A stretch of 49,975 bases of DNA from Methanobacteriota archaeon (lineage in GTDB: Archaea > Halobacteriota > Methanosarcinia > Methanosarcinales > Methanosarcinaceae), in assembly GCA_016841265.1 (NCBI GenBank), contig JAENZL010000021.1, forward strand, positions 10,193-60,167, written 5' to 3'. Made by a program: the position numbers and the translations under genes. Position 1 is the stretch's first letter. Every line of letters begins with the position of its first letter. A model generated the notes under the pieces. That model saw only the letters and a program-made list of their open reading frames with translations. It did not search any database and had not been told where the DNA came from. Of the stretch, positions 1 to 49,975 are shown in pieces.

Positions 1-54
1 TTATCAAGAAATACCTGATTATCAAGAAATACCTGATTATCAAGAAATACCTGA
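1..54. repeat. three tandem copies of an 18-bp repeat
   Basis: The unit ttatcaagaaatacctga occurs three times without interruption, from the first base of the window, so the array may continue upstream. It lies just past the 3' end of the flavin-binding protein gene. No coding or hairpin potential is evident. Confidence 0.9.
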
Positions 55-106
55 TAATTTAACTTTATGCTTCTCCTTATTAGATTTCAAATTACTCTGA
101 TACTTT

Positions 107-547
107 TCAGAAAGTTGCTATTTCTCTGTGCCCGAATTCCACACTGTAATCCAGGTAATAGACAATATCAGGAACAATCTTTATGAGTATCGTGTCAGGG
201 TCAGGGGGCATATCCGCAATGATAGGAAACTTTCCTGCCATTATTTCCCCGATCCTCCGCATTTCCCCTTCATATTCCACTATCGAGGCAAAGCCTTCCA
301 CCTGAAGTGCCTGCATGTCAAACCAGTCCGGATCGTCTTCGTCAACGGTAAAAGCCACAGCATGGTTATGCATGATGTTCCGGACTTTCCGGGTGCTTCG
401 GTTTGTTGCCAGGTATACGTTCGTATCTTCGGATACGTAGGCCATGGTGTGGGCCATGGGCTTGCCTTCCGGGCTCACGGTCGCAAGGTTAAGGTAAAAA
501 TGAGTTGCAAGGTATTCGCTAATCTTCTGCTTGAGCTCTTCTTTCAT
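107..547 (-). CDS. pyridoxamine 5'-phosphate oxidase-like FMN-binding protein
   Basis: A 146-residue protein of the split-barrel flavin-binding superfamily. The N-terminal pattern of a short helix, then LATVSPEGKPMAHTMAYV and NVYLATNRSTRKVRNI, is the usual core of this family, in which the barrel binds FMN or a related flavin and the basic strand contacts its phosphate. It is probably a cytosolic flavoprotein reductase or oxidase with unknown substrate; true vitamin B6 oxidases are longer, so a B6 role is not implied. An upstream in-frame ATG at 592 exists, but the ATG at 547 is preceded by GGGGG at a normal distance and begins MKEELKQ, the usual family start. It appears to be a single-gene unit. 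Confidence 0.85.
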   Translation of the reverse strand: MKEELKQKISEYLATHFYLNLATVSPEGKPMAHTMAYVSEDTNVYLATNRSTRKVRNIMHNHAVAFTVDEDDPDWFDMQALQVEGFASIVEYEGEMRRIGEIMAGKFPIIADMPPDPDTILIKIVPDIVYYLDYSVEFGHREIATF

Positions 548-879
548 TGTTCCCCCAGCTGTATACTCCATTAAATTCATTAGTGAATTCAAAAATTACA
601 TTCATTAATTCCACTCATAAAATCTCTTGTAAAACCTCTTCAACTGAATTTCTTCAACAAAGGTTTCCGGACCACAGATGTGTCCCACACAAATGTTCCC
701 ATATAGTGTAGATAAATCAAATTTATAAATTTTACCTATAAAAAATTCACATTCATTATTTTTCATCCCTTTTTAGGGGGGCTTTTGCACATCTCTCAAA
801 GAATATAATATGTATATTATAATTTCTTATGGATATATATACCTCGAAATCATTGTTTTGAAATAGGGGGAGATTATCG
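548..879. promoter_or_regulatory. divergent intergenic region with TATA-like boxes
   Basis: AT-rich gap between two divergent genes. On the plus strand there are TATA-like stretches at about 801-812 and 831-843 that could drive the secreted protein at 880, which has an AGGGGGAG ribosome site about 8 bases before its ATG. No gene or structured repeat is visible. Confidence 0.45.
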
Positions 880-1410
880 ATGAACGCCGAAGCGCAAAAG
901 GCATCTTTAAACCGGAAAATCCGCATTTTCATATCAGTGCTTGTAATGATATCGATAGCAGCATATCCTGCAGGAAGCGCAACATCGGAAAGCCCGGACC
1001 AGGGAGACGGCCAGGAGCAGGAAACTGTCCTGGATGTGGAGGTCATGGTGAATCCGGACAAGAATGTCAACTGCCTGAAGACGATGGAATTGGGGGAATT
1101 AAAGGTCGCAGTCCTGGGGTCAGACGAACTTGATGTTACGCAGATACAGACTGAATCGGTTGCTATGAGCTGTGAAAAGACAGAGGGATCCGTCAAGCCG
1201 CTTTCATTTGAATACGAGGACATTTCCGCTGACGGGTACACTGATCTGGTGATGGTGTTTGACAGTCATGAAATGATAATAAAATTTGACCTGAAAAACT
1301 GCTTTTGCAAAGAAGCGCCCCTGAAAGTTACGGCCAGCCTGGATGAAAGTTCCGGAGCAAAAACAATGACCGGAAGCGGGACAACCCTTATTCTTCCGAG
1401 TTTCAGGTGA
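880..1410 (+). CDS. small secreted protein of unknown function
   Basis: A 176-residue protein that I do not recognise. Residues 13-33 form a hydrophobic segment after a basic N-terminus (NRKIRIFIS...), with AGSA as a plausible signal peptidase site, so it is probably exported. The mature part is acidic and beta-rich, with four cysteines (NCLK, SCEK, NCFCKE) that could form disulfides. The stretch PLSFEYEDISADGYTDLVMVF resembles one blade of an extracellular integrin- or FG-GAP-like fold, but a single copy is too little to assign a family. The ribosome site GGGGGAG precedes the ATG. It stands alone between divergent and convergent neighbours. Confidence 0.75.
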   Translation: MNAEAQKASLNRKIRIFISVLVMISIAAYPAGSATSESPDQGDGQEQETVLDVEVMVNPDKNVNCLKTMELGELKVAVLGSDELDVTQIQTESVAMSCEKTEGSVKPLSFEYEDISADGYTDLVMVFDSHEMIIKFDLKNCFCKEAPLKVTASLDESSGAKTMTGSGTTLILPSFR

Positions 1411-1567
1411 AAGCCACCTGAGCCAGGATAAGCTGGCACAAGCCAAAAACCTCAAATAAGCTACATGCCCAACCAGAACAGAAAAAATAGCGGGAAAAAG
1501 AGCCTAAAGTTTATTCAAGTATTCAGGATTAAAAAGAACAATTTATTTCAAGAACCTTTAAAGCCCT

Positions 1568-2563
1568 TCAGTCCTCGTTTCTCTTTTTTACACACTCTTT
1601 TAATTTTTCTTCAAGTCTTATTCGGGAGATAAAGACTCCGAACTGGGTAGCAATGGTCTCGATGACGGTGCGTACGCTGTCGGAGAGTTCATATTCCAGC
1701 TGGGAAGCGAGGTGAAAGGCAGCAATAACCTTTTTTCCGTGCTTAACAGGAATGATTGCAGTTGCCCTCAGGTTTTCCCTTCTGAGTGCGTCATCCCTGG
1801 AGGTGAGCAGAAGGTCTATATGCTGTTTGTAAACGGGCTGCCCTATCATCACAAGCTTGGCGTTGGGAGAACTGGCACTGTAGTGGGAACCATGCTCGAT
1901 AAAGGTTGGAGAAAACCCGCGGTAAATTCCAAGGGACATGTCACCGGTCTCTTCATCGATCAGGTATATGCCGCCCGAATCGATTTCATCTATCTGGAGA
2001 CAGGAATCCAGAAGTAATTCCAGGGTTTCATGAAGGTCTTCCGAGGTGCTGAGGGCTATCCCGAGGTCCCGCTGGATGTAAAGCAGTTTTTCCTTCCGTT
2101 TGCGTTCGGTTATGTCCAGGACTATACCTTTCAGGTACTTTACAACCCCATTCTCATCGGCTTCGATAAAGGTCCTCTCTTCAACCCAGCGCACTTCCCC
2201 GGACTTTGTAAGGATCCTGTATTCATGGGTAAAGTCCACGTATTCTTCCTCAATCCTCCTGGAAAGTTCCCTTTCGACCCTTTCCAGATCATCCGGGTGC
2301 ACGATGTTCCCGTACATGAGTTTCCCTGAGGTAAACTCTTCGATTGTGTACCCGAACTGCTTGATGTTTTCGGATACGAACTCGGCGGGCCAGTACTTCT
2401 CGGGCCTCCAGAGGAAAACAGTCACAGGCACCTTATTTATAACCGAAATGAGCTCCTTTGCCATTTCCAGGGAACTGCAAAGCGCCTGTTCATTCATATA
2501 ATTGCTGGCCTTTAACCTTTTGTGAGTACCATTTTTACTTGAATTCGAAGCCATTTTAGCCAT
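1568..2563 (-). CDS. PAS-GAF sensor protein without a kinase domain
   Basis: A 331-residue cytosolic sensor. Residues about 30-150 are a PAS domain with PAC tail (VHPDDLERVERE, EYRILTKSGEVRWVEERT, GIVLDITERKR). After a short coiled linker, residues about 160-310 form a GAF domain (LLDSCLQIDEIDSGGIYLIDEE, ATAIIPVKHGKKVIAAF). No histidine kinase, ATPase or output domain follows; the protein ends in a charged helix. In this genus such PAS/GAF-only proteins probably act by protein contacts, which is inference. An in-frame TTG lies upstream at 2596, but GTGGAGAG sits six bases before the ATG at 2563, so I chose that start. A TATA-like CTATTTAAAC at 2659-2668 on the minus strand could be its promoter. 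Confidence 0.85.
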   Translation of the reverse strand: MAKMASNSSKNGTHKRLKASNYMNEQALCSSLEMAKELISVINKVPVTVFLWRPEKYWPAEFVSENIKQFGYTIEEFTSGKLMYGNIVHPDDLERVERELSRRIEEEYVDFTHEYRILTKSGEVRWVEERTFIEADENGVVKYLKGIVLDITERKRKEKLLYIQRDLGIALSTSEDLHETLELLLDSCLQIDEIDSGGIYLIDEETGDMSLGIYRGFSPTFIEHGSHYSASSPNAKLVMIGQPVYKQHIDLLLTSRDDALRRENLRATAIIPVKHGKKVIAAFHLASQLEYELSDSVRTVIETIATQFGVFISRIRLEEKLKECVKKRNED

Positions 2564-2822
2564 TTTACTCTCCACTTTTGCACGGGGTTTTAGCAAGAAA
2601 TATGAGAAAATTTCACCTATTTAGATTTTTTGCTCCAATTGGAAAATATTGCTTGATAGTTTAAATAGCTTTTGATTTGATTTTACCTCATTTTCATAAT
2701 GCTGCCCCCTAAAAGCGGAAAAAAAAGATAATGCTCCCTGTCAAGGAGAAGAAAAATAGAGGGAAAAATATATAAAGGCAAGACTGTTTTCAAAATAAGA
2801 GAAATTTAGAGAGAAAAACAGC

Positions 2823-4052
2823 TTAAAAAGCTGGCCGGATGCTAAGCTTCTTTACGAATTCATTTATAGTCTCACTCTGCCAGCCGTCTATTAACTCCTG
2901 TATTGCCGCTTCCCTCACAAACTCGTCTTTTTCCATGAGAGCCACCTTCTTGACCAGAGGGAGGGTCTCAGGATTTTCATTCCAGCTGTTTGCCAATTCC
3001 TGGACTGCTGTGATCCTTACAAAATTGTCACTGTCGTTGAGTAGCCTGTCCCGAATCATCTCCAGGGTTTCCGGCCTTTCATGCCAGTTTCTTGCAAGCT
3101 CTTCGACGGCACATTTCCTGACTGAGTAATGGCTATCTTTCACGGCCTTTTCCAGTATCAGATCAAAAACTTCCGGATCTCCGGACCATACAGAAGCAAG
3201 CATGTGGAGAGCGATTCCCCTAACCATATTATCCTCATCACTCAGGCACCTTTCCCTGAGGAGTTCCAGTGTTTCGGGTTTGTCCGGCCAGCCTTCCGCA
3301 AGTTCCTTTATTGCAGCTCCCCTGACCGAATAATGCTCATCTACTACTGCCCCCTCCCTTATAAGGAGGAGAGTGTCGTCTTCATCACGCCAGCCTCCGG
3401 CAAGTTCCTGGACGGCCGCACTCCGGACCGAATAATGTTCATCAAAAAGCGCCTTTTCCCTGAGGAGCAGAAAAGTCTCAGGAGTTTCTTTCCAGTACTT
3501 CCCCAGGCTCTGGACTACGACGGTCCTGACAAAAGAATCCTTCTCCCTCAACACCAATTCCTTCACAAAGTCAAAGGTACAGCAGCTAGTCCCCCAGCGC
3601 CTGGAAAGCTCCTGAATGGCCGCACTCCGGACAAACTTGTCTTCCGCGTTTGCCGCCCAGTCCCGGAGAAGGGAAGGGGTTTCCGGCCTGCCCCCCCAGT
3701 GAGCTGCAAGTTCCCTTACAGCAGCCCTCCGGACCTCATAGTTAACATCTTCGATAGCCCGCTCCCGAACCAGCGCCAGAATGCCCGGCTTTTCGTTCCA
3801 GACCCTTGCCAGTTCCCGAAGAGAGATTTTTCTAACCGTATAGTTACTGTCCTTAATCGCTCTCTCTCTGACTATCTCGAAGACTTTGGCGTCGTTCCTG
3901 TATTTGTCCGCAAGCTTGAGGACCGCTTCACGCCTTACCGTGTAATCTTTATCCTTTACTGCCTTTTCCTTTAGTGACTTTACGTTTTTTAAATGACAGT
4001 TTACACTTTCATCAGGATCTTCAGGAGGGAGATACACAACGCTTCCGGGCAT
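2823..4052 (-). CDS. HEAT-repeat protein, 11 repeats
   Basis: A 409-residue protein built almost entirely of 31-residue alpha-helical repeats. I count 11 units, each centred on a VRxxAVxELAxxW helix followed by PETLxLLRERA and an Asp-rich turn. The regular spacing and the conserved VR, ELA and PET positions identify HEAT/PBS-lyase-like repeats, which form a solenoid for protein binding. There is no catalytic domain, signal peptide or membrane segment, so it is probably a cytosolic scaffold. AGGTGG lies six bases before the ATG. A minus-strand TATA-like AAATATATAAT near 4083-4093 would place the start of transcription close to the gene. The binding partner is unknown. Confidence 0.88.
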   Translation of the reverse strand: MPGSVVYLPPEDPDESVNCHLKNVKSLKEKAVKDKDYTVRREAVLKLADKYRNDAKVFEIVRERAIKDSNYTVRKISLRELARVWNEKPGILALVRERAIEDVNYEVRRAAVRELAAHWGGRPETPSLLRDWAANAEDKFVRSAAIQELSRRWGTSCCTFDFVKELVLREKDSFVRTVVVQSLGKYWKETPETFLLLREKALFDEHYSVRSAAVQELAGGWRDEDDTLLLIREGAVVDEHYSVRGAAIKELAEGWPDKPETLELLRERCLSDEDNMVRGIALHMLASVWSGDPEVFDLILEKAVKDSHYSVRKCAVEELARNWHERPETLEMIRDRLLNDSDNFVRITAVQELANSWNENPETLPLVKKVALMEKDEFVREAAIQELIDGWQSETINEFVKKLSIRPAF

Positions 4053-4485
4053 TTCTGTCCACCTGTATAATATAATAACATTATATATTTAATAATAGTT
4101 AAAAACCATCAGTAAATAAGCCTTTCTATGTTAAGTGATAGAAAAATATCTTCTCCAAAGATAACCCTTCCAAAAAAATCAAATTCAGAAAAAAAAATTC
4201 CATTTTGCGATTCCTCATTATGACATTCCATTTTTCCCTGCTTCTACCCCTGTTAATGGGGACAAACCGGACATAAGCACAAAAAGACCCTATTTTGAGG
4301 GCAGTTTGATATATCAACAAATATATACCTTTTAATAGCCCGCCTGCGGTAAGCGAAAAGGCATATAAGAGGTAAGAGCACAGAGGAAAAGTGCATTGGG
4401 AAGAATATAATGAATTTTTTAAAGAATTAATTAAAGAATTAATTAAAGAATTAAAAAAACAATGAAAAAGGGGGATTGGTCCGGT
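4053..4485. promoter_or_regulatory. divergent promoter region of the HEAT and glucan phosphorylase genes
   Basis: The gap holds a minus-strand TATA-like box at about 4083-4093 for the HEAT gene. A plus-strand CAAATATATACC at about 4318-4329 could serve the phosphorylase gene; directly before it is the palindrome ttgatatatcaa (4306-4317). A 12-bp tandem repeat (aaagaattaatt, 4421-4456) lies in the presumed leader just before the ribosome site. Confidence 0.45.
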
Positions 4486-6162
4486 ATGGACGACATAGAG
4501 GGAGTACTGAAGGGACAGAATATTGCTTATTTTTCCATGGAAATCGGACTTTTGAATGAAATCCCGACCTATGCCGGAGGCCTGGGCATTCTTGCCGGGG
4601 ATACCATCCGTTCTGCCGCAGACCTGAAAGTTCCCCTTGTAGCTGTAACCCTGATATGCAACAAAGGCTACTTCAAGCAGGTGCTTGAAGACTCGGGCAG
4701 TCAGCACGAACAAAAAGAAGAATGGGTCCCTTCCCGTTTCATGACCCTGCTTCCCCCGGAAGTAAGCGTGAACATCCGGGGAAAAGAGGTAAAGATCAGG
4801 GCCTGGCTTTACAACTGCAAGAGCCTGACAGGCGGTTGTGTCCCTATCCTTTTCCTGGACACGAACGTAGAAGCGAACTCTGACGAAGAGAAGGGCATAA
4901 CCGATTACCTTTACGGAGGCGACCAGCGCTACCGGCTCAAACAGGAAATGGTGCTCGGGATCGGAGGAGTGAGGATGCTCAAAGCCCTCAACTTCAAAAT
5001 CCGGAAGTACCACATGAACGAAGGTCATTCAAGCCTTCTTGCCCTGGAACTCCTCAAAAGTAACGGGTTGAAAGTTACGGACGTAAAGGAAAGCTGCATC
5101 TTTACCACCCACACCCCTGTAGAAGCAGGACACGATAAGTTTGACTACGGACTTGTAGAAGAGCTGATAACCGACAGGAAAGACCTCGAAGTCCTCAGGA
5201 AATTCGGAGGGGAGGACAGGCTGAACATGAGCCTCCTTGCCCTGAACCTCTCCAACTACGTCAACGGCGTCACGAAACGGCACAGCCTTATTTCACAGGA
5301 ACTCTTCCCGGGGTACAAGATTCAGTCAATCACAAACGGAGTCCATTCCTACACCTGGACTTCCCCCTTTTTCCGGGAACTCTACGACCGCTACCTCCCG
5401 GGCTGGGCAAACGAGCCCGAACTCCTGGTCAGGGTTGGGGGAATCCCGGACGATGAGATCTGGGCTGCACACAGGAGCGCCAAAAGAGCCCTGATCGATG
5501 AGGTAAACAGGGAAACAGGAGTCGGCATGGACTACGAGACCCTTACCATAGGCTTTGCCCGGCGTATGACCGAATACAAGCGGCCAACACTCATTTTTTC
5601 CGACCTTGAGCGGCTCAGGAAAGTGAACAATATAGGCAGAATACAGCTGATTTTTGCAGGCCAGGCCCACCCCAGAGACGAAGCAGGAAAAGAACTGATC
5701 CGGGAAATCTTCAGGTATATCGAGGAACTAAAAGGTGAAATGAAGATTGTCTTCCTGGAAAACTACGACATGGAAATGGCAGCAAAATTGGTATCAGGCG
5801 TCGACCTCTGGCTGAACACCCCGCAGCGCCCCTACGAAGCCTCGGGCACCAGCGGCATGAAAGCCGCCCATAACGGAGTCGTGAACTTCAGCGTCCTCGA
5901 CGGCTGGTGGATAGAAGGCTGGATAGAAGGTGTGACCGGCTGGGCCATAGGCCCGGAACCCGATGAAGAGTTCTCCGAAGAAGACTGCAGGCTCTACGAA
6001 CTCAACGACCTCTACAACAAACTCTACTACGTCATCGTCCCCATGTACTACGACAGGAAAGACGAGTGGTTCAAGCTCATCAACAATTCCATAGGCATGA
6101 TAGCCTACTATTTCAACAGTCACAGGATGATGAGGCGTTATGTGACAAACGCCTACCTGTGA
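4486..6162 (+). CDS. glgP: alpha-glucan phosphorylase (short archaeal type)
   Basis: A 558-residue glycosyltransferase family 35 enzyme that would release glucose 1-phosphate from glycogen-like alpha-1,4-glucan with inorganic phosphate. Recognisable family blocks are IAYFSMEIGLLNEIPTYAGG at the N-terminus, KYHMNEGHSSLLALELL, FTTHTPVEAGHDKF, KRPTLIFSDLERL, and the pyridoxal phosphate site EASGTSGMKAAHNGVVNF, with Lys459 as the predicted Schiff-base residue. It is shorter than the 800-residue animal or E. coli enzymes, as usual for the archaeal and alpha-1,4-glucan phosphorylase subgroup. An ATG at 4462 is in frame, but AGGGGG lies about 11 bases before the ATG at 4486, which I prefer. It would mobilise the glycogen reserve; no synthesis genes are adjacent. 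Confidence 0.93.
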   Translation: MDDIEGVLKGQNIAYFSMEIGLLNEIPTYAGGLGILAGDTIRSAADLKVPLVAVTLICNKGYFKQVLEDSGSQHEQKEEWVPSRFMTLLPPEVSVNIRGKEVKIRAWLYNCKSLTGGCVPILFLDTNVEANSDEEKGITDYLYGGDQRYRLKQEMVLGIGGVRMLKALNFKIRKYHMNEGHSSLLALELLKSNGLKVTDVKESCIFTTHTPVEAGHDKFDYGLVEELITDRKDLEVLRKFGGEDRLNMSLLALNLSNYVNGVTKRHSLISQELFPGYKIQSITNGVHSYTWTSPFFRELYDRYLPGWANEPELLVRVGGIPDDEIWAAHRSAKRALIDEVNRETGVGMDYETLTIGFARRMTEYKRPTLIFSDLERLRKVNNIGRIQLIFAGQAHPRDEAGKELIREIFRYIEELKGEMKIVFLENYDMEMAAKLVSGVDLWLNTPQRPYEASGTSGMKAAHNGVVNFSVLDGWWIEGWIEGVTGWAIGPEPDEEFSEEDCRLYELNDLYNKLYYVIVPMYYDRKDEWFKLINNSIGMIAYYFNSHRMMRRYVTNAYL

Positions 6163-6188
6163 AAGCGGGTAAAAAATTCCCACTTCAC

Positions 6189-6251
6189 ATTTTAGCTATC
6201 CTGCCCTCGTATTTTAGCTATCCTGCCCTTGAATTTTAGCTATCCTGCCTT
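6189..6251. repeat. three tandem copies of a 22-bp-spaced repeat
   Basis: The core attttagctatcctgccct is repeated at about 6189, 6211 and 6233. The third copy runs across the stop codon of the minus-strand TPR gene, so the array sits at the meeting point of two convergent genes. Confidence 0.85.
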
Positions 6252-7426
6252 ATTTTCCGAATTTTATCGCGGGCTTTTCCCGCTTTTTCCGGTTCCCTGG
6301 TGCTTTCCCACAAATCCGCTGAGATTTTAAACGCATTTTCCGCTCCCCTGCCAGTTCCAAGGTCCAGAAAAACACAGCCTTTCTCATACCAGGCTGCAGC
6401 GTAACCAGGTTTCAACCGGGTTGCCTTTTCAAAAGCATGAAGGGCTTCTTTCCCGGTTCCCATTTTAAACAGGACTTTACCTCTCAGGTACCAGGCTTCG
6501 GCGTTGTCAGGTGTTCTTTTAAGAGCTTTTTCAAAAGCTTCCCGGGCTTTTTCCTGCTCTCCTAGTTTCAAATTGAGCTTACCCTTTTCAAACAAGGCTG
6601 CGGCGTTTTCGGGATTTGTTTTCAGGGCCTGTTCGTATGTTTCCAGGGCTTTTCTGGACCGGCGGACCTGCACTAGCATGGCATCTTTCCCATTCCAGGC
6701 ATTTTTCTGGAGCGGATTCAGGTTTAGGGACTTTTCGAACGCTTCGAGTGCCTCCTGAAAACGTTCAAGTTTTACGAGTACGGCTCCCTTATTTGCCCAG
6801 GTAGCGGCGTGTCCAGGGTTGAGTTTCAGGGCTGTCTCAAAAGCTGTCAGGGCTTCTTCATAGCGTTTGAGCTTCAGAAGGGCAACCCCTTTATAAAACA
6901 AGGTCGCAAAATGCCCCGGTTTTTCGGCAAGCACCCTGTCGAACGCTGCAAGTGCCATTTTTAGCCGCCCCTGCTTGTAAAGAGCCAGACCATCTTCATA
7001 CAGGGCTTCGGGACTTTTACATTCCTCTGCTCCAGCCTCCCCGACCTTCCCGGTATCCCTTTGAACGCCACCTTCTGCGAGGTATTTGAATCCCGTATCT
7101 TCCCCGTCCTTCCCGAAAGCTGGCCGGACATCGGTGTAGACAAACTCCGGTTTCGGCACGAAAGCCTTGCAGATGCCGCCAGGTTCCGGACTACTGCTCG
7201 TAACGACACAGTACTCGTCCACGTATTTCGAACAGGTCCCGCAGCAGTAGACGCGCCTTTCCAGCCGGTAGCGGATCTGGTCAAGTTCGGTGGTCACGAG
7301 GCCCTGGTTCAGCCGGGTCTTGAAGGTCTCGTAGGGGATGTCCTTGATTTTGATGTAAACAGTTGCAGGAGCCGGAGGATCCCATTTAGGAGGATTTTCG
7401 GTTCCACTTTTGTTTTTGTGTTTCAT
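6236..7426 (-). CDS. TPR protein with N-terminal cysteine cluster
   Basis: A 396-residue protein. Residues 55-90 contain CCGTCSKYVDEYC followed by GGICKAF, a four- or five-cysteine cluster that could hold zinc or an iron-sulfur centre. From about residue 140 to the end there are seven to eight 34-residue tetratricopeptide repeats (for example ALAAFDRVLAEKPGHFATLFYKG and ALTAFETALKLNPGHAATWANKG). It follows the aldehyde oxidoreductase gene on the same strand by 79 bases, so the two may be cotranscribed, and the TPRs could dock a redox partner; that is inference. No clear Shine-Dalgarno sequence precedes the ATG. There is no signal peptide. Confidence 0.82.
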   Translation of the reverse strand: MKHKNKSGTENPPKWDPPAPATVYIKIKDIPYETFKTRLNQGLVTTELDQIRYRLERRVYCCGTCSKYVDEYCVVTSSSPEPGGICKAFVPKPEFVYTDVRPAFGKDGEDTGFKYLAEGGVQRDTGKVGEAGAEECKSPEALYEDGLALYKQGRLKMALAAFDRVLAEKPGHFATLFYKGVALLKLKRYEEALTAFETALKLNPGHAATWANKGAVLVKLERFQEALEAFEKSLNLNPLQKNAWNGKDAMLVQVRRSRKALETYEQALKTNPENAAALFEKGKLNLKLGEQEKAREAFEKALKRTPDNAEAWYLRGKVLFKMGTGKEALHAFEKATRLKPGYAAAWYEKGCVFLDLGTGRGAENAFKISADLWESTREPEKAGKARDKIRKIRQDS

Positions 7427-7505
7427 GGTTTGATGGGAGGTTTTTAGGCAATTTATCTAATAAAGATAATCCTGAGCCAGGAAGAAAATTAAGACAGGGA
7501 GGAAC

Positions 7506-9455
7506 TCAAGCCCGGCGTGTGCCCTTCGGGTAAGTTTCCAGGTCCCGCAGGACAGGCCCGTCCCATTCCCCAAAACTTCCGGGGTTCTCAGGTACTTTTT
7601 CCAGTTCATCTGCAACAAAACCGAGCCCAAGGGATTCAAGTTTTTCCCGGGTGGGAACCCCGGTTTCGGGCTTGCAGCCCCTTAGAGTATGGTATTTGTC
7701 GAGCATTACCTCGTGTTTTGCAAGTTCCAGGTCGCCGGCCTGGGTGCCGGCAAGTCCGGGTTTCAAGGGAAGTCGGGCGTGTTCCTTTCGGATTCCCTGC
7801 CTGACGTTGAAGGCCATCTCCAGGAGATATACCCTGTCAGCGGAATTTTTCAGGATTTCTTCGGAAAATTCCATGCCAGTGGCCGCCCCAAGCAGCCTTG
7901 CCACGCCTTCGAGCAGGGGGTACCTGGAAACCAGGGGCACAGCGCTTGCCCAGTTGTTTACGGCTCCTTTGCAGCGCCCGATCATGTCCGTAAGGGTTGT
8001 CACCTGCTCCGAGAGGATAAGGGTTTTGACCTCGTCTTCCGCCGGGATATGCCCGTTCTCAACCAGTTCCGGCCAGAGGGACATGTCGTTTTCCCCATAA
8101 GCCCAGGAGCGGCCCCGCAGGTGGTCGGCGCCCCGGGTGGATGTTGCATGGGAAAGCCCGAAGACGCCTGCCGGGTAAGGGCCGCGACTGAGGCCTTTTA
8201 CGTGATAACAGTAATCCATCGCCCCGTTCCCGAGGATTTTTGCCATACTGTACATGCCTTCCGCCACAAGGTTCCCGAACCCCTGCCTGAGAGCCGTCCT
8301 GTGGACAAGCTCGATCTGGGTTTCGGCGTCCTCCCAGTCAAGGGACAGCCCTCCCGTGTCCCGCTCCGTAAGAATCCCGCGCATGTAGAGCTCCTTTGCC
8401 ATGGCAATCGCATTTCCCAGGGCTATGACACAGATCCCGTACTTATCAGCAAGGTTCTCCTGGACCATGATGGGCACAGGCTCGGTAATCCCGCAGTTGG
8501 TTCCCAGGCAAAAGATGCACTCGTATTCCAGGGCTTTTCCGGTTTCTCCCCTGTACTTTCCCTCCGGGATCCTAAAGGAATTCTTGCAGGGGACCACGCA
8601 GCTCCGGCAGGCTGACCTTCCAGTCTCGAACTGTTTCCAGGCTTCCGGTTTCAGGGCTTCCGGGACATCGGCTTCCGACAAATATTTTTCATAGTTCCTG
8701 AAACCCGGAGCCCAGTGAAGCATTCCGATATGGGACCCGTAGACAGCTACAACCTCCTTCTGGAAGGGGTCGTTTAAGAAGAAGTCCCGGTCCTCCCTGG
8801 CAAGTTCCCTGAACTCGTCCGGGGCGGCAAGGGAAACACTTTTTGTCCCCCTGACCGCAATGGCTTTTAAGCGCTTGGAACCCAGAACAGCACCGCTTCC
8901 CCGGGCAGCAGAGTTGTATTTGTCAAACATGACGGTTGCAAAACGCACCAGGTTTTCCCCACCCTGCCCGATTGCTGCCACACTGATATCTTTCCCGTGC
9001 CTTTCGTAAAGGATATCGGCAGTCTCCCAGGTGCTCAGCCCCATAAGGTCCGAAGCGTCCCTCAATTCAACATTCCCGTCCTCAATCCAGAGGTAAAGGG
9101 GTCTTTGCGCTTTCCCTTCGATAATTATCTGGTCATACCCCGCCTTCTTCAGGAAATGGGCAAAACTCCCTCCCGCATTCCCATCCCCGAGAATCCCGCT
9201 GTAGGGCGAAAGCGTGCTGACCTCCACCCGGCTGCAGGAAGTCAGGCCGCTGGCAGTAAAAGGTCCCGTTGCCAGGCAGACGACGTTCTCAGGTCCCAGG
9301 GGGTCTATCCCGGGTCTGATTTCTTTGAAAAGGGTCCTTGAGTTGAAGCCCCTTCCCCCGATATAGTCCCTGCAGACAGCAGGGTCCAGCTCTTCAGTGC
9401 TCACTTTTTGCTTGTTTAAGTCCACTCTGAGGACGTTTCCCATCCATCCGTACAC
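7506..9455 (-). CDS. tungsten-dependent aldehyde:ferredoxin oxidoreductase family protein
   Basis: A 649-residue enzyme of the AOR family, which oxidises aldehydes to acids and reduces ferredoxin using a bis-pterin tungsten centre and one [4Fe-4S] cluster. Evidence includes the start MYGWMGNVLRVDLNK, the pterin-binding LGDGNAGGSFAHFLKKAGYD, the second pterin region ATSTRGADHLRG, and the cluster ligands CRSCVVPC (Cys283, 286, 290) plus Cys495 in MIGRCKG. The spacing matches the Pyrococcus AOR arrangement. The start is a GTG; homologues begin at the same MYGW. The exact aldehyde cannot be told from sequence. No molybdopterin genes are nearby; the TPR gene downstream is the only likely operon partner. 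Confidence 0.92.
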   Translation of the reverse strand: MYGWMGNVLRVDLNKQKVSTEELDPAVCRDYIGGRGFNSRTLFKEIRPGIDPLGPENVVCLATGPFTASGLTSCSRVEVSTLSPYSGILGDGNAGGSFAHFLKKAGYDQIIIEGKAQRPLYLWIEDGNVELRDASDLMGLSTWETADILYERHGKDISVAAIGQGGENLVRFATVMFDKYNSAARGSGAVLGSKRLKAIAVRGTKSVSLAAPDEFRELAREDRDFFLNDPFQKEVVAVYGSHIGMLHWAPGFRNYEKYLSEADVPEALKPEAWKQFETGRSACRSCVVPCKNSFRIPEGKYRGETGKALEYECIFCLGTNCGITEPVPIMVQENLADKYGICVIALGNAIAMAKELYMRGILTERDTGGLSLDWEDAETQIELVHRTALRQGFGNLVAEGMYSMAKILGNGAMDYCYHVKGLSRGPYPAGVFGLSHATSTRGADHLRGRSWAYGENDMSLWPELVENGHIPAEDEVKTLILSEQVTTLTDMIGRCKGAVNNWASAVPLVSRYPLLEGVARLLGAATGMEFSEEILKNSADRVYLLEMAFNVRQGIRKEHARLPLKPGLAGTQAGDLELAKHEVMLDKYHTLRGCKPETGVPTREKLESLGLGFVADELEKVPENPGSFGEWDGPVLRDLETYPKGTRRA

Positions 9456-9523
9456 AGCTTATTACCTGCCCCTTGTAATTCGTTTTAGAACGCTGCACAT
9501 GAAATTTGGTATCAAATATTTAG

Positions 9524-9650
9524 TGTTGAAGAGCTCGGTGTTGAAGAGTTCGGTGTTGAAGCTCATACTCTTCCTTAGTGATTTCCAACATAAAAAGGTT
9601 TAAGGGTTCAGTGTTGAAGAGTTCGGTGTTGAAGAGTTCAGTGCTGAAAA
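9524..9650. repeat. two clusters of a 15-bp tandem repeat
   Basis: The unit tgttgaagagttcgg occurs in two clusters, about 9524-9561 and 9612-9650, separated by unrelated sequence. It lies upstream of both divergent genes (AOR and the sensor kinase) in a 451-base gap. Confidence 0.85.
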
Positions 9651-9739
9651 TTTTGGATTTCGGATATTCCTTTATCTATATACATTATTTTTGAATCCTT
9701 TACCATGAAAGTTCATAAGAAACATAGTTTCTGAACAAT

Positions 9740-9775
9740 TTGAAAGGTTTGAAAGGTTTGAAAGGTTTGAAAGGT
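9740..9775. repeat. four tandem copies of a 9-bp repeat
   Basis: ttgaaaggt is repeated four times perfectly, about 130 bases upstream of the sensor kinase start. A repeat of this kind can change copy number by slippage and alter promoter spacing, but there is no evidence of that here. Confidence 0.9.
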
Positions 9776-9906
9776 AATCGAAAACCAGTCCTTGAACATC
9801 GGAACCGACTTTGATGCGAAAGCTGCATTGAGTCGAAAACCACTTTGAAAGATTATTTAAACAATAAAAAACTTATTAAGTGTGAAGCCGGAGGAAGTTT
9901 GACAGT

Positions 9907-11817
9907 ATGGATGAAGTAGAAATGGAACTCTTTTTAAAATCCCAGTATCCCGAACTTCATGAGGGAGAAAAACTGCCATTCTCCGACAATAGTCTTGCAC
10001 AAAGCCTGAAAAGGGAAGAAAATTACCGGTTTTTTGTTGAAAAAACCGGTAGAATGTTCTTTGATGCCGATATTGAAAAAATGGAGATTGGGTGGGCAGG
10101 AGCAATAAAGGACCTTACAAGGTGCGACGCGGAAGAATTCAAGCAAATCGACCTGAAAGCCTTCAAAGAGCTTTTGCATCCCGAAGATAGAGAACGGGTC
10201 AGTCGGATTATAGATTCTTCCCTTGAAACAGGGGAGGTAATCGATGAAGAATACAGGTTGCGCAGGAAAAACGGGAGCTATGTTCATCTGGAAACAAATG
10301 TTATTTTTCTAAAAGACGAAGGGGGACGCCCTTACAGGGCGCTTGGAGTATTTAAGGATATAACGGAAAAAGTACATTCCAGGCAAAAACTGGAGAGAAT
10401 CGAAGAAAAGTTCCTCTACGTCGCCAAACAGACAGGGCAATTGATCTTTGATATTGATACGAAGACAGATAAAATTGAATGGGCAGGAGCAATCGAGGAA
10501 ATTACCGGCTTCGCCCCCGGAGAATTAAGCAAAGTCAACCTGCCTGCCCTCAGAAACCTTATCCATCCCGAAGAAATAGATAAAGTATGGAGCGCCCTGG
10601 AATATTCCCTGAAAACCGGGAATAAATTTTATCAGGAATTCTGGGCCAGGAAAAAAAATGGCAGCTATATTTACGTGGAAATCAGTTCGATTATCCTGAA
10701 AGACGAAGAAGGAAAAGTATACCGGGCTCTGGGTGTGATGAAAGACATTACGGAAAAGAAGCAAAGCCGGGAAAAACTGGAAAAAAGTGAAGAACGCCTT
10801 CGCACGTATATGCAAAACTTTAAGGGGGTCGGTTTCCAGCTGGACAGGAACTTTATTCCTGTGATGATGCAAGGAGCTGTGGAAGAAATTCTCGGCTACT
10901 CTCCGGAAGAAATTCTTTGCGGAAAAATCAAGCTTCTTGACCTCGTTGATCCTGAAGACAGGAGTCAACTCCTTGCGAACCAGAAAGAACTGATAGAGTA
11001 CCCCAAAAAAGTAATAGAGAATGAATACAGGATCCTGCGCAGGGACGGAACGAAGAAGTGGGTCCATGAAGTAATCCAGAATATTCGTGATTCTGAGGGA
11101 GAGCCCTGGCTATTCCAGGGGTCTATTCATGACATCACCGAAAAAAAGTTCGTAGAGGAAACCATAAAGCGAGCCGAAGAAACCCGTAAAAAAGAAATTC
11201 ACCACCGCATCAAAAATAATTTGCAGGTTATCTCCTCCCTTCTCGACCTTGAGGCCGAAAAATTCACCAGCCGGGAGGTTGTCGAAGCCTTCCGCGAAAG
11301 CCAGAACCGGGTAATTTCCATGTCCATGATTCACGAGGAACTTTACAGGTCCGGAGACCTGGAAACCCTTGATTTCACGGGATACATTCAGAAACTTGCG
11401 GCAGAACTCTTCCGCTCCTATAAACTGGAACGCGCTGAAATCAGCCTTCAAATGGATTTAGAGGAAGGTGTTTACCTGTATATGGACACCGCAATCCCAC
11501 TGGGAATCATCATTAACGAACTCATATCCAATTCCCTTAAACACGCATTTTCCGATGGAAGAAAAGGGGAAATCCGGATCAAACTCTACAAAACGGAAAA
11601 TCCTGAAGAAAATCCTGGTAGCTGCAAAAATTCCCGGTTCATGCTTCTCATTTCTGACAATGGACCAGGTATTCCGGAAAACATCGATTTTGCGAACCCT
11701 GAGACCCTCGGGCTCCAGCTGGTAAACACCCTTGTGAAACAAATCGAAGGGGAAATCGAGGTTAAGAGACTCGGAGAAACAGAATTCAGGATCGGGGTCG
11801 GAAAAAATGCTAAATAA
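9907..11817 (+). CDS. triple-PAS soluble histidine kinase (HisKA_2 type)
   Basis: A 636-residue cytosolic sensor kinase. Three PAS-PAC units occupy about residues 35-155, 160-285 and 290-415; the first two are close relatives (WAGAIKDLT/WAGAIEEIT, ALGVFKDITEK/ALGVMKDITEK) and probably arose by internal duplication. The dimerisation-phosphotransfer part EIHHRIKNNLQVISSLLDLE puts the phosphoacceptor at His432 or His433, in the HisKA_2 style, followed by an ATPase domain with N box INELISNSLKHAF and G box ISDNGPGIP. There are no membrane segments, so it senses a cytosolic signal such as redox state or a ligand. No response regulator is adjacent. GGAGG lies about 12 bases before the ATG. Confidence 0.93.
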   Translation: MDEVEMELFLKSQYPELHEGEKLPFSDNSLAQSLKREENYRFFVEKTGRMFFDADIEKMEIGWAGAIKDLTRCDAEEFKQIDLKAFKELLHPEDRERVSRIIDSSLETGEVIDEEYRLRRKNGSYVHLETNVIFLKDEGGRPYRALGVFKDITEKVHSRQKLERIEEKFLYVAKQTGQLIFDIDTKTDKIEWAGAIEEITGFAPGELSKVNLPALRNLIHPEEIDKVWSALEYSLKTGNKFYQEFWARKKNGSYIYVEISSIILKDEEGKVYRALGVMKDITEKKQSREKLEKSEERLRTYMQNFKGVGFQLDRNFIPVMMQGAVEEILGYSPEEILCGKIKLLDLVDPEDRSQLLANQKELIEYPKKVIENEYRILRRDGTKKWVHEVIQNIRDSEGEPWLFQGSIHDITEKKFVEETIKRAEETRKKEIHHRIKNNLQVISSLLDLEAEKFTSREVVEAFRESQNRVISMSMIHEELYRSGDLETLDFTGYIQKLAAELFRSYKLERAEISLQMDLEEGVYLYMDTAIPLGIIINELISNSLKHAFSDGRKGEIRIKLYKTENPEENPGSCKNSRFMLLISDNGPGIPENIDFANPETLGLQLVNTLVKQIEGEIEVKRLGETEFRIGVGKNAK

Positions 11818-11980
11818 ACAGGATCCCGGGTTGATTCCGGATCAGCTCCTGCTTTTGATTATAGTGTTTTGAAGCAAAGTTTTTGATAAGCTACCTGGAA
11901 GTCATTCCCGGTTTTGCCATTTAATCGATTAGTGTATGGCAAAGTAAGTTACTCACCAGTACGCTAAATTCCCGGTGACA

Positions 11981-12043
11981 TACATCAGATACCTGAGAAT
12001 ATACATCAGATACCTGAGAATATACATCAGATACCCGATAACC
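11981..12043. repeat. three tandem copies of a 21-bp repeat
   Basis: The unit begins tacatcagatacctgagaa and repeats twice perfectly, with a third diverged copy (tacatcagatacccgata). It sits between the ends of two convergent genes. Its atacctga core resembles that of the array at 1-54. Confidence 0.88.
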
Positions 12044-12099
12044 AGGATATTAACCTGCCCGGTCACGCATCAACGGGGTACATCGAACTGTTTTCCACA

Positions 12100-13488
12100 T
12101 TAAACCTCGTAGTTGAAATTCAACCACTCGCTTTTTTCACTTTCCTGCCCCGTCGAGTCAACAGCCCAAACGCGCCACCTGCCCTGATCGGTTTCGGGAA
12201 ATTCAAAGGTGTAAGTGGTTTCATTTATGTCAGAGACTATCCAGGGCTCGCCGGATTCCGAAAGCCACGTATCGGTTTCGTTGGAGTATGAATCGATTTC
12301 CACGGTATAACTCGCTGCATCCGGAACAGCCTCCCACTCAAGTGTTGTCAGGCGAGGGGAATGATTGAATACCGTTCCATCAGCAGGATAAAGTTGTTTT
12401 GGAATGGAGATCAACTGAGTTGAGTCCGATGAAGTGGAGTCCAAAGCTGTGGAATCGGATGAAGTGGGATCGGATGAAGTGGAATCGGATGAAGTGGAAT
12501 CGGATGAAGTGGAGTTTGAAGATATGGAGTCAGAAGCTGTGGAGTCTGAAGATGTGGAATCCGACAAAGTGGAGTCTGAGGATGAAAGTCCTGAGGAAGT
12601 GAGATCCGATGAAGAGTCAGAGGAAGTTGAGCCTGACGATAAGGAGCCTTCCACAAACACGACTTTGGTAGCTTCGACACTTCCTGCTTCGTTTGTGGCT
12701 ATCAGGGTGTAATCGGTGGTTTCATTGGGGAACACATGCTGGCTGCCATTTAAACCTACAGTTCCGATGTCGGGTTCTATGGTAACTTTTTCAGCACTGG
12801 AAACCTGCCAGACTAGATTGGAACTATTTCCTGTCCCGATAACGTCCGAATCGGCATTGAAAGAGTTGATGGAAGGCAACTTATTTTCAACCGTGATAAG
12901 ACAGGAAGCTATCTCTTCCTGGCCCCCACTCGAAGCTTTAAGCTGGTAAGTGGTGGATTCAGCAGGGGACACGGGAACTGTCCCTACGGGATTTACGCTT
13001 CCGATATCGGGTTCTATAGTAACGTTCTTAGCTCCGGAGACATCCCATTTTAAAACGGGACTATTTCCTTCCCCGACAAGGTCCGTTTCCGCATCAAAGG
13101 AATTGATAACCAGAGCTTCCTCTTCAACCGTAACCGTGCAAAAGTCTACTTTTTCCTCGTCATCATTCAAAGCTGTAAGCTTATAGGTAGTGGTTTCGGT
13201 AGGAGATACTTCAAATGTCCCCTCCGGGTTTTCAATTCCGATACCAGGCTCTATAGTTATATCCGTAGCCCCGGAAACCCCCCAGCTTAAAGTGGAATCT
13301 CCTCCAACTTCAATAAGTTCCGGGCTTGAATCAAAAGAATCGATTTCAATAGCTGCGGGGGAAATCAAAGTATTAAAAGCAATAATTATACCCAGAATAG
13401 AACCAGTCAATTTTATAATCTCAGGCAATGAATTCCAGGAATTCTTCAGTTTATTCCATAATTCTTTTTCACGGTCTATTCCACTCAT
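12100..13488 (-). CDS. membrane-anchored surface protein with Ig-like repeats, Ser-Asp linker and C-terminal beta domain
   Basis: A 462-residue protein. After a short charged N-terminus, residues about 22-45 form a single membrane segment (IIKLTGSILGIIIAFNTLI), so the rest is probably outside the cell. Three Ig-like repeats of about 80 residues follow, each with INSFDA/IDSFDS, LxWxVSGAxxVTIEPxIG and ETTTYxLxA. Then comes a linker of about 75 residues made of SSDST-type repeats, like the Ser-Asp stalks of bacterial adhesins, and a C-terminal domain with DGTVF, SYTVEID and GRWRVWAVDSTGQESEKSEW. That last domain recurs at the end of the protein at 46171-49734. A role in adhesion or cell contact is inferred. 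It is not in an operon. Confidence 0.83.
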   Translation of the reverse strand: MSGIDREKELWNKLKNSWNSLPEIIKLTGSILGIIIAFNTLISPAAIEIDSFDSSPELIEVGGDSTLSWGVSGATDITIEPGIGIENPEGTFEVSPTETTTYKLTALNDDEEKVDFCTVTVEEEALVINSFDAETDLVGEGNSPVLKWDVSGAKNVTIEPDIGSVNPVGTVPVSPAESTTYQLKASSGGQEEIASCLITVENKLPSINSFNADSDVIGTGNSSNLVWQVSSAEKVTIEPDIGTVGLNGSQHVFPNETTDYTLIATNEAGSVEATKVVFVEGSLSSGSTSSDSSSDLTSSGLSSSDSTLSDSTSSDSTASDSISSNSTSSDSTSSDSTSSDPTSSDSTALDSTSSDSTQLISIPKQLYPADGTVFNHSPRLTTLEWEAVPDAASYTVEIDSYSNETDTWLSESGEPWIVSDINETTYTFEFPETDQGRWRVWAVDSTGQESEKSEWLNFNYEV

Positions 13489-14232
13489 AAACAGACTTCC
13501 ATGTAGTCCACAAAGATCAACAGGTAATAATTCTTTACCGTAAATCGGAAAAAATCAGGCCCATCTTCAGGAAAAAGGTCATTTTTGGTTATTTTATTAC
13601 CCTCAGTTACTGCGCCTGGATCCCACAATAATGTTCGAATTCCGCAATAATTTTCAAAGTCCACGATATATGCAGACTCCAGACTTAATATGGATTTTTG
13701 AATTTAATATGAAATATGTTCCGTAGTTTGATATTATTGTATATATTAATGTTGGTATATAATTTCAAAATTTACAAAACAGTTCCTGAGAGACCGAAAA
13801 CATTAGCACATCATTTTGAAGAAATAAGCAGTCATTAGGCATTTCCCATAGCCCATAAAAACCCGAAGCTCTGAACCTCAAGCAGGTCCGGGGAGGGGAG
13901 CCGTGGGGATCAACCTGCAGAAAATCCTGGAAAAAACAGGTATTGAGCTTGAATTCTGCAACCCTGAAAAAACTGTGTGCGTGGGGATTCTTCTGCTTGA
14001 GTGAAGAAGTAAAAAGGAAAGATTGATAGAAAAAGTTGAAATCAAAAAATAGCCGGAAAACTAAAACCAGAAAACTGGAACCGGAAAACTAAAACCAGAA
14101 AACTGGAACCGGAAAACTGAAACCGGTAAATTGAAATCGGAAAGCGGAAATCAAATAATAGCCGAAAAACTGAAAAATGAAAATCGAAAGTAGAAAGCGG
14201 AAATTGAAAAACAGCCGTAAAGAGGTTCTTAC
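13489..14232. other. 744-base gap: small ORF and degenerate tandem repeats
   Basis: The region is AT-rich. It holds a possible 33-codon ORF (13903-14004, listed separately) and, at about 14053-14150, degenerate tandem repeats of about 14 bases on the theme aaaactggaaccgg. I see no recognisable longer gene. Confidence 0.6.
13903..14004 (+). CDS. possible 33-residue small protein or gene remnant
   Basis: A GTG-initiated ORF preceded by a very strong GGGAGGGGAG sequence, though with only two bases between it and the GTG. It reads VGINLQKILEKTGIELEFC, then NPEKTVCVGILLLE and a stop. It has an amphipathic start and two cysteines. I do not recognise it. It could be a real small protein, the start of a decayed gene, or chance. 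Confidence 0.25.
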   Translation: MGINLQKILEKTGIELEFCNPEKTVCVGILLLE

Positions 14233-15120
14233 ATGCCCGTACTGAGTATTATCGCCTGCAGGATGTTTGAGGATGAGCTTGCCCATGTCCTTTCGAGTGA
14301 TAGGGAACTGGAGCAGTTGATTGTGGTAGAAAGCAGGGATAGTTTCGGGTTGCTCCGGAAACTCAAGTCCGAAAACTGCCTGCATAGAACAGCACCCCTG
14401 GACAGAGTTCCCTTTCTCCTGGGAAAAGGACACGGATCTGGCTCCGGCTCCGGCTCCGGCTTCATGACAATTGCAAAACCCCTGCTCAAACTTCCTTTTT
14501 TCAGGAAAATTCACGAGAAAATGAAGCTCAAAGCGGCTCACAGGGTAATGGTGGTCGTAAACCCGCTCAGGCTGGGGCTTCATGACGATCTCGACCTCCT
14601 TAAGTCTGAAGTCTACGGAAAGATCAGGGAGATGGCAGCGTTCTCGGACGGAATCCTCATCTTTTACTGTAGCTGCGGAGAAGCCTTTGAGAATCTGGAA
14701 GAGGACTTTTCGGGCTTTGAGTGCCCCCTTTACTGCCTGAAAGACGGAAACGGGGAAGTCGTGGCAGACTGCATAAGCGCCGCCCTCGGGGGAAACGCCG
14801 CCTACGACGAAACCATGTACGCCTGCAGGGGGACTGGCGCCCTCTACTTCACGCCCATGTGGGCTTCGGCCTGGAAAGAGATGGCAGAAGAAAGGAGGAA
14901 ATCCCGGAATCTCGACGATAATTACCTGAAGGACCCGAGATACTCACGGCTTGTAAAACTCGATACCGGCCTTTCATACGACCCCGATTTCAATAAAAAT
15001 GTCCGGGAGTTTGCCCGCACCTTCAACATGGAAATTGTGGAAGTAAAGGGAAGTGCGGAACTTGCAGAAAAGTCCTACATGACTGCCAAAAAAGGTGTTA
15101 TCCAGCATACTCTAAAATGA
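14233..15120 (+). CDS. DUF1638 family protein
   Basis: A 295-residue cytosolic protein that fits the DUF1638 family, which in methanogens is often found near corrinoid methyltransferase genes; no such genes are present here. Features seen are MPVLSIIACRMFEDELAHVL at the start, the conserved GILIFYCSCGEAF, CPLYCLKD, an aromatic region ALYFTPMWASAWKEM, and LDTGLSYDPDFNKNVREFA near the end. Several conserved cysteines suggest metal or cofactor binding, but the biochemical role is not known. Residues about 64-74 hold an insertion GHGSGSGSGSGF, encoded by a short in-frame ggctcc repeat. AGAGG precedes the ATG. A gap of about 165 bases separates it from the next gene on the same strand. Confidence 0.8.
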   Translation: MPVLSIIACRMFEDELAHVLSSDRELEQLIVVESRDSFGLLRKLKSENCLHRTAPLDRVPFLLGKGHGSGSGSGSGFMTIAKPLLKLPFFRKIHEKMKLKAAHRVMVVVNPLRLGLHDDLDLLKSEVYGKIREMAAFSDGILIFYCSCGEAFENLEEDFSGFECPLYCLKDGNGEVVADCISAALGGNAAYDETMYACRGTGALYFTPMWASAWKEMAEERRKSRNLDDNYLKDPRYSRLVKLDTGLSYDPDFNKNVREFARTFNMEIVEVKGSAELAEKSYMTAKKGVIQHTLK

Positions 15121-15285
15121 TTTTTTAGAACCCTTTACGGAACTCTTTACCGAAATATCTCAAAAACATTTCAAAACAATTTTAAAAAATTATTCCTTTG
15201 ACGCTCAGCGGCACATCACAATTTTATACAAACGAAGAGAATATTAGTTCAGGAATTAATCTGAACTAATACGGGGGAATTCAAA

Positions 15286-15723
15286 ATGGAACAGACAACA
15301 TCCGATAGGGAAAACTTCTGGAACGCAGAAGCCTTTGCAATCATCACTGACAAAACAAAGCCTGCCATGAAATGGACTGTAGCCGAACTTAAAAACCGGG
15401 AGAAAAATGTCTACGTAGTCGACCTTTCCGACTCCCCGGACCCCGACTCTCTGAAAAGCGTCTCAGACCTGCCCGTGGGAATCGACCATGTTGTGATCGG
15501 CGTAACAAAAAGCGAACCTTCCGACCTGCTCCCTGCCCTTAAAGAAAAAGGCGCAAAAATAATCTGGTTCCACTGGAGAACCGAAACCGAAAAAGCCCTT
15601 GCCGTCTGCAAAGAACAGGACCTCGAATGCGTGACCGAAAGGTGCCCGATGTTGTACCTCGGAAGCGGGATAAGTATACATGGAGTGCACAAGGCGATTG
15701 CGAAGATGACGGGGAAGTATTGA
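15286..15723 (+). CDS. CoA-binding domain protein (YccU-like)
   Basis: A 145-residue single-domain Rossmann protein of the CoA_binding_2 type. It shows the typical order: FAIITDKTKPAMKWTVAELKNREKNVYVVD, then DHVVIGVTKSEPSDLLPALKEKGAKIIWFHWRTE, and the end CVTERCPMLYLGSGISIHGVHKAIAKMTG. Family members bind CoA in structures, but a physiological role is not established. No ligase or transferase domain is attached. A GGGGG ribosome site precedes the ATG. The 3' end is followed by 255 bases with no convincing gene before the convergent STAND gene. Confidence 0.82.
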   Translation: MEQTTSDRENFWNAEAFAIITDKTKPAMKWTVAELKNREKNVYVVDLSDSPDPDSLKSVSDLPVGIDHVVIGVTKSEPSDLLPALKEKGAKIIWFHWRTETEKALAVCKEQDLECVTERCPMLYLGSGISIHGVHKAIAKMTGKY

Positions 15724-15838
15724 AAAAGAACATTGTTTCGGGAATGCTTTTTTCAATTCAGAATAAACTGGCGAGTCTCGATGAATCGGTTGAGATCATT
15801 CCGAAGCAACCTGAATGGCATCTCCCGTCTTTCCTATC

Positions 15839-15854
15839 CCGCGCCCCGGCGCGG
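15839..15854. repeat. GC-rich perfect hairpin
   Basis: ccgcgccccggcgcgg forms two 7-base arms around a 2-base centre and sits in the gap between convergent genes. It is one of several GC-rich palindromes in the gaps of this window. It could act in termination but has no adjacent T-tract. Confidence 0.5.
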
Positions 15855-15978
15855 CTAGAGCCAGCCTGCTGCCAAAAAATGGAAACGAAAACATCAGCCA
15901 TGCAGCAATTGGTGACCGAAAAAAATCAAACCGAATTTAATTTCAGCGATTTCTACCCTCAAATTAAGGATTAGGAGC

Positions 15979-18900
15979 TTAATCCTCCTTTTCCCCATCC
16001 ATATCATGAAGGAATTGCAGGAAATTATTTCTTATTCTTGTGGTGTTCGGATGGTTTTGTCCCAATTTTTCCATAGCTATGCTGAAAGCCCGCTGATAAA
16101 GTGGTAGTGCTTTTTCGTACTCTCCCATTTGACGATAGAGTCCTGCTAGATTGTTTAGTGAGGCTGCAACACGTGGGTGTTGCAGCCCAAGTACCTTTTC
16201 CCTAATTTCAAGTGCCCGCTGATAAAGTGGTAGTGCTTTTTCGTACTCTTCTATCTGACGATAGAGTTCTGCGAGATTGTTTAGTGTTGTTGCAACATGT
16301 GGGTGTTGCGTCTCGAGCACATTTTCCCTAATTTCAAGTGCCCGCTGATAAAGTGGTAGTGCTTTTTCGTACTTTCCCATTTGATGATAGAGTAATGCGA
16401 GATTATTTAGTGTGGTGGCAACATCAGGGTGTTGTGACCCGAGCACCTTTTCACTAATTTCAAGTGCCCGCTGATAAAGTGGAAGTGCTTTTTCGTACTC
16501 TCCCATCTGACGATATAGTTCTGCGAGATTATTGAGAGTTTGAGCAACATCAGGGTGTTCCGATCCAAGCACTTCTTCTTTTATTTCATAAGATTGTTTA
16601 TAATATGAGATTGCTTTTTCGTACTCTCCCATATTATCATAGAGTACTGCGAGATTACTGAGGGTTGTTGCAACAGATGGGTGTTGCGGCCCGAGCATCT
16701 TTTCATATATTTCAAGTGCCCGCTGATAAAGTGGTAGTGCTTTTTCGTACTCTCCCATCTGACGATATAGTTCTGCGAGATTATTGAGAGTTTGAGCAAC
16801 ATCAGGGTGTTCAGGCCCAAGAACAGTTTCACGAGTCCTAAGGGCACGCTGATAAAGTGGTAGTGCTTTTTCGTACTCTCCCATCTGACGATAGAGTGCT
16901 GCGAGATTGTTGAGAGTTTGAGCAACATTAGGGTGATCAGGTCCAAGAACAGTTTCACTTATTTTAAGATCACGCTGATAAAGTGGAAGTGCTTTTTCGT
17001 ACTCTCCCATATCATAATAAAGTAATGCGAGATTGTTTAGCGTTGTTGCAACAGATGGGTGTTGAGGTCCCAGTACTTTGTCACGGATGTCAAGTGCCCG
17101 CTGACAAAGTGGTAGTGCTTTTTCGTACTCTCCCATATTATCATAGAGTACTGCAAGGTTGTTGAGAGTTTGAGCAACATCAGGGTGATCAAGTCCAAGA
17201 GCAGTTTCCTGAGCTTTAAGTGCCCGCTGATAAAGTGGTAGTGCTTTTTCGTACTCTCCCATATTATCATAGAGTACTGCGAGATTACTGAGGGTTGTTG
17301 CAACATGTGGGTGTTGCGGACCCAGTACATATTCACTTATATTCAGATCACGCTGATAAAGTGGTAGTGCTTTTTTGTACATTCCCATCTGATTATAGAG
17401 TTCGGCAAGATTGTTGAGGGCCTCTGCAACAGATGGGTGTTGGGGTCCCAGCACCTTTTCACGAATGTCAAGTGAATGGTGACAAAGTGGTAGTGCTTTT
17501 TCGTACTCCCCCATTCTTTCATAGAGTCCTGCAAGATTGATTAGCGTGTTGGCAACATGTGGGTGTTGTGTACCCAGCACCTTTTCACGAATGTCAAGTG
17601 CCCGCTGATGAAGTGGTAGTGCTTTTTCGTACTCTCCCATCTGATGATAGAGTACTGCGAGATTGTTTAGCGAGTTGGCAACATGTGGGTGTTCCGGTTC
17701 CAGATTAGCTTCCAGTATTTGTTGCGTTTCTTCATAAATTGGGATAATTAATTGCCAGAATGCGGCTCTGTAAAAAGGATCTGAGGTGGAAGTAAACCAG
17801 TTGAATAGTTCTTCGGCTTCGAGGGCTTCTTTTGCGTGGTAAAAGGCTTCGGCCAGGGCGCTTTCGTGTTCAGGAGTGATTGTTTTGATGTCGATGTCTT
17901 TTATCTGGTTACTATAATAAGTACACATAAAGCTGTGGGCTTCTTTTTTCAAATCTTGAGCTTGGTAAACCTGCAGGCTCTTTCTCATGAGTGAATGCAA
18001 TTGGAGTTTCCCTTCGGTTTCCTGGACAAAGGAGAATCTGTTCAATTCCGAAAAAGCTGTGAGGGGATAACCAGTATTGAAATTATTGATTAATGCTGTG
18101 AAGATTTCTTTATTCCAGAAACGGGGAGTTGAAAGAACTTTCAGGGTTTCTTTTTCCGGAACTCCCAGGTATTTCATAAATCTGTCAAAGATTTCACTTC
18201 GAGTTTTGGCAAAATCATCAGGTTTAGGAGAACTGGTCTTTGAGATTTCGGTGTATGTATCAACAGCAAGTTCAAGGTAATAAGGAACACCTTCACTACC
18301 CTCAATTATTACTTTTTGAATCTTCTCTTCTTTAATTCCACAGCGATTAAGAAAGTCAAGGGCATCTTTTTCAGGGAGTTTTTCGAGTTTGTATTGCTTA
18401 AGGTAATTATTCCAGTCTTTGTCGGCTTCTTCCCAGCGGAGTTCCTCTCTTCCGCAGATTACCCAAAGGGATGATTTTGGCAGGTTTCCAATAAGTTGTC
18501 TTATCCATTCATCTCGGGAATTAAAACTTCCCTGCCCTCTTTCCTTTTCCCAGAGAGCTTCATAGCTGTCTATGAAGATAACTGCCGATTTTGAAGTATT
18601 TTGCAAGTAGTCTGAGAGGTCTTGTGCAAAGAATACAGGAAGCATTTTTTCAATATCCAGAGCTTCCATATCTGGGAGTCTTGCGATTTCCTTTTCTCTC
18701 TTTAAAGACCATTCCTTAAAACGATCAGGTGCTCTTTCCACAACACTTTTTATGCTGCTGTAATTTATTGAGAAAAGACCGCCAAATGAATCAAGAAGAT
18801 CCGTTACAATGCTGTCTTCGGAGTATCCATCTCTTGAAAGGGGAATCTGAGGGTTGACTTTTCGCCAGTATGTTGCATGTGCAATATCGAATAAGTGGAA

Positions 18901-19230
18901 TTTGACACCACATTTTTGATCCAATTCGTTTTTCAAGATTCCAAGAAATTTATCCATTTGTCTATGGGACTCTATGCTGAAATCAACCGTAGCCCAGATA
19001 ACACCTGTATTCTGGTATTTTTCGTTATATTCATCAAGCTTTTTTGGCAGTTCTTTTCGCAAACTGGTCTTGCCGATTCCGCCTATCCCATAGTAAACCA
19101 GAACGCTGTAATCTTCTTTGCCAATATTTTGGAAGGCGGTTTCAAATGCTTCGATGAATTCTTCTCTGTCAACAAATGGTCGATCTTCTTTTTCAGATAC
19201 AGGTGTAGGACAAACTGCCAATTTTTCCAC
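15979..19230 (-). CDS. STAND-type NTPase with 13 kinesin-light-chain-like TPRs
   Basis: A 1083-residue protein. Residues about 18-330 are an NTPase of the STAND/NB-ARC kind: Walker A GIGGIGKT (48-55, Lys54), Walker B AVIFIDSYEAL (Asp221), a following VICGREEL with Arg261, and a GVPYYLELAVD GxP region near 325. A winged-helix-like part extends to about 420. Residues 514-1060 are 13 complete 42-residue TPRs of the NNLAxLYxxMGEYEKALPLYQRAL pattern plus a half repeat. In characterised STAND proteins such repeats sense a ligand and nucleotide binding drives oligomerisation; signalling or antiviral defence is possible but not shown. The start is GTG at 19230, or TTG at 19221, which has GGTGG five bases upstream. 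There is no separate effector domain. Confidence 0.88.
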   Translation of the reverse strand: MEKLAVCPTPVSEKEDRPFVDREEFIEAFETAFQNIGKEDYSVLVYYGIGGIGKTSLRKELPKKLDEYNEKYQNTGVIWATVDFSIESHRQMDKFLGILKNELDQKCGVKFHLFDIAHATYWRKVNPQIPLSRDGYSEDSIVTDLLDSFGGLFSINYSSIKSVVERAPDRFKEWSLKREKEIARLPDMEALDIEKMLPVFFAQDLSDYLQNTSKSAVIFIDSYEALWEKERGQGSFNSRDEWIRQLIGNLPKSSLWVICGREELRWEEADKDWNNYLKQYKLEKLPEKDALDFLNRCGIKEEKIQKVIIEGSEGVPYYLELAVDTYTEISKTSSPKPDDFAKTRSEIFDRFMKYLGVPEKETLKVLSTPRFWNKEIFTALINNFNTGYPLTAFSELNRFSFVQETEGKLQLHSLMRKSLQVYQAQDLKKEAHSFMCTYYSNQIKDIDIKTITPEHESALAEAFYHAKEALEAEELFNWFTSTSDPFYRAAFWQLIIPIYEETQQILEANLEPEHPHVANSLNNLAVLYHQMGEYEKALPLHQRALDIREKVLGTQHPHVANTLINLAGLYERMGEYEKALPLCHHSLDIREKVLGPQHPSVAEALNNLAELYNQMGMYKKALPLYQRDLNISEYVLGPQHPHVATTLSNLAVLYDNMGEYEKALPLYQRALKAQETALGLDHPDVAQTLNNLAVLYDNMGEYEKALPLCQRALDIRDKVLGPQHPSVATTLNNLALLYYDMGEYEKALPLYQRDLKISETVLGPDHPNVAQTLNNLAALYRQMGEYEKALPLYQRALRTRETVLGPEHPDVAQTLNNLAELYRQMGEYEKALPLYQRALEIYEKMLGPQHPSVATTLSNLAVLYDNMGEYEKAISYYKQSYEIKEEVLGSEHPDVAQTLNNLAELYRQMGEYEKALPLYQRALEISEKVLGSQHPDVATTLNNLALLYHQMGKYEKALPLYQRALEIRENVLETQHPHVATTLNNLAELYRQIEEYEKALPLYQRALEIREKVLGLQHPRVAASLNNLAGLYRQMGEYEKALPLYQRAFSIAMEKLGQNHPNTTRIRNNFLQFLHDMDGEKED
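16053..17691 (-). repeat. 126-bp tandem repeats encoding the TPR array
   Basis: Thirteen in-frame 126-base units inside the STAND gene. Stretches such as gtggtagtgctttttcgtac recur nearly unchanged, so DNA identity is far above what protein constraint requires. Recent amplification or gene conversion is the likely cause. Confidence 0.9.
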
Positions 19231-19474
19231 CGCCAGAAATGCAGGTTAGATTAAAATTTCCAATCTGTGAATGTGTTATGAACTTGCATTATATTACACT
19301 ACCTAAATTCCTTCAATTACAAAACCAGAAGTCTTCTCCGTCAAAAACAGGGAAAGGCCCGAGCTTGAGCTCGGTGAAAACCAGGTTTAAGACAGCTATT
19401 CCGGCAGCTTCGCTTGAATTAAAAATCAACATCATCGGCGCCGGTTTACTCAAAGATATCCCTTAACTTGAAAA

Positions 19475-19763
19475 GAAAAAAAGAAAAAAAGAAAAAATTA
19501 AAAGTGGAGGGTGTTTTGTTGATCAGGAGTAAGTGAGATTTGCTTCGTTTTTGGAAGAAAAGTTTGCGCTCCCATCTAAAAAAAACCTGGAAATTCCGAT
19601 CGGATTTTTTAGGAGGTCCGAACGGAGAGATTTTCCTTTTTCTGGGAAGAGTTATTGAGATTTGGCTCACGGGGGGATGTGAGTATCTCTTTCTTATCTC
19701 TTTATCTTGTGATGTTTTTAGTGGAGTAGGTGTTTGCTAGAAGATGTTAAAGAGATGAGAACG
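19475..19763 (-). ncRNA. predicted small RNA, copy 1
   Basis: Predicted from a minus-strand TATA box (AATATATA, 19787-19794) with A-rich upstream element, a start about 26 bases downstream, and an end in a long T-rich tract (19471-19504 read on the minus strand). The RNA holds a hairpin with a CTCAC/GTGAG stem and a C-rich loop (19666-19683, loop ATCCCCCC). It also contains CACCCTCCAC and GGACCTCCT, which are complementary to ribosome sites. The only ORF across it runs through the terminator tract and is not kept in copy 3, which argues against coding. It could mask ribosome sites in target mRNAs; that is inference. Confidence 0.55.
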
Positions 19764-19786
19764 CAAGTTATACTAGGAGCTCGAGG

Positions 19787-19800
19787 TATATATTATTTTT
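19787..19800 (-). promoter_or_regulatory. TATA box and BRE of small RNA copy 1
   Basis: On the minus strand the sequence reads AAAAATAATATATA, an A-rich factor B element followed by a TATA box. The same sequence is conserved exactly at 20469-20482 and 21167-21180. Confidence 0.6.
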
Positions 19801-20156
19801 AACACAAAATGTTATTAATATCAAAGTTCTTAGCTAATGGTTCTAATATATAGACCAAATACTAACATTATATGATCTTACTAACAGTAAGCTGCCAGCA
19901 AAGAGTTGAGATTTTTCCAGGCGGCTGTACAACCCTGTTTTTCACCTCAATTCCGGTTCTGCATTCACCATAAGAAGCCCTTTGCAGCAGGGAGGGAAAA
20001 GACCCGAGCTTGAGCTCGGTGAAAATCAGATGAGAAAGCCAGATGAGAAAGCCAGGTGAAAACCAGGTTTAAGACGGCTATTCCGGCAGCTTCGCTTGAA
20101 TTAAAAATCAACATCATCGGCGCCGGTTTACTCAAAGATATCCCTTAACTTGAAAA

Positions 20157-20445
20157 GAAAAAAAGAAAAAAAGAAAAAATTAAAAGTGGAGGGTGTTTTG
20201 TTGATCAGGAGTAAGTGAGATTTGCTTCGTTTTTGGAAGAAAAGTTTGCGCTCCCATCTAAAAAAAACCTGGAAATTCCGATCGGATTTTTTAGGAGGTC
20301 CGAACGGAGAGATTTTCCTTTTTCTGGGAAGAGTTATTGAGATTTGGCTCACGGGGGGATGTGAGTATCTCTTTCTTATCTCTTTATCTTGTGATGTTTT
20401 TAGTGGAGTAGGTGTTTGCTAGAAGATGTTAAAGAGATGAGAACG
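20157..20445 (-). ncRNA. predicted small RNA, copy 2
   Basis: Nearly identical to copy 1 at an offset of 682 bases, with TATA box at 20469-20476, C-loop hairpin at 20348-20365 and T-tract end at 20153-20186. The promoter and terminator signals are both kept, so this copy is likely to be expressed as well. Confidence 0.55.
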
Positions 20446-20904
20446 CAAGTTATACTAGGAGCTCGAGGTATATATTATTTTTAACACAAAATGTTATTAA
20501 TATCAAAGTTCTTAGCTAATAGTTCTAACATGTAGGCCAAACACTAACATTATATTATCTTACTAACAGTAAGCTGCCAGTAAAGAGTTGAGATTTTTCC
20601 AGGCGGCTGTATGACCCTGCATTTCACATCAATTCCGGTTCTGCATTCACCATAAGAAGCCCTTTGCACCAGGCAGGAAAAAGACCCGAGCTTGCGCTCG
20701 GTGAAAGCTTGGTGAAAAACAGGTTAAAAACAGCTATTCCGGCAGTTCACTGAATTAAAAATCAACATCATAGGCACCGGTTTACTCAAATATACTCACC
20801 CGGCTTTAAAATTCGGAATTTTTGCATCAAAATGAGATGTAATAACCCAATATAATTCTGAAAACCAAAACCTGGATGAGTGTATATCCCTTAACTTGAA
20901 CCAA

Positions 20905-21143
20905 AAAAAATAAAAAATTAAAAGTGGGGGGTGTTTTATTGATCAGGAGTAAGTGAAACTTGGTTTGTTTAGGAGGAATGTTTGCGTTCCCATCTGAAAA
21001 AAAAACGGAAGATTTTTTTTATTGGAAGAGTTATTGAGATATTTGGCTCACGGGGGGGTGTGAGTTTCTCTTTCTTATCTCTTTATCTTGTATGGTTTTT
21101 GTTGTGTAGGTGTTCGCTAGTTGATGTTAAAGAGATGAGAACG
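20905..21143 (-). ncRNA. predicted small RNA, copy 3 (diverged)
   Basis: A shorter and diverged copy with TATA box at 21167-21174 and T-tract end at 20903-20923. The hairpin at 21047-21064 keeps its CTCAC/GTGAG stem and a loop of seven C, and CACCCCCCAC is also kept, while the sequence between them has changed. This pattern of conserved promoter, C-rich loop and terminator with a variable middle is what a functional RNA would show. Confidence 0.5.
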
Positions 21144-21423
21144 CAAGTTATACTAGGAGCTCGAGGTATATATTATTTTTAACACAAAATGTTATTACAT
21201 ACCTAAGTTCTTAGTCAATTATTCTAACTTTTAGACCAAATGGATAACATTATATGATCTTACTAACAGTTCGCTGCCAGCAAAAAGTTGAGATTATTCC
21301 AGGCGGCTGTATGACCCTGTTTTTCGCATCAATTTCAGTTCTGTATTCGCCTTAAGAAGTTCTTTGCAGCAGGTAGGGGAAAGTCCTGTATGTGTCGGAC
21401 TGATTTTTGAAAGAATTTTTATG

Positions 21424-21478
21424 TCTTCCTTCAGTCTTCCTTCAGTCTTCCTTCAGTCTTCCTTCAGTCTTCCTTCAG
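21424..21478. repeat. five tandem copies of an 11-bp repeat
   Basis: tcttccttcag is repeated five times perfectly, just past the stop codon of the minus-strand TPR gene. It is short enough to vary by slippage. Confidence 0.92.
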
Positions 21479-21501
21479 TCTCCTTCCGTCTTCTGTTTGC
21501 C

Positions 21502-22953
21502 TTATCTATCGTTTCTCTCCATCTTCTCATACAGCGCCAGCAGATTATTCCTCGTGATCTTGAAATAAGGGTGGTCGATTCCTAACTCCTTTTCAATGAT
21601 GCCGAGCGCCCTTTCGTACATCTCGCTTGCGGTTTCGTATTCGTCCATGCTTTCGTGCAGGCCTGCGAGGTTGTTGAGGGTTGTGCCGACGTCCATGTGT
21701 TCGGAGCCGAGGGATTTTTCGGTGATTTTGAGGGCGCGGGTGTAGAGGGGGAGGGCTTTTTTGTGTTCGCCCATCTGGCGGTAGAGTTCGGCGAGGTTGT
21801 TCAGGGTCTTGGCAACTTCAGGGTGCTCTTCGCCAAGGAGCTTTTCCCGGATGGCGAGGGTCTTTTCGTAGAGTTCCAGGGCTTCTTTGCACCTGCGCTT
21901 CCGGACATAGACGCCTGCCAGGTTGTTCAGGGTGTTGGCATAGCCCATGTGCTCCATTTTTCCGAGCTTTTCAAAGATTTCCAGGGCACGGGTGTAGAGG
22001 GCGAGGGCTTTTTCAGGGCTGCCGGTATTGTAATAGAGCAGGCCCAGGTTGTTCAGGGTCTGGGCTACCTGAGGGTGATCGGGGCTGAGGGACGTTTCCT
22101 GGAGTTTGAGGGCTCTTCCGTAGATTTCCTCTGCCTCGTCCATCCGGCCCATCTCCTCCGAAAGCAAAACGCCCAGGTTGTTCAGGGTACCTGCAGTGTA
22201 GGCCTGGAACTTTACGTTTTCCGGAGCGGCTTCCCTGAGTATTTCGAGGTGCTCGAGAGCCCGGCGGTAAAGCTCTTCGGCTTTTTCAGGCTCTTCCGTG
22301 CCCCTGTAGAAAAACGCCATCCTGTTCAGGGTCCTGACGGTTTCCAGGTTCCCGGGGTATTCGGGATTTTCGGCGTGCTCGAGAGAGAAGACTTTTTCAT
22401 GAATTTCGAGGGCTCGTTCGTAGAGGGGGAGGGCTTCGGCTTTTTTGTCCATGAAAAAGTAGAGGACTGCAAGGTCACAGAGGGTGTTTCCGGTCTCAAG
22501 GCTATCGGGGCCGGTTTTCGTTTCCCGGATGGCGAGAGCTCGGGTGTAGAGGGGGAGAGCTTCTTCATACTTTCCCAGATACCTGTAGATCCCCGCAAGG
22601 CCGTTCAGGGCTGCTGCTGTTGCCGGGTGCTCGGGCCCGAGTTTCTCTTCGGCTATATCCAGGACCTGTTCATACATCGGGGAGAGCAATCTCCAGGAAG
22701 CTGAGCGGTAGAAGGGCTCAGCATACCAGGTGAACCAATTGACCAGCTCTTCGGGCCCTAGCTCTTCCTTCGCACGCCGGAAAGCTCTTTTCAGGACGGT
22801 TTCGTCTTCAGGGGTGATCAGTTCGGGGTCCAGGTCTTTTAATAGACTGCTGTACTCTTCGAGGCTCTTCAGATCTTCTTTCGCTTCTATTCCCCTGACT
22901 TTCACTCTCACTTTTTTCATCCCAATCTCCGTGCTCTCTGTTGAATCATTCAT
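21502..22953 (-). CDS. TPR protein related to the C-terminal half of the STAND protein
   Basis: A 483-residue protein of eight to ten kinesin-light-chain-like TPRs (for example TLNNLAELYRQMGEHKKALPLY). Residues 30-85 (ITPEDETVLKRAFRRAKEEL, then ELVNWFTWYAEPFYRSASWRLLSPMYEQ) match the segment just before the TPRs of the STAND protein at 15979-19230 (ITPEHESALAEAFYHAKEAL, ELFNWFTSTSDPFYRAAFWQLIIPIYEE). The NTPase domain is absent and is replaced by a short N-terminus. Its repeats are more diverged and less regular in DNA than those of the STAND gene. AGGAGGGG lies seven bases before the ATG at 22953. It is probably cytosolic and protein-binding; a regulatory or decoy relation to the STAND protein is speculative. 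Confidence 0.85.
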   Translation of the reverse strand: MNDSTESTEIGMKKVRVKVRGIEAKEDLKSLEEYSSLLKDLDPELITPEDETVLKRAFRRAKEELGPEELVNWFTWYAEPFYRSASWRLLSPMYEQVLDIAEEKLGPEHPATAAALNGLAGIYRYLGKYEEALPLYTRALAIRETKTGPDSLETGNTLCDLAVLYFFMDKKAEALPLYERALEIHEKVFSLEHAENPEYPGNLETVRTLNRMAFFYRGTEEPEKAEELYRRALEHLEILREAAPENVKFQAYTAGTLNNLGVLLSEEMGRMDEAEEIYGRALKLQETSLSPDHPQVAQTLNNLGLLYYNTGSPEKALALYTRALEIFEKLGKMEHMGYANTLNNLAGVYVRKRRCKEALELYEKTLAIREKLLGEEHPEVAKTLNNLAELYRQMGEHKKALPLYTRALKITEKSLGSEHMDVGTTLNNLAGLHESMDEYETASEMYERALGIIEKELGIDHPYFKITRNNLLALYEKMERNDR

Positions 22954-23444
22954 CAATTAGCCCCTCCTGAACAAAAAATCGAATATTGAAACTTTTAGTG
23001 TAAATATTTAGGAGCAATCCTATATTACAGTATCACGTTCAAAATTTTTCTAATAAATCTAAACCCAGGTCAACCGCTGGCTTCCAGATTCCGTGCCCAG
23101 CCACGCTCGCCTCAGGCGAGCGGCTTTTGCTGTTGTAAAATGATGAAAAAGATACAGTAGAATAAGTGATTTTAAAAGATGTTGGCCAAGAAGCAGAAAG
23201 TGAGTAAATTACTCTATGAAGTTTTTGGTTTGAGACGTAATCACATCTTCCGGAAAAAATAGATTAAAAATTGCAGCTGTGAAGAAAGGGGAAAATAATT
23301 TCAGGTACGAAGTTCGGATTTCTGGCGTGAGAATATGCTGGGTCCTTAAGGTTAATTTTTTTCTTACCCCTTCTTCTTTCTTTTTTAACTTTGGGAAAGG
23401 CCGCAAAGCTGCGCTTTGCGTGTGCTGCTGCTGATGTTGGGAAG
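22954..23444. other. 491-base gap with two perfect hairpins
   Basis: CGCTCGCC-TCA-GGCGAGCG lies at 23104-23122 and CGCAAAGC-TGC-GCTTTGCG at 23402-23420. The second is just past the sugar kinase stop codon and could mark its 3' end, although no clear T-tract follows. A possible 65-codon minus-strand ORF (23209-23406) has no ribosome site and overlaps the second hairpin, so I do not call it. Confidence 0.6.
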
Positions 23445-24449
23445 TTAATGGTTGCTCCGGTACCTGACCGGTTCAGGCTTTAATCCCTTCAGTTTCTCGA
23501 TTATTTCATCCGAATATTCAGGCACTGCGCCGGGTTTCGATGCTACGTAAGTCCCGAGGGCACAGGCATAAGAAGCGGCTTCAAAAAAGTTGCAGCCTGA
23601 AAAGTAAGCATAAAGGAAGCCTGCGGAAAAAGCATCTCCTGCTCCTACGGTGTCGGCTACTTCTATAGATGTTGTTTTGATTTCTTCGTAGGCGCCTTCA
23701 TTGTTTCCATTATGGTAAACCGCTACTCCCCCGGCTCCTTTCGTTATGCAGATGATTGAGATGCAGGGGTACTTTTCAACTAGCAGGCGGCAGAAATCCT
23801 CGCAGGTGCAGATCGTGGGAGTATTAAATAGCAGCCCGGAAATTATAAAGGCTTCCTCCGAATTCATTTTCACTATGTCAGCAACCGCCAGGGAAGTTTC
23901 AATCCACTCTTTTTCGTAGAAACCGGGCCTGAGGTTTACATCGTAAAAAAAGTGCTTTGCCCTGAGGACTGAAAACAGCCGCTGAAGTGTATTTCTATTT
24001 GCTTCCGAGCGCTGGGCAAGGGTCCCGAAGCAAAAAACGTCCCATTCTTCCGCAGCAAGGGAATCCGTTTTTTCAGCGTCAACCTTGATTGCATCCCAGG
24101 CTACATTTTTGTGAATCGTAAAGTGCGGGATTCCCTCCTCTTTCAGTTCCACAGTAACGGATCCGGTGGGCCTTTTCTCATCGATGGATATGTATGAGCT
24201 GTCAATTCCGAGCTTTCCCGCCTCATTCAAGAGTTTGTTCCCGAGTTCATCTTTTCCTACGGCTGAAATCACGGCAGGTTTTGCTTCCGATTTTATTCCC
24301 GATCTTATTCCCGATCTTATTCCTGATTTTATTCCCGTTTTTTCTCCGATTTTCGCGAGGTGGGCTGCAAGGTTAAAGGGAGCCCCTCCGAGATGGGCTG
24401 AGCCGTTGATGATATCGAAGAGGGCTTCTCCGAATGTGAGGATTTTCAT
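23445..24449 (-). CDS. PfkB family carbohydrate kinase (fructokinase-like)
   Basis: A 334-residue ribokinase-superfamily enzyme that would phosphorylate a sugar with ATP. The start MKILTFGEALFDIINGSAHLGGAPFNLAAH is the substrate-binding N-terminal signature, with the GGAPFN form typical of fructokinases. The catalytic C-terminal motif is DTVGAGDAFSAGFLY, with the Asp of GAGD as base. Residues about 40-56 carry an unusual insertion, GIKSGIRSGIRSGIKS, encoded by a 15-base tandem repeat. An in-frame TTG at 24494 would add 15 residues with no homology; I chose the ATG at 24449, where family members begin. It follows the secreted-protein gene by 55 bases and may be cotranscribed. Substrate is not certain. 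Confidence 0.85.
   Translation of the reverse strand: MKILTFGEALFDIINGSAHLGGAPFNLAAHLAKIGEKTGIKSGIRSGIRSGIKSEAKPAVISAVGKDELGNKLLNEAGKLGIDSSYISIDEKRPTGSVTVELKEEGIPHFTIHKNVAWDAIKVDAEKTDSLAAEEWDVFCFGTLAQRSEANRNTLQRLFSVLRAKHFFYDVNLRPGFYEKEWIETSLAVADIVKMNSEEAFIISGLLFNTPTICTCEDFCRLLVEKYPCISIICITKGAGGVAVYHNGNNEGAYEEIKTTSIEVADTVGAGDAFSAGFLYAYFSGCNFFEAASYACALGTYVASKPGAVPEYSDEIIEKLKGLKPEPVRYRSNH
24296..24345 (-). repeat. 15-bp in-frame tandem repeat inside the sugar kinase gene
   Basis: Variants of cccgatcttatt repeat three to four times and encode SGIRSGIRSGIKS near the N-terminus. The insertion lies in a region that in ribokinases forms part of the lid, so it may be a loop expansion. Confidence 0.8.
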
Positions 24450-24504
24450 ACCCTTAACTGGTTTTGCAGTTTTATTTCTGTTTTGCGTATTCAATCATCC
24501 TTTG

Positions 24505-26385
24505 TCAGTCTTTCCTGAAGTTTAAGGCAAACACTCCTGCAAGCAGCGCCAGCCCGGCTAGAAGGATTCCAGGGTTCGGGCTTTGTTCAGGGTTCTGGGC
24601 TCCGTCATTTGCTCCTTCCATTCCAGTTTCATCCTGTGCGGCTCTGTGCTCTGGGGCAGCCACAGGCTGATTTTGTCCTGTCTGCACGGTCCCTTGCTTT
24701 GAAATGGATATAAACCCGGCATCAGGTGCCCTATCGTAAATAGTCCTGCCAAATTTGTCGGGGTTGATATGTATTTCCCCGGTCCCGGTCTTTACATCCT
24801 CTCCTGCCATCCATTCCCTGCTCTGTTCGGTAAGCGGGATATCGGATTTACTGGGCACGAGAGCTGTTTCAACGTAGATATCCATATTTCCTTCATCTTT
24901 CAGGAACTCAAGAGGCAGGCTCAGGTACATCGTGTTGCCTTTCATACTGATAAGGTGCCCGGCTTCCCTTACCCCGTAGTTCCCGTCCACGTCCCCGAAA
25001 AGGTCTGCGTCGAGTTTTCCGTTGTAGAGGGAATACACGAGCATGTATTCTGGAAGGGGTGTTGCTCCCTGGTCTGTGTTGAAGAGTACGGTAGTGATGG
25101 CTCCGTCATCAAGTTCAAGTTCGGTGTATGTGATCTTTAGCAGCATGATATTGCCGGAGTATCCGATCTCGACCGAAGTAAGGTCGTCCCCATCATAGCC
25201 AAAACCTGTGGAATCTCCTGTCGGGTCCCGGGCTGCAGAGGGGTTTTCGGTATATGTGAAAAGGGGCTTTAGCCTCCCTGTCCCGGTATCAAGGGCTCCT
25301 TCCCCGAAGTCCGGGACCTGGTCCATTTCCCCGGAAAGGGCTTCATCAACCGTGAAGGAGTCGGCTACAAGGCTCATTTTCCCGTCGTCAGAGCCAAGCA
25401 TCTCGAGGGGAATCCTGAAAAATACCTGGTTTCCGGCAACTGCGAACATGGCGTCGTTATAGGGTACGCCCAGGGGGATGCCTCTGGTTTGCGTATACCC
25501 CATTTTCGTCAGTTCCGAGTCCTCGTTTTTTGTCTTCAAGCTTGCGTCTGTCCCGAGCATAGGCCCGATTGTATAGTCCAGACGGTAGTCAATCCCAAAG
25601 GACGGCGGGACTTGTTCCGTATTTGTAAAACCGGTTTCAATATTCTGGTCCGCATCGATAAAAACCCAGCCGTTAAGGTCTTCCCCGTAAAAGCTGCCCC
25701 CGGAATCGACGCTATTCCTGTACGTGACCAGGATATCAAAGACCCCGTCGTGCACCCAGGTGTCGATTCCCGTAATGTCCGAGCCTTCCGAATCCCCGGG
25801 CCTGTCCTGGAAACTTCCCTCAAGTTCCCCTGCCTGCAGGGGTATGCTGACCTTTCCGGTCCTGGTGTTCAGTACTCCGTAGTCGGGAGCCCTGTCAAAA
25901 AAGAGGGCTTTTACAAGGTCCGTATGGCTTGCAACAAAAAGGTCCATGTCCCCATCATCGTTTCCTAACATGCTCAGGGGAATTGCGATATAGAGCTGGT
26001 TGCCGGAAATGGAAAGAGTATCTTCACTCACCATGTCGTCATTCAAAGTCACAGAGATGATCGGGTCTGAATAGATTATACTCATCACGTTGAAAGAGTA
26101 AACATAGTCTGCCCCGTTTCCGTCATTGTACCCGGTTTTCAGGTTCCTGTCAGTATCAATAAAGACCGCACCTGCGCAGTCTTCTCCATCAAGACTCTCT
26201 GCAAAATCAATTTCCACAAAAAGGTAACCGTCCCTGGCTTCAGCGGCAAGCCCCGTAATGTCAGGATAGTCAAAATCACCCATCTGGTCCGTTACGCCTG
26301 CAGCCTGCACCGAAGCCGAGCCCTGCATAAAAAACAGCAGTGAAAATAAGAAAAGCAGATATTTTTTCATTCTGTAAGCACCCAT
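24505..26385 (-). CDS. secreted protein with three internal repeats and C-terminal membrane tail
   Basis: A 626-residue exported protein. Residues about 6-28 form a signal peptide (MKKYLLFLFSLLFF...SVQAAG). Three diverged repeats of about 170-190 residues follow, each with a D..GD...DI/DLT start, a strand pattern GYLFVEIDF/GVFDILVTY/NIMLLKITY, and a VFIDTDRNLKTGY / VFIDADQNIETGF / VLFNTDQG turn. The C-terminus is Gln/Glu/Pro-rich and then NPGILLAGLALLAGVFALNF-RKD, a single hydrophobic helix with a basic end, resembling archaeal PGF-CTERM sorting signals. It is probably anchored in the membrane or envelope with its repeats outside. AAGGAG lies eight bases before the ATG. Function is unknown. 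Confidence 0.82.
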   Translation of the reverse strand: MGAYRMKKYLLFLFSLLFFMQGSASVQAAGVTDQMGDFDYPDITGLAAEARDGYLFVEIDFAESLDGEDCAGAVFIDTDRNLKTGYNDGNGADYVYSFNVMSIIYSDPIISVTLNDDMVSEDTLSISGNQLYIAIPLSMLGNDDGDMDLFVASHTDLVKALFFDRAPDYGVLNTRTGKVSIPLQAGELEGSFQDRPGDSEGSDITGIDTWVHDGVFDILVTYRNSVDSGGSFYGEDLNGWVFIDADQNIETGFTNTEQVPPSFGIDYRLDYTIGPMLGTDASLKTKNEDSELTKMGYTQTRGIPLGVPYNDAMFAVAGNQVFFRIPLEMLGSDDGKMSLVADSFTVDEALSGEMDQVPDFGEGALDTGTGRLKPLFTYTENPSAARDPTGDSTGFGYDGDDLTSVEIGYSGNIMLLKITYTELELDDGAITTVLFNTDQGATPLPEYMLVYSLYNGKLDADLFGDVDGNYGVREAGHLISMKGNTMYLSLPLEFLKDEGNMDIYVETALVPSKSDIPLTEQSREWMAGEDVKTGTGEIHINPDKFGRTIYDRAPDAGFISISKQGTVQTGQNQPVAAPEHRAAQDETGMEGANDGAQNPEQSPNPGILLAGLALLAGVFALNFRKD

Positions 26386-26746
26386 CAGTCTGTCTCCTTA
26401 CACCTGAATTCATGTTTCAGGTCTGGTTACTGGCCTGTAAAGTTTACTACCCACACAATTATTTTAATAATTAATTATTCAATCAGATTTAAAAAATGAT
26501 CTTAATTGTCACAAGAAGGAAGCTTTATACCCGGCATCAGTAATTCAATAATTACTCATCAGTTACTCCATTATTCAAGGTAAAAAAGAGGCTCTGCGCG
26601 GTTTTTTCTGTTCCACTGCCACATGTGAATGTCAACCCAACGATCTCTCATTTTTTTCATAAGAAACTCTTTATACATTTCCTGCTTACGGGAAACCCTC
26701 CAAACAAATCCATCAATTCATCAGTCGATAACAGGAGATTATCAGC
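26386..26746. promoter_or_regulatory. divergent promoter region of the secreted protein and MATE genes
   Basis: On the plus strand CTTTATACAT at 26669-26678 would start transcription near 26703 for the MATE gene. On the minus strand the AT-rich ATTAAAATAAT near 26455 could serve the secreted protein. No gene is visible in between. Confidence 0.45.
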
Positions 26747-28141
26747 ATACACGAACGCAGCAGCTTTTTAGGCACGGAAAAAATAAGCAGCCTCCTCTTC
26801 AGGCTCTCGGCTCCCTCAATTCTCGGGATGCTTGTCTACGCCCTGTATAATATAGTGGACACGGTCTTCGTCGGACAGGCCCTTGGCGAAGAAAGCGTCC
26901 AGGGCATCGGGGGGCTTGTGATTGCTTTTCCGATCCAGATGCTGGCTCTGGGAATCGGAATCGGGCTGGGGGTCGGAGGTGCGTCCGTAACTTCCAGGGC
27001 GCTAGGGGCAAAAGAGCTCAATAAAGCCGAAAAAACTCTCGGGACCGCCTTTTCCCTTGCCATTTTCCTGGGGCTCGCCTATACGGCAGTCGGGCTGTAC
27101 TTCCTTGACCCCCTGCTGGAACTCTTCGGGGCAACCGAGGGGATCATGCCCTATGCCAGGGACTACCTTGAAATCACCCTGGCAGGCTCGGTCGTTTTTA
27201 CCCTCGGGATTGCTGCCGAAGACCTGGTGAGGGCTGAGGGCAACGCCCGCTATGCCATGTTTGGAATGCTGCTCGGCGCCGGCCTGAACATCCTCCTTGA
27301 CCCGGTCTTCATTTTCGGCTTTGGGATGGGAGTAAAGGGGGCTGCGATTGCGACCGTGATAGCCCAGTTTGTGTCCATGGCTTTTTTGCTGCGTTATTTC
27401 CTTGCAGGCAAAGGTTCCGTGCCCTTCAAAATCGGGATGCTTAAAACCGACCCCGGCATAAGCAGGGAGATGCTTGCCATCGGGATGAGTCCCCTGATTA
27501 TCGAAGCCTCCAACAGCATCATGATGATTTTCGTGAACAACGCCCTTGGGACCTACGGAGGGGACGTCTCGATTGCCGCTTCCGGGATCATCCACCGCCT
27601 GATCATGTTAATCTTCCTGCCGATGCTCGGAATCTCCTTCGGCCTCCAGCCGATCATAGGCTACAACTACGGGGCAAAACAGTTTTCGCGAGTGGTAGAG
27701 TCCGTGAAGGTCGCCCTGAAACTGAGCACCCTCCTTTCCCTGGCAGGTTTCCTGGTTCTCTTCCTTTTCCCGGCGCAGATCCTCTCCATCTTCAGCCCTG
27801 ATGCCAAACTGGCGGCTGTCGGGGCCAATGCCATGAGGATCGTCGTGCTGGTCCTGCCCTTCATAAGCTTCCAGGTCATCGGGACCACCGTTTTCCAGGC
27901 GCTCGGGATGCCGAAGCCCGCTTTCATCCTTTCGCTGGCAAGGCAACTGCTTTTTTTGCTCCCGCTTGTGCTGGTCCTGCCGAGGGTTTACGGGCTGGAT
28001 GGAGTTTGGGCTTCGTTTCCGATTTCGGATTTTATGGCGTTTGGGCTGGCGGTTGGGTTGTTGTGGTGGGAGTACCGGAGGTTTGGGAGTGAGGAAAAAG
28101 AAGAAGGGGTTGAGAGGGTGGAAGTTCTTAGTGAGGGATAA
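26747..28141 (+). CDS. MATE family multidrug efflux transporter
   Basis: A polytopic membrane protein of about 464 residues with 12 predicted helices in two related halves, of the MATE/DinF type that exports drugs or metabolites using Na+ or H+. Family signatures include SAPSILGMLVYALYNIVDTV FVG in helix 1, GVGGASVTSRALGA, and AIATVIAQFVSMAF. The first ATG is at 26828, but homology runs 27 codons further upstream through LGTEKISSLLFRLSAPSILG, which includes half of helix 1. AGGAG at 26733-26737 lies nine bases before an in-frame ATA at 26747, and no ATG, GTG or TTG exists between the upstream stop and 26828. I therefore give 26747 as the start, with the caution that 26828 is the first standard one. 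Confidence 0.85.
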   Translation: MHERSSFLGTEKISSLLFRLSAPSILGMLVYALYNIVDTVFVGQALGEESVQGIGGLVIAFPIQMLALGIGIGLGVGGASVTSRALGAKELNKAEKTLGTAFSLAIFLGLAYTAVGLYFLDPLLELFGATEGIMPYARDYLEITLAGSVVFTLGIAAEDLVRAEGNARYAMFGMLLGAGLNILLDPVFIFGFGMGVKGAAIATVIAQFVSMAFLLRYFLAGKGSVPFKIGMLKTDPGISREMLAIGMSPLIIEASNSIMMIFVNNALGTYGGDVSIAASGIIHRLIMLIFLPMLGISFGLQPIIGYNYGAKQFSRVVESVKVALKLSTLLSLAGFLVLFLFPAQILSIFSPDAKLAAVGANAMRIVVLVLPFISFQVIGTTVFQALGMPKPAFILSLARQLLFLLPLVLVLPRVYGLDGVWASFPISDFMAFGLAVGLLWWEYRRFGSEEKEEGVERVEVLSEG

Positions 28142-28161
28142 TATAATTATTTCAAGTGAAT

Positions 28162-28183
28162 ACCCCACAGTTCGCTGTGGGGT
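28162..28183. terminator. UUCG-loop hairpin terminator between convergent genes
   Basis: ACCCCACAG-TTCG-CTGTGGGGT forms a perfect 9-base stem with the very stable UUCG tetraloop. It is 20 bases past the MATE stop and 33 bases before the 3' end of the convergent channel gene, with a T-run following on the plus strand (28195-28199). Confidence 0.65.
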
Positions 28184-28215
28184 GCGTCACCACAATTTTT
28201 AATTATTCTCCATAT

Positions 28216-29673
28216 TTAAACTCTTATCAACACAATAGTAAGTGTTGCCATAAATATTCCAAGCGTAATCCAGCCAAGTAATCCCTCTAATGTTGCCCAT
28301 TTCCTCATGCTATCTTCTGGATACCAGTCTCCATAACCCACAGTGGTGAATGTGGTCAAGCTAAAATATAAAGCATCCTTCCAGGATACCTCCTGAGATT
28401 TATTATCACCTTTTTTAACCAATCTACAAATTCCCGGACCCTTAAAATAAAACCTAATAGGTATTTTTTTATTTTCATGTTTGGCCAGGGATATTGATGG
28501 CCCTTTTGAATAAATAAAGCCAAATAATATTACAACAGTACTCCCAAAATAGAGTGTATGTGAAGGTCGTACACCGTAGCCACAGGTGAACCAGGTAATA
28601 AGGTCTATCCACTTTGATATTTCGTACCATTCTTTATGATGCGCTTGACACTCTTTTCTGTAGTTGTAATATACAGTGTCTGCATCCTCATATTGTCCCT
28701 GATTCCTGTAATATTTCATGAATATTTGACTATTTTTTCCATCCAAAATCAAATTTTCAGATGTATCTGGCCCCACAAGTTCAGTAGTATCACTAAATTT
28801 CGCTCCCCAGAAGTAGGCATCGTTAAATTTCGCCTCCTTAAAGTCTGCAGAATCGCTAAAATTGGTTTCCCTGAAGTCAGCTTCGTTAAATTTTGCCCCA
28901 CTGAAGTCGGCATCGTTAAATTTCGCCCACCCAAAGTTGGCATAATCGTTAAAATTCGTCCCCTTGAAGTCAGCATCATTAAATTTTGCGTCACTGAAGT
29001 CAGCGTCGTTGAATTTCGCCCCCTTGAAGTCGGCGTCGTTAAAATTCGTCCCTCCGAATTCGGCAGAATAACCAAAATTCACCTTCTCAAAGTCGGCATC
29101 GTTAAAATTTGCCCCCCCGAAAAAAGCATAATCGTTAAAATTTGCCCCTCTGAAGTCGGCATCGTTAAAATTCGCCTCCCAGAAGTATGCAGAATTACCA
29201 AAATTCACCTCCCTGAAGTCGGCAGAATTGTTAAAATTCACCCCCGTGAAGCCGGCAGGATTGTTAAAATTCGTCCCCTTGAAGCCGGCAGAATTGCTAA
29301 AAAGTGCATTCGCGAAATAGAAATTATTTTTAAAAATAGAATACTGTATTGTGATGTTGCTTTTGACAACCTTTATTTTGTCATCTATTCCGACAGAATG
29401 CAATAGTTCCTCATCGATGAATTCTGATTCCAATAATTCATAATAGTTTGGATTTGGAATCGTTTCAAGATTTATTTCACTTAAATCCAATTCCCCAACT
29501 ATACTGCAGTTTTCAAGATATATATCTGTCCCATTCTCTATTTGTTTTAAAATATCTTCCGCTTTAATTTCACTGTCAACTTTTCTGTATTCAATTGCCG
29601 AAACCGTTGAAGACAATAAAAGTACTACTAATACTGACAAAAGTGTACAAAAAATCAAAGTTTTGAATTTCAT
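28216..29673 (-). CDS. pentapeptide-repeat potassium channel
   Basis: A 485-residue membrane protein. Residues 1-26 are a signal peptide or first membrane segment (KTLIFCTLLSVLVVLLLSSTVSA). Residues about 110-300 are pentapeptide repeats of the AxFxx and ADFxx kind (NFNDADFRGANFNDYAFFGG), which fold as a square beta-helix. Then come a membrane helix (HTLYFGSTVVILFGFIY), a pore region ALYFSLTTFTTVGYGDWYPED with the K+ filter TVGYGD near residue 445, and a final helix. This is the two-helix channel design. If the N-terminus is exported, the repeats would lie outside the cell, but topology is not certain. AGGG lies six bases before the ATG. Confidence 0.88.
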   Translation of the reverse strand: MKFKTLIFCTLLSVLVVLLLSSTVSAIEYRKVDSEIKAEDILKQIENGTDIYLENCSIVGELDLSEINLETIPNPNYYELLESEFIDEELLHSVGIDDKIKVVKSNITIQYSIFKNNFYFANALFSNSAGFKGTNFNNPAGFTGVNFNNSADFREVNFGNSAYFWEANFNDADFRGANFNDYAFFGGANFNDADFEKVNFGYSAEFGGTNFNDADFKGAKFNDADFSDAKFNDADFKGTNFNDYANFGWAKFNDADFSGAKFNEADFRETNFSDSADFKEAKFNDAYFWGAKFSDTTELVGPDTSENLILDGKNSQIFMKYYRNQGQYEDADTVYYNYRKECQAHHKEWYEISKWIDLITWFTCGYGVRPSHTLYFGSTVVILFGFIYSKGPSISLAKHENKKIPIRFYFKGPGICRLVKKGDNKSQEVSWKDALYFSLTTFTTVGYGDWYPEDSMRKWATLEGLLGWITLGIFMATLTIVLIRV

Positions 29674-30277
29674 ATTATCCCTTCGATTTATGCAATGATA
29701 TGCAGAAATTCGTTTTAGTGAACAGGCACCAGGCTCAAGCTCTCTGGTACTATATGATGAATCAAAACTTTGTTATATTTTTCGATTCCACTTTGGTGAT
29801 TTTGTTCAATACACAATAGATAATTTTCGGAATTTATGAGCATTTTTGGAGTAGTGAATGCATAAAGTGGTAGGTTAAAGTTTGGATTTTTCTTTTTTCC
29901 ATCCATAACTCTGCATAAACTGGCCCGAGATGAGTTCTTCAAGTAGTTCAAAATTGACCGCGTTCCAATTAACAAAATTATCAGATCAAATTTGATCATG
30001 CCAGGTTCGAGATTTTGGGAGGTTTAGGATCGGAAGGTTGGGTTCGGATATATTCGATTTTTTATACGAAAACTCTGGTTGCTATGGCCGGTTAACAAAA
30101 GCGATCAAAACTTCCAAAAAATAAAAAACAAGATTTGAAAATGACACGACTCCACATTATTTTTCTCATTAAAAATATTCTATCCCTTTTACGAAACGTA
30201 TATAACGTCTCTATTTTATATTCCTCTGGATATAAAATTAAGAATAAATTTAAAAAATCAATAGGGGGATGGAAAAT
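29674..30277. promoter_or_regulatory. 604-base gap with the DUF3303 promoter
   Basis: GTATATAAC at 30198-30206, preceded by CGAAA, is a good TATA/BRE pair and would start transcription near 30230. The rest of the gap has a doubtful minus-strand 94-codon ORF (29715-29999) without a ribosome site, which I do not call. Confidence 0.5.
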
Positions 30278-30583
30278 ATGCTGTTGTTGGACATAACAAC
30301 ATTTGAGCCTGAACAGGGCATGGAGTTGTTTAAACGATGGGAACTGGTGGAAAGCCTGGAGCTTCCAGATGGGTTGAAAGTCATTAACCAGTGGTTTGAT
30401 GCTGGAGGAGGACGTGTAATCACTCTATATGACGTAGAGACCATTGAAGATTATATGGCTTACAATTTCCCATTTACTGACTTATGCAAGGTCGAAGTAT
30501 TCCCTGTCATGGAAGCCGAAGAGTTTAAAAAATTTGCCGCGCAGCAGATGGAAAAATTGAGTAGCCTGTGTGGGATTCCATAA
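30278..30583 (+). CDS. DUF3303 family small protein
   Basis: A 101-residue cytosolic protein that fits the DUF3303 family of small ferredoxin-like alpha/beta barrel proteins. The pattern is LLDITTFEPEQGMELFKRWELVESLELPDGLKVINQWFDAGGGRVITLYDVETIEDYMAY, then PFTDLCKVEVFPVMEAEEF. Function of the family is not known. Two ATGs are possible: AGGGGG touches the first (30269), so the second (30278), nine bases away, is more likely. The gene stands alone with its own TATA box and is followed by T-runs at 30608-30624 that could end the transcript. Confidence 0.75.
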   Translation: MLLLDITTFEPEQGMELFKRWELVESLELPDGLKVINQWFDAGGGRVITLYDVETIEDYMAYNFPFTDLCKVEVFPVMEAEEFKKFAAQQMEKLSSLCGIP

Positions 30584-30607
30584 GATATCTCCATCGGCAA
30601 AATTTCA

Positions 30608-30624
30608 CTTTTTTTCACTTTTTT
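30608..30624 (+). terminator. T-tract terminator of the DUF3303 gene
   Basis: Two T-runs of seven and six bases, 25-40 bases past the stop codon. Archaeal transcription commonly ends at such tracts without a hairpin. Confidence 0.4.
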
Positions 30625-30943
30625 CCTGCCCCAGATCCAGTTTTATGTTTTTTACTCATTCATATGCAAGTGCAAGTTTTACGGCTCTTCGTTGTTTCGA
30701 GTGGGTAATTTACATCCATTTATTCACCTTTTGAATCTTCTTTGTCAAAGCGGGCTAACCTTGTAGTCACTTGAATCATTTCTCCATACTTTCACCTTTT
30801 GAAACCCCTTAATTGCAAATCCACCACAACTTTATGATTTCCCGAACGAATAATTTCGACACAAACATCTCGATAAATTTTTCATAAATTCATCAGCCCT
30901 ATTTTCTATATAGAGTTTCCAATAAGCTTATATCTTCCCGTTT

Positions 30944-30998
30944 TAATATAAATACCAGCAAAACTACACCCTGCATCCAAAATTGCCAGATGGCAATT
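30944..30998 (+). promoter_or_regulatory. superoxide dismutase promoter with palindromic operator candidate
   Basis: TAATATAAAT at 30944-30953 is a TATA-like box that predicts a start near 30975. Immediately downstream, AATTGCCA-GA-TGGCAATT (30981-30998) is a perfect 8+8 inverted repeat, placed where a bound repressor would block transcription. If this start is right, the leader is about 200 bases long. Confidence 0.45.
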
Positions 30999-31179
30999 CA
31001 ATACGCATCCGAAGAGATACGACAGCAGAGTAGTTTGAAACATAGATTCTCTGTTAACACAGCACAAGGGGGAAGCTGCTTGGCAAGATTTGTAAATGGA
31101 ATTTTCCTGGACTGGACAGTTCAGACTTTCAGGAACAAATTTTGTGAAACCAGCTAATTACGAATAGGGGAGGATGAAT

Positions 31180-31788
31180 ATGGCTAAAGAATTGTATAAA
31201 TTACCGCCTTTGAAATTTGGTTATGCGGACCTGGAACCTTATATTTCCGAAGAACAGCTGCGGATACACCATGAAAAACACCATCAGGGTTATGTGAATA
31301 ATATGAATTTACTTTTTCAAATGATGGATAAAGCAAGGGAAGAAGACACGGATTTTGATTCTAAAGCAGTTGCAAAAGCCCTGTCTTTCAATATGGGGGG
31401 GCACGTCCTTCATAGCTATTTCTGGTGGGAAATGACTACCCCGGAAAAGGCAAGCAAAGAACCTGTCGGGGAACTGTATGAGGTGATCAAGGAGGACTTT
31501 GGAACTTTTGATAGGTTTAAAAAGGAGTTCGCCCAGGTCGCAGCAAGTGTGGAAGGTTCCGGCTGGGCAGCATTAAGCTTCTGCCGGGAGACCAGAAGGC
31601 TCGGGTTCATGCAGATAGAAAAGCATAATGTAAACCTGATCCCGCATTTCCCGTTACTTCTGGTTATAGATGTATGGGAACATGCTTACTATCTGGATTA
31701 TAAGAATGAGAGGGGCAAATTCATAGACGCTTTCTGGAATATCATCGACTGGGAGGAAATCGACAAATACTTCAAGACGATTCAGTGA
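31180..31788 (+). CDS. sod: iron/manganese superoxide dismutase
   Basis: A 202-residue cytosolic enzyme that converts superoxide to oxygen and hydrogen peroxide, part of oxygen protection in an anaerobe. The metal ligands are all present: His30 in IHHEKHHQGYV, His78 in GGHVLHSYFWW, and Asp164 and His168 in IDVWEHAYYLDYKN. SOD-typical GSGWAALSF and the N-terminal alpha-hairpin are also present. Methanosarcina enzymes of this type that have been studied use iron; sequence alone does not settle the metal. AGGGGAGG touches the ATG at 31174 and lies six bases before the ATG at 31180, which I chose. It appears monocistronic. Confidence 0.92.
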   Translation: MAKELYKLPPLKFGYADLEPYISEEQLRIHHEKHHQGYVNNMNLLFQMMDKAREEDTDFDSKAVAKALSFNMGGHVLHSYFWWEMTTPEKASKEPVGELYEVIKEDFGTFDRFKKEFAQVAASVEGSGWAALSFCRETRRLGFMQIEKHNVNLIPHFPLLLVIDVWEHAYYLDYKNERGKFIDAFWNIIDWEEIDKYFKTIQ

Positions 31789-32109
31789 ATTCGGCGAATT
31801 CGGTTAAACGATATGAAATAATTCAGGTTTTTACTGTTTACCAGGACAAAGGTTGCTCTGGTTAAGCGTATGCAGGTGTCCCGCCACCGTTAAAAAATAA
31901 AAGATAAGATATTATATTCATTGGTGGTCGTTTGATTATGAAAATGGGTTAATACCTATCTTTTTTTCTTTTCATTCATCTTTTGAATCTTCTCTGTCAA
32001 AGAGGGCTAGCCTCGCTACCGCTCGGGACAAGAACGACGGGGGATACCATCCCGGTTACTTCTTTTCAGTGCAGGCAAGCGCCTTACTGCCTTCGGGAGT
32101 ACGGAATAA
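31789..32109. other. 321-base gap with a dispersed repeat fragment
   Basis: About 31976-32045 carries tcttctctgtcaaagagggc followed by ctagcctcgctaccgctcgg and acaagaacgacgg. Parts of this recur at 30727-30765, 38270-38315, 38597-38630 and 41967-42000. No gene is seen. Confidence 0.6.
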
Positions 32110-32775
32110 TTATTGAGCACTCTTCAATTCCAGGATTTCGGTATCTCCGTCCAGTTTTATTGTGACCCTGATCGTATCATTCTTGTCTATTTTAGTGCCG
32201 CCTGAGGCTTCGTGGTGGACATAAACGGTTTTGTATGGGGTGCAAACCGGGCCTATCGTGTGCCCGAAGACGGGCATTTGCTCCTTTATCCAGACCGGGT
32301 TTATTTTATGAAGCAAACTGAGCCTCTGTATCCCTGCCGAACCCCACTCGGCATAGACGGGACACCGCATCTCTATCGAACCACTCCTGGAATAAGACTT
32401 GAGGACGTACTCTTTTCGATCAAAATAGTCAACTCGCTCGCTTCCACCGTAACGTGTGTCATAAGATATCTGAATTCGCTTTGGGGTAGAGGACTCCGGC
32501 AGGTTGCCTTTGTAAGTTACGGAAAGGCGGGCATCGTATTCTCCGTAATTGTGGGTTTTGCGGTTTGCTGTTATGAATACATGGGTTTCGTTCAACTCGT
32601 ATCTTGCTTTCCAGTTCTCGTTTTCATCCTCGAATACATCATGGAATGTGATCACCTGTTTCTCCGTAATCAGCTCTTTTCCGGAGCAGCCAGGGGAGAG
32701 GGCCAGCATGCAGATCAAAATTAATAACAGCAAAGATGGTATTTTGTTGCTAATGTTGGACACTCCCTCATCCAA
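32110..32775 (-). CDS. predicted lipoprotein of unknown function
   Basis: A 221-residue exported protein. A hydrophobic segment (SLLLLILICMLAL) is followed by SPGCSG, a lipobox-like site with Cys as the likely lipid-bearing first residue of the mature protein. The mature part is mostly beta, with ENWKARYELNETHVFITANRKTHNYGEYDARLSV and a C-terminal DTIRVTIKLDGDTEILEL. I do not recognise a family. The start assigned is a TTG; a GTG lies four codons in, and neither has a well-spaced ribosome site, so the exact N-terminus is open. It stands alone. Confidence 0.68.
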   Translation of the reverse strand: MDEGVSNISNKIPSLLLLILICMLALSPGCSGKELITEKQVITFHDVFEDENENWKARYELNETHVFITANRKTHNYGEYDARLSVTYKGNLPESSTPKRIQISYDTRYGGSERVDYFDRKEYVLKSYSRSGSIEMRCPVYAEWGSAGIQRLSLLHKINPVWIKEQMPVFGHTIGPVCTPYKTVYVHHEASGGTKIDKNDTIRVTIKLDGDTEILELKSAQ

Positions 32776-32927
32776 TATGAAAACTCATGAACTTTGTATA
32801 AACTAGAGATATTCCCTGATATATCTTTCCAAAAAGAGTGAAAATTATAAGGAGTATTCAAGGGTTGAAATGGCAGCAACAGTGTATAAAACAGCATTAA
32901 ACTCTTCAGTTTTTGCTATATTTTTGA

Positions 32928-33779
32928 TTAAATTTCACCCTTGAGCACATCATAAAACATATCTTTTGCATCCCTCTCAATCCACGGCCTGTGCCCGCAT
33001 TTCTCCAGGAGGACATACTGGAAGTTCTTCAAGACCCCGGAAAGAGGGTCCTTTACTCCCTCAAAAGGATGCGGGTCATAATCCCCATGGATCGCGAATA
33101 CCGGGCAGCGAATCTTCTTCCCGAGTTTCAGAAGTTTTCCGTTATTCCTCAACTTGCTTGCATCTCCCCAGACATTTTTATTGATTATATACTGGTACTC
33201 CAGTACCTCGTCATCATGGGGAAGGGGGTCGTATGAGTCAGCAAGGGACATCAACTGCCCGAATCTTGTAAAGGATGCGTTTTTGTTTCCATTGGAGAGC
33301 TCATTTAACGCCGGTATCCGGGAATAAGTTTCCTTCCATTCGCCCTTGCTGAGCCGGCTTCCCCGGGTCCTCCTGACACTATCAGCATATTTTTCTTCGT
33401 AGGGGCCGCTTCCGACAAGGATGAGCTTTTTTACGAACTCGGGGTGACTGGCTGTGAAAATATAGCTGAGCATTGCCCCCCAGGAAAAACCGATTAATGT
33501 GACCGGAAGGGCAGCATGCTCATTCAGCACTGCTTTCAACTCCCGCACCTGGCCGTCAAGGGTTACAGCGGTCTGAAGAGGCTCAAGGACGCCACGGCCG
33601 GAGATTGGGGGTTCGAAAGAGTCGGCAGCCCGGTCAGGATAGGCGTAATGGTCAGGATGGGGGTAAGGAGAAAAGGAGAGTTCCCTGGCGACAGGAGCCA
33701 TTTCTCCGGGGGCTCCCGGGCCGCCGTGGATAACACCTATATCGAACGGAGGGTTTCCGTATTTTCTTAAGTTTTTCAT
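32928..33779 (-). CDS. alpha/beta hydrolase (proline iminopeptidase-like)
   Basis: A 283-residue cytosolic hydrolase. It has the oxyanion motif VIHGGPGAPGEM, the nucleophile elbow GFSWGAM with Ser99, the acid Asp235 in HGDYDPHP, and the catalytic His263 in KCGHRPWIERDA. The HGGPG form is characteristic of the proline iminopeptidase branch of the fold, but that branch also includes esterases and lactonases, so the substrate is not assigned. The region between about 130 and 215 would be the lid domain. It stands alone, with 152 bases to the lipoprotein gene downstream. Confidence 0.87.
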   Translation of the reverse strand: MKNLRKYGNPPFDIGVIHGGPGAPGEMAPVARELSFSPYPHPDHYAYPDRAADSFEPPISGRGVLEPLQTAVTLDGQVRELKAVLNEHAALPVTLIGFSWGAMLSYIFTASHPEFVKKLILVGSGPYEEKYADSVRRTRGSRLSKGEWKETYSRIPALNELSNGNKNASFTRFGQLMSLADSYDPLPHDDEVLEYQYIINKNVWGDASKLRNNGKLLKLGKKIRCPVFAIHGDYDPHPFEGVKDPLSGVLKNFQYVLLEKCGHRPWIERDAKDMFYDVLKGEI

Positions 33780-34383
33780 GTTTGTATAAGGTTAACTTTC
33801 CGGTTTACTTAAAAGTAATGGGTCGGAAATTTATCTTTATTTATGAAATTTACAGCATTTAATATTATTATTTATATTATTTAAGGATATCATTATTTTA
33901 ATTTTTATGGCAGAAACATAAGGTATATATGTTATTATTTTAGTAGTGTGTACCAGCAAAATCAGAAAACATAACCACAGAAAATGATGTGGTATGAATC
34001 ATATTGAAAAGGAAAAAAGGCAATAACTTCCTGAAAATAGTGAGAAATTGTTCATACCGTGGCTGTTCATTGCAGAGATATTTGTTACAAAACTGCTCAG
34101 TATGAAGATATTGCCAGACGAGCATTCTAAGATTTTTAATATGTATTAGTTTTGGTTGTGTACCCTCTTTTTTAAGGTGCCGCTTGTCTGACGGTCGGGC
34201 TTCATTTTTCCTACGGCATGTCCCGGATCTTCTCATGGCTTTTTGCGGCAGCAGGCTGTAAAAATGCTGTTTTGTAGGTCATGCTTAAACATAGCATAAG
34301 GCTTATGTGGTTTTGTTTTTCAGGGCAGGCCCCTCACTACTTGCAGGATTTACTTTTCAATATTAGTTAAAGGAGGAATTTCT
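33780..34383. promoter_or_regulatory. 604-base gap upstream of the betaine-binding protein gene
   Basis: Contains the short palindrome CATAAG-G-CTTATG (34295-34307), 64 bases before the ribosome site, a candidate regulator site. A CCACA/TGTGG hairpin lies at about 33971-33989. ORFs over 33940-34236 have no ribosome site and no recognisable sequence, so I call no gene. Confidence 0.45.
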
Positions 34384-34386
34384 CTG
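34371..34386 (+). promoter_or_regulatory. ribosome site that points to a CTG start
   Basis: AGGAGG followed at seven bases by CTG. It is the only well-placed ribosome site for this gene, and using it restores a complete basic N-terminus and signal peptide. Confidence 0.6.
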
Positions 34387-35298
34387 TCTCAAAACAGATC
34401 AAAGTTTTTTGTACTTCTATGTATTTTTACCCTGCTTGCAGTGCTTGTTTCGGGTTGCACCGAAAATTCGGAAGAAATAGAAGGGCAGGAGTCTGATACT
34501 GATTCTAAAGAGGCCCCCGAGCAGCAGACTGTCATTGTGGGTGTTGGTCCCTGGGGTACGGCCTATTCCAGTTCATATGTAATCAAGCAGGTGCTTGAGG
34601 AAGCCGGCTACAATGTAGAACTCGATTTCGTAGATATCGGGGTAGCCTACCAGGGAGTAGTCCTTGGAGACCTGGACTGCTATACGGATGCCTGGATCCC
34701 TGCATGCCATGAAAAATACATGGAAAAGTACGGGGACCAGTTGGACCTGCTCGGCTACAATATGAACGGGACCCGTATAGGCATGATTGTGCCTTCATAT
34801 GTCCCGATTGATTCGATTGACGAACTGAAGGGCCATGCCGAAGAGTTCGACGGGAAAATAATCAGCATTGAACCCGGTTCAGGCACTGTCCGGATGAGCG
34901 GGCAGGCTATAGAAGACTACGGGCTTGAGGGCTATGAGCTTGTCACTGGCAGTGAAGTCGGTATGCTCTCCGAGCTGAAAGGCGCAATCGAAAACGAAGA
35001 ATGGATTGTCATCACCGGCTGGACCCCACACTGGAAATTCTCCCGCTGGGACCTCAAATATCTCGATGATCCGAAAAATGTCTATGGAGACGATGAGTAC
35101 ATAGGGACTATTGCCAGGAAAGGCTTTAAAGAAGACAATCCCGGGGCATACGCCATCCTCGACCGCTTCCACTGGGAAGTAGAGGACATGAACTGGGTAA
35201 TGTACGAAGTCGAAAAAGGAGCATCGGACGAAGAAGCTGCAGCGATGTGGATAGAAAACAACCCCGATAAAGTTGCGGAATGGCTCGGGGAGAATTAA
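34384..35298 (+). CDS. glycine betaine/proline ABC transporter substrate-binding lipoprotein (OpuAC type)
   Basis: A 304-residue exported binding protein for glycine betaine or a similar quaternary amine, as used in osmoprotection. After a signal peptide (KFFVLLCIFTLLAVLVSGC) with a lipobox Cys comes an OpuAC domain: VGPWGTAYSSSYVIKQVLEEAGYNVE, DCYTDAWIPACHEKY, IEPGSGTVRMSGQAIEDY, WIVITGWTPHWKFSRWDLKYL. The Trp/Tyr-rich sites are those that cage the betaine group. The first standard start (GTG 34441) falls within the signal peptide; AGGAGG at 34371-34376 is seven bases before an in-frame CTG at 34384, which I take as the start. No ATPase or permease gene is adjacent, so it is an orphan component here. 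Confidence 0.88.
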   Translation: MSQNRSKFFVLLCIFTLLAVLVSGCTENSEEIEGQESDTDSKEAPEQQTVIVGVGPWGTAYSSSYVIKQVLEEAGYNVELDFVDIGVAYQGVVLGDLDCYTDAWIPACHEKYMEKYGDQLDLLGYNMNGTRIGMIVPSYVPIDSIDELKGHAEEFDGKIISIEPGSGTVRMSGQAIEDYGLEGYELVTGSEVGMLSELKGAIENEEWIVITGWTPHWKFSRWDLKYLDDPKNVYGDDEYIGTIARKGFKEDNPGAYAILDRFHWEVEDMNWVMYEVEKGASDEEAAAMWIENNPDKVAEWLGEN

Positions 35299-35346
35299 GC
35301 TCTACAGCCAGTGATTAAACCAAAACCCATAAAAAATTTTGTCCGC

Positions 35347-35384
35347 ACAGAAGCTCTTTAATGGCTTCTGTATTCTTATTTTTC
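35347..35384 (+). terminator. hairpin terminator of the betaine-binding protein gene
   Basis: ACAGAAGC and GCTTCTGT form a perfect 8-base stem around a 9-base loop, followed by a T-rich stretch. It lies about 50 bases past the stop codon. Further on, aacttttttcaaaaaagtt (about 35476-35494) is a second weak hairpin. Confidence 0.65.
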
Positions 35385-35644
35385 AATTGATTTATCACAA
35401 TCAGATCTTTCACTAGCAGGTCCTTCCAATGAGATGTAGGTTCAATTTTGGGATTTGGCAACGCTTTTTTTAAAAACTTTTTTCAAAAAAGTTAAGCCCT
35501 CTTCACACCAGATTAACACGTTCACATTGATAACTATTAAATACTATTCCGGTATCCTGTACTCATCGTTTTAGTTTCACATGCAACCATTTATCAAACT
35601 CATTTAAACTCATTTATCCACTAAAAACGAAAAAGGAATTCATA

Positions 35645-36847
35645 ATGTCTTTACAGCAAAAAGGAGAAAATTTAAACCTAAAATTGGGCGGGGACTTAAA
35701 GGGAGTTGTGCCTCTTCTGGGACTTCTGACCGCCTTTCCTGCGGTTTCAACGGACATGATCCTTCCGGCAATCCCTTCCCTTGCCAGGACCTGGAACCAG
35801 CCCCTTTCGGTTATTAACCTGATCCTGGTCTGCTTTTTTGCCACCTATGGCTTTTTCCTGCTCTTCTACGGCCCGATTTCCGACCGCTTCGGGCGCCGCC
35901 GCCCCCTTCTTGCCGGGCTTACGCTTTACGTTCTGGCAAGCCTGCTCTGTGCCCTTGCGTCCAGCGCTCCCATGCTGATCTTCTTCCGCATCCTGCAGGC
36001 TGCAGGGGCAGCTGCCAGCTCTTCCCTCTCAATGGCCATGGCCAAAGACATTTTCTCAGGCCCGGAGCGGGAAAGGATTCTCGCCCACATGGCGATCATT
36101 ATGGCACTTGCCCCGATGCTGGCCCCTCTCGCCGGGGGCTGGATCCTTGTAGACTTCTCCTGGCCCTGGATTTTCTTTGTGCAAGCGCTCCTCGGGGTTG
36201 TTGGTTTTTTTGGAGTTCTCCACTTTCCTGAAACCCTCCCCCGGGTGTCCGATACCCCTCTTTCCCGGGTAATGAACACCTACGGCAGGCTGCTGCTCAA
36301 TCCTTCCTACATAGTCATGGTCCTTGTCATGTCGGCGAGCCTCCTTCCGATGTACAGCTTCATTGCGGGCTCTTCTGACATCTATATTAACAGTTTTGGC
36401 TTTAGTGAGCAGAAATACAGCTACTTCTTTGCCTTCAACGCCCTGGCCCTGATGGTAGGTTCCCTTTCCTGCCTCCGCTTAATGAGGACCGTCAACTCCA
36501 GGCACCTGATGACAATCGGCTTTGCAGGCATTTTCCTGGGCGGGCTTATTATCCTCACCTCCGGAAATCACAGCCCCTGGAGTTTTGCCCTTCCCATGTT
36601 CATGATTACGTTTTCCCTGGGCTTGAGCCGGCCGCCGAGCAACAACCTTGTGCTTGAGCAGGTCGACAGGGATGTGGGGTCTGCATCCTCCCTTCTGATC
36701 TTCACATATTTCACGCTGGGAGCTGTCGGGATGTGGCTGATTTCCCTGGACTGGGCAAACAAAATTCCGGTGATTGGGGGGATTGCCCTGGGCTGTGGGA
36801 CTCTGGTCCTGGGAGCATGGGTTGTTTTGCAGAAGAGGGGAATTTGA
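35645..36847 (+). CDS. MFS drug efflux transporter (Bcr/CflA type)
   Basis: A 400-residue inner-membrane protein with 12 predicted helices. The early ALPTDMILPAIPSLA-like stretch (STDMILPAIPSLARTW), the loop 2-3 motif GPISDRFGRRRPLLAG, and the helix 4-5 region ILAHMAIIMALAPMLAPLAGGWIL are typical of the 12-helix drug:H+ antiporters of the Bcr/CflA group. It would export drugs or metabolites in exchange for protons; the substrate is not predictable. AAAGGA precedes the ATG. The gene is followed after 61 bases by vapB on the same strand. GC content is like that of the core genes. Confidence 0.88.
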   Translation: MSLQQKGENLNLKLGGDLKGVVPLLGLLTAFPAVSTDMILPAIPSLARTWNQPLSVINLILVCFFATYGFFLLFYGPISDRFGRRRPLLAGLTLYVLASLLCALASSAPMLIFFRILQAAGAAASSSLSMAMAKDIFSGPERERILAHMAIIMALAPMLAPLAGGWILVDFSWPWIFFVQALLGVVGFFGVLHFPETLPRVSDTPLSRVMNTYGRLLLNPSYIVMVLVMSASLLPMYSFIAGSSDIYINSFGFSEQKYSYFFAFNALALMVGSLSCLRLMRTVNSRHLMTIGFAGIFLGGLIILTSGNHSPWSFALPMFMITFSLGLSRPPSNNLVLEQVDRDVGSASSLLIFTYFTLGAVGMWLISLDWANKIPVIGGIALGCGTLVLGAWVVLQKRGI

Positions 36848-36908
36848 ACTGCCTGAAAACCGGTCCAGCCGAAGAACCCATAATTCTGTACATGCATTAT
36901 ACATATAC

Positions 36909-37127
36909 ATGGGTAGAAAGACGGTTTCAATCCGGGAAGACACATACGACCTGCTAAAAAGTGCAAAACGAAAGGGAGAAAGTTTCAGCGACGTTATTGA
37001 CCACCTGCTGGTGAAAGAAAAGGGAAACCTGTCGGTTTATTTCGGTGCATTGAAAGACGAGAAACTTCTGGAGGAGCTGGAAGAGGATTCCAGAAAAATA
37101 AAGAAACTTTCGAGGATCAGGATATGA
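36909..37127 (+). CDS. vapB: VapB-type antitoxin
   Basis: A 72-residue protein with the N-terminal ribbon-helix-helix pattern MGRKTVSIREDTYDLLKSAKRKGESFSDVIDHLL followed by an acidic, helical C-terminus, as in archaeal VapB antitoxins of the DUF217 group. It would bind its own promoter and neutralise the VapC ribonuclease. The ATG at 36909 is used; a longer reading would begin inside the transporter gene. A TATA-like CATTATACATATACAT at about 36895 is just upstream. Its stop overlaps the ATG of the toxin fragment (ATGA), the usual vapBC coupling. Because the toxin is broken, this antitoxin has no local target. Confidence 0.8.
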   Translation: MGRKTVSIREDTYDLLKSAKRKGESFSDVIDHLLVKEKGNLSVYFGALKDEKLLEELEEDSRKIKKLSRIRI

Positions 37128-37258
37128 TAGTACTCGACACCAGCACCCTTATCGACTTTTTCAGGAGCGTGGAAAAACCCGGGAATTTGTGGGCGAAAGT
37201 GTGACCACCGCTGTCATAACGAGCGGTCTTTCAAGGAAAAAGAAGAGAAAGAGTTAAC
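37124..37258 (+). pseudogene. vapC: N-terminal fragment of VapC toxin (PIN domain)
   Basis: The ATG overlaps the vapB stop. The reading MIVLDTSTLIDFFRSVEKPG is the classic PIN-domain start with its first catalytic Asp. After LWAKV the frame changes: VTTAVITSGLSRKKKRKS, which continues the PIN pattern, is read one base shifted from 37203, and then stops at 37257. The original frame runs on into unrelated sequence antisense to the flavoprotein gene. The remaining acidic residues are missing here, so no active toxin can be made. The likely C-terminus is found at 40579-40689. Confidence 0.75.
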
Positions 37259-37295
37259 AAAAAGACAAAAGCCAAAAAGTAAAAGTTGTGAGAAT

Positions 37296-37952
37296 TTACA
37301 GGGCTTTTTGTCGCTTTACGAACCTGATCCCCATCTCAAAGGCTTTCTCACAGTCTATCGGGAACACTTCCTTTCGCCTTTTTGCCTTTTCCACAGGGTC
37401 AATCCTGTCGGCAACATACTTTGAATAATCATCGAACTGGTAGGTATCAGTGCTGCACAGGGATTCGGAATTTCCGAAGATAATTTTCGCCGTATATTCA
37501 TTCACTTCAATAGTTTTCCTGAGCCCTATCATATCTAAGTATTCTTCCGTTACCCCCATCGTATAGATAAAACCAACAGGGATATTTTTCGGATAGAGCG
37601 TGGGCAACTCATTGGAGTAAACGAGGTATGGAAATATATAGCGTTCCATAAATGACCTCATCTCCCCCGTAGAGTTCCCGAGATAAATGGGCGATCCAAG
37701 GATCACTGCATCAGCATCTTTCAACCTCTCAAGCACAGGTGTCAGCTCGTCCTGCATTGCACATTTCCCATAGCTTTTTCCATCTTTTAATTTGCAGGCA
37801 AAACAACTTGTACAGCCTTTAAAATTAAGGTCATAGAGATGGATTATTTCGGTTTCCGCACCCTCCGAAACTGCACCTTCAAGAGCTTTTTCCAGCAGGG
37901 TTGCTGTATTCCATTTATTTCTGGGGCTTCCGTTTATGGCAATCACTTTCAT
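37296..37952 (-). CDS. flavodoxin-like NAD(P)H/FMN oxidoreductase, copy 1
   Basis: A 218-residue protein of the NADPH-dependent FMN reductase / iron-sulfur flavoprotein superfamily. It begins MKVIAINGSPRNKWNTATLLEKAL, the FMN phosphate-binding loop, followed by CTSCFACKLKDGKSYGKC and AVILGSPIYLGNSTGEMRSFMERY. The cysteine pattern C-x2-C-x2-C-x10-C resembles the compact cluster motif of Methanosarcina Isf, but its last spacing is longer, so cluster binding is not certain. An in-frame upstream start (37994) adds 14 non-homologous residues and was not used. It would act as a cytosolic electron carrier or reductase. It has a second copy at 40827-41483 with 14 differences in 218 residues. Confidence 0.86.
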   Translation of the reverse strand: MKVIAINGSPRNKWNTATLLEKALEGAVSEGAETEIIHLYDLNFKGCTSCFACKLKDGKSYGKCAMQDELTPVLERLKDADAVILGSPIYLGNSTGEMRSFMERYIFPYLVYSNELPTLYPKNIPVGFIYTMGVTEEYLDMIGLRKTIEVNEYTAKIIFGNSESLCSTDTYQFDDYSKYVADRIDPVEKAKRRKEVFPIDCEKAFEMGIRFVKRQKAL

Positions 37953-38422
37953 GATTTTTATCTCCATTTCGATTCCTTCTGAAATTATAATCATGAACCT
38001 AAGTTTCTATGCGGTCGTTAAGGTTATAGGTTACTACGAGATCCGCTAGGGAGCTTACAGGGGGCCGTTTTCGTAGTCCAACCCCGTGCTCACACCCGGT
38101 TGCGAAGCAACCGGCTTGCCCTCAAATTAAATGAATAAGACAAAGAAATTAAAAAAGAAGCTACTTTTTTGTTTTCGAATACACATCGTCTAAAAGGCGT
38201 GTCCTCGAAGTGCCTTGATTTTTTTCTTTTGGAATGTTCATTTTTGCGATCATTCCATTCTGGCAGTTGCTCTGGTCAGGCCTCGCTGACGCTCGGAACA
38301 AGAACGACGGAAGATATCATTCCGGATGCTTCGGGAAAGTTCGATCAAGCAGAAGGAAATAGCCCCGGTATTGTGCCCCTTAAAATCGACAAATCATTAC
38401 TTCTTTTTAAAATGAGGTTTTT

Positions 38423-38538
38423 TGGCACCATAGCCACAGGTGGTGCACCCACCTATGGCTGGAATGTGATAAGCGTTGGAATTGCACAGTTTTAGCCATG
38501 GCTGTGGTCAGATTACCTATCACATCGTATTGGTGCCA
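38423..38538. other. nested inverted-repeat element, copy A (possible structured RNA)
   Basis: Outer arms TGGCACCA (38423) and TGGTGCCA (38531), inner arms TGTGATA (38465) and TATCACA (38518), plus CACAG/CTGTG around the palindrome agccatggct, and CCACCTATGG pairing with an interrupted upstream partner. These nest like a multi-branched RNA or a small inverted-repeat element. It recurs at 42119-42232. Confidence 0.5.
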
Positions 38539-38644
38539 TGTATCGATACATAATATTCTACAATGAGAGAGTTAAAAAGGCTTGCGAATCGATCAGTTTT
38601 TCGGGTGGGCCTCGCTGTCGCTCGGGACAAATAAGCTATTCTCA

Positions 38645-39289
38645 TTAAAACTCCACTATTTCCCCATCAATCAACAGATTTCTAATTACTGCATTTCCAA
38701 ACCTGTCGACAACAACTTCTACATCGACTTCTTTTCCGTCCCACCGCGAACTTTCTATTTCGTGTCCCCTGCCTTCCGGCACAAAATAGCTCTCAATGCC
38801 GTACTCAACTATAAGTTTATTAGCGGATATTTCCTCTTCCGGAACAAGTTCTTCTATCGGGATTTCTTCTTCCGGAACAGGTTCTTCTTCAGATATTTCT
38901 ATTTCTTCCGGCATGATTTCTTCTTCCGGAATAGGTTCTTCTTCGTATAATATGCCCTTTACTTTGCCTCTAATGTAGAGCTCATCTTTGGGGGGGGCTC
39001 TGTATATTTTTTTTGGGACTCCATAACCGTCTTTCAGTTCCAGGCCCAGGTATACAGGGTCATTGTACTCAAAATGATCTTCAGCCGGGATTTCATCGAG
39101 GTCCAGGGTGCTGATCTCATAATTAAGGACCACGTAGTCTCCCCGGAAGAGGTCCCTGGGGTCTACGGGAACGGTTTTAAGCGTGACTTCCGTGCCGGTC
39201 CTGAGGGTGTATTCCTTGTAGGCAATAAAGCCTGAAAAGATCAGGAGCCAGAAGACCACAGTGAGATAAAAGATTTTCTTTGGACTCAT
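38645..39289 (-). CDS. GDYXXLXY family membrane-anchored protein with acidic insertion
   Basis: A 214-residue protein with one N-terminal membrane helix (IFYLTVVFWLLIFSGFIAY) and an outside domain that includes the family motif as GDYVVLNYEIS, preceded by DPRDLFR. This family is usually paired with a DUF2157 membrane protein, as is the case here. Between about residues 125 and 165 there is a Glu/Pro/Ile repeat (EEEPIPEEEIMPEEIEISEE) that is not part of the usual fold and looks like expanded low-complexity sequence. AGGAGG lies six bases before the ATG at 39289, so I did not use the upstream one at 39319. It is probably cotranscribed after the DUF2157 gene, 64 bases upstream. Function is unknown. 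Confidence 0.83.
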   Translation of the reverse strand: MSPKKIFYLTVVFWLLIFSGFIAYKEYTLRTGTEVTLKTVPVDPRDLFRGDYVVLNYEISTLDLDEIPAEDHFEYNDPVYLGLELKDGYGVPKKIYRAPPKDELYIRGKVKGILYEEEPIPEEEIMPEEIEISEEEPVPEEEIPIEELVPEEEISANKLIVEYGIESYFVPEGRGHEIESSRWDGKEVDVEVVVDRFGNAVIRNLLIDGEIVEF

Positions 39290-39353
39290 CAGATTCCTCC
39301 TGTTCCTGAAAGAGCCCATGGCTCACAGCCCTGATGTTCCAAAACGCCGATTT

Positions 39354-40505
39354 TCATTGTTCCCCTCCGGTAAACTGGGCTTTTAACTCCCTTCTTTTTC
39401 TTTCCATAACCAGGCTCATGACCAGCAGGACAAGTCCTCCAAACATGAAAAAGAGTGACCTTGGAAGCAGTTCCCAGAAAAAGTCAAAGTACCTGGCAAA
39501 GATCAGGACTATAAACCAGAACATTGCGGTGTTGATGATCCCGATGTCTTCAGTGCTGTATCCCGCATACAGCAGGAAGGTCAAAAGTCCCAGGAAGATG
39601 ATGTTGAACAGGACCATGTAAGTTTTTTCCGATGCTGGAACATATATTGTTGTGAGAGTGATTCCTGCCATCAATAAAGCAATTATGGACATGCTCGCAT
39701 CTGTCTGAAAGCTTGTAAGCTTTTCACGGAGTGGTCTTGAGAGCAGAACCGCAAGGAAGAGGATTCCCAGAAAAGCGTAAAGTACAGGAACTATTTTTTC
39801 AACTCTGTATTCCCAAAGTCTGAAAGTGTGTGTGAATAACGCAAAGAGTGCAGCCTGCAGCCCCATGAACTTAAACGGTATTGCAGCATGTTTTACTTTT
39901 TCTACCAGCTCATGCAAAGTCCCGATAAAATAGATTCCGATGCCTGATATGAGGTAGAGGTCCCATATGTTAATCAATTTACTGAAGTCAGTCATCTCCC
40001 CGTACAGAAGGCCAATCCAGAGGTAAAGGAGCAGGGAGCAAAGCCCTGCGATCGGGGCAGACAGGTAGCCGTAGACCAGGGGGAAAACTCCCAGGATCCA
40101 GATCAGGACAAGGGTACTGTTATTGGCGTTGATGTTGTAGATCTGGGCAATTAAAAAGAGGCTGGCCCCAAAGAGCAGGGCTGAGAGGAAAATCAGGGCA
40201 GAACCTGCCCGGGAGTATTTCTGTTTCTCGTATTTTAAATGATAACCCGCATAATGTACACCCACAGTACTTCCCACGAGCAGCAGGACCTTGACTGTAT
40301 TTCCGATTTTCTCCCAGTTGGAAGCCACAAACAGGATAGCACCAATCCCGATTAAAATTGCCCCAATGGTCGAAAAGGCAACGATTTGCTTTTTTGACCT
40401 GCGTTCCCTTTTGTATTCGGCAAGGTCAGCCCTCATCTTCCGGGCCTGAGTGTGATCAATGGTGCCTTCATCCAGCCATTTCTGGATTAGATCTTCATTG
40501 GGCAT
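39354..40505 (-). CDS. DUF2157 multi-pass membrane protein
   Basis: A 383-residue protein. The first 40 residues are a soluble helical part (LIQKWLDEGTIDHTQARKMRADL) typical of DUF2157, followed by about ten membrane helices starting with FSTIGAILIGIGAILFVASNW, a hallmark of the family. The function is not known; the constant pairing with GDYXXLXY proteins suggests a shared membrane complex. The minus-strand sequence upstream has AT-rich TATAAAGTTGAATATG near 40520-40535 that may contain the promoter. The gene lies between the two duplicated blocks, and its upstream side faces the C-terminal vapC remnant. Confidence 0.85.
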   Translation of the reverse strand: MPNEDLIQKWLDEGTIDHTQARKMRADLAEYKRERRSKKQIVAFSTIGAILIGIGAILFVASNWEKIGNTVKVLLLVGSTVGVHYAGYHLKYEKQKYSRAGSALIFLSALLFGASLFLIAQIYNINANNSTLVLIWILGVFPLVYGYLSAPIAGLCSLLLYLWIGLLYGEMTDFSKLINIWDLYLISGIGIYFIGTLHELVEKVKHAAIPFKFMGLQAALFALFTHTFRLWEYRVEKIVPVLYAFLGILFLAVLLSRPLREKLTSFQTDASMSIIALLMAGITLTTIYVPASEKTYMVLFNIIFLGLLTFLLYAGYSTEDIGIINTAMFWFIVLIFARYFDFFWELLPRSLFFMFGGLVLLVMSLVMERKRRELKAQFTGGEQ

Positions 40506-40578
40506 ACACGTATAATGGCATATTCAACTTTATAAACATTTAGATCCCTGAGTTCAGGAACCCCTGTCCTTTCCAATT

Positions 40579-40689
40579 ATCCTCATAGCAGGCATAGCCA
40601 TTGTAAACGGGGCGGAAAAGATTGTTTCCAGGGATAGGGATTTTATCAACATTGGGAAAGTTTCCGACCTGGACGTTCTGGTCTATTGA
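40579..40689 (+). pseudogene. vapC: C-terminal fragment of VapC toxin (PIN domain)
   Basis: Reading from 40579 gives ILIAGIAIVNGAEKIVSRD, RDFINIGKVSDLDVLVY and a stop, the characteristic end of a PIN domain (DLLIAxIAxxNGxxxVTRDxDFxxI). The Arg-Asp and following Asp are the conserved acidic region. There is no start codon or upstream part. It precedes flavoprotein copy 2 exactly as the N-terminal fragment precedes copy 1. Confidence 0.75.
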
Positions 40690-40826
40690 CCTGAATTTTT
40701 GTATGAATTACTCCTCCCCAACCTGTTAATCTCCATGCAAGAGAGGTCTTACAAAGGAAAAACAAAATGAAAAAGTAAAAAAAGCTAACAAAAAGACAAA
40801 ATATAAAAAGTAAATGTGGTGACAAT

Positions 40827-41483
40827 TTACAGGGCTTTTTGTCGCTTTACGAACCTGGCCCCCATCTCAAAGGCTTTCTCGCAGTCTATCGGGAACACTT
40901 CTTTCCGTCTTTTTGCTTTTTCCTCGGGATCAGACATGTCAGCAACATACTTTGAATAATCATCGAACTGGTAGGTATCGGTACTGCACAGGGATTCGGA
41001 ATCTCCGAAGATTCTCTTCGTCATATATTCATTCACTTCAATAGTTTTCCTGAGCCCGAACATATCCATGTATTCTTCCGTTACCCCCATCGTGTAGATA
41101 AAACCAACAGGGATATTTTTCGGATAGAGCGTGGGCAACTCATTGGAGTAAACGAGGTATGGAAATATATAGCGTTCCATAAATGACCTCATCTCCCCCG
41201 TAGAGTTCCCGAGATATATGGGCGATCCAAGGATCACTGCATCAGCATATTTCAACCTCTCCAGCACGGGTGTCAGCTCGTCCTGCATTGCGCATTTCCC
41301 ATAGCTTTTTCCATCTTTTAATTTGCAGGCAAAACAACTTGTGCAGCCTTTAAAATTAAGGTCATAGAGGTGGATAATTTCTGTTTCCGCGCCCTCCGAA
41401 GCCGCACCTTCAAGGGCTTTTTCCAGCAGGGTTGCCGTATTCCATTTCTTTCTGGGGCTTCCGTTTATGGCCATTACTTTCAT
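40827..41483 (-). CDS. flavodoxin-like NAD(P)H/FMN oxidoreductase, copy 2
   Basis: A 218-residue close duplicate of the protein at 37296-37952, differing at 14 positions. The FMN loop (AINGSPRKKWNTATL), the four cysteines and the GSPIYLGNSTGEMRSF region are all unchanged. Most differences cluster in residues about 130-150 and 175-185 (for example IGLRKT to FGLRKT, RIDPVE to MSDPEE), so the copies may differ in partner or substrate contacts. The reading frame is intact, which argues that both are in use. Start, strand and flanks match copy 1. Confidence 0.86.
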   Translation of the reverse strand: MKVMAINGSPRKKWNTATLLEKALEGAASEGAETEIIHLYDLNFKGCTSCFACKLKDGKSYGKCAMQDELTPVLERLKYADAVILGSPIYLGNSTGEMRSFMERYIFPYLVYSNELPTLYPKNIPVGFIYTMGVTEEYMDMFGLRKTIEVNEYMTKRIFGDSESLCSTDTYQFDDYSKYVADMSDPEEKAKRRKEVFPIDCEKAFEMGARFVKRQKAL

Positions 41484-41756
41484 GATTTTACCTCCATTTC
41501 GATTACTTATGAAGTTCTACTCACAACCTGAGTTTCTATGCGGTCGCTACGGTTATAGGTTATTACGATATCCACCCGGGAGCTTACATGGGGCCGTTTT
41601 CTTAGTCCAATCCCATGCCCACCCACGGTTGCGAAGCAACCGGCTTGTCCTTAATTTAAATGAAAAGGATGAAGAAACAATAACTAAAGCCATAATTTTT
41701 GTTTTTGAATACGTATCATCTGTAGTCCCAGACGTAAATATATTCACTTATTTTAT

Positions 41757-41834
41757 AACCACGGAAGACACGGAAAGCACGGAAGAATTGTACCCTATTC
41801 CCTTTATTCCGTGTTTTCCGTGCTTTCAGTGGTT
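41757..41834. repeat. long imperfect hairpin of the 'accacggaag' type
   Basis: Arms of 28 bases at 41757-41784 and 41807-41834 pair at 24 of 28 positions around a 22-base loop. The arms are themselves built from the unit cacggaag. Repeats of this flavour are scattered through many prokaryotic genomes. It lies inside the 5' flank of flavoprotein copy 2. Confidence 0.75.
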
Positions 41835-42118
41835 AAATTTCACTTGAGATTAGGAAATGAATTTGAGTCATTGACTATAAATGTCCTTGTCACTTCATTC
41901 TACCGTCGATTTTCTTCTTTCCAGATATTCATTTTTTGGCGTGAGTTTTTCATTTTGGCTGTTGCTTCGGGCAGGCCTCGCTGACGCTCGGAATAAAAAA
42001 GACGGTAGATACCATTCCGGTTGCATCGGGAAAGTTCGATCAAGTAGCAGAAAAATAGCTCCGGTATTTTGCTCCTTAAGCCCGACAAATTATTACTTCT
42101 TTTTAAAATGAGATCTTT

Positions 42119-42232
42119 TGGCACCATAGCCACAGGTGGTACCCCCCACCTATGGCCAGGATATGATAAGCGTTGGAATTGCGTAGTTCTAGCCATGGCT
42201 GTGGTTAGAACCTATCACATCGTATTGGTGCC
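42119..42232. other. nested inverted-repeat element, copy B
   Basis: Second copy of the element at 38423-38538. The outer arms, the agccatggct palindrome and the CCACCTATGG arm are kept, while the inner TGTGATA arm has changed to TATGATA and no longer pairs fully. Confidence 0.5.
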
Positions 42233-42500
42233 TTGTATCGATACGTAAGATTCTACGATAAGCGAATTAAAAAGGCTTGCGAATCGATCAGTTTTTTCTG
42301 GCTAACCTTGCTGGTGCTCGGAACAATTTTTACTCAAAACTTTGCAAAATAACCTAACTTATTTATTATTTTAGCATGGATAATGTAGTGTTATGGAAAA
42401 CTAAAAGATATTATCTCCGATCTTTTTAAGATTAGACCCGTAATTCGGAATACTAACAGCCTCCTCAGTTTACTGATGTTTTCCCGGAGTTGAGAGCTTT

Positions 42501-43466
42501 ATGAATAAGCAAAAAACCATACTGATATTATTATTCCTCATTCCCCTCCTTCTTGCGCTGTGTATCTTCGGCCCTTTCTTATTGTTTAGTTTTGTTGACA
42601 GTTCTTGGTACTATTCCGAAGAAGTTGACATCGGGTCTCTTGATTACAGTTCCGCACTTGCGAACGCGGAGAACGCCGGCTATGAAGTGGAAGGTTCCTG
42701 GCCCTGGCCCGGAAACTTTTCTGGCTTTGAGCCCGGGGATGTCCCTGAGGTCCGGGAAAGGTTCGGAGGTGCTACTCTTGTGGAGAACATCAGGCTTAAC
42801 TATGACGAGAACTCCGAACTTATGGTCTTCATCTGTGAGAACGACTCCGAAACTGAAGCCGGAACAGGAACCGGAACCTGTGTAGCCATCTCGAACCTCA
42901 GCCACTCCGACCCCGAATCCTCCTTACAGCTATCTGAATTCCCGCCGGATGCCTGGATGCTGGAAAAACTCGGTCTCCTCTTCGGGCTGGACGAGGAGGC
43001 TTCGGAAAAGTATCTTGAGGCTCTGAAAAAAGCCGCACAAAACCAGACCTGGGACGCCGAAATACAGGTGAACGAATCTCCGGACTTCCCGGCTGTATAT
43101 GCCTATCTCAAGGAAAATAGTGATGAATCCACTTATGGGTCTACTGTGAGTGTTTATACGTATCCCATGGCAGGCTTTGGCCCGGAAGAAGTATTTTTAA
43201 AGGACGGCAAGAGGCTGGGTTCAGTAAGCTATTTTGTCCCGGAGGCAAGGGTAGTGACTTATGATAAGGAGAACAGGTACATAGTTGAACTCGATGCCTC
43301 GGGAAAGGTAAGGCTCGAAATAGTAATGCCTCCGGGAAGCAGTGGGGATACGATACCTGAAGAGGAATACCAGGCGGTGTTCAGGGAGATTTTTGAAGAG
43401 GTGGGGCTTTCTCCTGAAGCGGTAGACAGCTTTGAATTTTTTCACAGCTCTTCACGGGTGTGGTGA
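42501..43466 (+). CDS. membrane-anchored protein of unknown function
   Basis: A 321-residue protein. Residues 5-32 are a strongly hydrophobic signal-anchor (ILILLFLIPLLLALCIFGPFLLFSF), so the remaining acidic part is probably outside the cell. That part has NFSGFEPGDVPEVRERF, a CENDSETEAGTGTGTC stretch with two cysteines, DAWMLEKLGLLFGLDEEASEKYLEALKKA, and EEYQAVFREIFEEVGL near the end. I do not recognise the family. GGAG lies 11 bases before the ATG, a long spacing. Base composition is like the core genes and unlike the AT-rich unit downstream. It stands alone. Confidence 0.7.
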   Translation: MNKQKTILILLFLIPLLLALCIFGPFLLFSFVDSSWYYSEEVDIGSLDYSSALANAENAGYEVEGSWPWPGNFSGFEPGDVPEVRERFGGATLVENIRLNYDENSELMVFICENDSETEAGTGTGTCVAISNLSHSDPESSLQLSEFPPDAWMLEKLGLLFGLDEEASEKYLEALKKAAQNQTWDAEIQVNESPDFPAVYAYLKENSDESTYGSTVSVYTYPMAGFGPEEVFLKDGKRLGSVSYFVPEARVVTYDKENRYIVELDASGKVRLEIVMPPGSSGDTIPEEEYQAVFREIFEEVGLSPEAVDSFEFFHSSSRVW

Positions 43467-43710
43467 AAGTGGATGAAGCTTAAGCAGTGTTTTTGCTTCA
43501 TCTTCCGGGAGCTGGAAATAGCCCGAGATTTTCTGGAAAAATGTGCTGGGAAAATAGGACCCCCGTCATTATGACATACCATGAAATCCTCTCAAGGGCC
43601 AAGCACAAAAAAGCTAGAAAAGAAGAGTAGTTCTCCAAAAGGTTCTTTTCCGTCAATCGAGGTACACTGAAAACTTTGATGGAATCTAAATATATTGGGT
43701 GTTACTTTTG

Positions 43711-43909
43711 GACTCAGTTCCAAAATCCAGTGATTGGTGTAAACTAAAAAATCACTGGATTTTGAAATTTGTTGTGACCCATTGAACACGCCCTCTTGAT
43801 TGAAGTCGTTAGATGCCGAATATTGAGTTAGATTGAAGAACGAATTCTTCCTGCAAATTCATTGTTTCAATCAAAAAATGTAAAAATCACTAGATTTTGG
43901 ACCAGAGTC
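43711..43909. mobile_element. MITE-like element with 25-bp inverted ends and 8-bp target duplication
   Basis: The left end (43711-43735, starting GACTCAGTTCC) and the right end (43885-43909, ending GGACCAGAGTC) are inverted repeats matching at about 21 of 25 positions. TACTTTTG flanks both sides directly (43703-43710 and 43910-43917), as expected for a target duplication. At 199 bases there is no room for a transposase, so it would need one in trans. An internal third arm (aatcactggattttg, 43750-43764) can pair with the left end. The family of the parent element is not identified. Confidence 0.75.
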
Positions 43910-43958
43910 TACTTTTGAAATATAAAATAACATCAATGTAAAAAATTATTCGTAATGT

Positions 43959-44290
43959 ATCCTAGATTCCCGGCGGTTCATAACGAGCCCAGCAATACTT
44001 GATTGTATATCCCTTGAAATTTGAAAAGATTATCGTATATTGGAGCGTTGATTACTTAAAAATTTAAAATGATATTTTGTATCGGAGCGTTAATTTATCC
44101 TCGTTTTGTGTTATTTTGTACATAACGATTAGAGAACTTGCGTGGCGACAAACTCGATGTCATTGAATGCTTCGAACAGCCAGGAAAATCGCTTTGAGTA
44201 GGCGAGATGCTGGAAAAACAAAAACAGCTGTACACCTTGATCTGAGGGTGAACCCGGCTACCTCGTTATGAATGGGCGGGAATCCAGGAT
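43959..44290. mobile_element. second inverted-repeat element, about 330 bp
   Basis: The left arm (43959-43987, from ATCCTAGATTCCC to CATAACGAG) and the right arm (44262-44290) pair at 25 of 29 positions. The interior has no ORF. It contains two similar stretches, ttggagcgttgatta and tcggagcgttaattt. I cannot identify a target duplication, so it could be a decayed element or an insertion-sequence remnant. It lies 50 bases from the first element and just upstream of the AT-rich unit. Confidence 0.6.
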
Positions 44291-44370
44291 GTATAGATTA
44301 CCTGTCGAATGTGGACTCTAAATTTTACTTAAAATACGTGAATATATTTTTTAGAAATATAGTTTCAAAA

Positions 44371-44382
44371 CGTATATATAAT
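44371..44382 (+). promoter_or_regulatory. TATA box of the trefoil-protease/phosphoesterase unit
   Basis: cgtatatataat, with AAAA upstream, is a good archaeal TATA box and would start transcription near 44405, leaving a leader of about 58 bases. It lies outside the inverted-repeat elements. Confidence 0.5.
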
Positions 44383-44462
44383 TAAATTTTTAAATACTAT
44401 ATTATATTTAGAAATGATTGCAGGTAAAAATTAATCAGGTTGATTTAGTGGGAGTTGTAAAG

Positions 44463-46070
44463 ATGGGGTCAAAGATATTCTATAACAGTCCTTTCTCTCT
44501 ACAGATTGTAGGCCATGATTTTGTCAAATATGGAGAGCGATCGCATGGAATTAACCTAGTATGGACAAATATTCCTCTAGATCAATGGATACTTAAAAAT
44601 AAAAATGAATCAGAGGTTAAAAATTCTGAGATTAAATCTGGGGATATAGTTGCTCTATACAATATGAAACAGTCTGATTATGTTGTATATGGAGTACGTA
44701 GTAAAGGAATTAATCTTCGATGGCTTCGAGATCAATCATCTATTCCTCGAGATGATCCATATAACTGGACTATATTTATTGATCAAAATACCGGTCGAAT
44801 TAAGCTTAAAAATCGTTCGAATAATAAATTCCTTGTTTATTCTGATCGCTCTTGGGGTATTAACCTGGGCTGGAATAAATATTCTGGTTACAACAGTTCT
44901 GTTAAGCAAAAAAATGAACAGCTAGATGCTACTCTCGTGCTCGAAAAGATTTTTTGCCGAAGAACCGAAGACTCTGAAACTGATCAGATTTACATAAAAG
45001 TAAACGGGGACAAGGTCTGGGGACCTTATGATATGAAGGCTGGCAATTTATATAATGTCTATCAAAACATTCCTGTAAAAATTGGGGATAAAGTAAAAAT
45101 CGAATTGTTTGATCATGATTCTCTTGATCCAGATGATAATCTTGGAAAAGAAGTAATAAATGTTAATTTTGGAGAAGATAAAGTTGAATTTACTGGAGAT
45201 GATGCATTTTATTTACTTTTTTATTCTATTGAAAACAAAAGTGTACTGGGAAAAAAAGAAGAAGCACTTGCCTATATGGACAAGTATAAATCCAGCATAA
45301 GAACGAGTCCATGGAAAATCGATGCCACTAAAGTGTTTGAAAGATTAGCAGATCTTATCAAAAATCCCACAAAAGTTAACCAAGATGGGCTCAATCTTTG
45401 TGGTCCTGCGGCTTTCCTCCGGATTTGGCTGGAACGTGATCCTCTTGCTGTAGCCAAGTTTGCCTGTAAGCTGTACGATACGGGTAAAAGTAATATTAAT
45501 GACTACAAAGTTGAACCTGATGACGATTCGCTCTTGGGCGAAGACTACGAAGCTATTAAACAGGCTAACGGGGGAACATTAGCACCTGAAGCCGATTGGA
45601 TGATTCTGGGATCTATTAGAGATTCAGAGAACTTATATTTCGACTATGAAGGCAAGCCAGAAGAAGATGTATCTGCCGCCACTACGCCTGGCGAGGTGAA
45701 AGAATTTCTTGAGGCAACGAAACTCTATTCTACGGTGAAAGATGAAGCTAATTTCTATCTTGTTAAAGGAATTGATCATGCACTTAGTCTCAGATTAACT
45801 CCCTCAAAAGACATTATTCTGCTCATTAATTCTCACATCTTGATCGAGATGAAGGTGAAAGAAGGTAAAAAGAAATCAGATGATTTTATTCTTAGTGCTT
45901 TCCCCAATCACTTCGTTGTACTCGCTTCAGATATTGAGGAATATTTAGATGGGAGTTTGAAATTATCATTGTGGACTTGGGGAAGTGAGATGAAAGAAGC
46001 CACAATTGAAAAATCCGTTTTTGAGAAAAACTATTACGGTGCCATTATCGCTGAAGGTGCAAGGTTATAA
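44463..46070 (+). CDS. beta-trefoil / C2-like / cysteine peptidase-like multidomain protein
   Basis: A 535-residue protein without a signal peptide. Residues about 1-145 hold three copies of a (F/Y)xxYxxRxxGINLxW motif (FVKYGERSHGINLVW, YVVYGVRSKGINLRW, FLVYSDRSWGINLGW), the three-fold pattern of a beta-trefoil lectin-like fold. Residues about 155-260 resemble a C2 domain, with DHDSLDPDDNLG as a possible calcium loop. The last 270 residues contain NLCGPAAFLRIWL (Cys313) and FPNHFVVLAS (His483), followed by LSLWTWGSE, the Cys/His arrangement of papain- or C39-like peptidases. A binding module delivering a protease is the simplest reading. GGGAG is seven bases before the ATG; a TTG at 44418 was not used. 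The gene is AT-rich. Confidence 0.78.
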   Translation: MGSKIFYNSPFSLQIVGHDFVKYGERSHGINLVWTNIPLDQWILKNKNESEVKNSEIKSGDIVALYNMKQSDYVVYGVRSKGINLRWLRDQSSIPRDDPYNWTIFIDQNTGRIKLKNRSNNKFLVYSDRSWGINLGWNKYSGYNSSVKQKNEQLDATLVLEKIFCRRTEDSETDQIYIKVNGDKVWGPYDMKAGNLYNVYQNIPVKIGDKVKIELFDHDSLDPDDNLGKEVINVNFGEDKVEFTGDDAFYLLFYSIENKSVLGKKEEALAYMDKYKSSIRTSPWKIDATKVFERLADLIKNPTKVNQDGLNLCGPAAFLRIWLERDPLAVAKFACKLYDTGKSNINDYKVEPDDDSLLGEDYEAIKQANGGTLAPEADWMILGSIRDSENLYFDYEGKPEEDVSAATTPGEVKEFLEATKLYSTVKDEANFYLVKGIDHALSLRLTPSKDIILLINSHILIEMKVKEGKKKSDDFILSAFPNHFVVLASDIEEYLDGSLKLSLWTWGSEMKEATIEKSVFEKNYYGAIIAEGARL

Positions 46071-46170
46071 CTTTAAGAGAAATAGAAAAGTAGGACATTT
46101 ATAGAAAATATCAAGTATAAATGTATTATCGATATAAGTTAATTCTATTGTTTTAGTGGGAGTTGTAAAG

Positions 46171-49100
46171 ATGGGGTCAAGAATATTGTCCAATACGCCT
46201 ATCTCATTGCAGATTGAAGGTCATGGTTTTGTCAAATATGGGGAACGATCGCATGGAATCAACTTAGTATGGTCAGAAAAACCAATTTATCAGTGGAAAC
46301 TTATAAAGAAAAAAGACACCAGTCACGTTGAACCCGAGATTAAATCTGGAGATACAGTTGCTCTGTATAATATGAAGCAGTCTGATTATGTTGTATATGC
46401 AGAACGTAGTACGGGAATTAATCTCCGATGGCTTCGAGACCAATCATCTATTCCTCAAGATGATCCATATAACTGGACTATATTTATTGATCAAAATACC
46501 GGTCGAATTAAGCTTAAAAATCGGTCGAATAATAAATTCCTTGTTTATTCTGATCGCTCTTGGGGCATTAGCCTAGGCTGGAATGAAAATTCTGATTACA
46601 ACGTTTCTGTTAAACAGGCGGATACTACCTTAATAGCCAAAACAATTTTGCCTAATACGCCTATCTCATTGCAGATTGTAGACCATGGTTTTGTCAAATA
46701 TGGGGACCGGGCTAATGGAATCGATCTAGTATGGTCAGAAAAACCAATTTATCAGTGGAAACTTATAAGGAAAAAAGACACCAGTCACGTTGAACCCGAG
46801 ATTAAATCTGGAGATAAGGTTGCTCTATATAATTTGAAGGAGCATGATTATGTTGTACATGCAAAACGTGGTAGGGGAATTAATCTTCGATGGCTTCGAG
46901 ATCAGTCATCTATTCCTCAGAATGACCCATATAACTGGACTATATTTATTGATCAAAATACCGGTAGAATTAAGCTGAAAAATCGTTCGAATAATAAATT
47001 CCTTGTTTATTCTGATCGCTCTTCGGTATTGGATAGTGGTATTAACCTGGGCTGGAATGAAAATTCTGATTACAATCTTTCTGTTAAACAGGCAGATGCT
47101 ACCCTAATAGTCAAAACAATTGTTTGTCATGTAACTGAAGATTGGTGTGAGGCGGATGAAATATACATAAAAATTAATGGTGATACTGTCTGGGGACCAC
47201 ATGATTTGAATACCGGTGAAACTTATCATCTGTACAAGCAGATTCCAGTAAAGATTGGTGAAAAAGTTGAAATTAGTGTTAACGATGAAGATGTGAATTT
47301 TCTTTGGCTTTTTGATAAAGATGATAATCTTGGAAAACAAATAAAGTATGTAACTATTGGTGAAGGACTTGCTACATTTTCTAAAGATGAGGCATATTAT
47401 TCATTTTATTATTCTGTTGAATACAAAAATGCACCTGCAAAGTTAAGTATTGTTGAACCGAGTTTAGGACATCCTCATATTTTAAAACCAAGCGATCTCA
47501 ATTCATTTTGGATTACCATTGCAACAAAAAGTGTTTTAGGCGATGTGCAAAAAGCTTTCAATGAGATTCAAGATAAAATTTTTATTGAGGATATTGAGAC
47601 AAGAAGAAAATGGCCATGTATAGTTGATTTGCTATCACTATTTACAGCAAGAGATAATTACTTTAAATCAAAAGAAATGTATAATGAAAAAAGGAATGAA
47701 GTGTTTAATAAAAACCCAAGTCAGTTCCCATTCAGTAATACAGAATTTAAAGCTTGTTGTGGAATAATTGCTGACTTTAAAGTAAAACTTAAACTTCAAC
47801 CTAAACACATAAATGAATTAGTTGAGTCTGAAGGATTACAAAGAATGTTCAATCTGCATTTAGGAAATTATACAGCTTTTCATTGTGTCTATATTTCTCA
47901 AAAATTACCTGATGAGCACGATATAAAATTTATTCATGCCACTGACAGTCATATTACAGATTTCTACGATACGATTGGTGATGATATTTTAGATCATCCT
48001 CAACTTACAGATGTGGAAAAACATTTGATGCTAAGTAATTTTCGTAATCCAAACGATCATTTGCGTGCTATAATAAGCTATGCCAACTCTAACAATATAG
48101 ATTTTCTAGTTATTACTGGAGATTTAATAGACTGGCAATCAGATATGTTATTTGATATAGCTCCTCCAAATCAATCAAATTTTAGAAAGTTCCACTCAAT
48201 AATCACAGGATCTGACAATCTTGGGGAACCACTTCGGTGCCCATTATTTGTCGTCCCTGGTAATCATGATTTTTTATGTTTTGCACCACCATTGAGATAT
48301 ACTGTAGACTCTCCTGTAGGCGATGAGGATTTGGAAGACAATGAAAAAGCTACAGGACTAAATACCAAACTAGGATCTAAAAAATATATTGATTTACTTG
48401 AAAAACATAAGCCTTTAAAAGAGAAGTACATGAGGAGGACCCATGGCCTATATGTTGCTTATAGATTCTTACAACCCACTTTTCCACAATTTTCTCAATA
48501 TTTAACTGAATTGTCATATGAACCTAGTTTTTCAGTTGACATTGGTAAACACCACTTAGTTTTACTAAATACGGGACAAGATGTTCTACTTCCAGGATTG
48601 AATATTAAAGGTATTTTTGATTATATAGTTGAAACTGATGCTGTTGAACACGGTACACATAACGCAGGATTTAGCCGTGAGGATATACTACTGGTTGATG
48701 AAGCTAAAAAGAATTCAAAAAAAGGTGGATTAATTTGTGTTTTCACTCATGCGCCGCTAATCAATCCTGAAAAACATCAAAAAATACCAAAAGAAATTAC
48801 TGAGTTTTATCACGAATCATTTGATCAAATACCTAATAAAGTTACTTTATGGCTAATGAAACTTGCCAATTGGTATCCTGCCGGAATGGTGGGTGGACTT
48901 CCAGCAGCGGTAATTGCGGAATCAGCAGGTTTCTCTGCATCGTTGAAATCAGCAGGTTTCCCTCAAGCTAGTACCAGGTACTTCTTTAGAGGAAAAAAAC
49001 GCAGTGGTTTGCTTGACTTTGCCTGTGCAGATAAAAATTATAGAACCTTTTTGTTTAGTTTACTCAAAAAGGAATCTGGTCAGTCAGTTGCTGCTTTGTT

Positions 49101-49734
49101 TTCTGGACATACTCATAAAATTCATGAATTCAGAATTTCGCAAAATCAAACCCACGATGAATTCTGCATATTTACGGAAAATTATTCTGGAAGTGAGAGT
49201 TGGACTGAACTAAGTGAAGGATATCCCGAATATCAGTTGCCTGCTAAGAACAACTTGGTTGGATGGTTGAATGAAAAAGCTCCTTTGTTGTTAACTTCTG
49301 GTGCCCTTAAAGGGCAAAAATACCCACAATTTAGGGAAGTGAACATTGAAGGTGATGAATATGGATCGGGAATTTCCTCAATGGAAATGAAGCAAATTTC
49401 ACGTTATTCACACTATATCCCAGCTCCACAACAACTAAAACCAAGCGATGGCACATTTTTCTATGATAATCAACGAAAAATCAAGTTTAGTTGGAAACAT
49501 GACTTAAATGCTAGCAAATATAAAATTGAAATTCAATATAATGATGAGACTGGATGGCATCCTTGCATCTTTACAAACACCACTGTTGAAACCATTGTTG
49601 AAAATTCATTTACATGTGATTTTATCAAATCACGAGTTGGAAGATGGCGTGTCTGGGTAGTAGATAAATATGGACAGGAAGGCATAAAATCAGGTTGGTC
49701 AAGATTTGTAATCCAGAGACTCATTTCACTTTAA
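46171..49734 (+). CDS. double beta-trefoil / C2-like / metallophosphoesterase multidomain protein
   Basis: A 1187-residue protein sharing its N-terminal modules with the upstream gene. Residues about 1-140 and 155-300 are two trefoil modules (FVKYGERSHGINLVW and FVKYGDRANGIDLVW open them); a C2-like part with DEDVNFLWLFDKDDNLG follows. From about 585 there is a full calcineurin-type metallophosphoesterase: ATDSHITD (Asp592), VITGDLIDW (Asp651), VPGNHDFL (Asn698), FTHAP (His860) and SGHTH (His980), all metal or catalytic residues kept. A large insertion separates the last motifs. Residues about 1090-1187 form a beta domain with GRWRVWVVDKYGQE, shared with the protein at 12100-13488. The ATG has the same GGGAG leader as the upstream gene, 100 bases away. 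No signal peptide. Confidence 0.82.
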   Translation: MGSRILSNTPISLQIEGHGFVKYGERSHGINLVWSEKPIYQWKLIKKKDTSHVEPEIKSGDTVALYNMKQSDYVVYAERSTGINLRWLRDQSSIPQDDPYNWTIFIDQNTGRIKLKNRSNNKFLVYSDRSWGISLGWNENSDYNVSVKQADTTLIAKTILPNTPISLQIVDHGFVKYGDRANGIDLVWSEKPIYQWKLIRKKDTSHVEPEIKSGDKVALYNLKEHDYVVHAKRGRGINLRWLRDQSSIPQNDPYNWTIFIDQNTGRIKLKNRSNNKFLVYSDRSSVLDSGINLGWNENSDYNLSVKQADATLIVKTIVCHVTEDWCEADEIYIKINGDTVWGPHDLNTGETYHLYKQIPVKIGEKVEISVNDEDVNFLWLFDKDDNLGKQIKYVTIGEGLATFSKDEAYYSFYYSVEYKNAPAKLSIVEPSLGHPHILKPSDLNSFWITIATKSVLGDVQKAFNEIQDKIFIEDIETRRKWPCIVDLLSLFTARDNYFKSKEMYNEKRNEVFNKNPSQFPFSNTEFKACCGIIADFKVKLKLQPKHINELVESEGLQRMFNLHLGNYTAFHCVYISQKLPDEHDIKFIHATDSHITDFYDTIGDDILDHPQLTDVEKHLMLSNFRNPNDHLRAIISYANSNNIDFLVITGDLIDWQSDMLFDIAPPNQSNFRKFHSIITGSDNLGEPLRCPLFVVPGNHDFLCFAPPLRYTVDSPVGDEDLEDNEKATGLNTKLGSKKYIDLLEKHKPLKEKYMRRTHGLYVAYRFLQPTFPQFSQYLTELSYEPSFSVDIGKHHLVLLNTGQDVLLPGLNIKGIFDYIVETDAVEHGTHNAGFSREDILLVDEAKKNSKKGGLICVFTHAPLINPEKHQKIPKEITEFYHESFDQIPNKVTLWLMKLANWYPAGMVGGLPAAVIAESAGFSASLKSAGFPQASTRYFFRGKKRSGLLDFACADKNYRTFLFSLLKKESGQSVAALFSGHTHKIHEFRISQNQTHDEFCIFTENYSGSESWTELSEGYPEYQLPAKNNLVGWLNEKAPLLLTSGALKGQKYPQFREVNIEGDEYGSGISSMEMKQISRYSHYIPAPQQLKPSDGTFFYDNQRKIKFSWKHDLNASKYKIEIQYNDETGWHPCIFTNTTVETIVENSFTCDFIKSRVGRWRVWVVDKYGQEGIKSGWSRFVIQRLISL

Positions 49735-49975
49735 AAGGGGATGACAAAAATGAGTATTTTTATATAATGGAACTTGTAGCTCCGTCAAAGTCCCTATGAG
49801 CTCGTTTAATTTATAGGTATAACTTTGCTAAAAATATGGTGCCCCAAATTGTCATGTACCCACAAAACAAAAGGAGCACTTCTTTTTAACTAAATTTATA
49901 GTTGAAAACTTAATGATAGGCCTGCTTTCGGCACCTAAAGTTTAATTTTTTCATTTATATATAACTTCAATGAAA
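49735..49975. other. AT-rich end of window, no gene seen
   Basis: The 241 bases after the phosphoesterase gene hold no convincing ORF. A TATA-like ttatatataaat reads on the minus strand at about 49952-49963 and would point back into the window, but nothing recognisable follows it. Confidence 0.5.

Follow-up and report, generated by a model that had tools for sequence, protein, structure and literature searches.

The TPR-only gene and its STAND neighbour

The window, by which we mean the whole stretch of 49,975 nucleotides analysed here, carries on its reverse strand a gene for a TPR-only protein of 483 amino acids (21502-22953, stop included), for which orthologues are known, and a paralogous STAND protein of 1083 amino acids (15979-19230) composed of an NTPase (17917-19230), a linker (17656-17916), and a TPR array. 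The open reading frame of the TPR-only gene is intact and spans 21502-22956 on the reverse strand, with an in-frame TTG directly preceding the ATG at 22951-22953. This ATG is the likely start because the Shine-Dalgarno motif AGGAGG (22963-22968) sits 9 nt upstream of it. From this start, the reverse-strand frame encodes a charged N-terminal tail (aa 1-30, 22864-22953), the linker that is common to the STAND protein (aa 31-105, 22639-22863), eight TPRs (aa 110-457, 21583-22626), and a C-terminal cap helix (aa 462-482, 21508-21570).

TPR_12 was the top Pfam match of the protein (281.6 bits, cut-off 30.1), and the best 25 of the 31 families listed were TPR or weaker helical-repeat matches, with no P-loop or NTPase family among them. 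Its repeated helix pairs of 34-42 aa, which score above the Pfam cut-off and form a superhelix in the model, place it in the TPR superfamily, whereas the P-loop and NB-ARC/NACHT-type domain of STAND NTPases are found in the neighbour and not in this protein. The first 438 aa of the neighbour match NB-ARC at 24.5 bits, just over the cut-off of 23.5, and a BLASTP comparison of its NTPase with the 33 TPR-only frames, the one in the window included, returned no match in any of them. Among the PADLOC defence models, the TPR-only protein matched two generic 'TPR' models only. It also falls short of the model for the TPR protein of FxSxx-COOH systems (NF040586, at least 300 bits), scoring 149.5 bits; the STAND neighbour scores 375.1 bits, with its best stretch within the TPRs. 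The earlier note on this DNA had described a protein that keeps the linker of a STAND protein some 2.3 kb away but has no NTPase, and this description is borne out both by Pfam and by BLASTP, in which the two proteins share 49% identity over 445 aa (E 1e-118), and by the gap of 2256 nt between the TPR-only stop and the STAND open frame.

The alignment between the two proteins begins at residue 35 of P0001, inside the linker. A linker profile of 73 positions, built from 19 rows, matched 33 of 237 genomes of the class, all within three genera of one family, and within that scan the linker occurred in both protein types. In a sample of the phylum, 20 of 392 genomes were matched, and the single match outside the family was weak (E 2e-4, two stops inside). 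Given this restriction to three genera, the shared linker amounts to more than a generic likeness among TPR proteins. When compared to STAND NTPases with TPR sensors of the NB-ARC/TPR type, the likeness lies in the linker and TPR module present in both the window's STAND protein, a type that we would liken to Avs, and the TPR-only protein, which differs in having no NTPase domain.

A further difference concerns the repeats, which are fixed in number and diverged in the TPR-only proteins, while some STAND arrays hold near-identical ones. A crude regular expression, which missed repeats in several STAND proteins, counted 6-9 repeats in the TPR-only proteins, the most similar pair being 0.48-0.57 identical. 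The STAND proteins are of differing length, and certain arrays among them contain repeats that are 0.9-1.0 identical, but this contrast is not universal, as the most similar repeats are just 0.48 and 0.57 identical in the STAND proteins of G085 and G002:C29, respectively. At another locus, L012, identity over the TPRs was 50%.

Predicted structure and nearest known folds

An AlphaFold2 model of the TPR-only protein, built with 31 orthologues (pLDDT 89.8, pTM 0.83), places the eight TPRs and the final helix in one continuous superhelix, of which the four linker helices (residues 31-38, 48-64, 67-83, and 87-105) form the N-terminal cap. The first 25 residues are unordered (pLDDT <50), and the tail is also where conservation is poorest (0.36). 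Conservation peaks in helix A of TPR5-8 (0.91-0.98) and in the C-terminal cap, where the mean majority is 0.94.

The best solved structure in Foldseek was that of APPBP2 (8jal, E 3.4e-11), followed by kinesin light chain (KLC) TPR entries, with OGT and LGN also among the best. APPBP2 is a TPR substrate receptor of CRL2, and the match covers most of the length with a TM score of 0.56; however, identity is only 19%, the rmsd is 7.4, and the ubiquitin-ligase setting is lacking. The resemblance to kinesin light chain extends to sequence: phmmer matched KLC1 (E 1.5e-47) as well as a bacterial KLC-like chain, the TPR-only protein has TPR_12/TPR_10-type repeats with LNNLA helices, and most KLC rows among the Foldseek matches listed share 33-46% identity over approximately 180-260 columns. 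The protein thus has the sequence and fold of KLC-type TPRs. In contrast, the heptad coiled coil with which the KLC N-terminus binds the heavy chain is not found in the model, which has no long N-terminal coiled coil and instead continues from the poorly predicted residues 1-25 into the short capping helices, so that eight TPRs stand behind a four-helix cap. Kinesin is not known from archaea.

On the strength of the KLC resemblance and the conservation pattern, we infer that the TPR-only scaffold may bind peptides and that the helix-A face of TPR5-8 would be the groove for a peptide of a conserved partner. The conservation of these helices can also be due to structural packing instead of binding.

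Distribution and gene neighbourhood

The NTPase-less gene, searched for with its 102 N-terminal residues, turned up in 33 of 111 genomes of the family: in all four of the window's genus (g1), in 28 of 30 in genus g13, which we take to be Methanosarcina, and as one incomplete copy in G007 (g4). The two g13 genomes in which it was not found are 75% (G094) and 60% (G100) complete. Most of the Methanosarcina-type methanogens examined therefore carry the TPR-only gene, and they do so in one copy each, a count that follows from the presence of an NTPase match just upstream of each of the remaining linker matches.

The STAND NTPase query matched in 22 of the 111 family genomes and 18 of the 30 in g13; a further match, in G184, was weak (E 3.3e-5). 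Among the 33 carriers of a TPR-only gene, twelve had no STAND NTPase match (G003, G007, G077, G081, G082, G083, G084, G091, G093, G097, G099, and G102); completeness is 90% or higher in ten of them, though some of the absences may reflect assembly gaps. Conversely, G008 holds a STAND fragment with the TPR-only gene undetected. The 40 NTPase matches, with G008 left out and four mergers of pieces that appear to belong to one gene, reduce to 35 STAND loci (intact, broken, or surviving as remnants) across the 21 genomes with both genes. Internal stops were listed in five STAND matches: four were TAG (G074:C1:2036522, G087:C72:17327, G088:C175:3125, and G089:C342:3969), which the host organisms may read as pyrrolysine, and the fifth (G086) was TGA.

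In seven of these 21 genomes, a STAND gene or a remnant of one lies no more than 12 kb from the TPR-only gene, always downstream and on the same strand, for a total of eight loci (G000, G001, G002 twice, G088, G092 as a remnant, G095, and G096). By chance, approximately 0.2 would be expected under a rough Poisson estimate that assumes 4 Mb genomes and independence, the latter being breached by the three g1 genomes. The adjacency exceeds chance and the neighbourhood is non-random. The gap between the TPR-only gene and the STAND open frame can be as short as 181 nt (G088) or 215 nt (G095), and the type of STAND protein beside the gene varies, with NTPase identities to that of the window of 87% in G001, 85% in G096, 54% in G095, 46% in G002:C29, and 44% in G088. 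In G095 (L072), the STAND frame spans 1690 aa, and the likeness among its TPR repeats reaches 98%. Adjacency may be under-counted because several contigs are short (3.8 kb in G088, 6.1 kb in G097, 9.1 kb in G090, and 9.4 kb in G089), and that of G003 stops 1.6 kb beyond the TPR-only gene.

These results bear on the proposal in the earlier note that the TPR-only protein is a regulator, decoy, or partner of the STAND protein. As an obligate relation this is unsupported, since a STAND NTPase match was lacking in 12 of the 33 genomes that carry the gene; what survives is the recurrent adjacency above chance. Neither do NTPase-less relatives and full STAND genes always sit side by side, as 27 of the 35 STAND loci are not within 12 kb. 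The note had itself named relatives found widely with no STAND neighbour as evidence against its proposal, and the STAND-less genomes largely provide this.

The two genes in the window are separated by three copies of a repeat with a period of roughly 680-700 nt (19368-21386, no strand assigned), spaced 682 and about 700 nt. A search of Rfam with positions 19000-23500 gave no match up to E 1. With a 178-nt piece as query, the element was found in 4/4 g1 and 29/30 g13 genomes, mostly several times in each and often in tandem. It lies between both genes in G000, G001, and G002, and in G003 it follows the TPR-only gene before the contig ends. The g13 copies that share a contig with the TPR-only gene are more than 100 kb away, except for a weak match approximately 5 kb off in G090. 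Because the repeat is dispersed across genomes of both genera, its location between the genes, which the earlier note had placed correctly, is not evidence that they form one system.

No constant same-strand partner of the TPR-only gene was seen among neighbour clusters present in at least six loci. A gene with a CoA_binding_2 domain (15286-15723, forward strand in the window) is its convergent downstream neighbour in several relatives; it lies approximately 1 kb from the TPR-only gene, measured between midpoints, in seven genomes, and the STAND gene sits between the two in G000, G001, G002, and G096.

Evolution and selection

In a tree of the linker (112 columns), one branch with a support of 87/83 separates 33 TPR-only rows from 27 STAND rows, and its support rises to 100/97 when the incomplete G007 is omitted and 32 TPR-only rows remain. 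The tree is unrooted and can be read with a midpoint only, as linker matches outside the family are absent or too weak to serve as an outgroup. Seven duplicate or cut copies of loci represented twice and the fragment L058, which has no core, were dropped, and broken STAND loci whose full sequence was not retrieved (e.g. G075:C10) do not appear in it. The position of G095, a g13 genome, differs between trees, being beside g1 at the midpoint root of the full-length tree and with g13 on the linker tree (98/75).

The open frames of 32 TPR-only orthologues encode 455-549 aa. Over the TPR part, dN/dS ranged from 0.049 to 0.113 when STAND-less genomes were paired (five pairs) and from 0.061 to 0.186 for nine further pairs; the gene is under strong purifying selection also where no STAND NTPase was found. 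The TPR-only protein is thus an old paralogue of the sensor half of the STAND protein and not a recent fragment. Its inheritance appears to be mainly vertical, judging from the single gene per genome and the separate clade formed by g1. In G076, a DDE transposase gene (L084:10222-11214) stands where the 5' end and Shine-Dalgarno of the TPR-only gene should be, and loss of the normal start has therefore been tolerated at least once.

Start codons of the TPR-only gene

The signals upstream of the TPR-only gene were compared in 31 orthologues, which include the window and exclude G076 (transposase) and G007 (incomplete, with a 236 aa frame). The Shine-Dalgarno is found at the same place as AGGAGG in 28/31 and as AGGAG in 30/31. 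Further upstream on the same strand, a TATA-box-like element, TAATATAGG (23019-23027), to which we ascribe a putative promoter role, is retained as TATAG in 30/31 and in full as TAATATAGG in 16/31 upstream stretches. The start codon itself is far less constant: the position occupied by ATG in the window holds ACG in 14 orthologues, ATG in 11, ATA in five, and GTG in one. Three of the 14 ACG genomes have an ATG one codon earlier, leaving 16 of 31 with ACG or ATA and no ATG, GTG, or TTG just before. No in-frame canonical start lies upstream in 14 of these 16; the others are G082, with a GTG three codons before, and G095, with TTGs two and eleven codons before. Five of the 16 (G081, G083, G087, G093, and G096) have no canonical start ahead of the conserved linker, while nine have a later ATG, GTG, or TTG in the tail that could be used, only one of which (G074) is preceded by a Shine-Dalgarno-like motif. 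Parsimony on the best tree, in which several forks are weak, gives nine changes among five start states when ATG-then-ACG is counted apart.

The tail shows a weak excess at codon position 3 (1264:1318:1701) when compared to the linker region (2244:1647:5066), so that the case for its being translated depends mostly on the open frame and the start site. Neighbouring genes served as a control: across eleven sets and 109 rows, the start column held ATG 102 times, ACG, AAG, TTG, and GTG once each, and gaps three times, under a rule that picks the column with the most canonical starts and so favours ATG. The same rule hit an internal ATG column in the TPR-only set, for which the start column was determined separately. 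The lone ACG in the control belongs to the CoA_binding_2 gene of G079 (L082), which has no canonical codon within 25 codons.

Scans of 420 kb each of G083 and G074, the TPR-only locus included, returned 16 strong Shine-Dalgarno motifs followed by a canonical start in each genome, and 13 (G083) and 8 (G074) non-canonical candidates, a tally that includes double counts and chance-like frames. ACG was found at the TPR-only gene only, while CTG in G083 was found at genes for an rRNA adenine dimethylase (RrnaAD, 213 bits) and a Thioredox_DsbH-domain protein, the latter having its CTG in the start position behind AGGAGG (L171:2995). Also in G083, a GNAT-domain gene behind AGGAGG (L168:5778) has its first canonical start at codon 44 of the frame.

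That translation starts at ACG or AUA in about half of the TPR-only copies read is well suggested by these comparisons. A codon other than AUG, GUG, or UUG behind a strong Shine-Dalgarno is found in 16 of 31 orthologues and not in the window copy, a statement made at the level of sequence. Rare or poor starts have precedents in infC, which encodes IF3 and begins with AUU, and in eIF1, whose start lies in a poor context. The TPR-only gene shares with these a conserved ribosome-binding site and a rare start codon, but its product is a TPR scaffold and the window copy has ATG. Chloroplast ACG starts (PMC9845219), which are edited to AUG, resemble those of the TPR-only orthologues in having ACG at the start position, though C-to-U editing would leave the ATA starts unexplained. 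Literature searches of an open-access library, judged by titles and abstract openings, gave no recognised report of ACG or AUA starts in archaea or of this TPR gene. If they are used, such starts would be missed by gene callers limited to ATG, GTG, and TTG, and start-codon fidelity in archaea could be tested on a natural gene. A conserved archaeal gene would then have kept its ribosome-binding site while its start codon shifted among AUG, ACG, and AUA.

A possible class of genes gated by start stringency

The ksgA/dim1 gene (Pfam RrnaAD) offers a parallel. Its start was read in 40 genomes, of which three order-level rows are unaligned at the start. In 29 g13 genomes, the codon behind the Shine-Dalgarno (L185:8849 in G083; L206-L243) is CTG in 27 and TTG in two (G095 and G089), with no close match to the gene in G094. 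TTG is likewise the codon at this position in all four g1 genomes, G008, and three members of other genera of the family, and ATG was found there in none of the 37 family genomes read. Against a forced CTG start, eight of the 27 CTG genomes have an in-frame canonical codon 10-36 codons upstream, and G088 and G090 have one 10-14 codons downstream. The same literature searches, judged by titles and abstract openings, yielded no recognised report of ksgA starting with CUG.

When KsgA/Dim1 is lost in Haloferax or E. coli, non-AUG starts are over-represented among the proteins whose levels go up (PMC7897474). Ribo-seq of M. mazei found ATG in 79% of longer genes and CTG as the start of 5% of unannotated small ORFs (PMC11456600), and in Sulfolobus, non-canonical starts are selected against by aIF1 (PMC6237735 and PMC8211752). 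Together with the ksgA/dim1 starts, these findings make it reasonable to propose, as a tentative idea that we consider possible rather than probable, that Methanosarcina has a class of genes gated by start-codon stringency, to which the TPR scaffold (ACG/AUA) and ksgA/dim1 (CUG) would belong. If so, a weakly started KsgA would tune itself, and levels of the TPR scaffold would rise as ribosome maturation or initiation fidelity drops.

Proposed role of the TPR-only protein

In Methanosarcina and its nearest relatives, the product of the TPR-only gene is probably a conserved TPR scaffold that binds peptides, acts on its own, and is paralogous to the STAND sensor. We hypothesize that the helix-A face of TPR5-8, with its LNNLA repeats, would bind a peptide belonging to a conserved partner in the cell, and that the charged N-terminal tail would act as a flexible lead. 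The neighbouring STAND protein may use a related copy of the scaffold module as its sensor, and STAND genes may have settled repeatedly just downstream of the core gene, either through tandem origin or through recombination between like repeats. The conserved Shine-Dalgarno would drive translation, with a putative ACG or AUA start in about half of the genomes read, and given such a start, the protein is probably made in small amounts or in amounts that depend on how stringently start codons are selected.

A scaffold that serves the STAND protein as its dedicated partner, regulator, or decoy, whereby the shared linker and TPRs would co-assemble or compete for ligand, could account for the recurrence of the same gene order in seven of the 21 genomes with both genes, for the gaps of 181 nt in G088 and 215 nt in G095, and for the occupation of one place by several STAND types (NTPase identity from 87% down to 44%). 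However, the gene persists in 12 genomes where no STAND NTPase was matched and is under equally strong selection in such genomes, G008 has a STAND fragment with the TPR-only gene undetected, and 27 of 35 STAND loci lack a TPR-only gene within 12 kb on their contig. We therefore regard this explanation as rather unlikely, and a dedicated decoy was rejected as the main reading. Since the adjacency exceeds chance, a functional link between the two proteins in some species may nevertheless exist.

The dependence could instead run in the opposite direction, with the STAND sensor being a copy of the core protein fused to an NTPase, resembling an integrated decoy, such that phage or stress factors acting on the core protein would trip the STAND protein. 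Confinement of the linker, within the class scan, to these genera in both protein types, the wider presence of the TPR-only gene in g13 (28/30 genomes vs 18/30 with an NTPase match), and the tandem neighbourhood would all be consistent with such a fusion, but the tree is rooted at its midpoint only and the same data would fit a STAND protein that lost its NTPase long ago, and we consider the fusion quite unlikely. A recently truncated STAND copy in decay would explain the missing NTPase, shared linker, and tandem position; it is contradicted by the separate clade, the open frames of 31 orthologues, the conserved upstream signals, and the low dN/dS, which make it highly improbable. Pseudogene status was also rejected as the main reading. 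The favoured reading, that of a conserved scaffold, distinguishes a slowly evolving core protein from a patchily distributed STAND sensor that is based on a related module, and thereby raises the question of whether host proteins are borrowed by immune-type sensors.

Other features of the window

Between G096 and the window, the TPR-only proteins are 63% identical and the STAND proteins are far closer (NTPase 85%), which suggests transfer of the STAND gene. The window also holds a DUF1638 gene with a Gly-Ser-rich run (14233-15120), whose homologue in G096 is 88% identical and lies near the similar STAND NTPase; the joint likeness suggests transfer of a segment. Elsewhere, positions 28216-29673 encode a protein in which pentapeptide repeats are joined to an Ion_trans_2 channel domain.

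What the first reader, a model, noticed from the sequence alone, without database searches (positions are those of the whole stretch)
44371..49734. Two-gene unit pairing shared trefoil/C2 binding modules with different catalytic domains
Both proteins open with three-fold (F/Y)xxYxxRxxGINLxW modules (one in the first, two in the second) and a C2-like Asp-rich domain, and then diverge into a Cys313/His483 peptidase-like domain and a complete metallophosphoesterase. The leader sequence before each ATG (agtgggagttgtaaag) is the same, so the second gene probably arose by duplicating the front of the first and swapping the enzyme. A common addressing part with exchangeable enzymes is how toxin or effector systems are built. 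Neither protein has a signal peptide, so they would act in the cytosol, be released by lysis, or use a dedicated export route. A role in cell-cell conflict or virus defence is inference.
Basis: partly seen in the sequence, partly recalled or inferred. Interest (0 to 1): 0.9.

Follow-up and report, generated by a model that had tools for sequence, protein, structure and literature searches.

The report
Twin archaeal toxin-like lectin-enzyme proteins
A methanogenic archaeon carries two neighbouring genes that share the same binding front end but end in different enzymes; one of these enzymes belongs to a so far unnamed family that bacteria use as injected toxins against rival bacteria, which suggests that the archaeon uses the pair as weapons.

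Summary
Two genes (44463-46070 and 46171-49734) encode proteins without signal peptides. They share a front end of three-fold (F/Y)xxYxxRxxGINLxW modules plus a C2-like domain, and a 19-nt leader, then diverge into a papain-like cysteine-hydrolase domain and a complete metallophosphoesterase (MPE). New here: the papain-like domain belongs to a family with no Pfam or NCBIfam model. I found it in about 85 loci, where it is fused to Hcp/TssD (7), PAAR (7) or VgrG (1), lies downstream of PAAR, VgrG or Hcp genes, and is followed by a small lipoprotein in 55 of 76 testable loci (background 5.6%). That is the signature of type VI secretion effector-immunity pairs with a periplasmic target. Its nearest structural match in the PDB is a toxin peptidase, though weak. 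Module borders are clean: a relative's MPE protein starts exactly where the MPE of gene 2 starts, and carries Pfam-recognised trefoil lectins instead. The host is a methanogen-type archaeon (mcrA) with a contractile injection system, but on another contig. Best explanation: a pair of modular, probably horizontally acquired antibacterial effectors. Not shown: trefoil fold (model poor), enzyme activity, export route, target. No other genome searched has this front end or this pair.

The parts
44444..44462 (+). 19-nt leader identical to that of gene 2 (TTTAGTGGGAGTTGTAAAG, with GGAG about 8 nt before the ATG)
   Evidence: sequence
44463..46070 (+). gene 1, 535 aa, no signal peptide seen
44490..44921 (+). 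three-fold, trefoil-like unit of gene 1 (aa 10-153)
   Evidence: fold not confirmed
44934..45236 (+). C2-like domain of gene 1 (aa ~158-258)
45255..46067 (+). papain-like cysteine-hydrolase domain of gene 1 (aa 265-535)
45399..45401 (+). Cys313 codon, predicted nucleophile (Gln307 six residues before it, as in papain)
45909..45911 (+). His483 codon, predicted catalytic histidine
46152..46170 (+). 19-nt leader of gene 2
46171..49734 (+). gene 2, 1187 aa, no signal peptide seen
46192..46620 (+). first trefoil-like unit of gene 2 (aa 8-150)
46651..47094 (+). second trefoil-like unit of gene 2 (aa 161-308)
47119..47430 (+). C2-like domain of gene 2 (aa ~317-420)
   Evidence: 52% identical to that of gene 1
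47443..49410 (+). metallophosphoesterase unit of gene 2 (aa 425-1080) with all five metal motifs
49417..49719 (+). C-terminal fibronectin-like module of gene 2 (aa ~1083-1183), also in window ORF 12100-13488 (-)
   Evidence: 38% identity, E 1.4e-13
43955..44293 (.). MITE-like repeat element with 29-nt inverted ends, 96% identical second copy on contig C34

Best explanation
The two genes encode a pair of modular antagonistic effectors of a methanogen-type archaeon, aimed most likely at bacteria. The shared front end (trefoil-like lectin modules plus a C2-like domain) binds glycans and/or membranes of the target. The two back ends do the damage: in gene 1 a papain-like Cys/His hydrolase that, by homology with effectors whose immunity partners are lipoproteins, acts outside the cytoplasm of its target (peptidoglycan peptide bonds, an envelope protein or a lipid); in gene 2 a metallophosphoesterase that removes a phosphoryl group from an envelope or cytosolic substrate. 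Shown: the architecture, the homology to type VI effectors, the swap of back ends behind a duplicated front, and a complete-looking contractile injection system in the same genome. Inferred: hydrolytic activity, target, and release through that injection system or by lysis.
For: Peptidase-domain relatives: 79 genome loci and 8 viral-contig loci. Of 76 effectors scanned, 7 are fused to TssD/Hcp, 7 to PAAR, 1 to VgrG. Of 72 upstream ORFs, 17 are PAAR, 8 VgrG, 8 Hcp. A downstream ORF with a lipobox follows in 55 of 76 testable loci against 13 of 231 control ORFs. Plasmid relatives sit behind PAAR genes and before small, mostly lipobox-bearing proteins. Domain model pLDDT 90.8; the top PDB match is a papain-like toxin/immunity pair (9l5u), and nearly all of the top 50 are papain-like or C39 peptidases. 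Clean module borders: MPE relative L133 starts at its residue 1 where gene 2 residue 425 lies and carries AbfB, Fascin and FRG1-type trefoils at its other end; Streptomyces relative L021 shares only the peptidase, 53% identical, behind an unrelated N-terminus. Contractile injection genes with sheath, tube, gp25, spike, AAA, Pvc16 and eCIS-core proteins on contig C31. Archaeal injection systems deliver toxins to neighbours (PMC11566945), and archaeal peptidoglycan hydrolases without signal peptides tend to occur in genomes with a sheath gene, P = 0.059 (PMC12352652).
Against: No immunity-like gene lies beside the pair (though the contig ends 241 bp after gene 2), and the closest relatives (Streptomyces, Chloroflexota) have neither a T6SS fusion nor a recognised downstream lipoprotein; the two of them have no sheath gene either. 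The archaeal clade sits on a long branch (1.74 changes per column), so its function may have shifted. The pair is not near the injection genes and lacks the DUF4157/eCIS-core domain. The Foldseek match to papain-like proteases is weak (E 0.03-0.5, TM 0.2-0.5). Activity is untested.
Confidence: 0.58

Rival explanations
1. Surface or extracellular-matrix enzymes of the archaeon itself: lectin and C2 modules hold a peptidase and a phosphoesterase on the producer's own envelope or biofilm polysaccharide for processing or nutrient (phosphate, peptide) scavenging.
For: The MPE relative in the same family carries AbfB and Fascin trefoils, typical carbohydrate binders. The fibronectin-like C-terminus of gene 2 recurs in an apparently membrane-anchored Ig-domain protein of the same window.
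Against: No signal peptide or membrane anchor seen in either protein or in L133. The gene 1 domain family is overwhelmingly an injected-effector family. Patchy distribution: 1 of 186 genomes of the order.
Confidence: 0.2
2. Cargo aimed at eukaryotic cells (protists) that share the habitat, with the C2 domain binding eukaryotic membranes and the trefoils binding their glycans.
For: The C2-like domain is closest in fold to perforin and other eukaryotic Ca-binding C2 domains. Contractile injection systems in general can also target eukaryotes (PMC9012536 summarises such functions).
Against: The relatives of the hydrolase domain are antibacterial by their lipoprotein partners. The match in C2 fold says nothing about the target.
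Confidence: 0.1
3. Intracellular stress or abortive-infection proteins that act in the producer's own cytosol.
For: No export signal. The window also has a STAND-like ATPase with TPR repeats (15979-19230), a kind of protein found in defence systems.
Against: No PADLOC hit for the pair, no link in position between the STAND-like gene and the pair (25 kb apart), and lectin/C2 fronts make little sense in the cytosol.
Confidence: 0.07
4. Remnants of a mobile element's cargo without present function.
For: Low G+C (35-37% against 42-57% in most of the window), a MITE-like element 170 bp upstream, contig end right behind.
Against: Both frames are long and open, all predicted catalytic residues are kept, and the front-end copies look maintained by recombination.
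Confidence: 0.05

Closest known systems
Unnamed type VI secretion effector family, seen fused to TssD, PAAR or VgrG with a lipoprotein partner (e.g. L036 Citrobacter, L044 Flavobacterium, L052 Pseudomonas)
   Same: The same 250-aa domain with Gln, Cys-Gly, Asp-Trp, Arg, His, Trp-Gly conserved
   Different: The archaeal protein has a trefoil-C2 front instead of TssD/PAAR/VgrG and no adjacent lipoprotein; identity to these is about 20-30%
Cpe1/Cpi1, EvpQ and TsaP papain-like protease toxins (PMC12136450; PDB 9l5u)
   Same: Papain-like fold, toxin role, T6SS association; 9l5u is the top structural match
   Different: No detectable sequence relation (profile search of the PDB found nothing relevant), larger domain, different conserved motifs; Cpe1 acts on cytosolic GyrB/ParE, whereas the relatives here have lipoprotein partners
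Tae amidase effectors and weaponised archaeal peptidoglycan hydrolases (PMC12352652)
   Same: Effectors or secreted hydrolases against bacterial walls, some without signal peptide in genomes with sheath genes
   Different: No Pfam hit to NlpC/P60, CHAP, M23 or other wall hydrolases; wall activity is only inferred
Archaeal contractile injection toxins of Halogeometricum (PMC11566945)
   Same: Archaeal toxins delivered to neighbours by a contractile system
   Different: Those have downstream immunity genes; a link to the injection system is untested here, and no sequence comparison with those toxins was made
Calcineurin-like metallophosphoesterases PF00149, e.g. L133 of a related archaeon
   Same: Same MPE unit including the N-terminal extension, 29-30% identity
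   Different: L133 has C-terminal AbfB/Fascin trefoils and no trefoil-C2 front

Membership tests
Type VI effector family with lipoprotein immunity (unnamed) | Homologous catalytic domain with the invariant Cys, His, Asp-Trp and Gly residues | tested here: met
Type VI effector family with lipoprotein immunity (unnamed) | Fusion to or neighbourhood with TssD, PAAR or VgrG | tested here: not met
   none in either protein and none apparent among the ORFs of the window; met in bacterial relatives
Type VI effector family with lipoprotein immunity (unnamed) | Downstream lipoprotein partner | tested here: not met
   none between or behind the genes, but the contig ends 241 bp after gene 2; 55 of 76 in bacterial relatives
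Papain-like cysteine peptidase | Papain-like fold with Gln six residues before the Cys, then a His | tested here: inconclusive
   Q307-C313 spacing and H483 conserved; fold match consistent but weak; geometry of the active site not examined
Calcineurin-like metallophosphoesterase (PF00149) | Profile match over the curated cut-off and the five metal motifs | tested here: met
Beta-trefoil lectin | Three homologous modules of about 40-50 residues | tested here: met
Beta-trefoil lectin | Trefoil fold or match to a trefoil family | tested here: inconclusive
   model pLDDT mostly below 50; no Pfam or PDB match; no hhalign match to the trefoils of L133
C2 domain | C2 fold | tested here: met
   Foldseek probability 1.00 to perforin C2, Munc13 C2B and others, model pLDDT about 60-80
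eCIS cargo | eCIS-core (DUF4157) domain or location in the injection gene cluster | tested here: not met
   no such domain in either protein; cluster is on contig C31
eCIS cargo | Presence in injection particles | not testable with these tools
   needs proteomics
Known anti-phage defence system | PADLOC profile match | tested here: not met

The most novel reading that the evidence does not exclude
A two-effector weapon of a methanogenic archaeon, loaded into its contractile injection system and aimed at bacteria. It would use a domain family captured from bacterial type VI effectors, with a duplicated trefoil-C2 aiming part that lets different enzymes be exchanged, and without an immunity gene because the enzymes' bacterial targets do not exist in the archaeon.
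Probability: 0.22. Interest if true: 0.85.

Novelty: new variant of a known kind. Interest (0 to 1): 0.66.

Why it matters
Weapons that archaea use against bacteria are barely known. This locus links an archaeal protein to a bacterial injected-toxin family that has no profile in Pfam or NCBIfam, gives concrete residues to mutate (Cys313, His483, MPE ligands), and shows domain exchange behind a duplicated front end. Whether archaeal injection systems are used on bacteria is stated as untested in PMC12352652; this gives a candidate cargo. Independently, the effector family itself, with TssD, PAAR and VgrG fusions and lipoprotein partners across several bacterial phyla, looks undescribed in the searches made here and can be tested at once.

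Tried and rejected
Single-protein scan of genome contigs with whole P0002 found nothing; the domain alignment was needed. Trefoil alignment and P0001 in IMG/VR: nothing. Trefoil or MPE in plasmids: nothing. Profile searches of the PDB with the whole protein, the trefoil unit and the single module: only chance-level hits. hhalign of the trefoil unit against the trefoils of L133: no match. Trefoil-C2 search in 393 genomes of the phylum found only proteins with the C2-like domain and weak hits; 199 Streptomyces: C2-like only in 4, the hydrolase in 1; 400 Chloroflexota genomes: only the known relative; 396 genomes of the Streptomyces relative's phylum: only the C-terminal module of gene 2, in 2. 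Viral structure library: only weak hits, some of them peptidases or endolysins. Rfam: nothing in the window. Papers naming this effector family: none found with the terms used, which does not prove that there is none. Rejected: virus defence (no PADLOC hit); the idea that gene 2 was simply copied from gene 1 (mosaic identity).
Full report
WHAT IS THERE. The window is the right end of contig C16 (10193-60167, contig length 60167) of a 67-contig archaeal draft genome. The genome has the methanogenesis marker mcrA. Two genes on the + strand fill the last 5.5 kb. Gene 1 starts best at ATG 44463 (535 aa), gene 2 at ATG 46171 (1187 aa); upstream in-frame GTG/TTG starts are possible. Both ATGs are preceded by the same 19 nt, TTTAGTGGGAGTTGTAAAG, whose GGAG fits a ribosome-binding site; its core occurs nowhere else in the window. 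The contig ends 241 bp behind gene 2.

FRONT END. Each protein begins with a unit of three modules bearing (F/Y)xxYxxRxxGINLxW; gene 2 has two units. Modules within a unit are 30-51% identical over aligned residues and align well above shuffles. The pattern is that of a beta-trefoil, but this is not proven: the AlphaFold model of this part is poor (pLDDT mostly below 50), and no Pfam, PDB-sequence or hhalign match was found. The C2-like domain that follows is better supported: Foldseek probability 1.00 against perforin C2 and several other C2 domains. Relatives of this C2-like domain occur without the trefoil part in other archaea and in Streptomyces.

DUPLICATION. DNA identity between copies is 76-93% module by module. 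It is mosaic: copy 2a is closest to gene 1 in module 2 (93%) but to copy 2b in module 1 (92%). So the front was duplicated and later recombined or converted; the direction cannot be told. The C2 parts are 71% identical in DNA, 52% in protein.

BACK END OF GENE 1. Residues 265-535 match nothing in Pfam, NCBIfam, PADLOC or the PDB by sequence, and nothing significant in PHROGs. tblastn found relatives on enterobacterial plasmids and in Salmonella, several next to PAAR genes, and inside a TssD protein of Tenacibaculum. An alignment search gave 79 genome loci and 8 viral-contig loci. Pfam scans: 7 TssD fusions, 7 PAAR fusions, 1 VgrG fusion among 76 effectors; 17 PAAR, 8 VgrG, 8 Hcp among 72 upstream ORFs. 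The ORF behind the effector has a lipobox in 55 of 76 testable loci, against 13 of 231 control ORFs in the same loci; several of the remaining ones also look like lipoproteins to the eye. This is the layout of effector-immunity pairs whose effector acts in the periplasm. Nearly invariant residues are Q307, C313, G314, A316, G341, P352, D378, W379, R386, H483 and W506; Gln six residues before Cys and a later His is the papain arrangement. The domain alone gives a confident model (pLDDT 90.8, pTM 0.91). Its best PDB match is a papain-like toxin/immunity pair (9l5u), followed by C39 peptidases and cathepsins; E-values are weak (0.03 and up), so this is a divergent papain-like fold, not a member of a known family. 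In a tree of 82 domains gene 1 groups with Streptomyces coffeae and a Chloroflexota bin (100/100), inside a family otherwise made of bacteria. With only 1 of 186 genomes of the order carrying it, horizontal gain is the simplest reading, although the branch is long. The Streptomyces relative has the domain at the C-terminus of an unrelated 1561-aa protein. The Chloroflexota relative has no lipobox ORF behind it and none was seen behind the Streptomyces one by eye in the ORF list; neither genome has a sheath gene over the cut-off.

BACK END OF GENE 2. The MPE has all five metal motifs and passes PF00149. A genome of the same family (another genus) has an MPE protein, L133, whose residue 1 aligns to residue 425 of gene 2, exactly behind the C2 domain; L133 carries AbfB (8e-36), Fascin and FRG1-type trefoils at its C-terminus instead. 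So the MPE is a free module that has been joined to different lectin-like parts. L133 has no obvious signal peptide either. The end of gene 2 is a fibronectin-like module also present in an Ig-domain protein over 30 kb away in the window.

DELIVERY. The same genome holds a contractile injection cluster on C31: sheath, two tube proteins, LysM/CIS-tube protein, spike base, gp25 wedge, AAA ATPase, Pvc16-like protein and a protein with the eCIS-core domain. Archaeal systems of this type kill neighbours (PMC11566945) and occur in methanogens and ANME (PMC9012536, PMC11566945). Nothing in the two genes ties them to this cluster, so injection is a hypothesis; lysis release or an unknown route remain open.

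MOBILITY. The region is at 33-37% G+C against 42-57% in most of the window and lies 170 bp behind a 339-bp repeat element with 29-nt inverted ends that recurs at 96% identity on C34.

HOW IT LIKELY WORKS. Inferred: the trefoil-C2 front binds the target's envelope; gene 1 hydrolyses a peptide, amide or ester bond in the envelope; gene 2 hydrolyses a phosphoester. If the target of gene 1 is murein, the archaeon needs no immunity gene, which would fit its absence; but the contig end leaves room for one. Confidence in antagonistic effectors 0.58, in delivery by the injection system against bacteria 0.22.

NOVELTY. The kind (modular toxin with exchangeable enzymes) is known. The architecture, its presence in a methanogen and the effector domain family itself appear new in the databases searched here: new variant of a known kind.

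Noticed in passing
G000 contig C31, loci L019 and L020 (C31:8000-40000): Contractile injection system gene cluster with sheath, tube, baseplate, AAA ATPase, Pvc16-like and large eCIS-core (DUF4157) proteins in the same archaeal genome.
   Followed up: partly
L021-L107: Unnamed effector family with a 250-aa papain-like domain, fused to TssD, PAAR or VgrG and often followed by a lipoprotein, in Pseudomonadota, Bacteroidota and Campylobacterota; no Pfam or NCBIfam model matched it.
   Followed up: yes
window 43955-44293: MITE-like element with 29-nt inverted ends; second copy 96% identical on C34:38129-38468. A separate 47-57 nt repeat (from 43860) has further copies on C19, C24 and C34.
   Followed up: partly
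window 12100-13488 (-): Apparently membrane-anchored protein with Ig-like repeats similar to cyanophage virion structural proteins and a Ser/Thr/Asp-rich linker; it shares the C-terminal fibronectin-like module of gene 2.
   Followed up: partly
window 15979-19230 (-) and 21502-22956 (-): A P-loop (STAND-like) protein with about 13 TPR repeats and a second TPR protein nearby; such proteins occur in conflict systems, but only generic TPR profiles matched.
   Followed up: no
window 37296-37994 (-) and 40827-41483 (-): Two nearly identical flavodoxin/NADPH-FMN-reductase-like genes about 3 kb apart, a recent duplication.
   Followed up: no
L133:3885-6845 (-), genome G075: Metallophosphoesterase with C-terminal AbfB and Fascin-type trefoils and no obvious signal peptide in a relative of the same family.
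   Followed up: yes
L134:4496-5272 (+) and L135:47-991 (-): Proteins that appear to hold two copies of the same C2-like domain, without signal peptide, in other archaea of the phylum.
   Followed up: no
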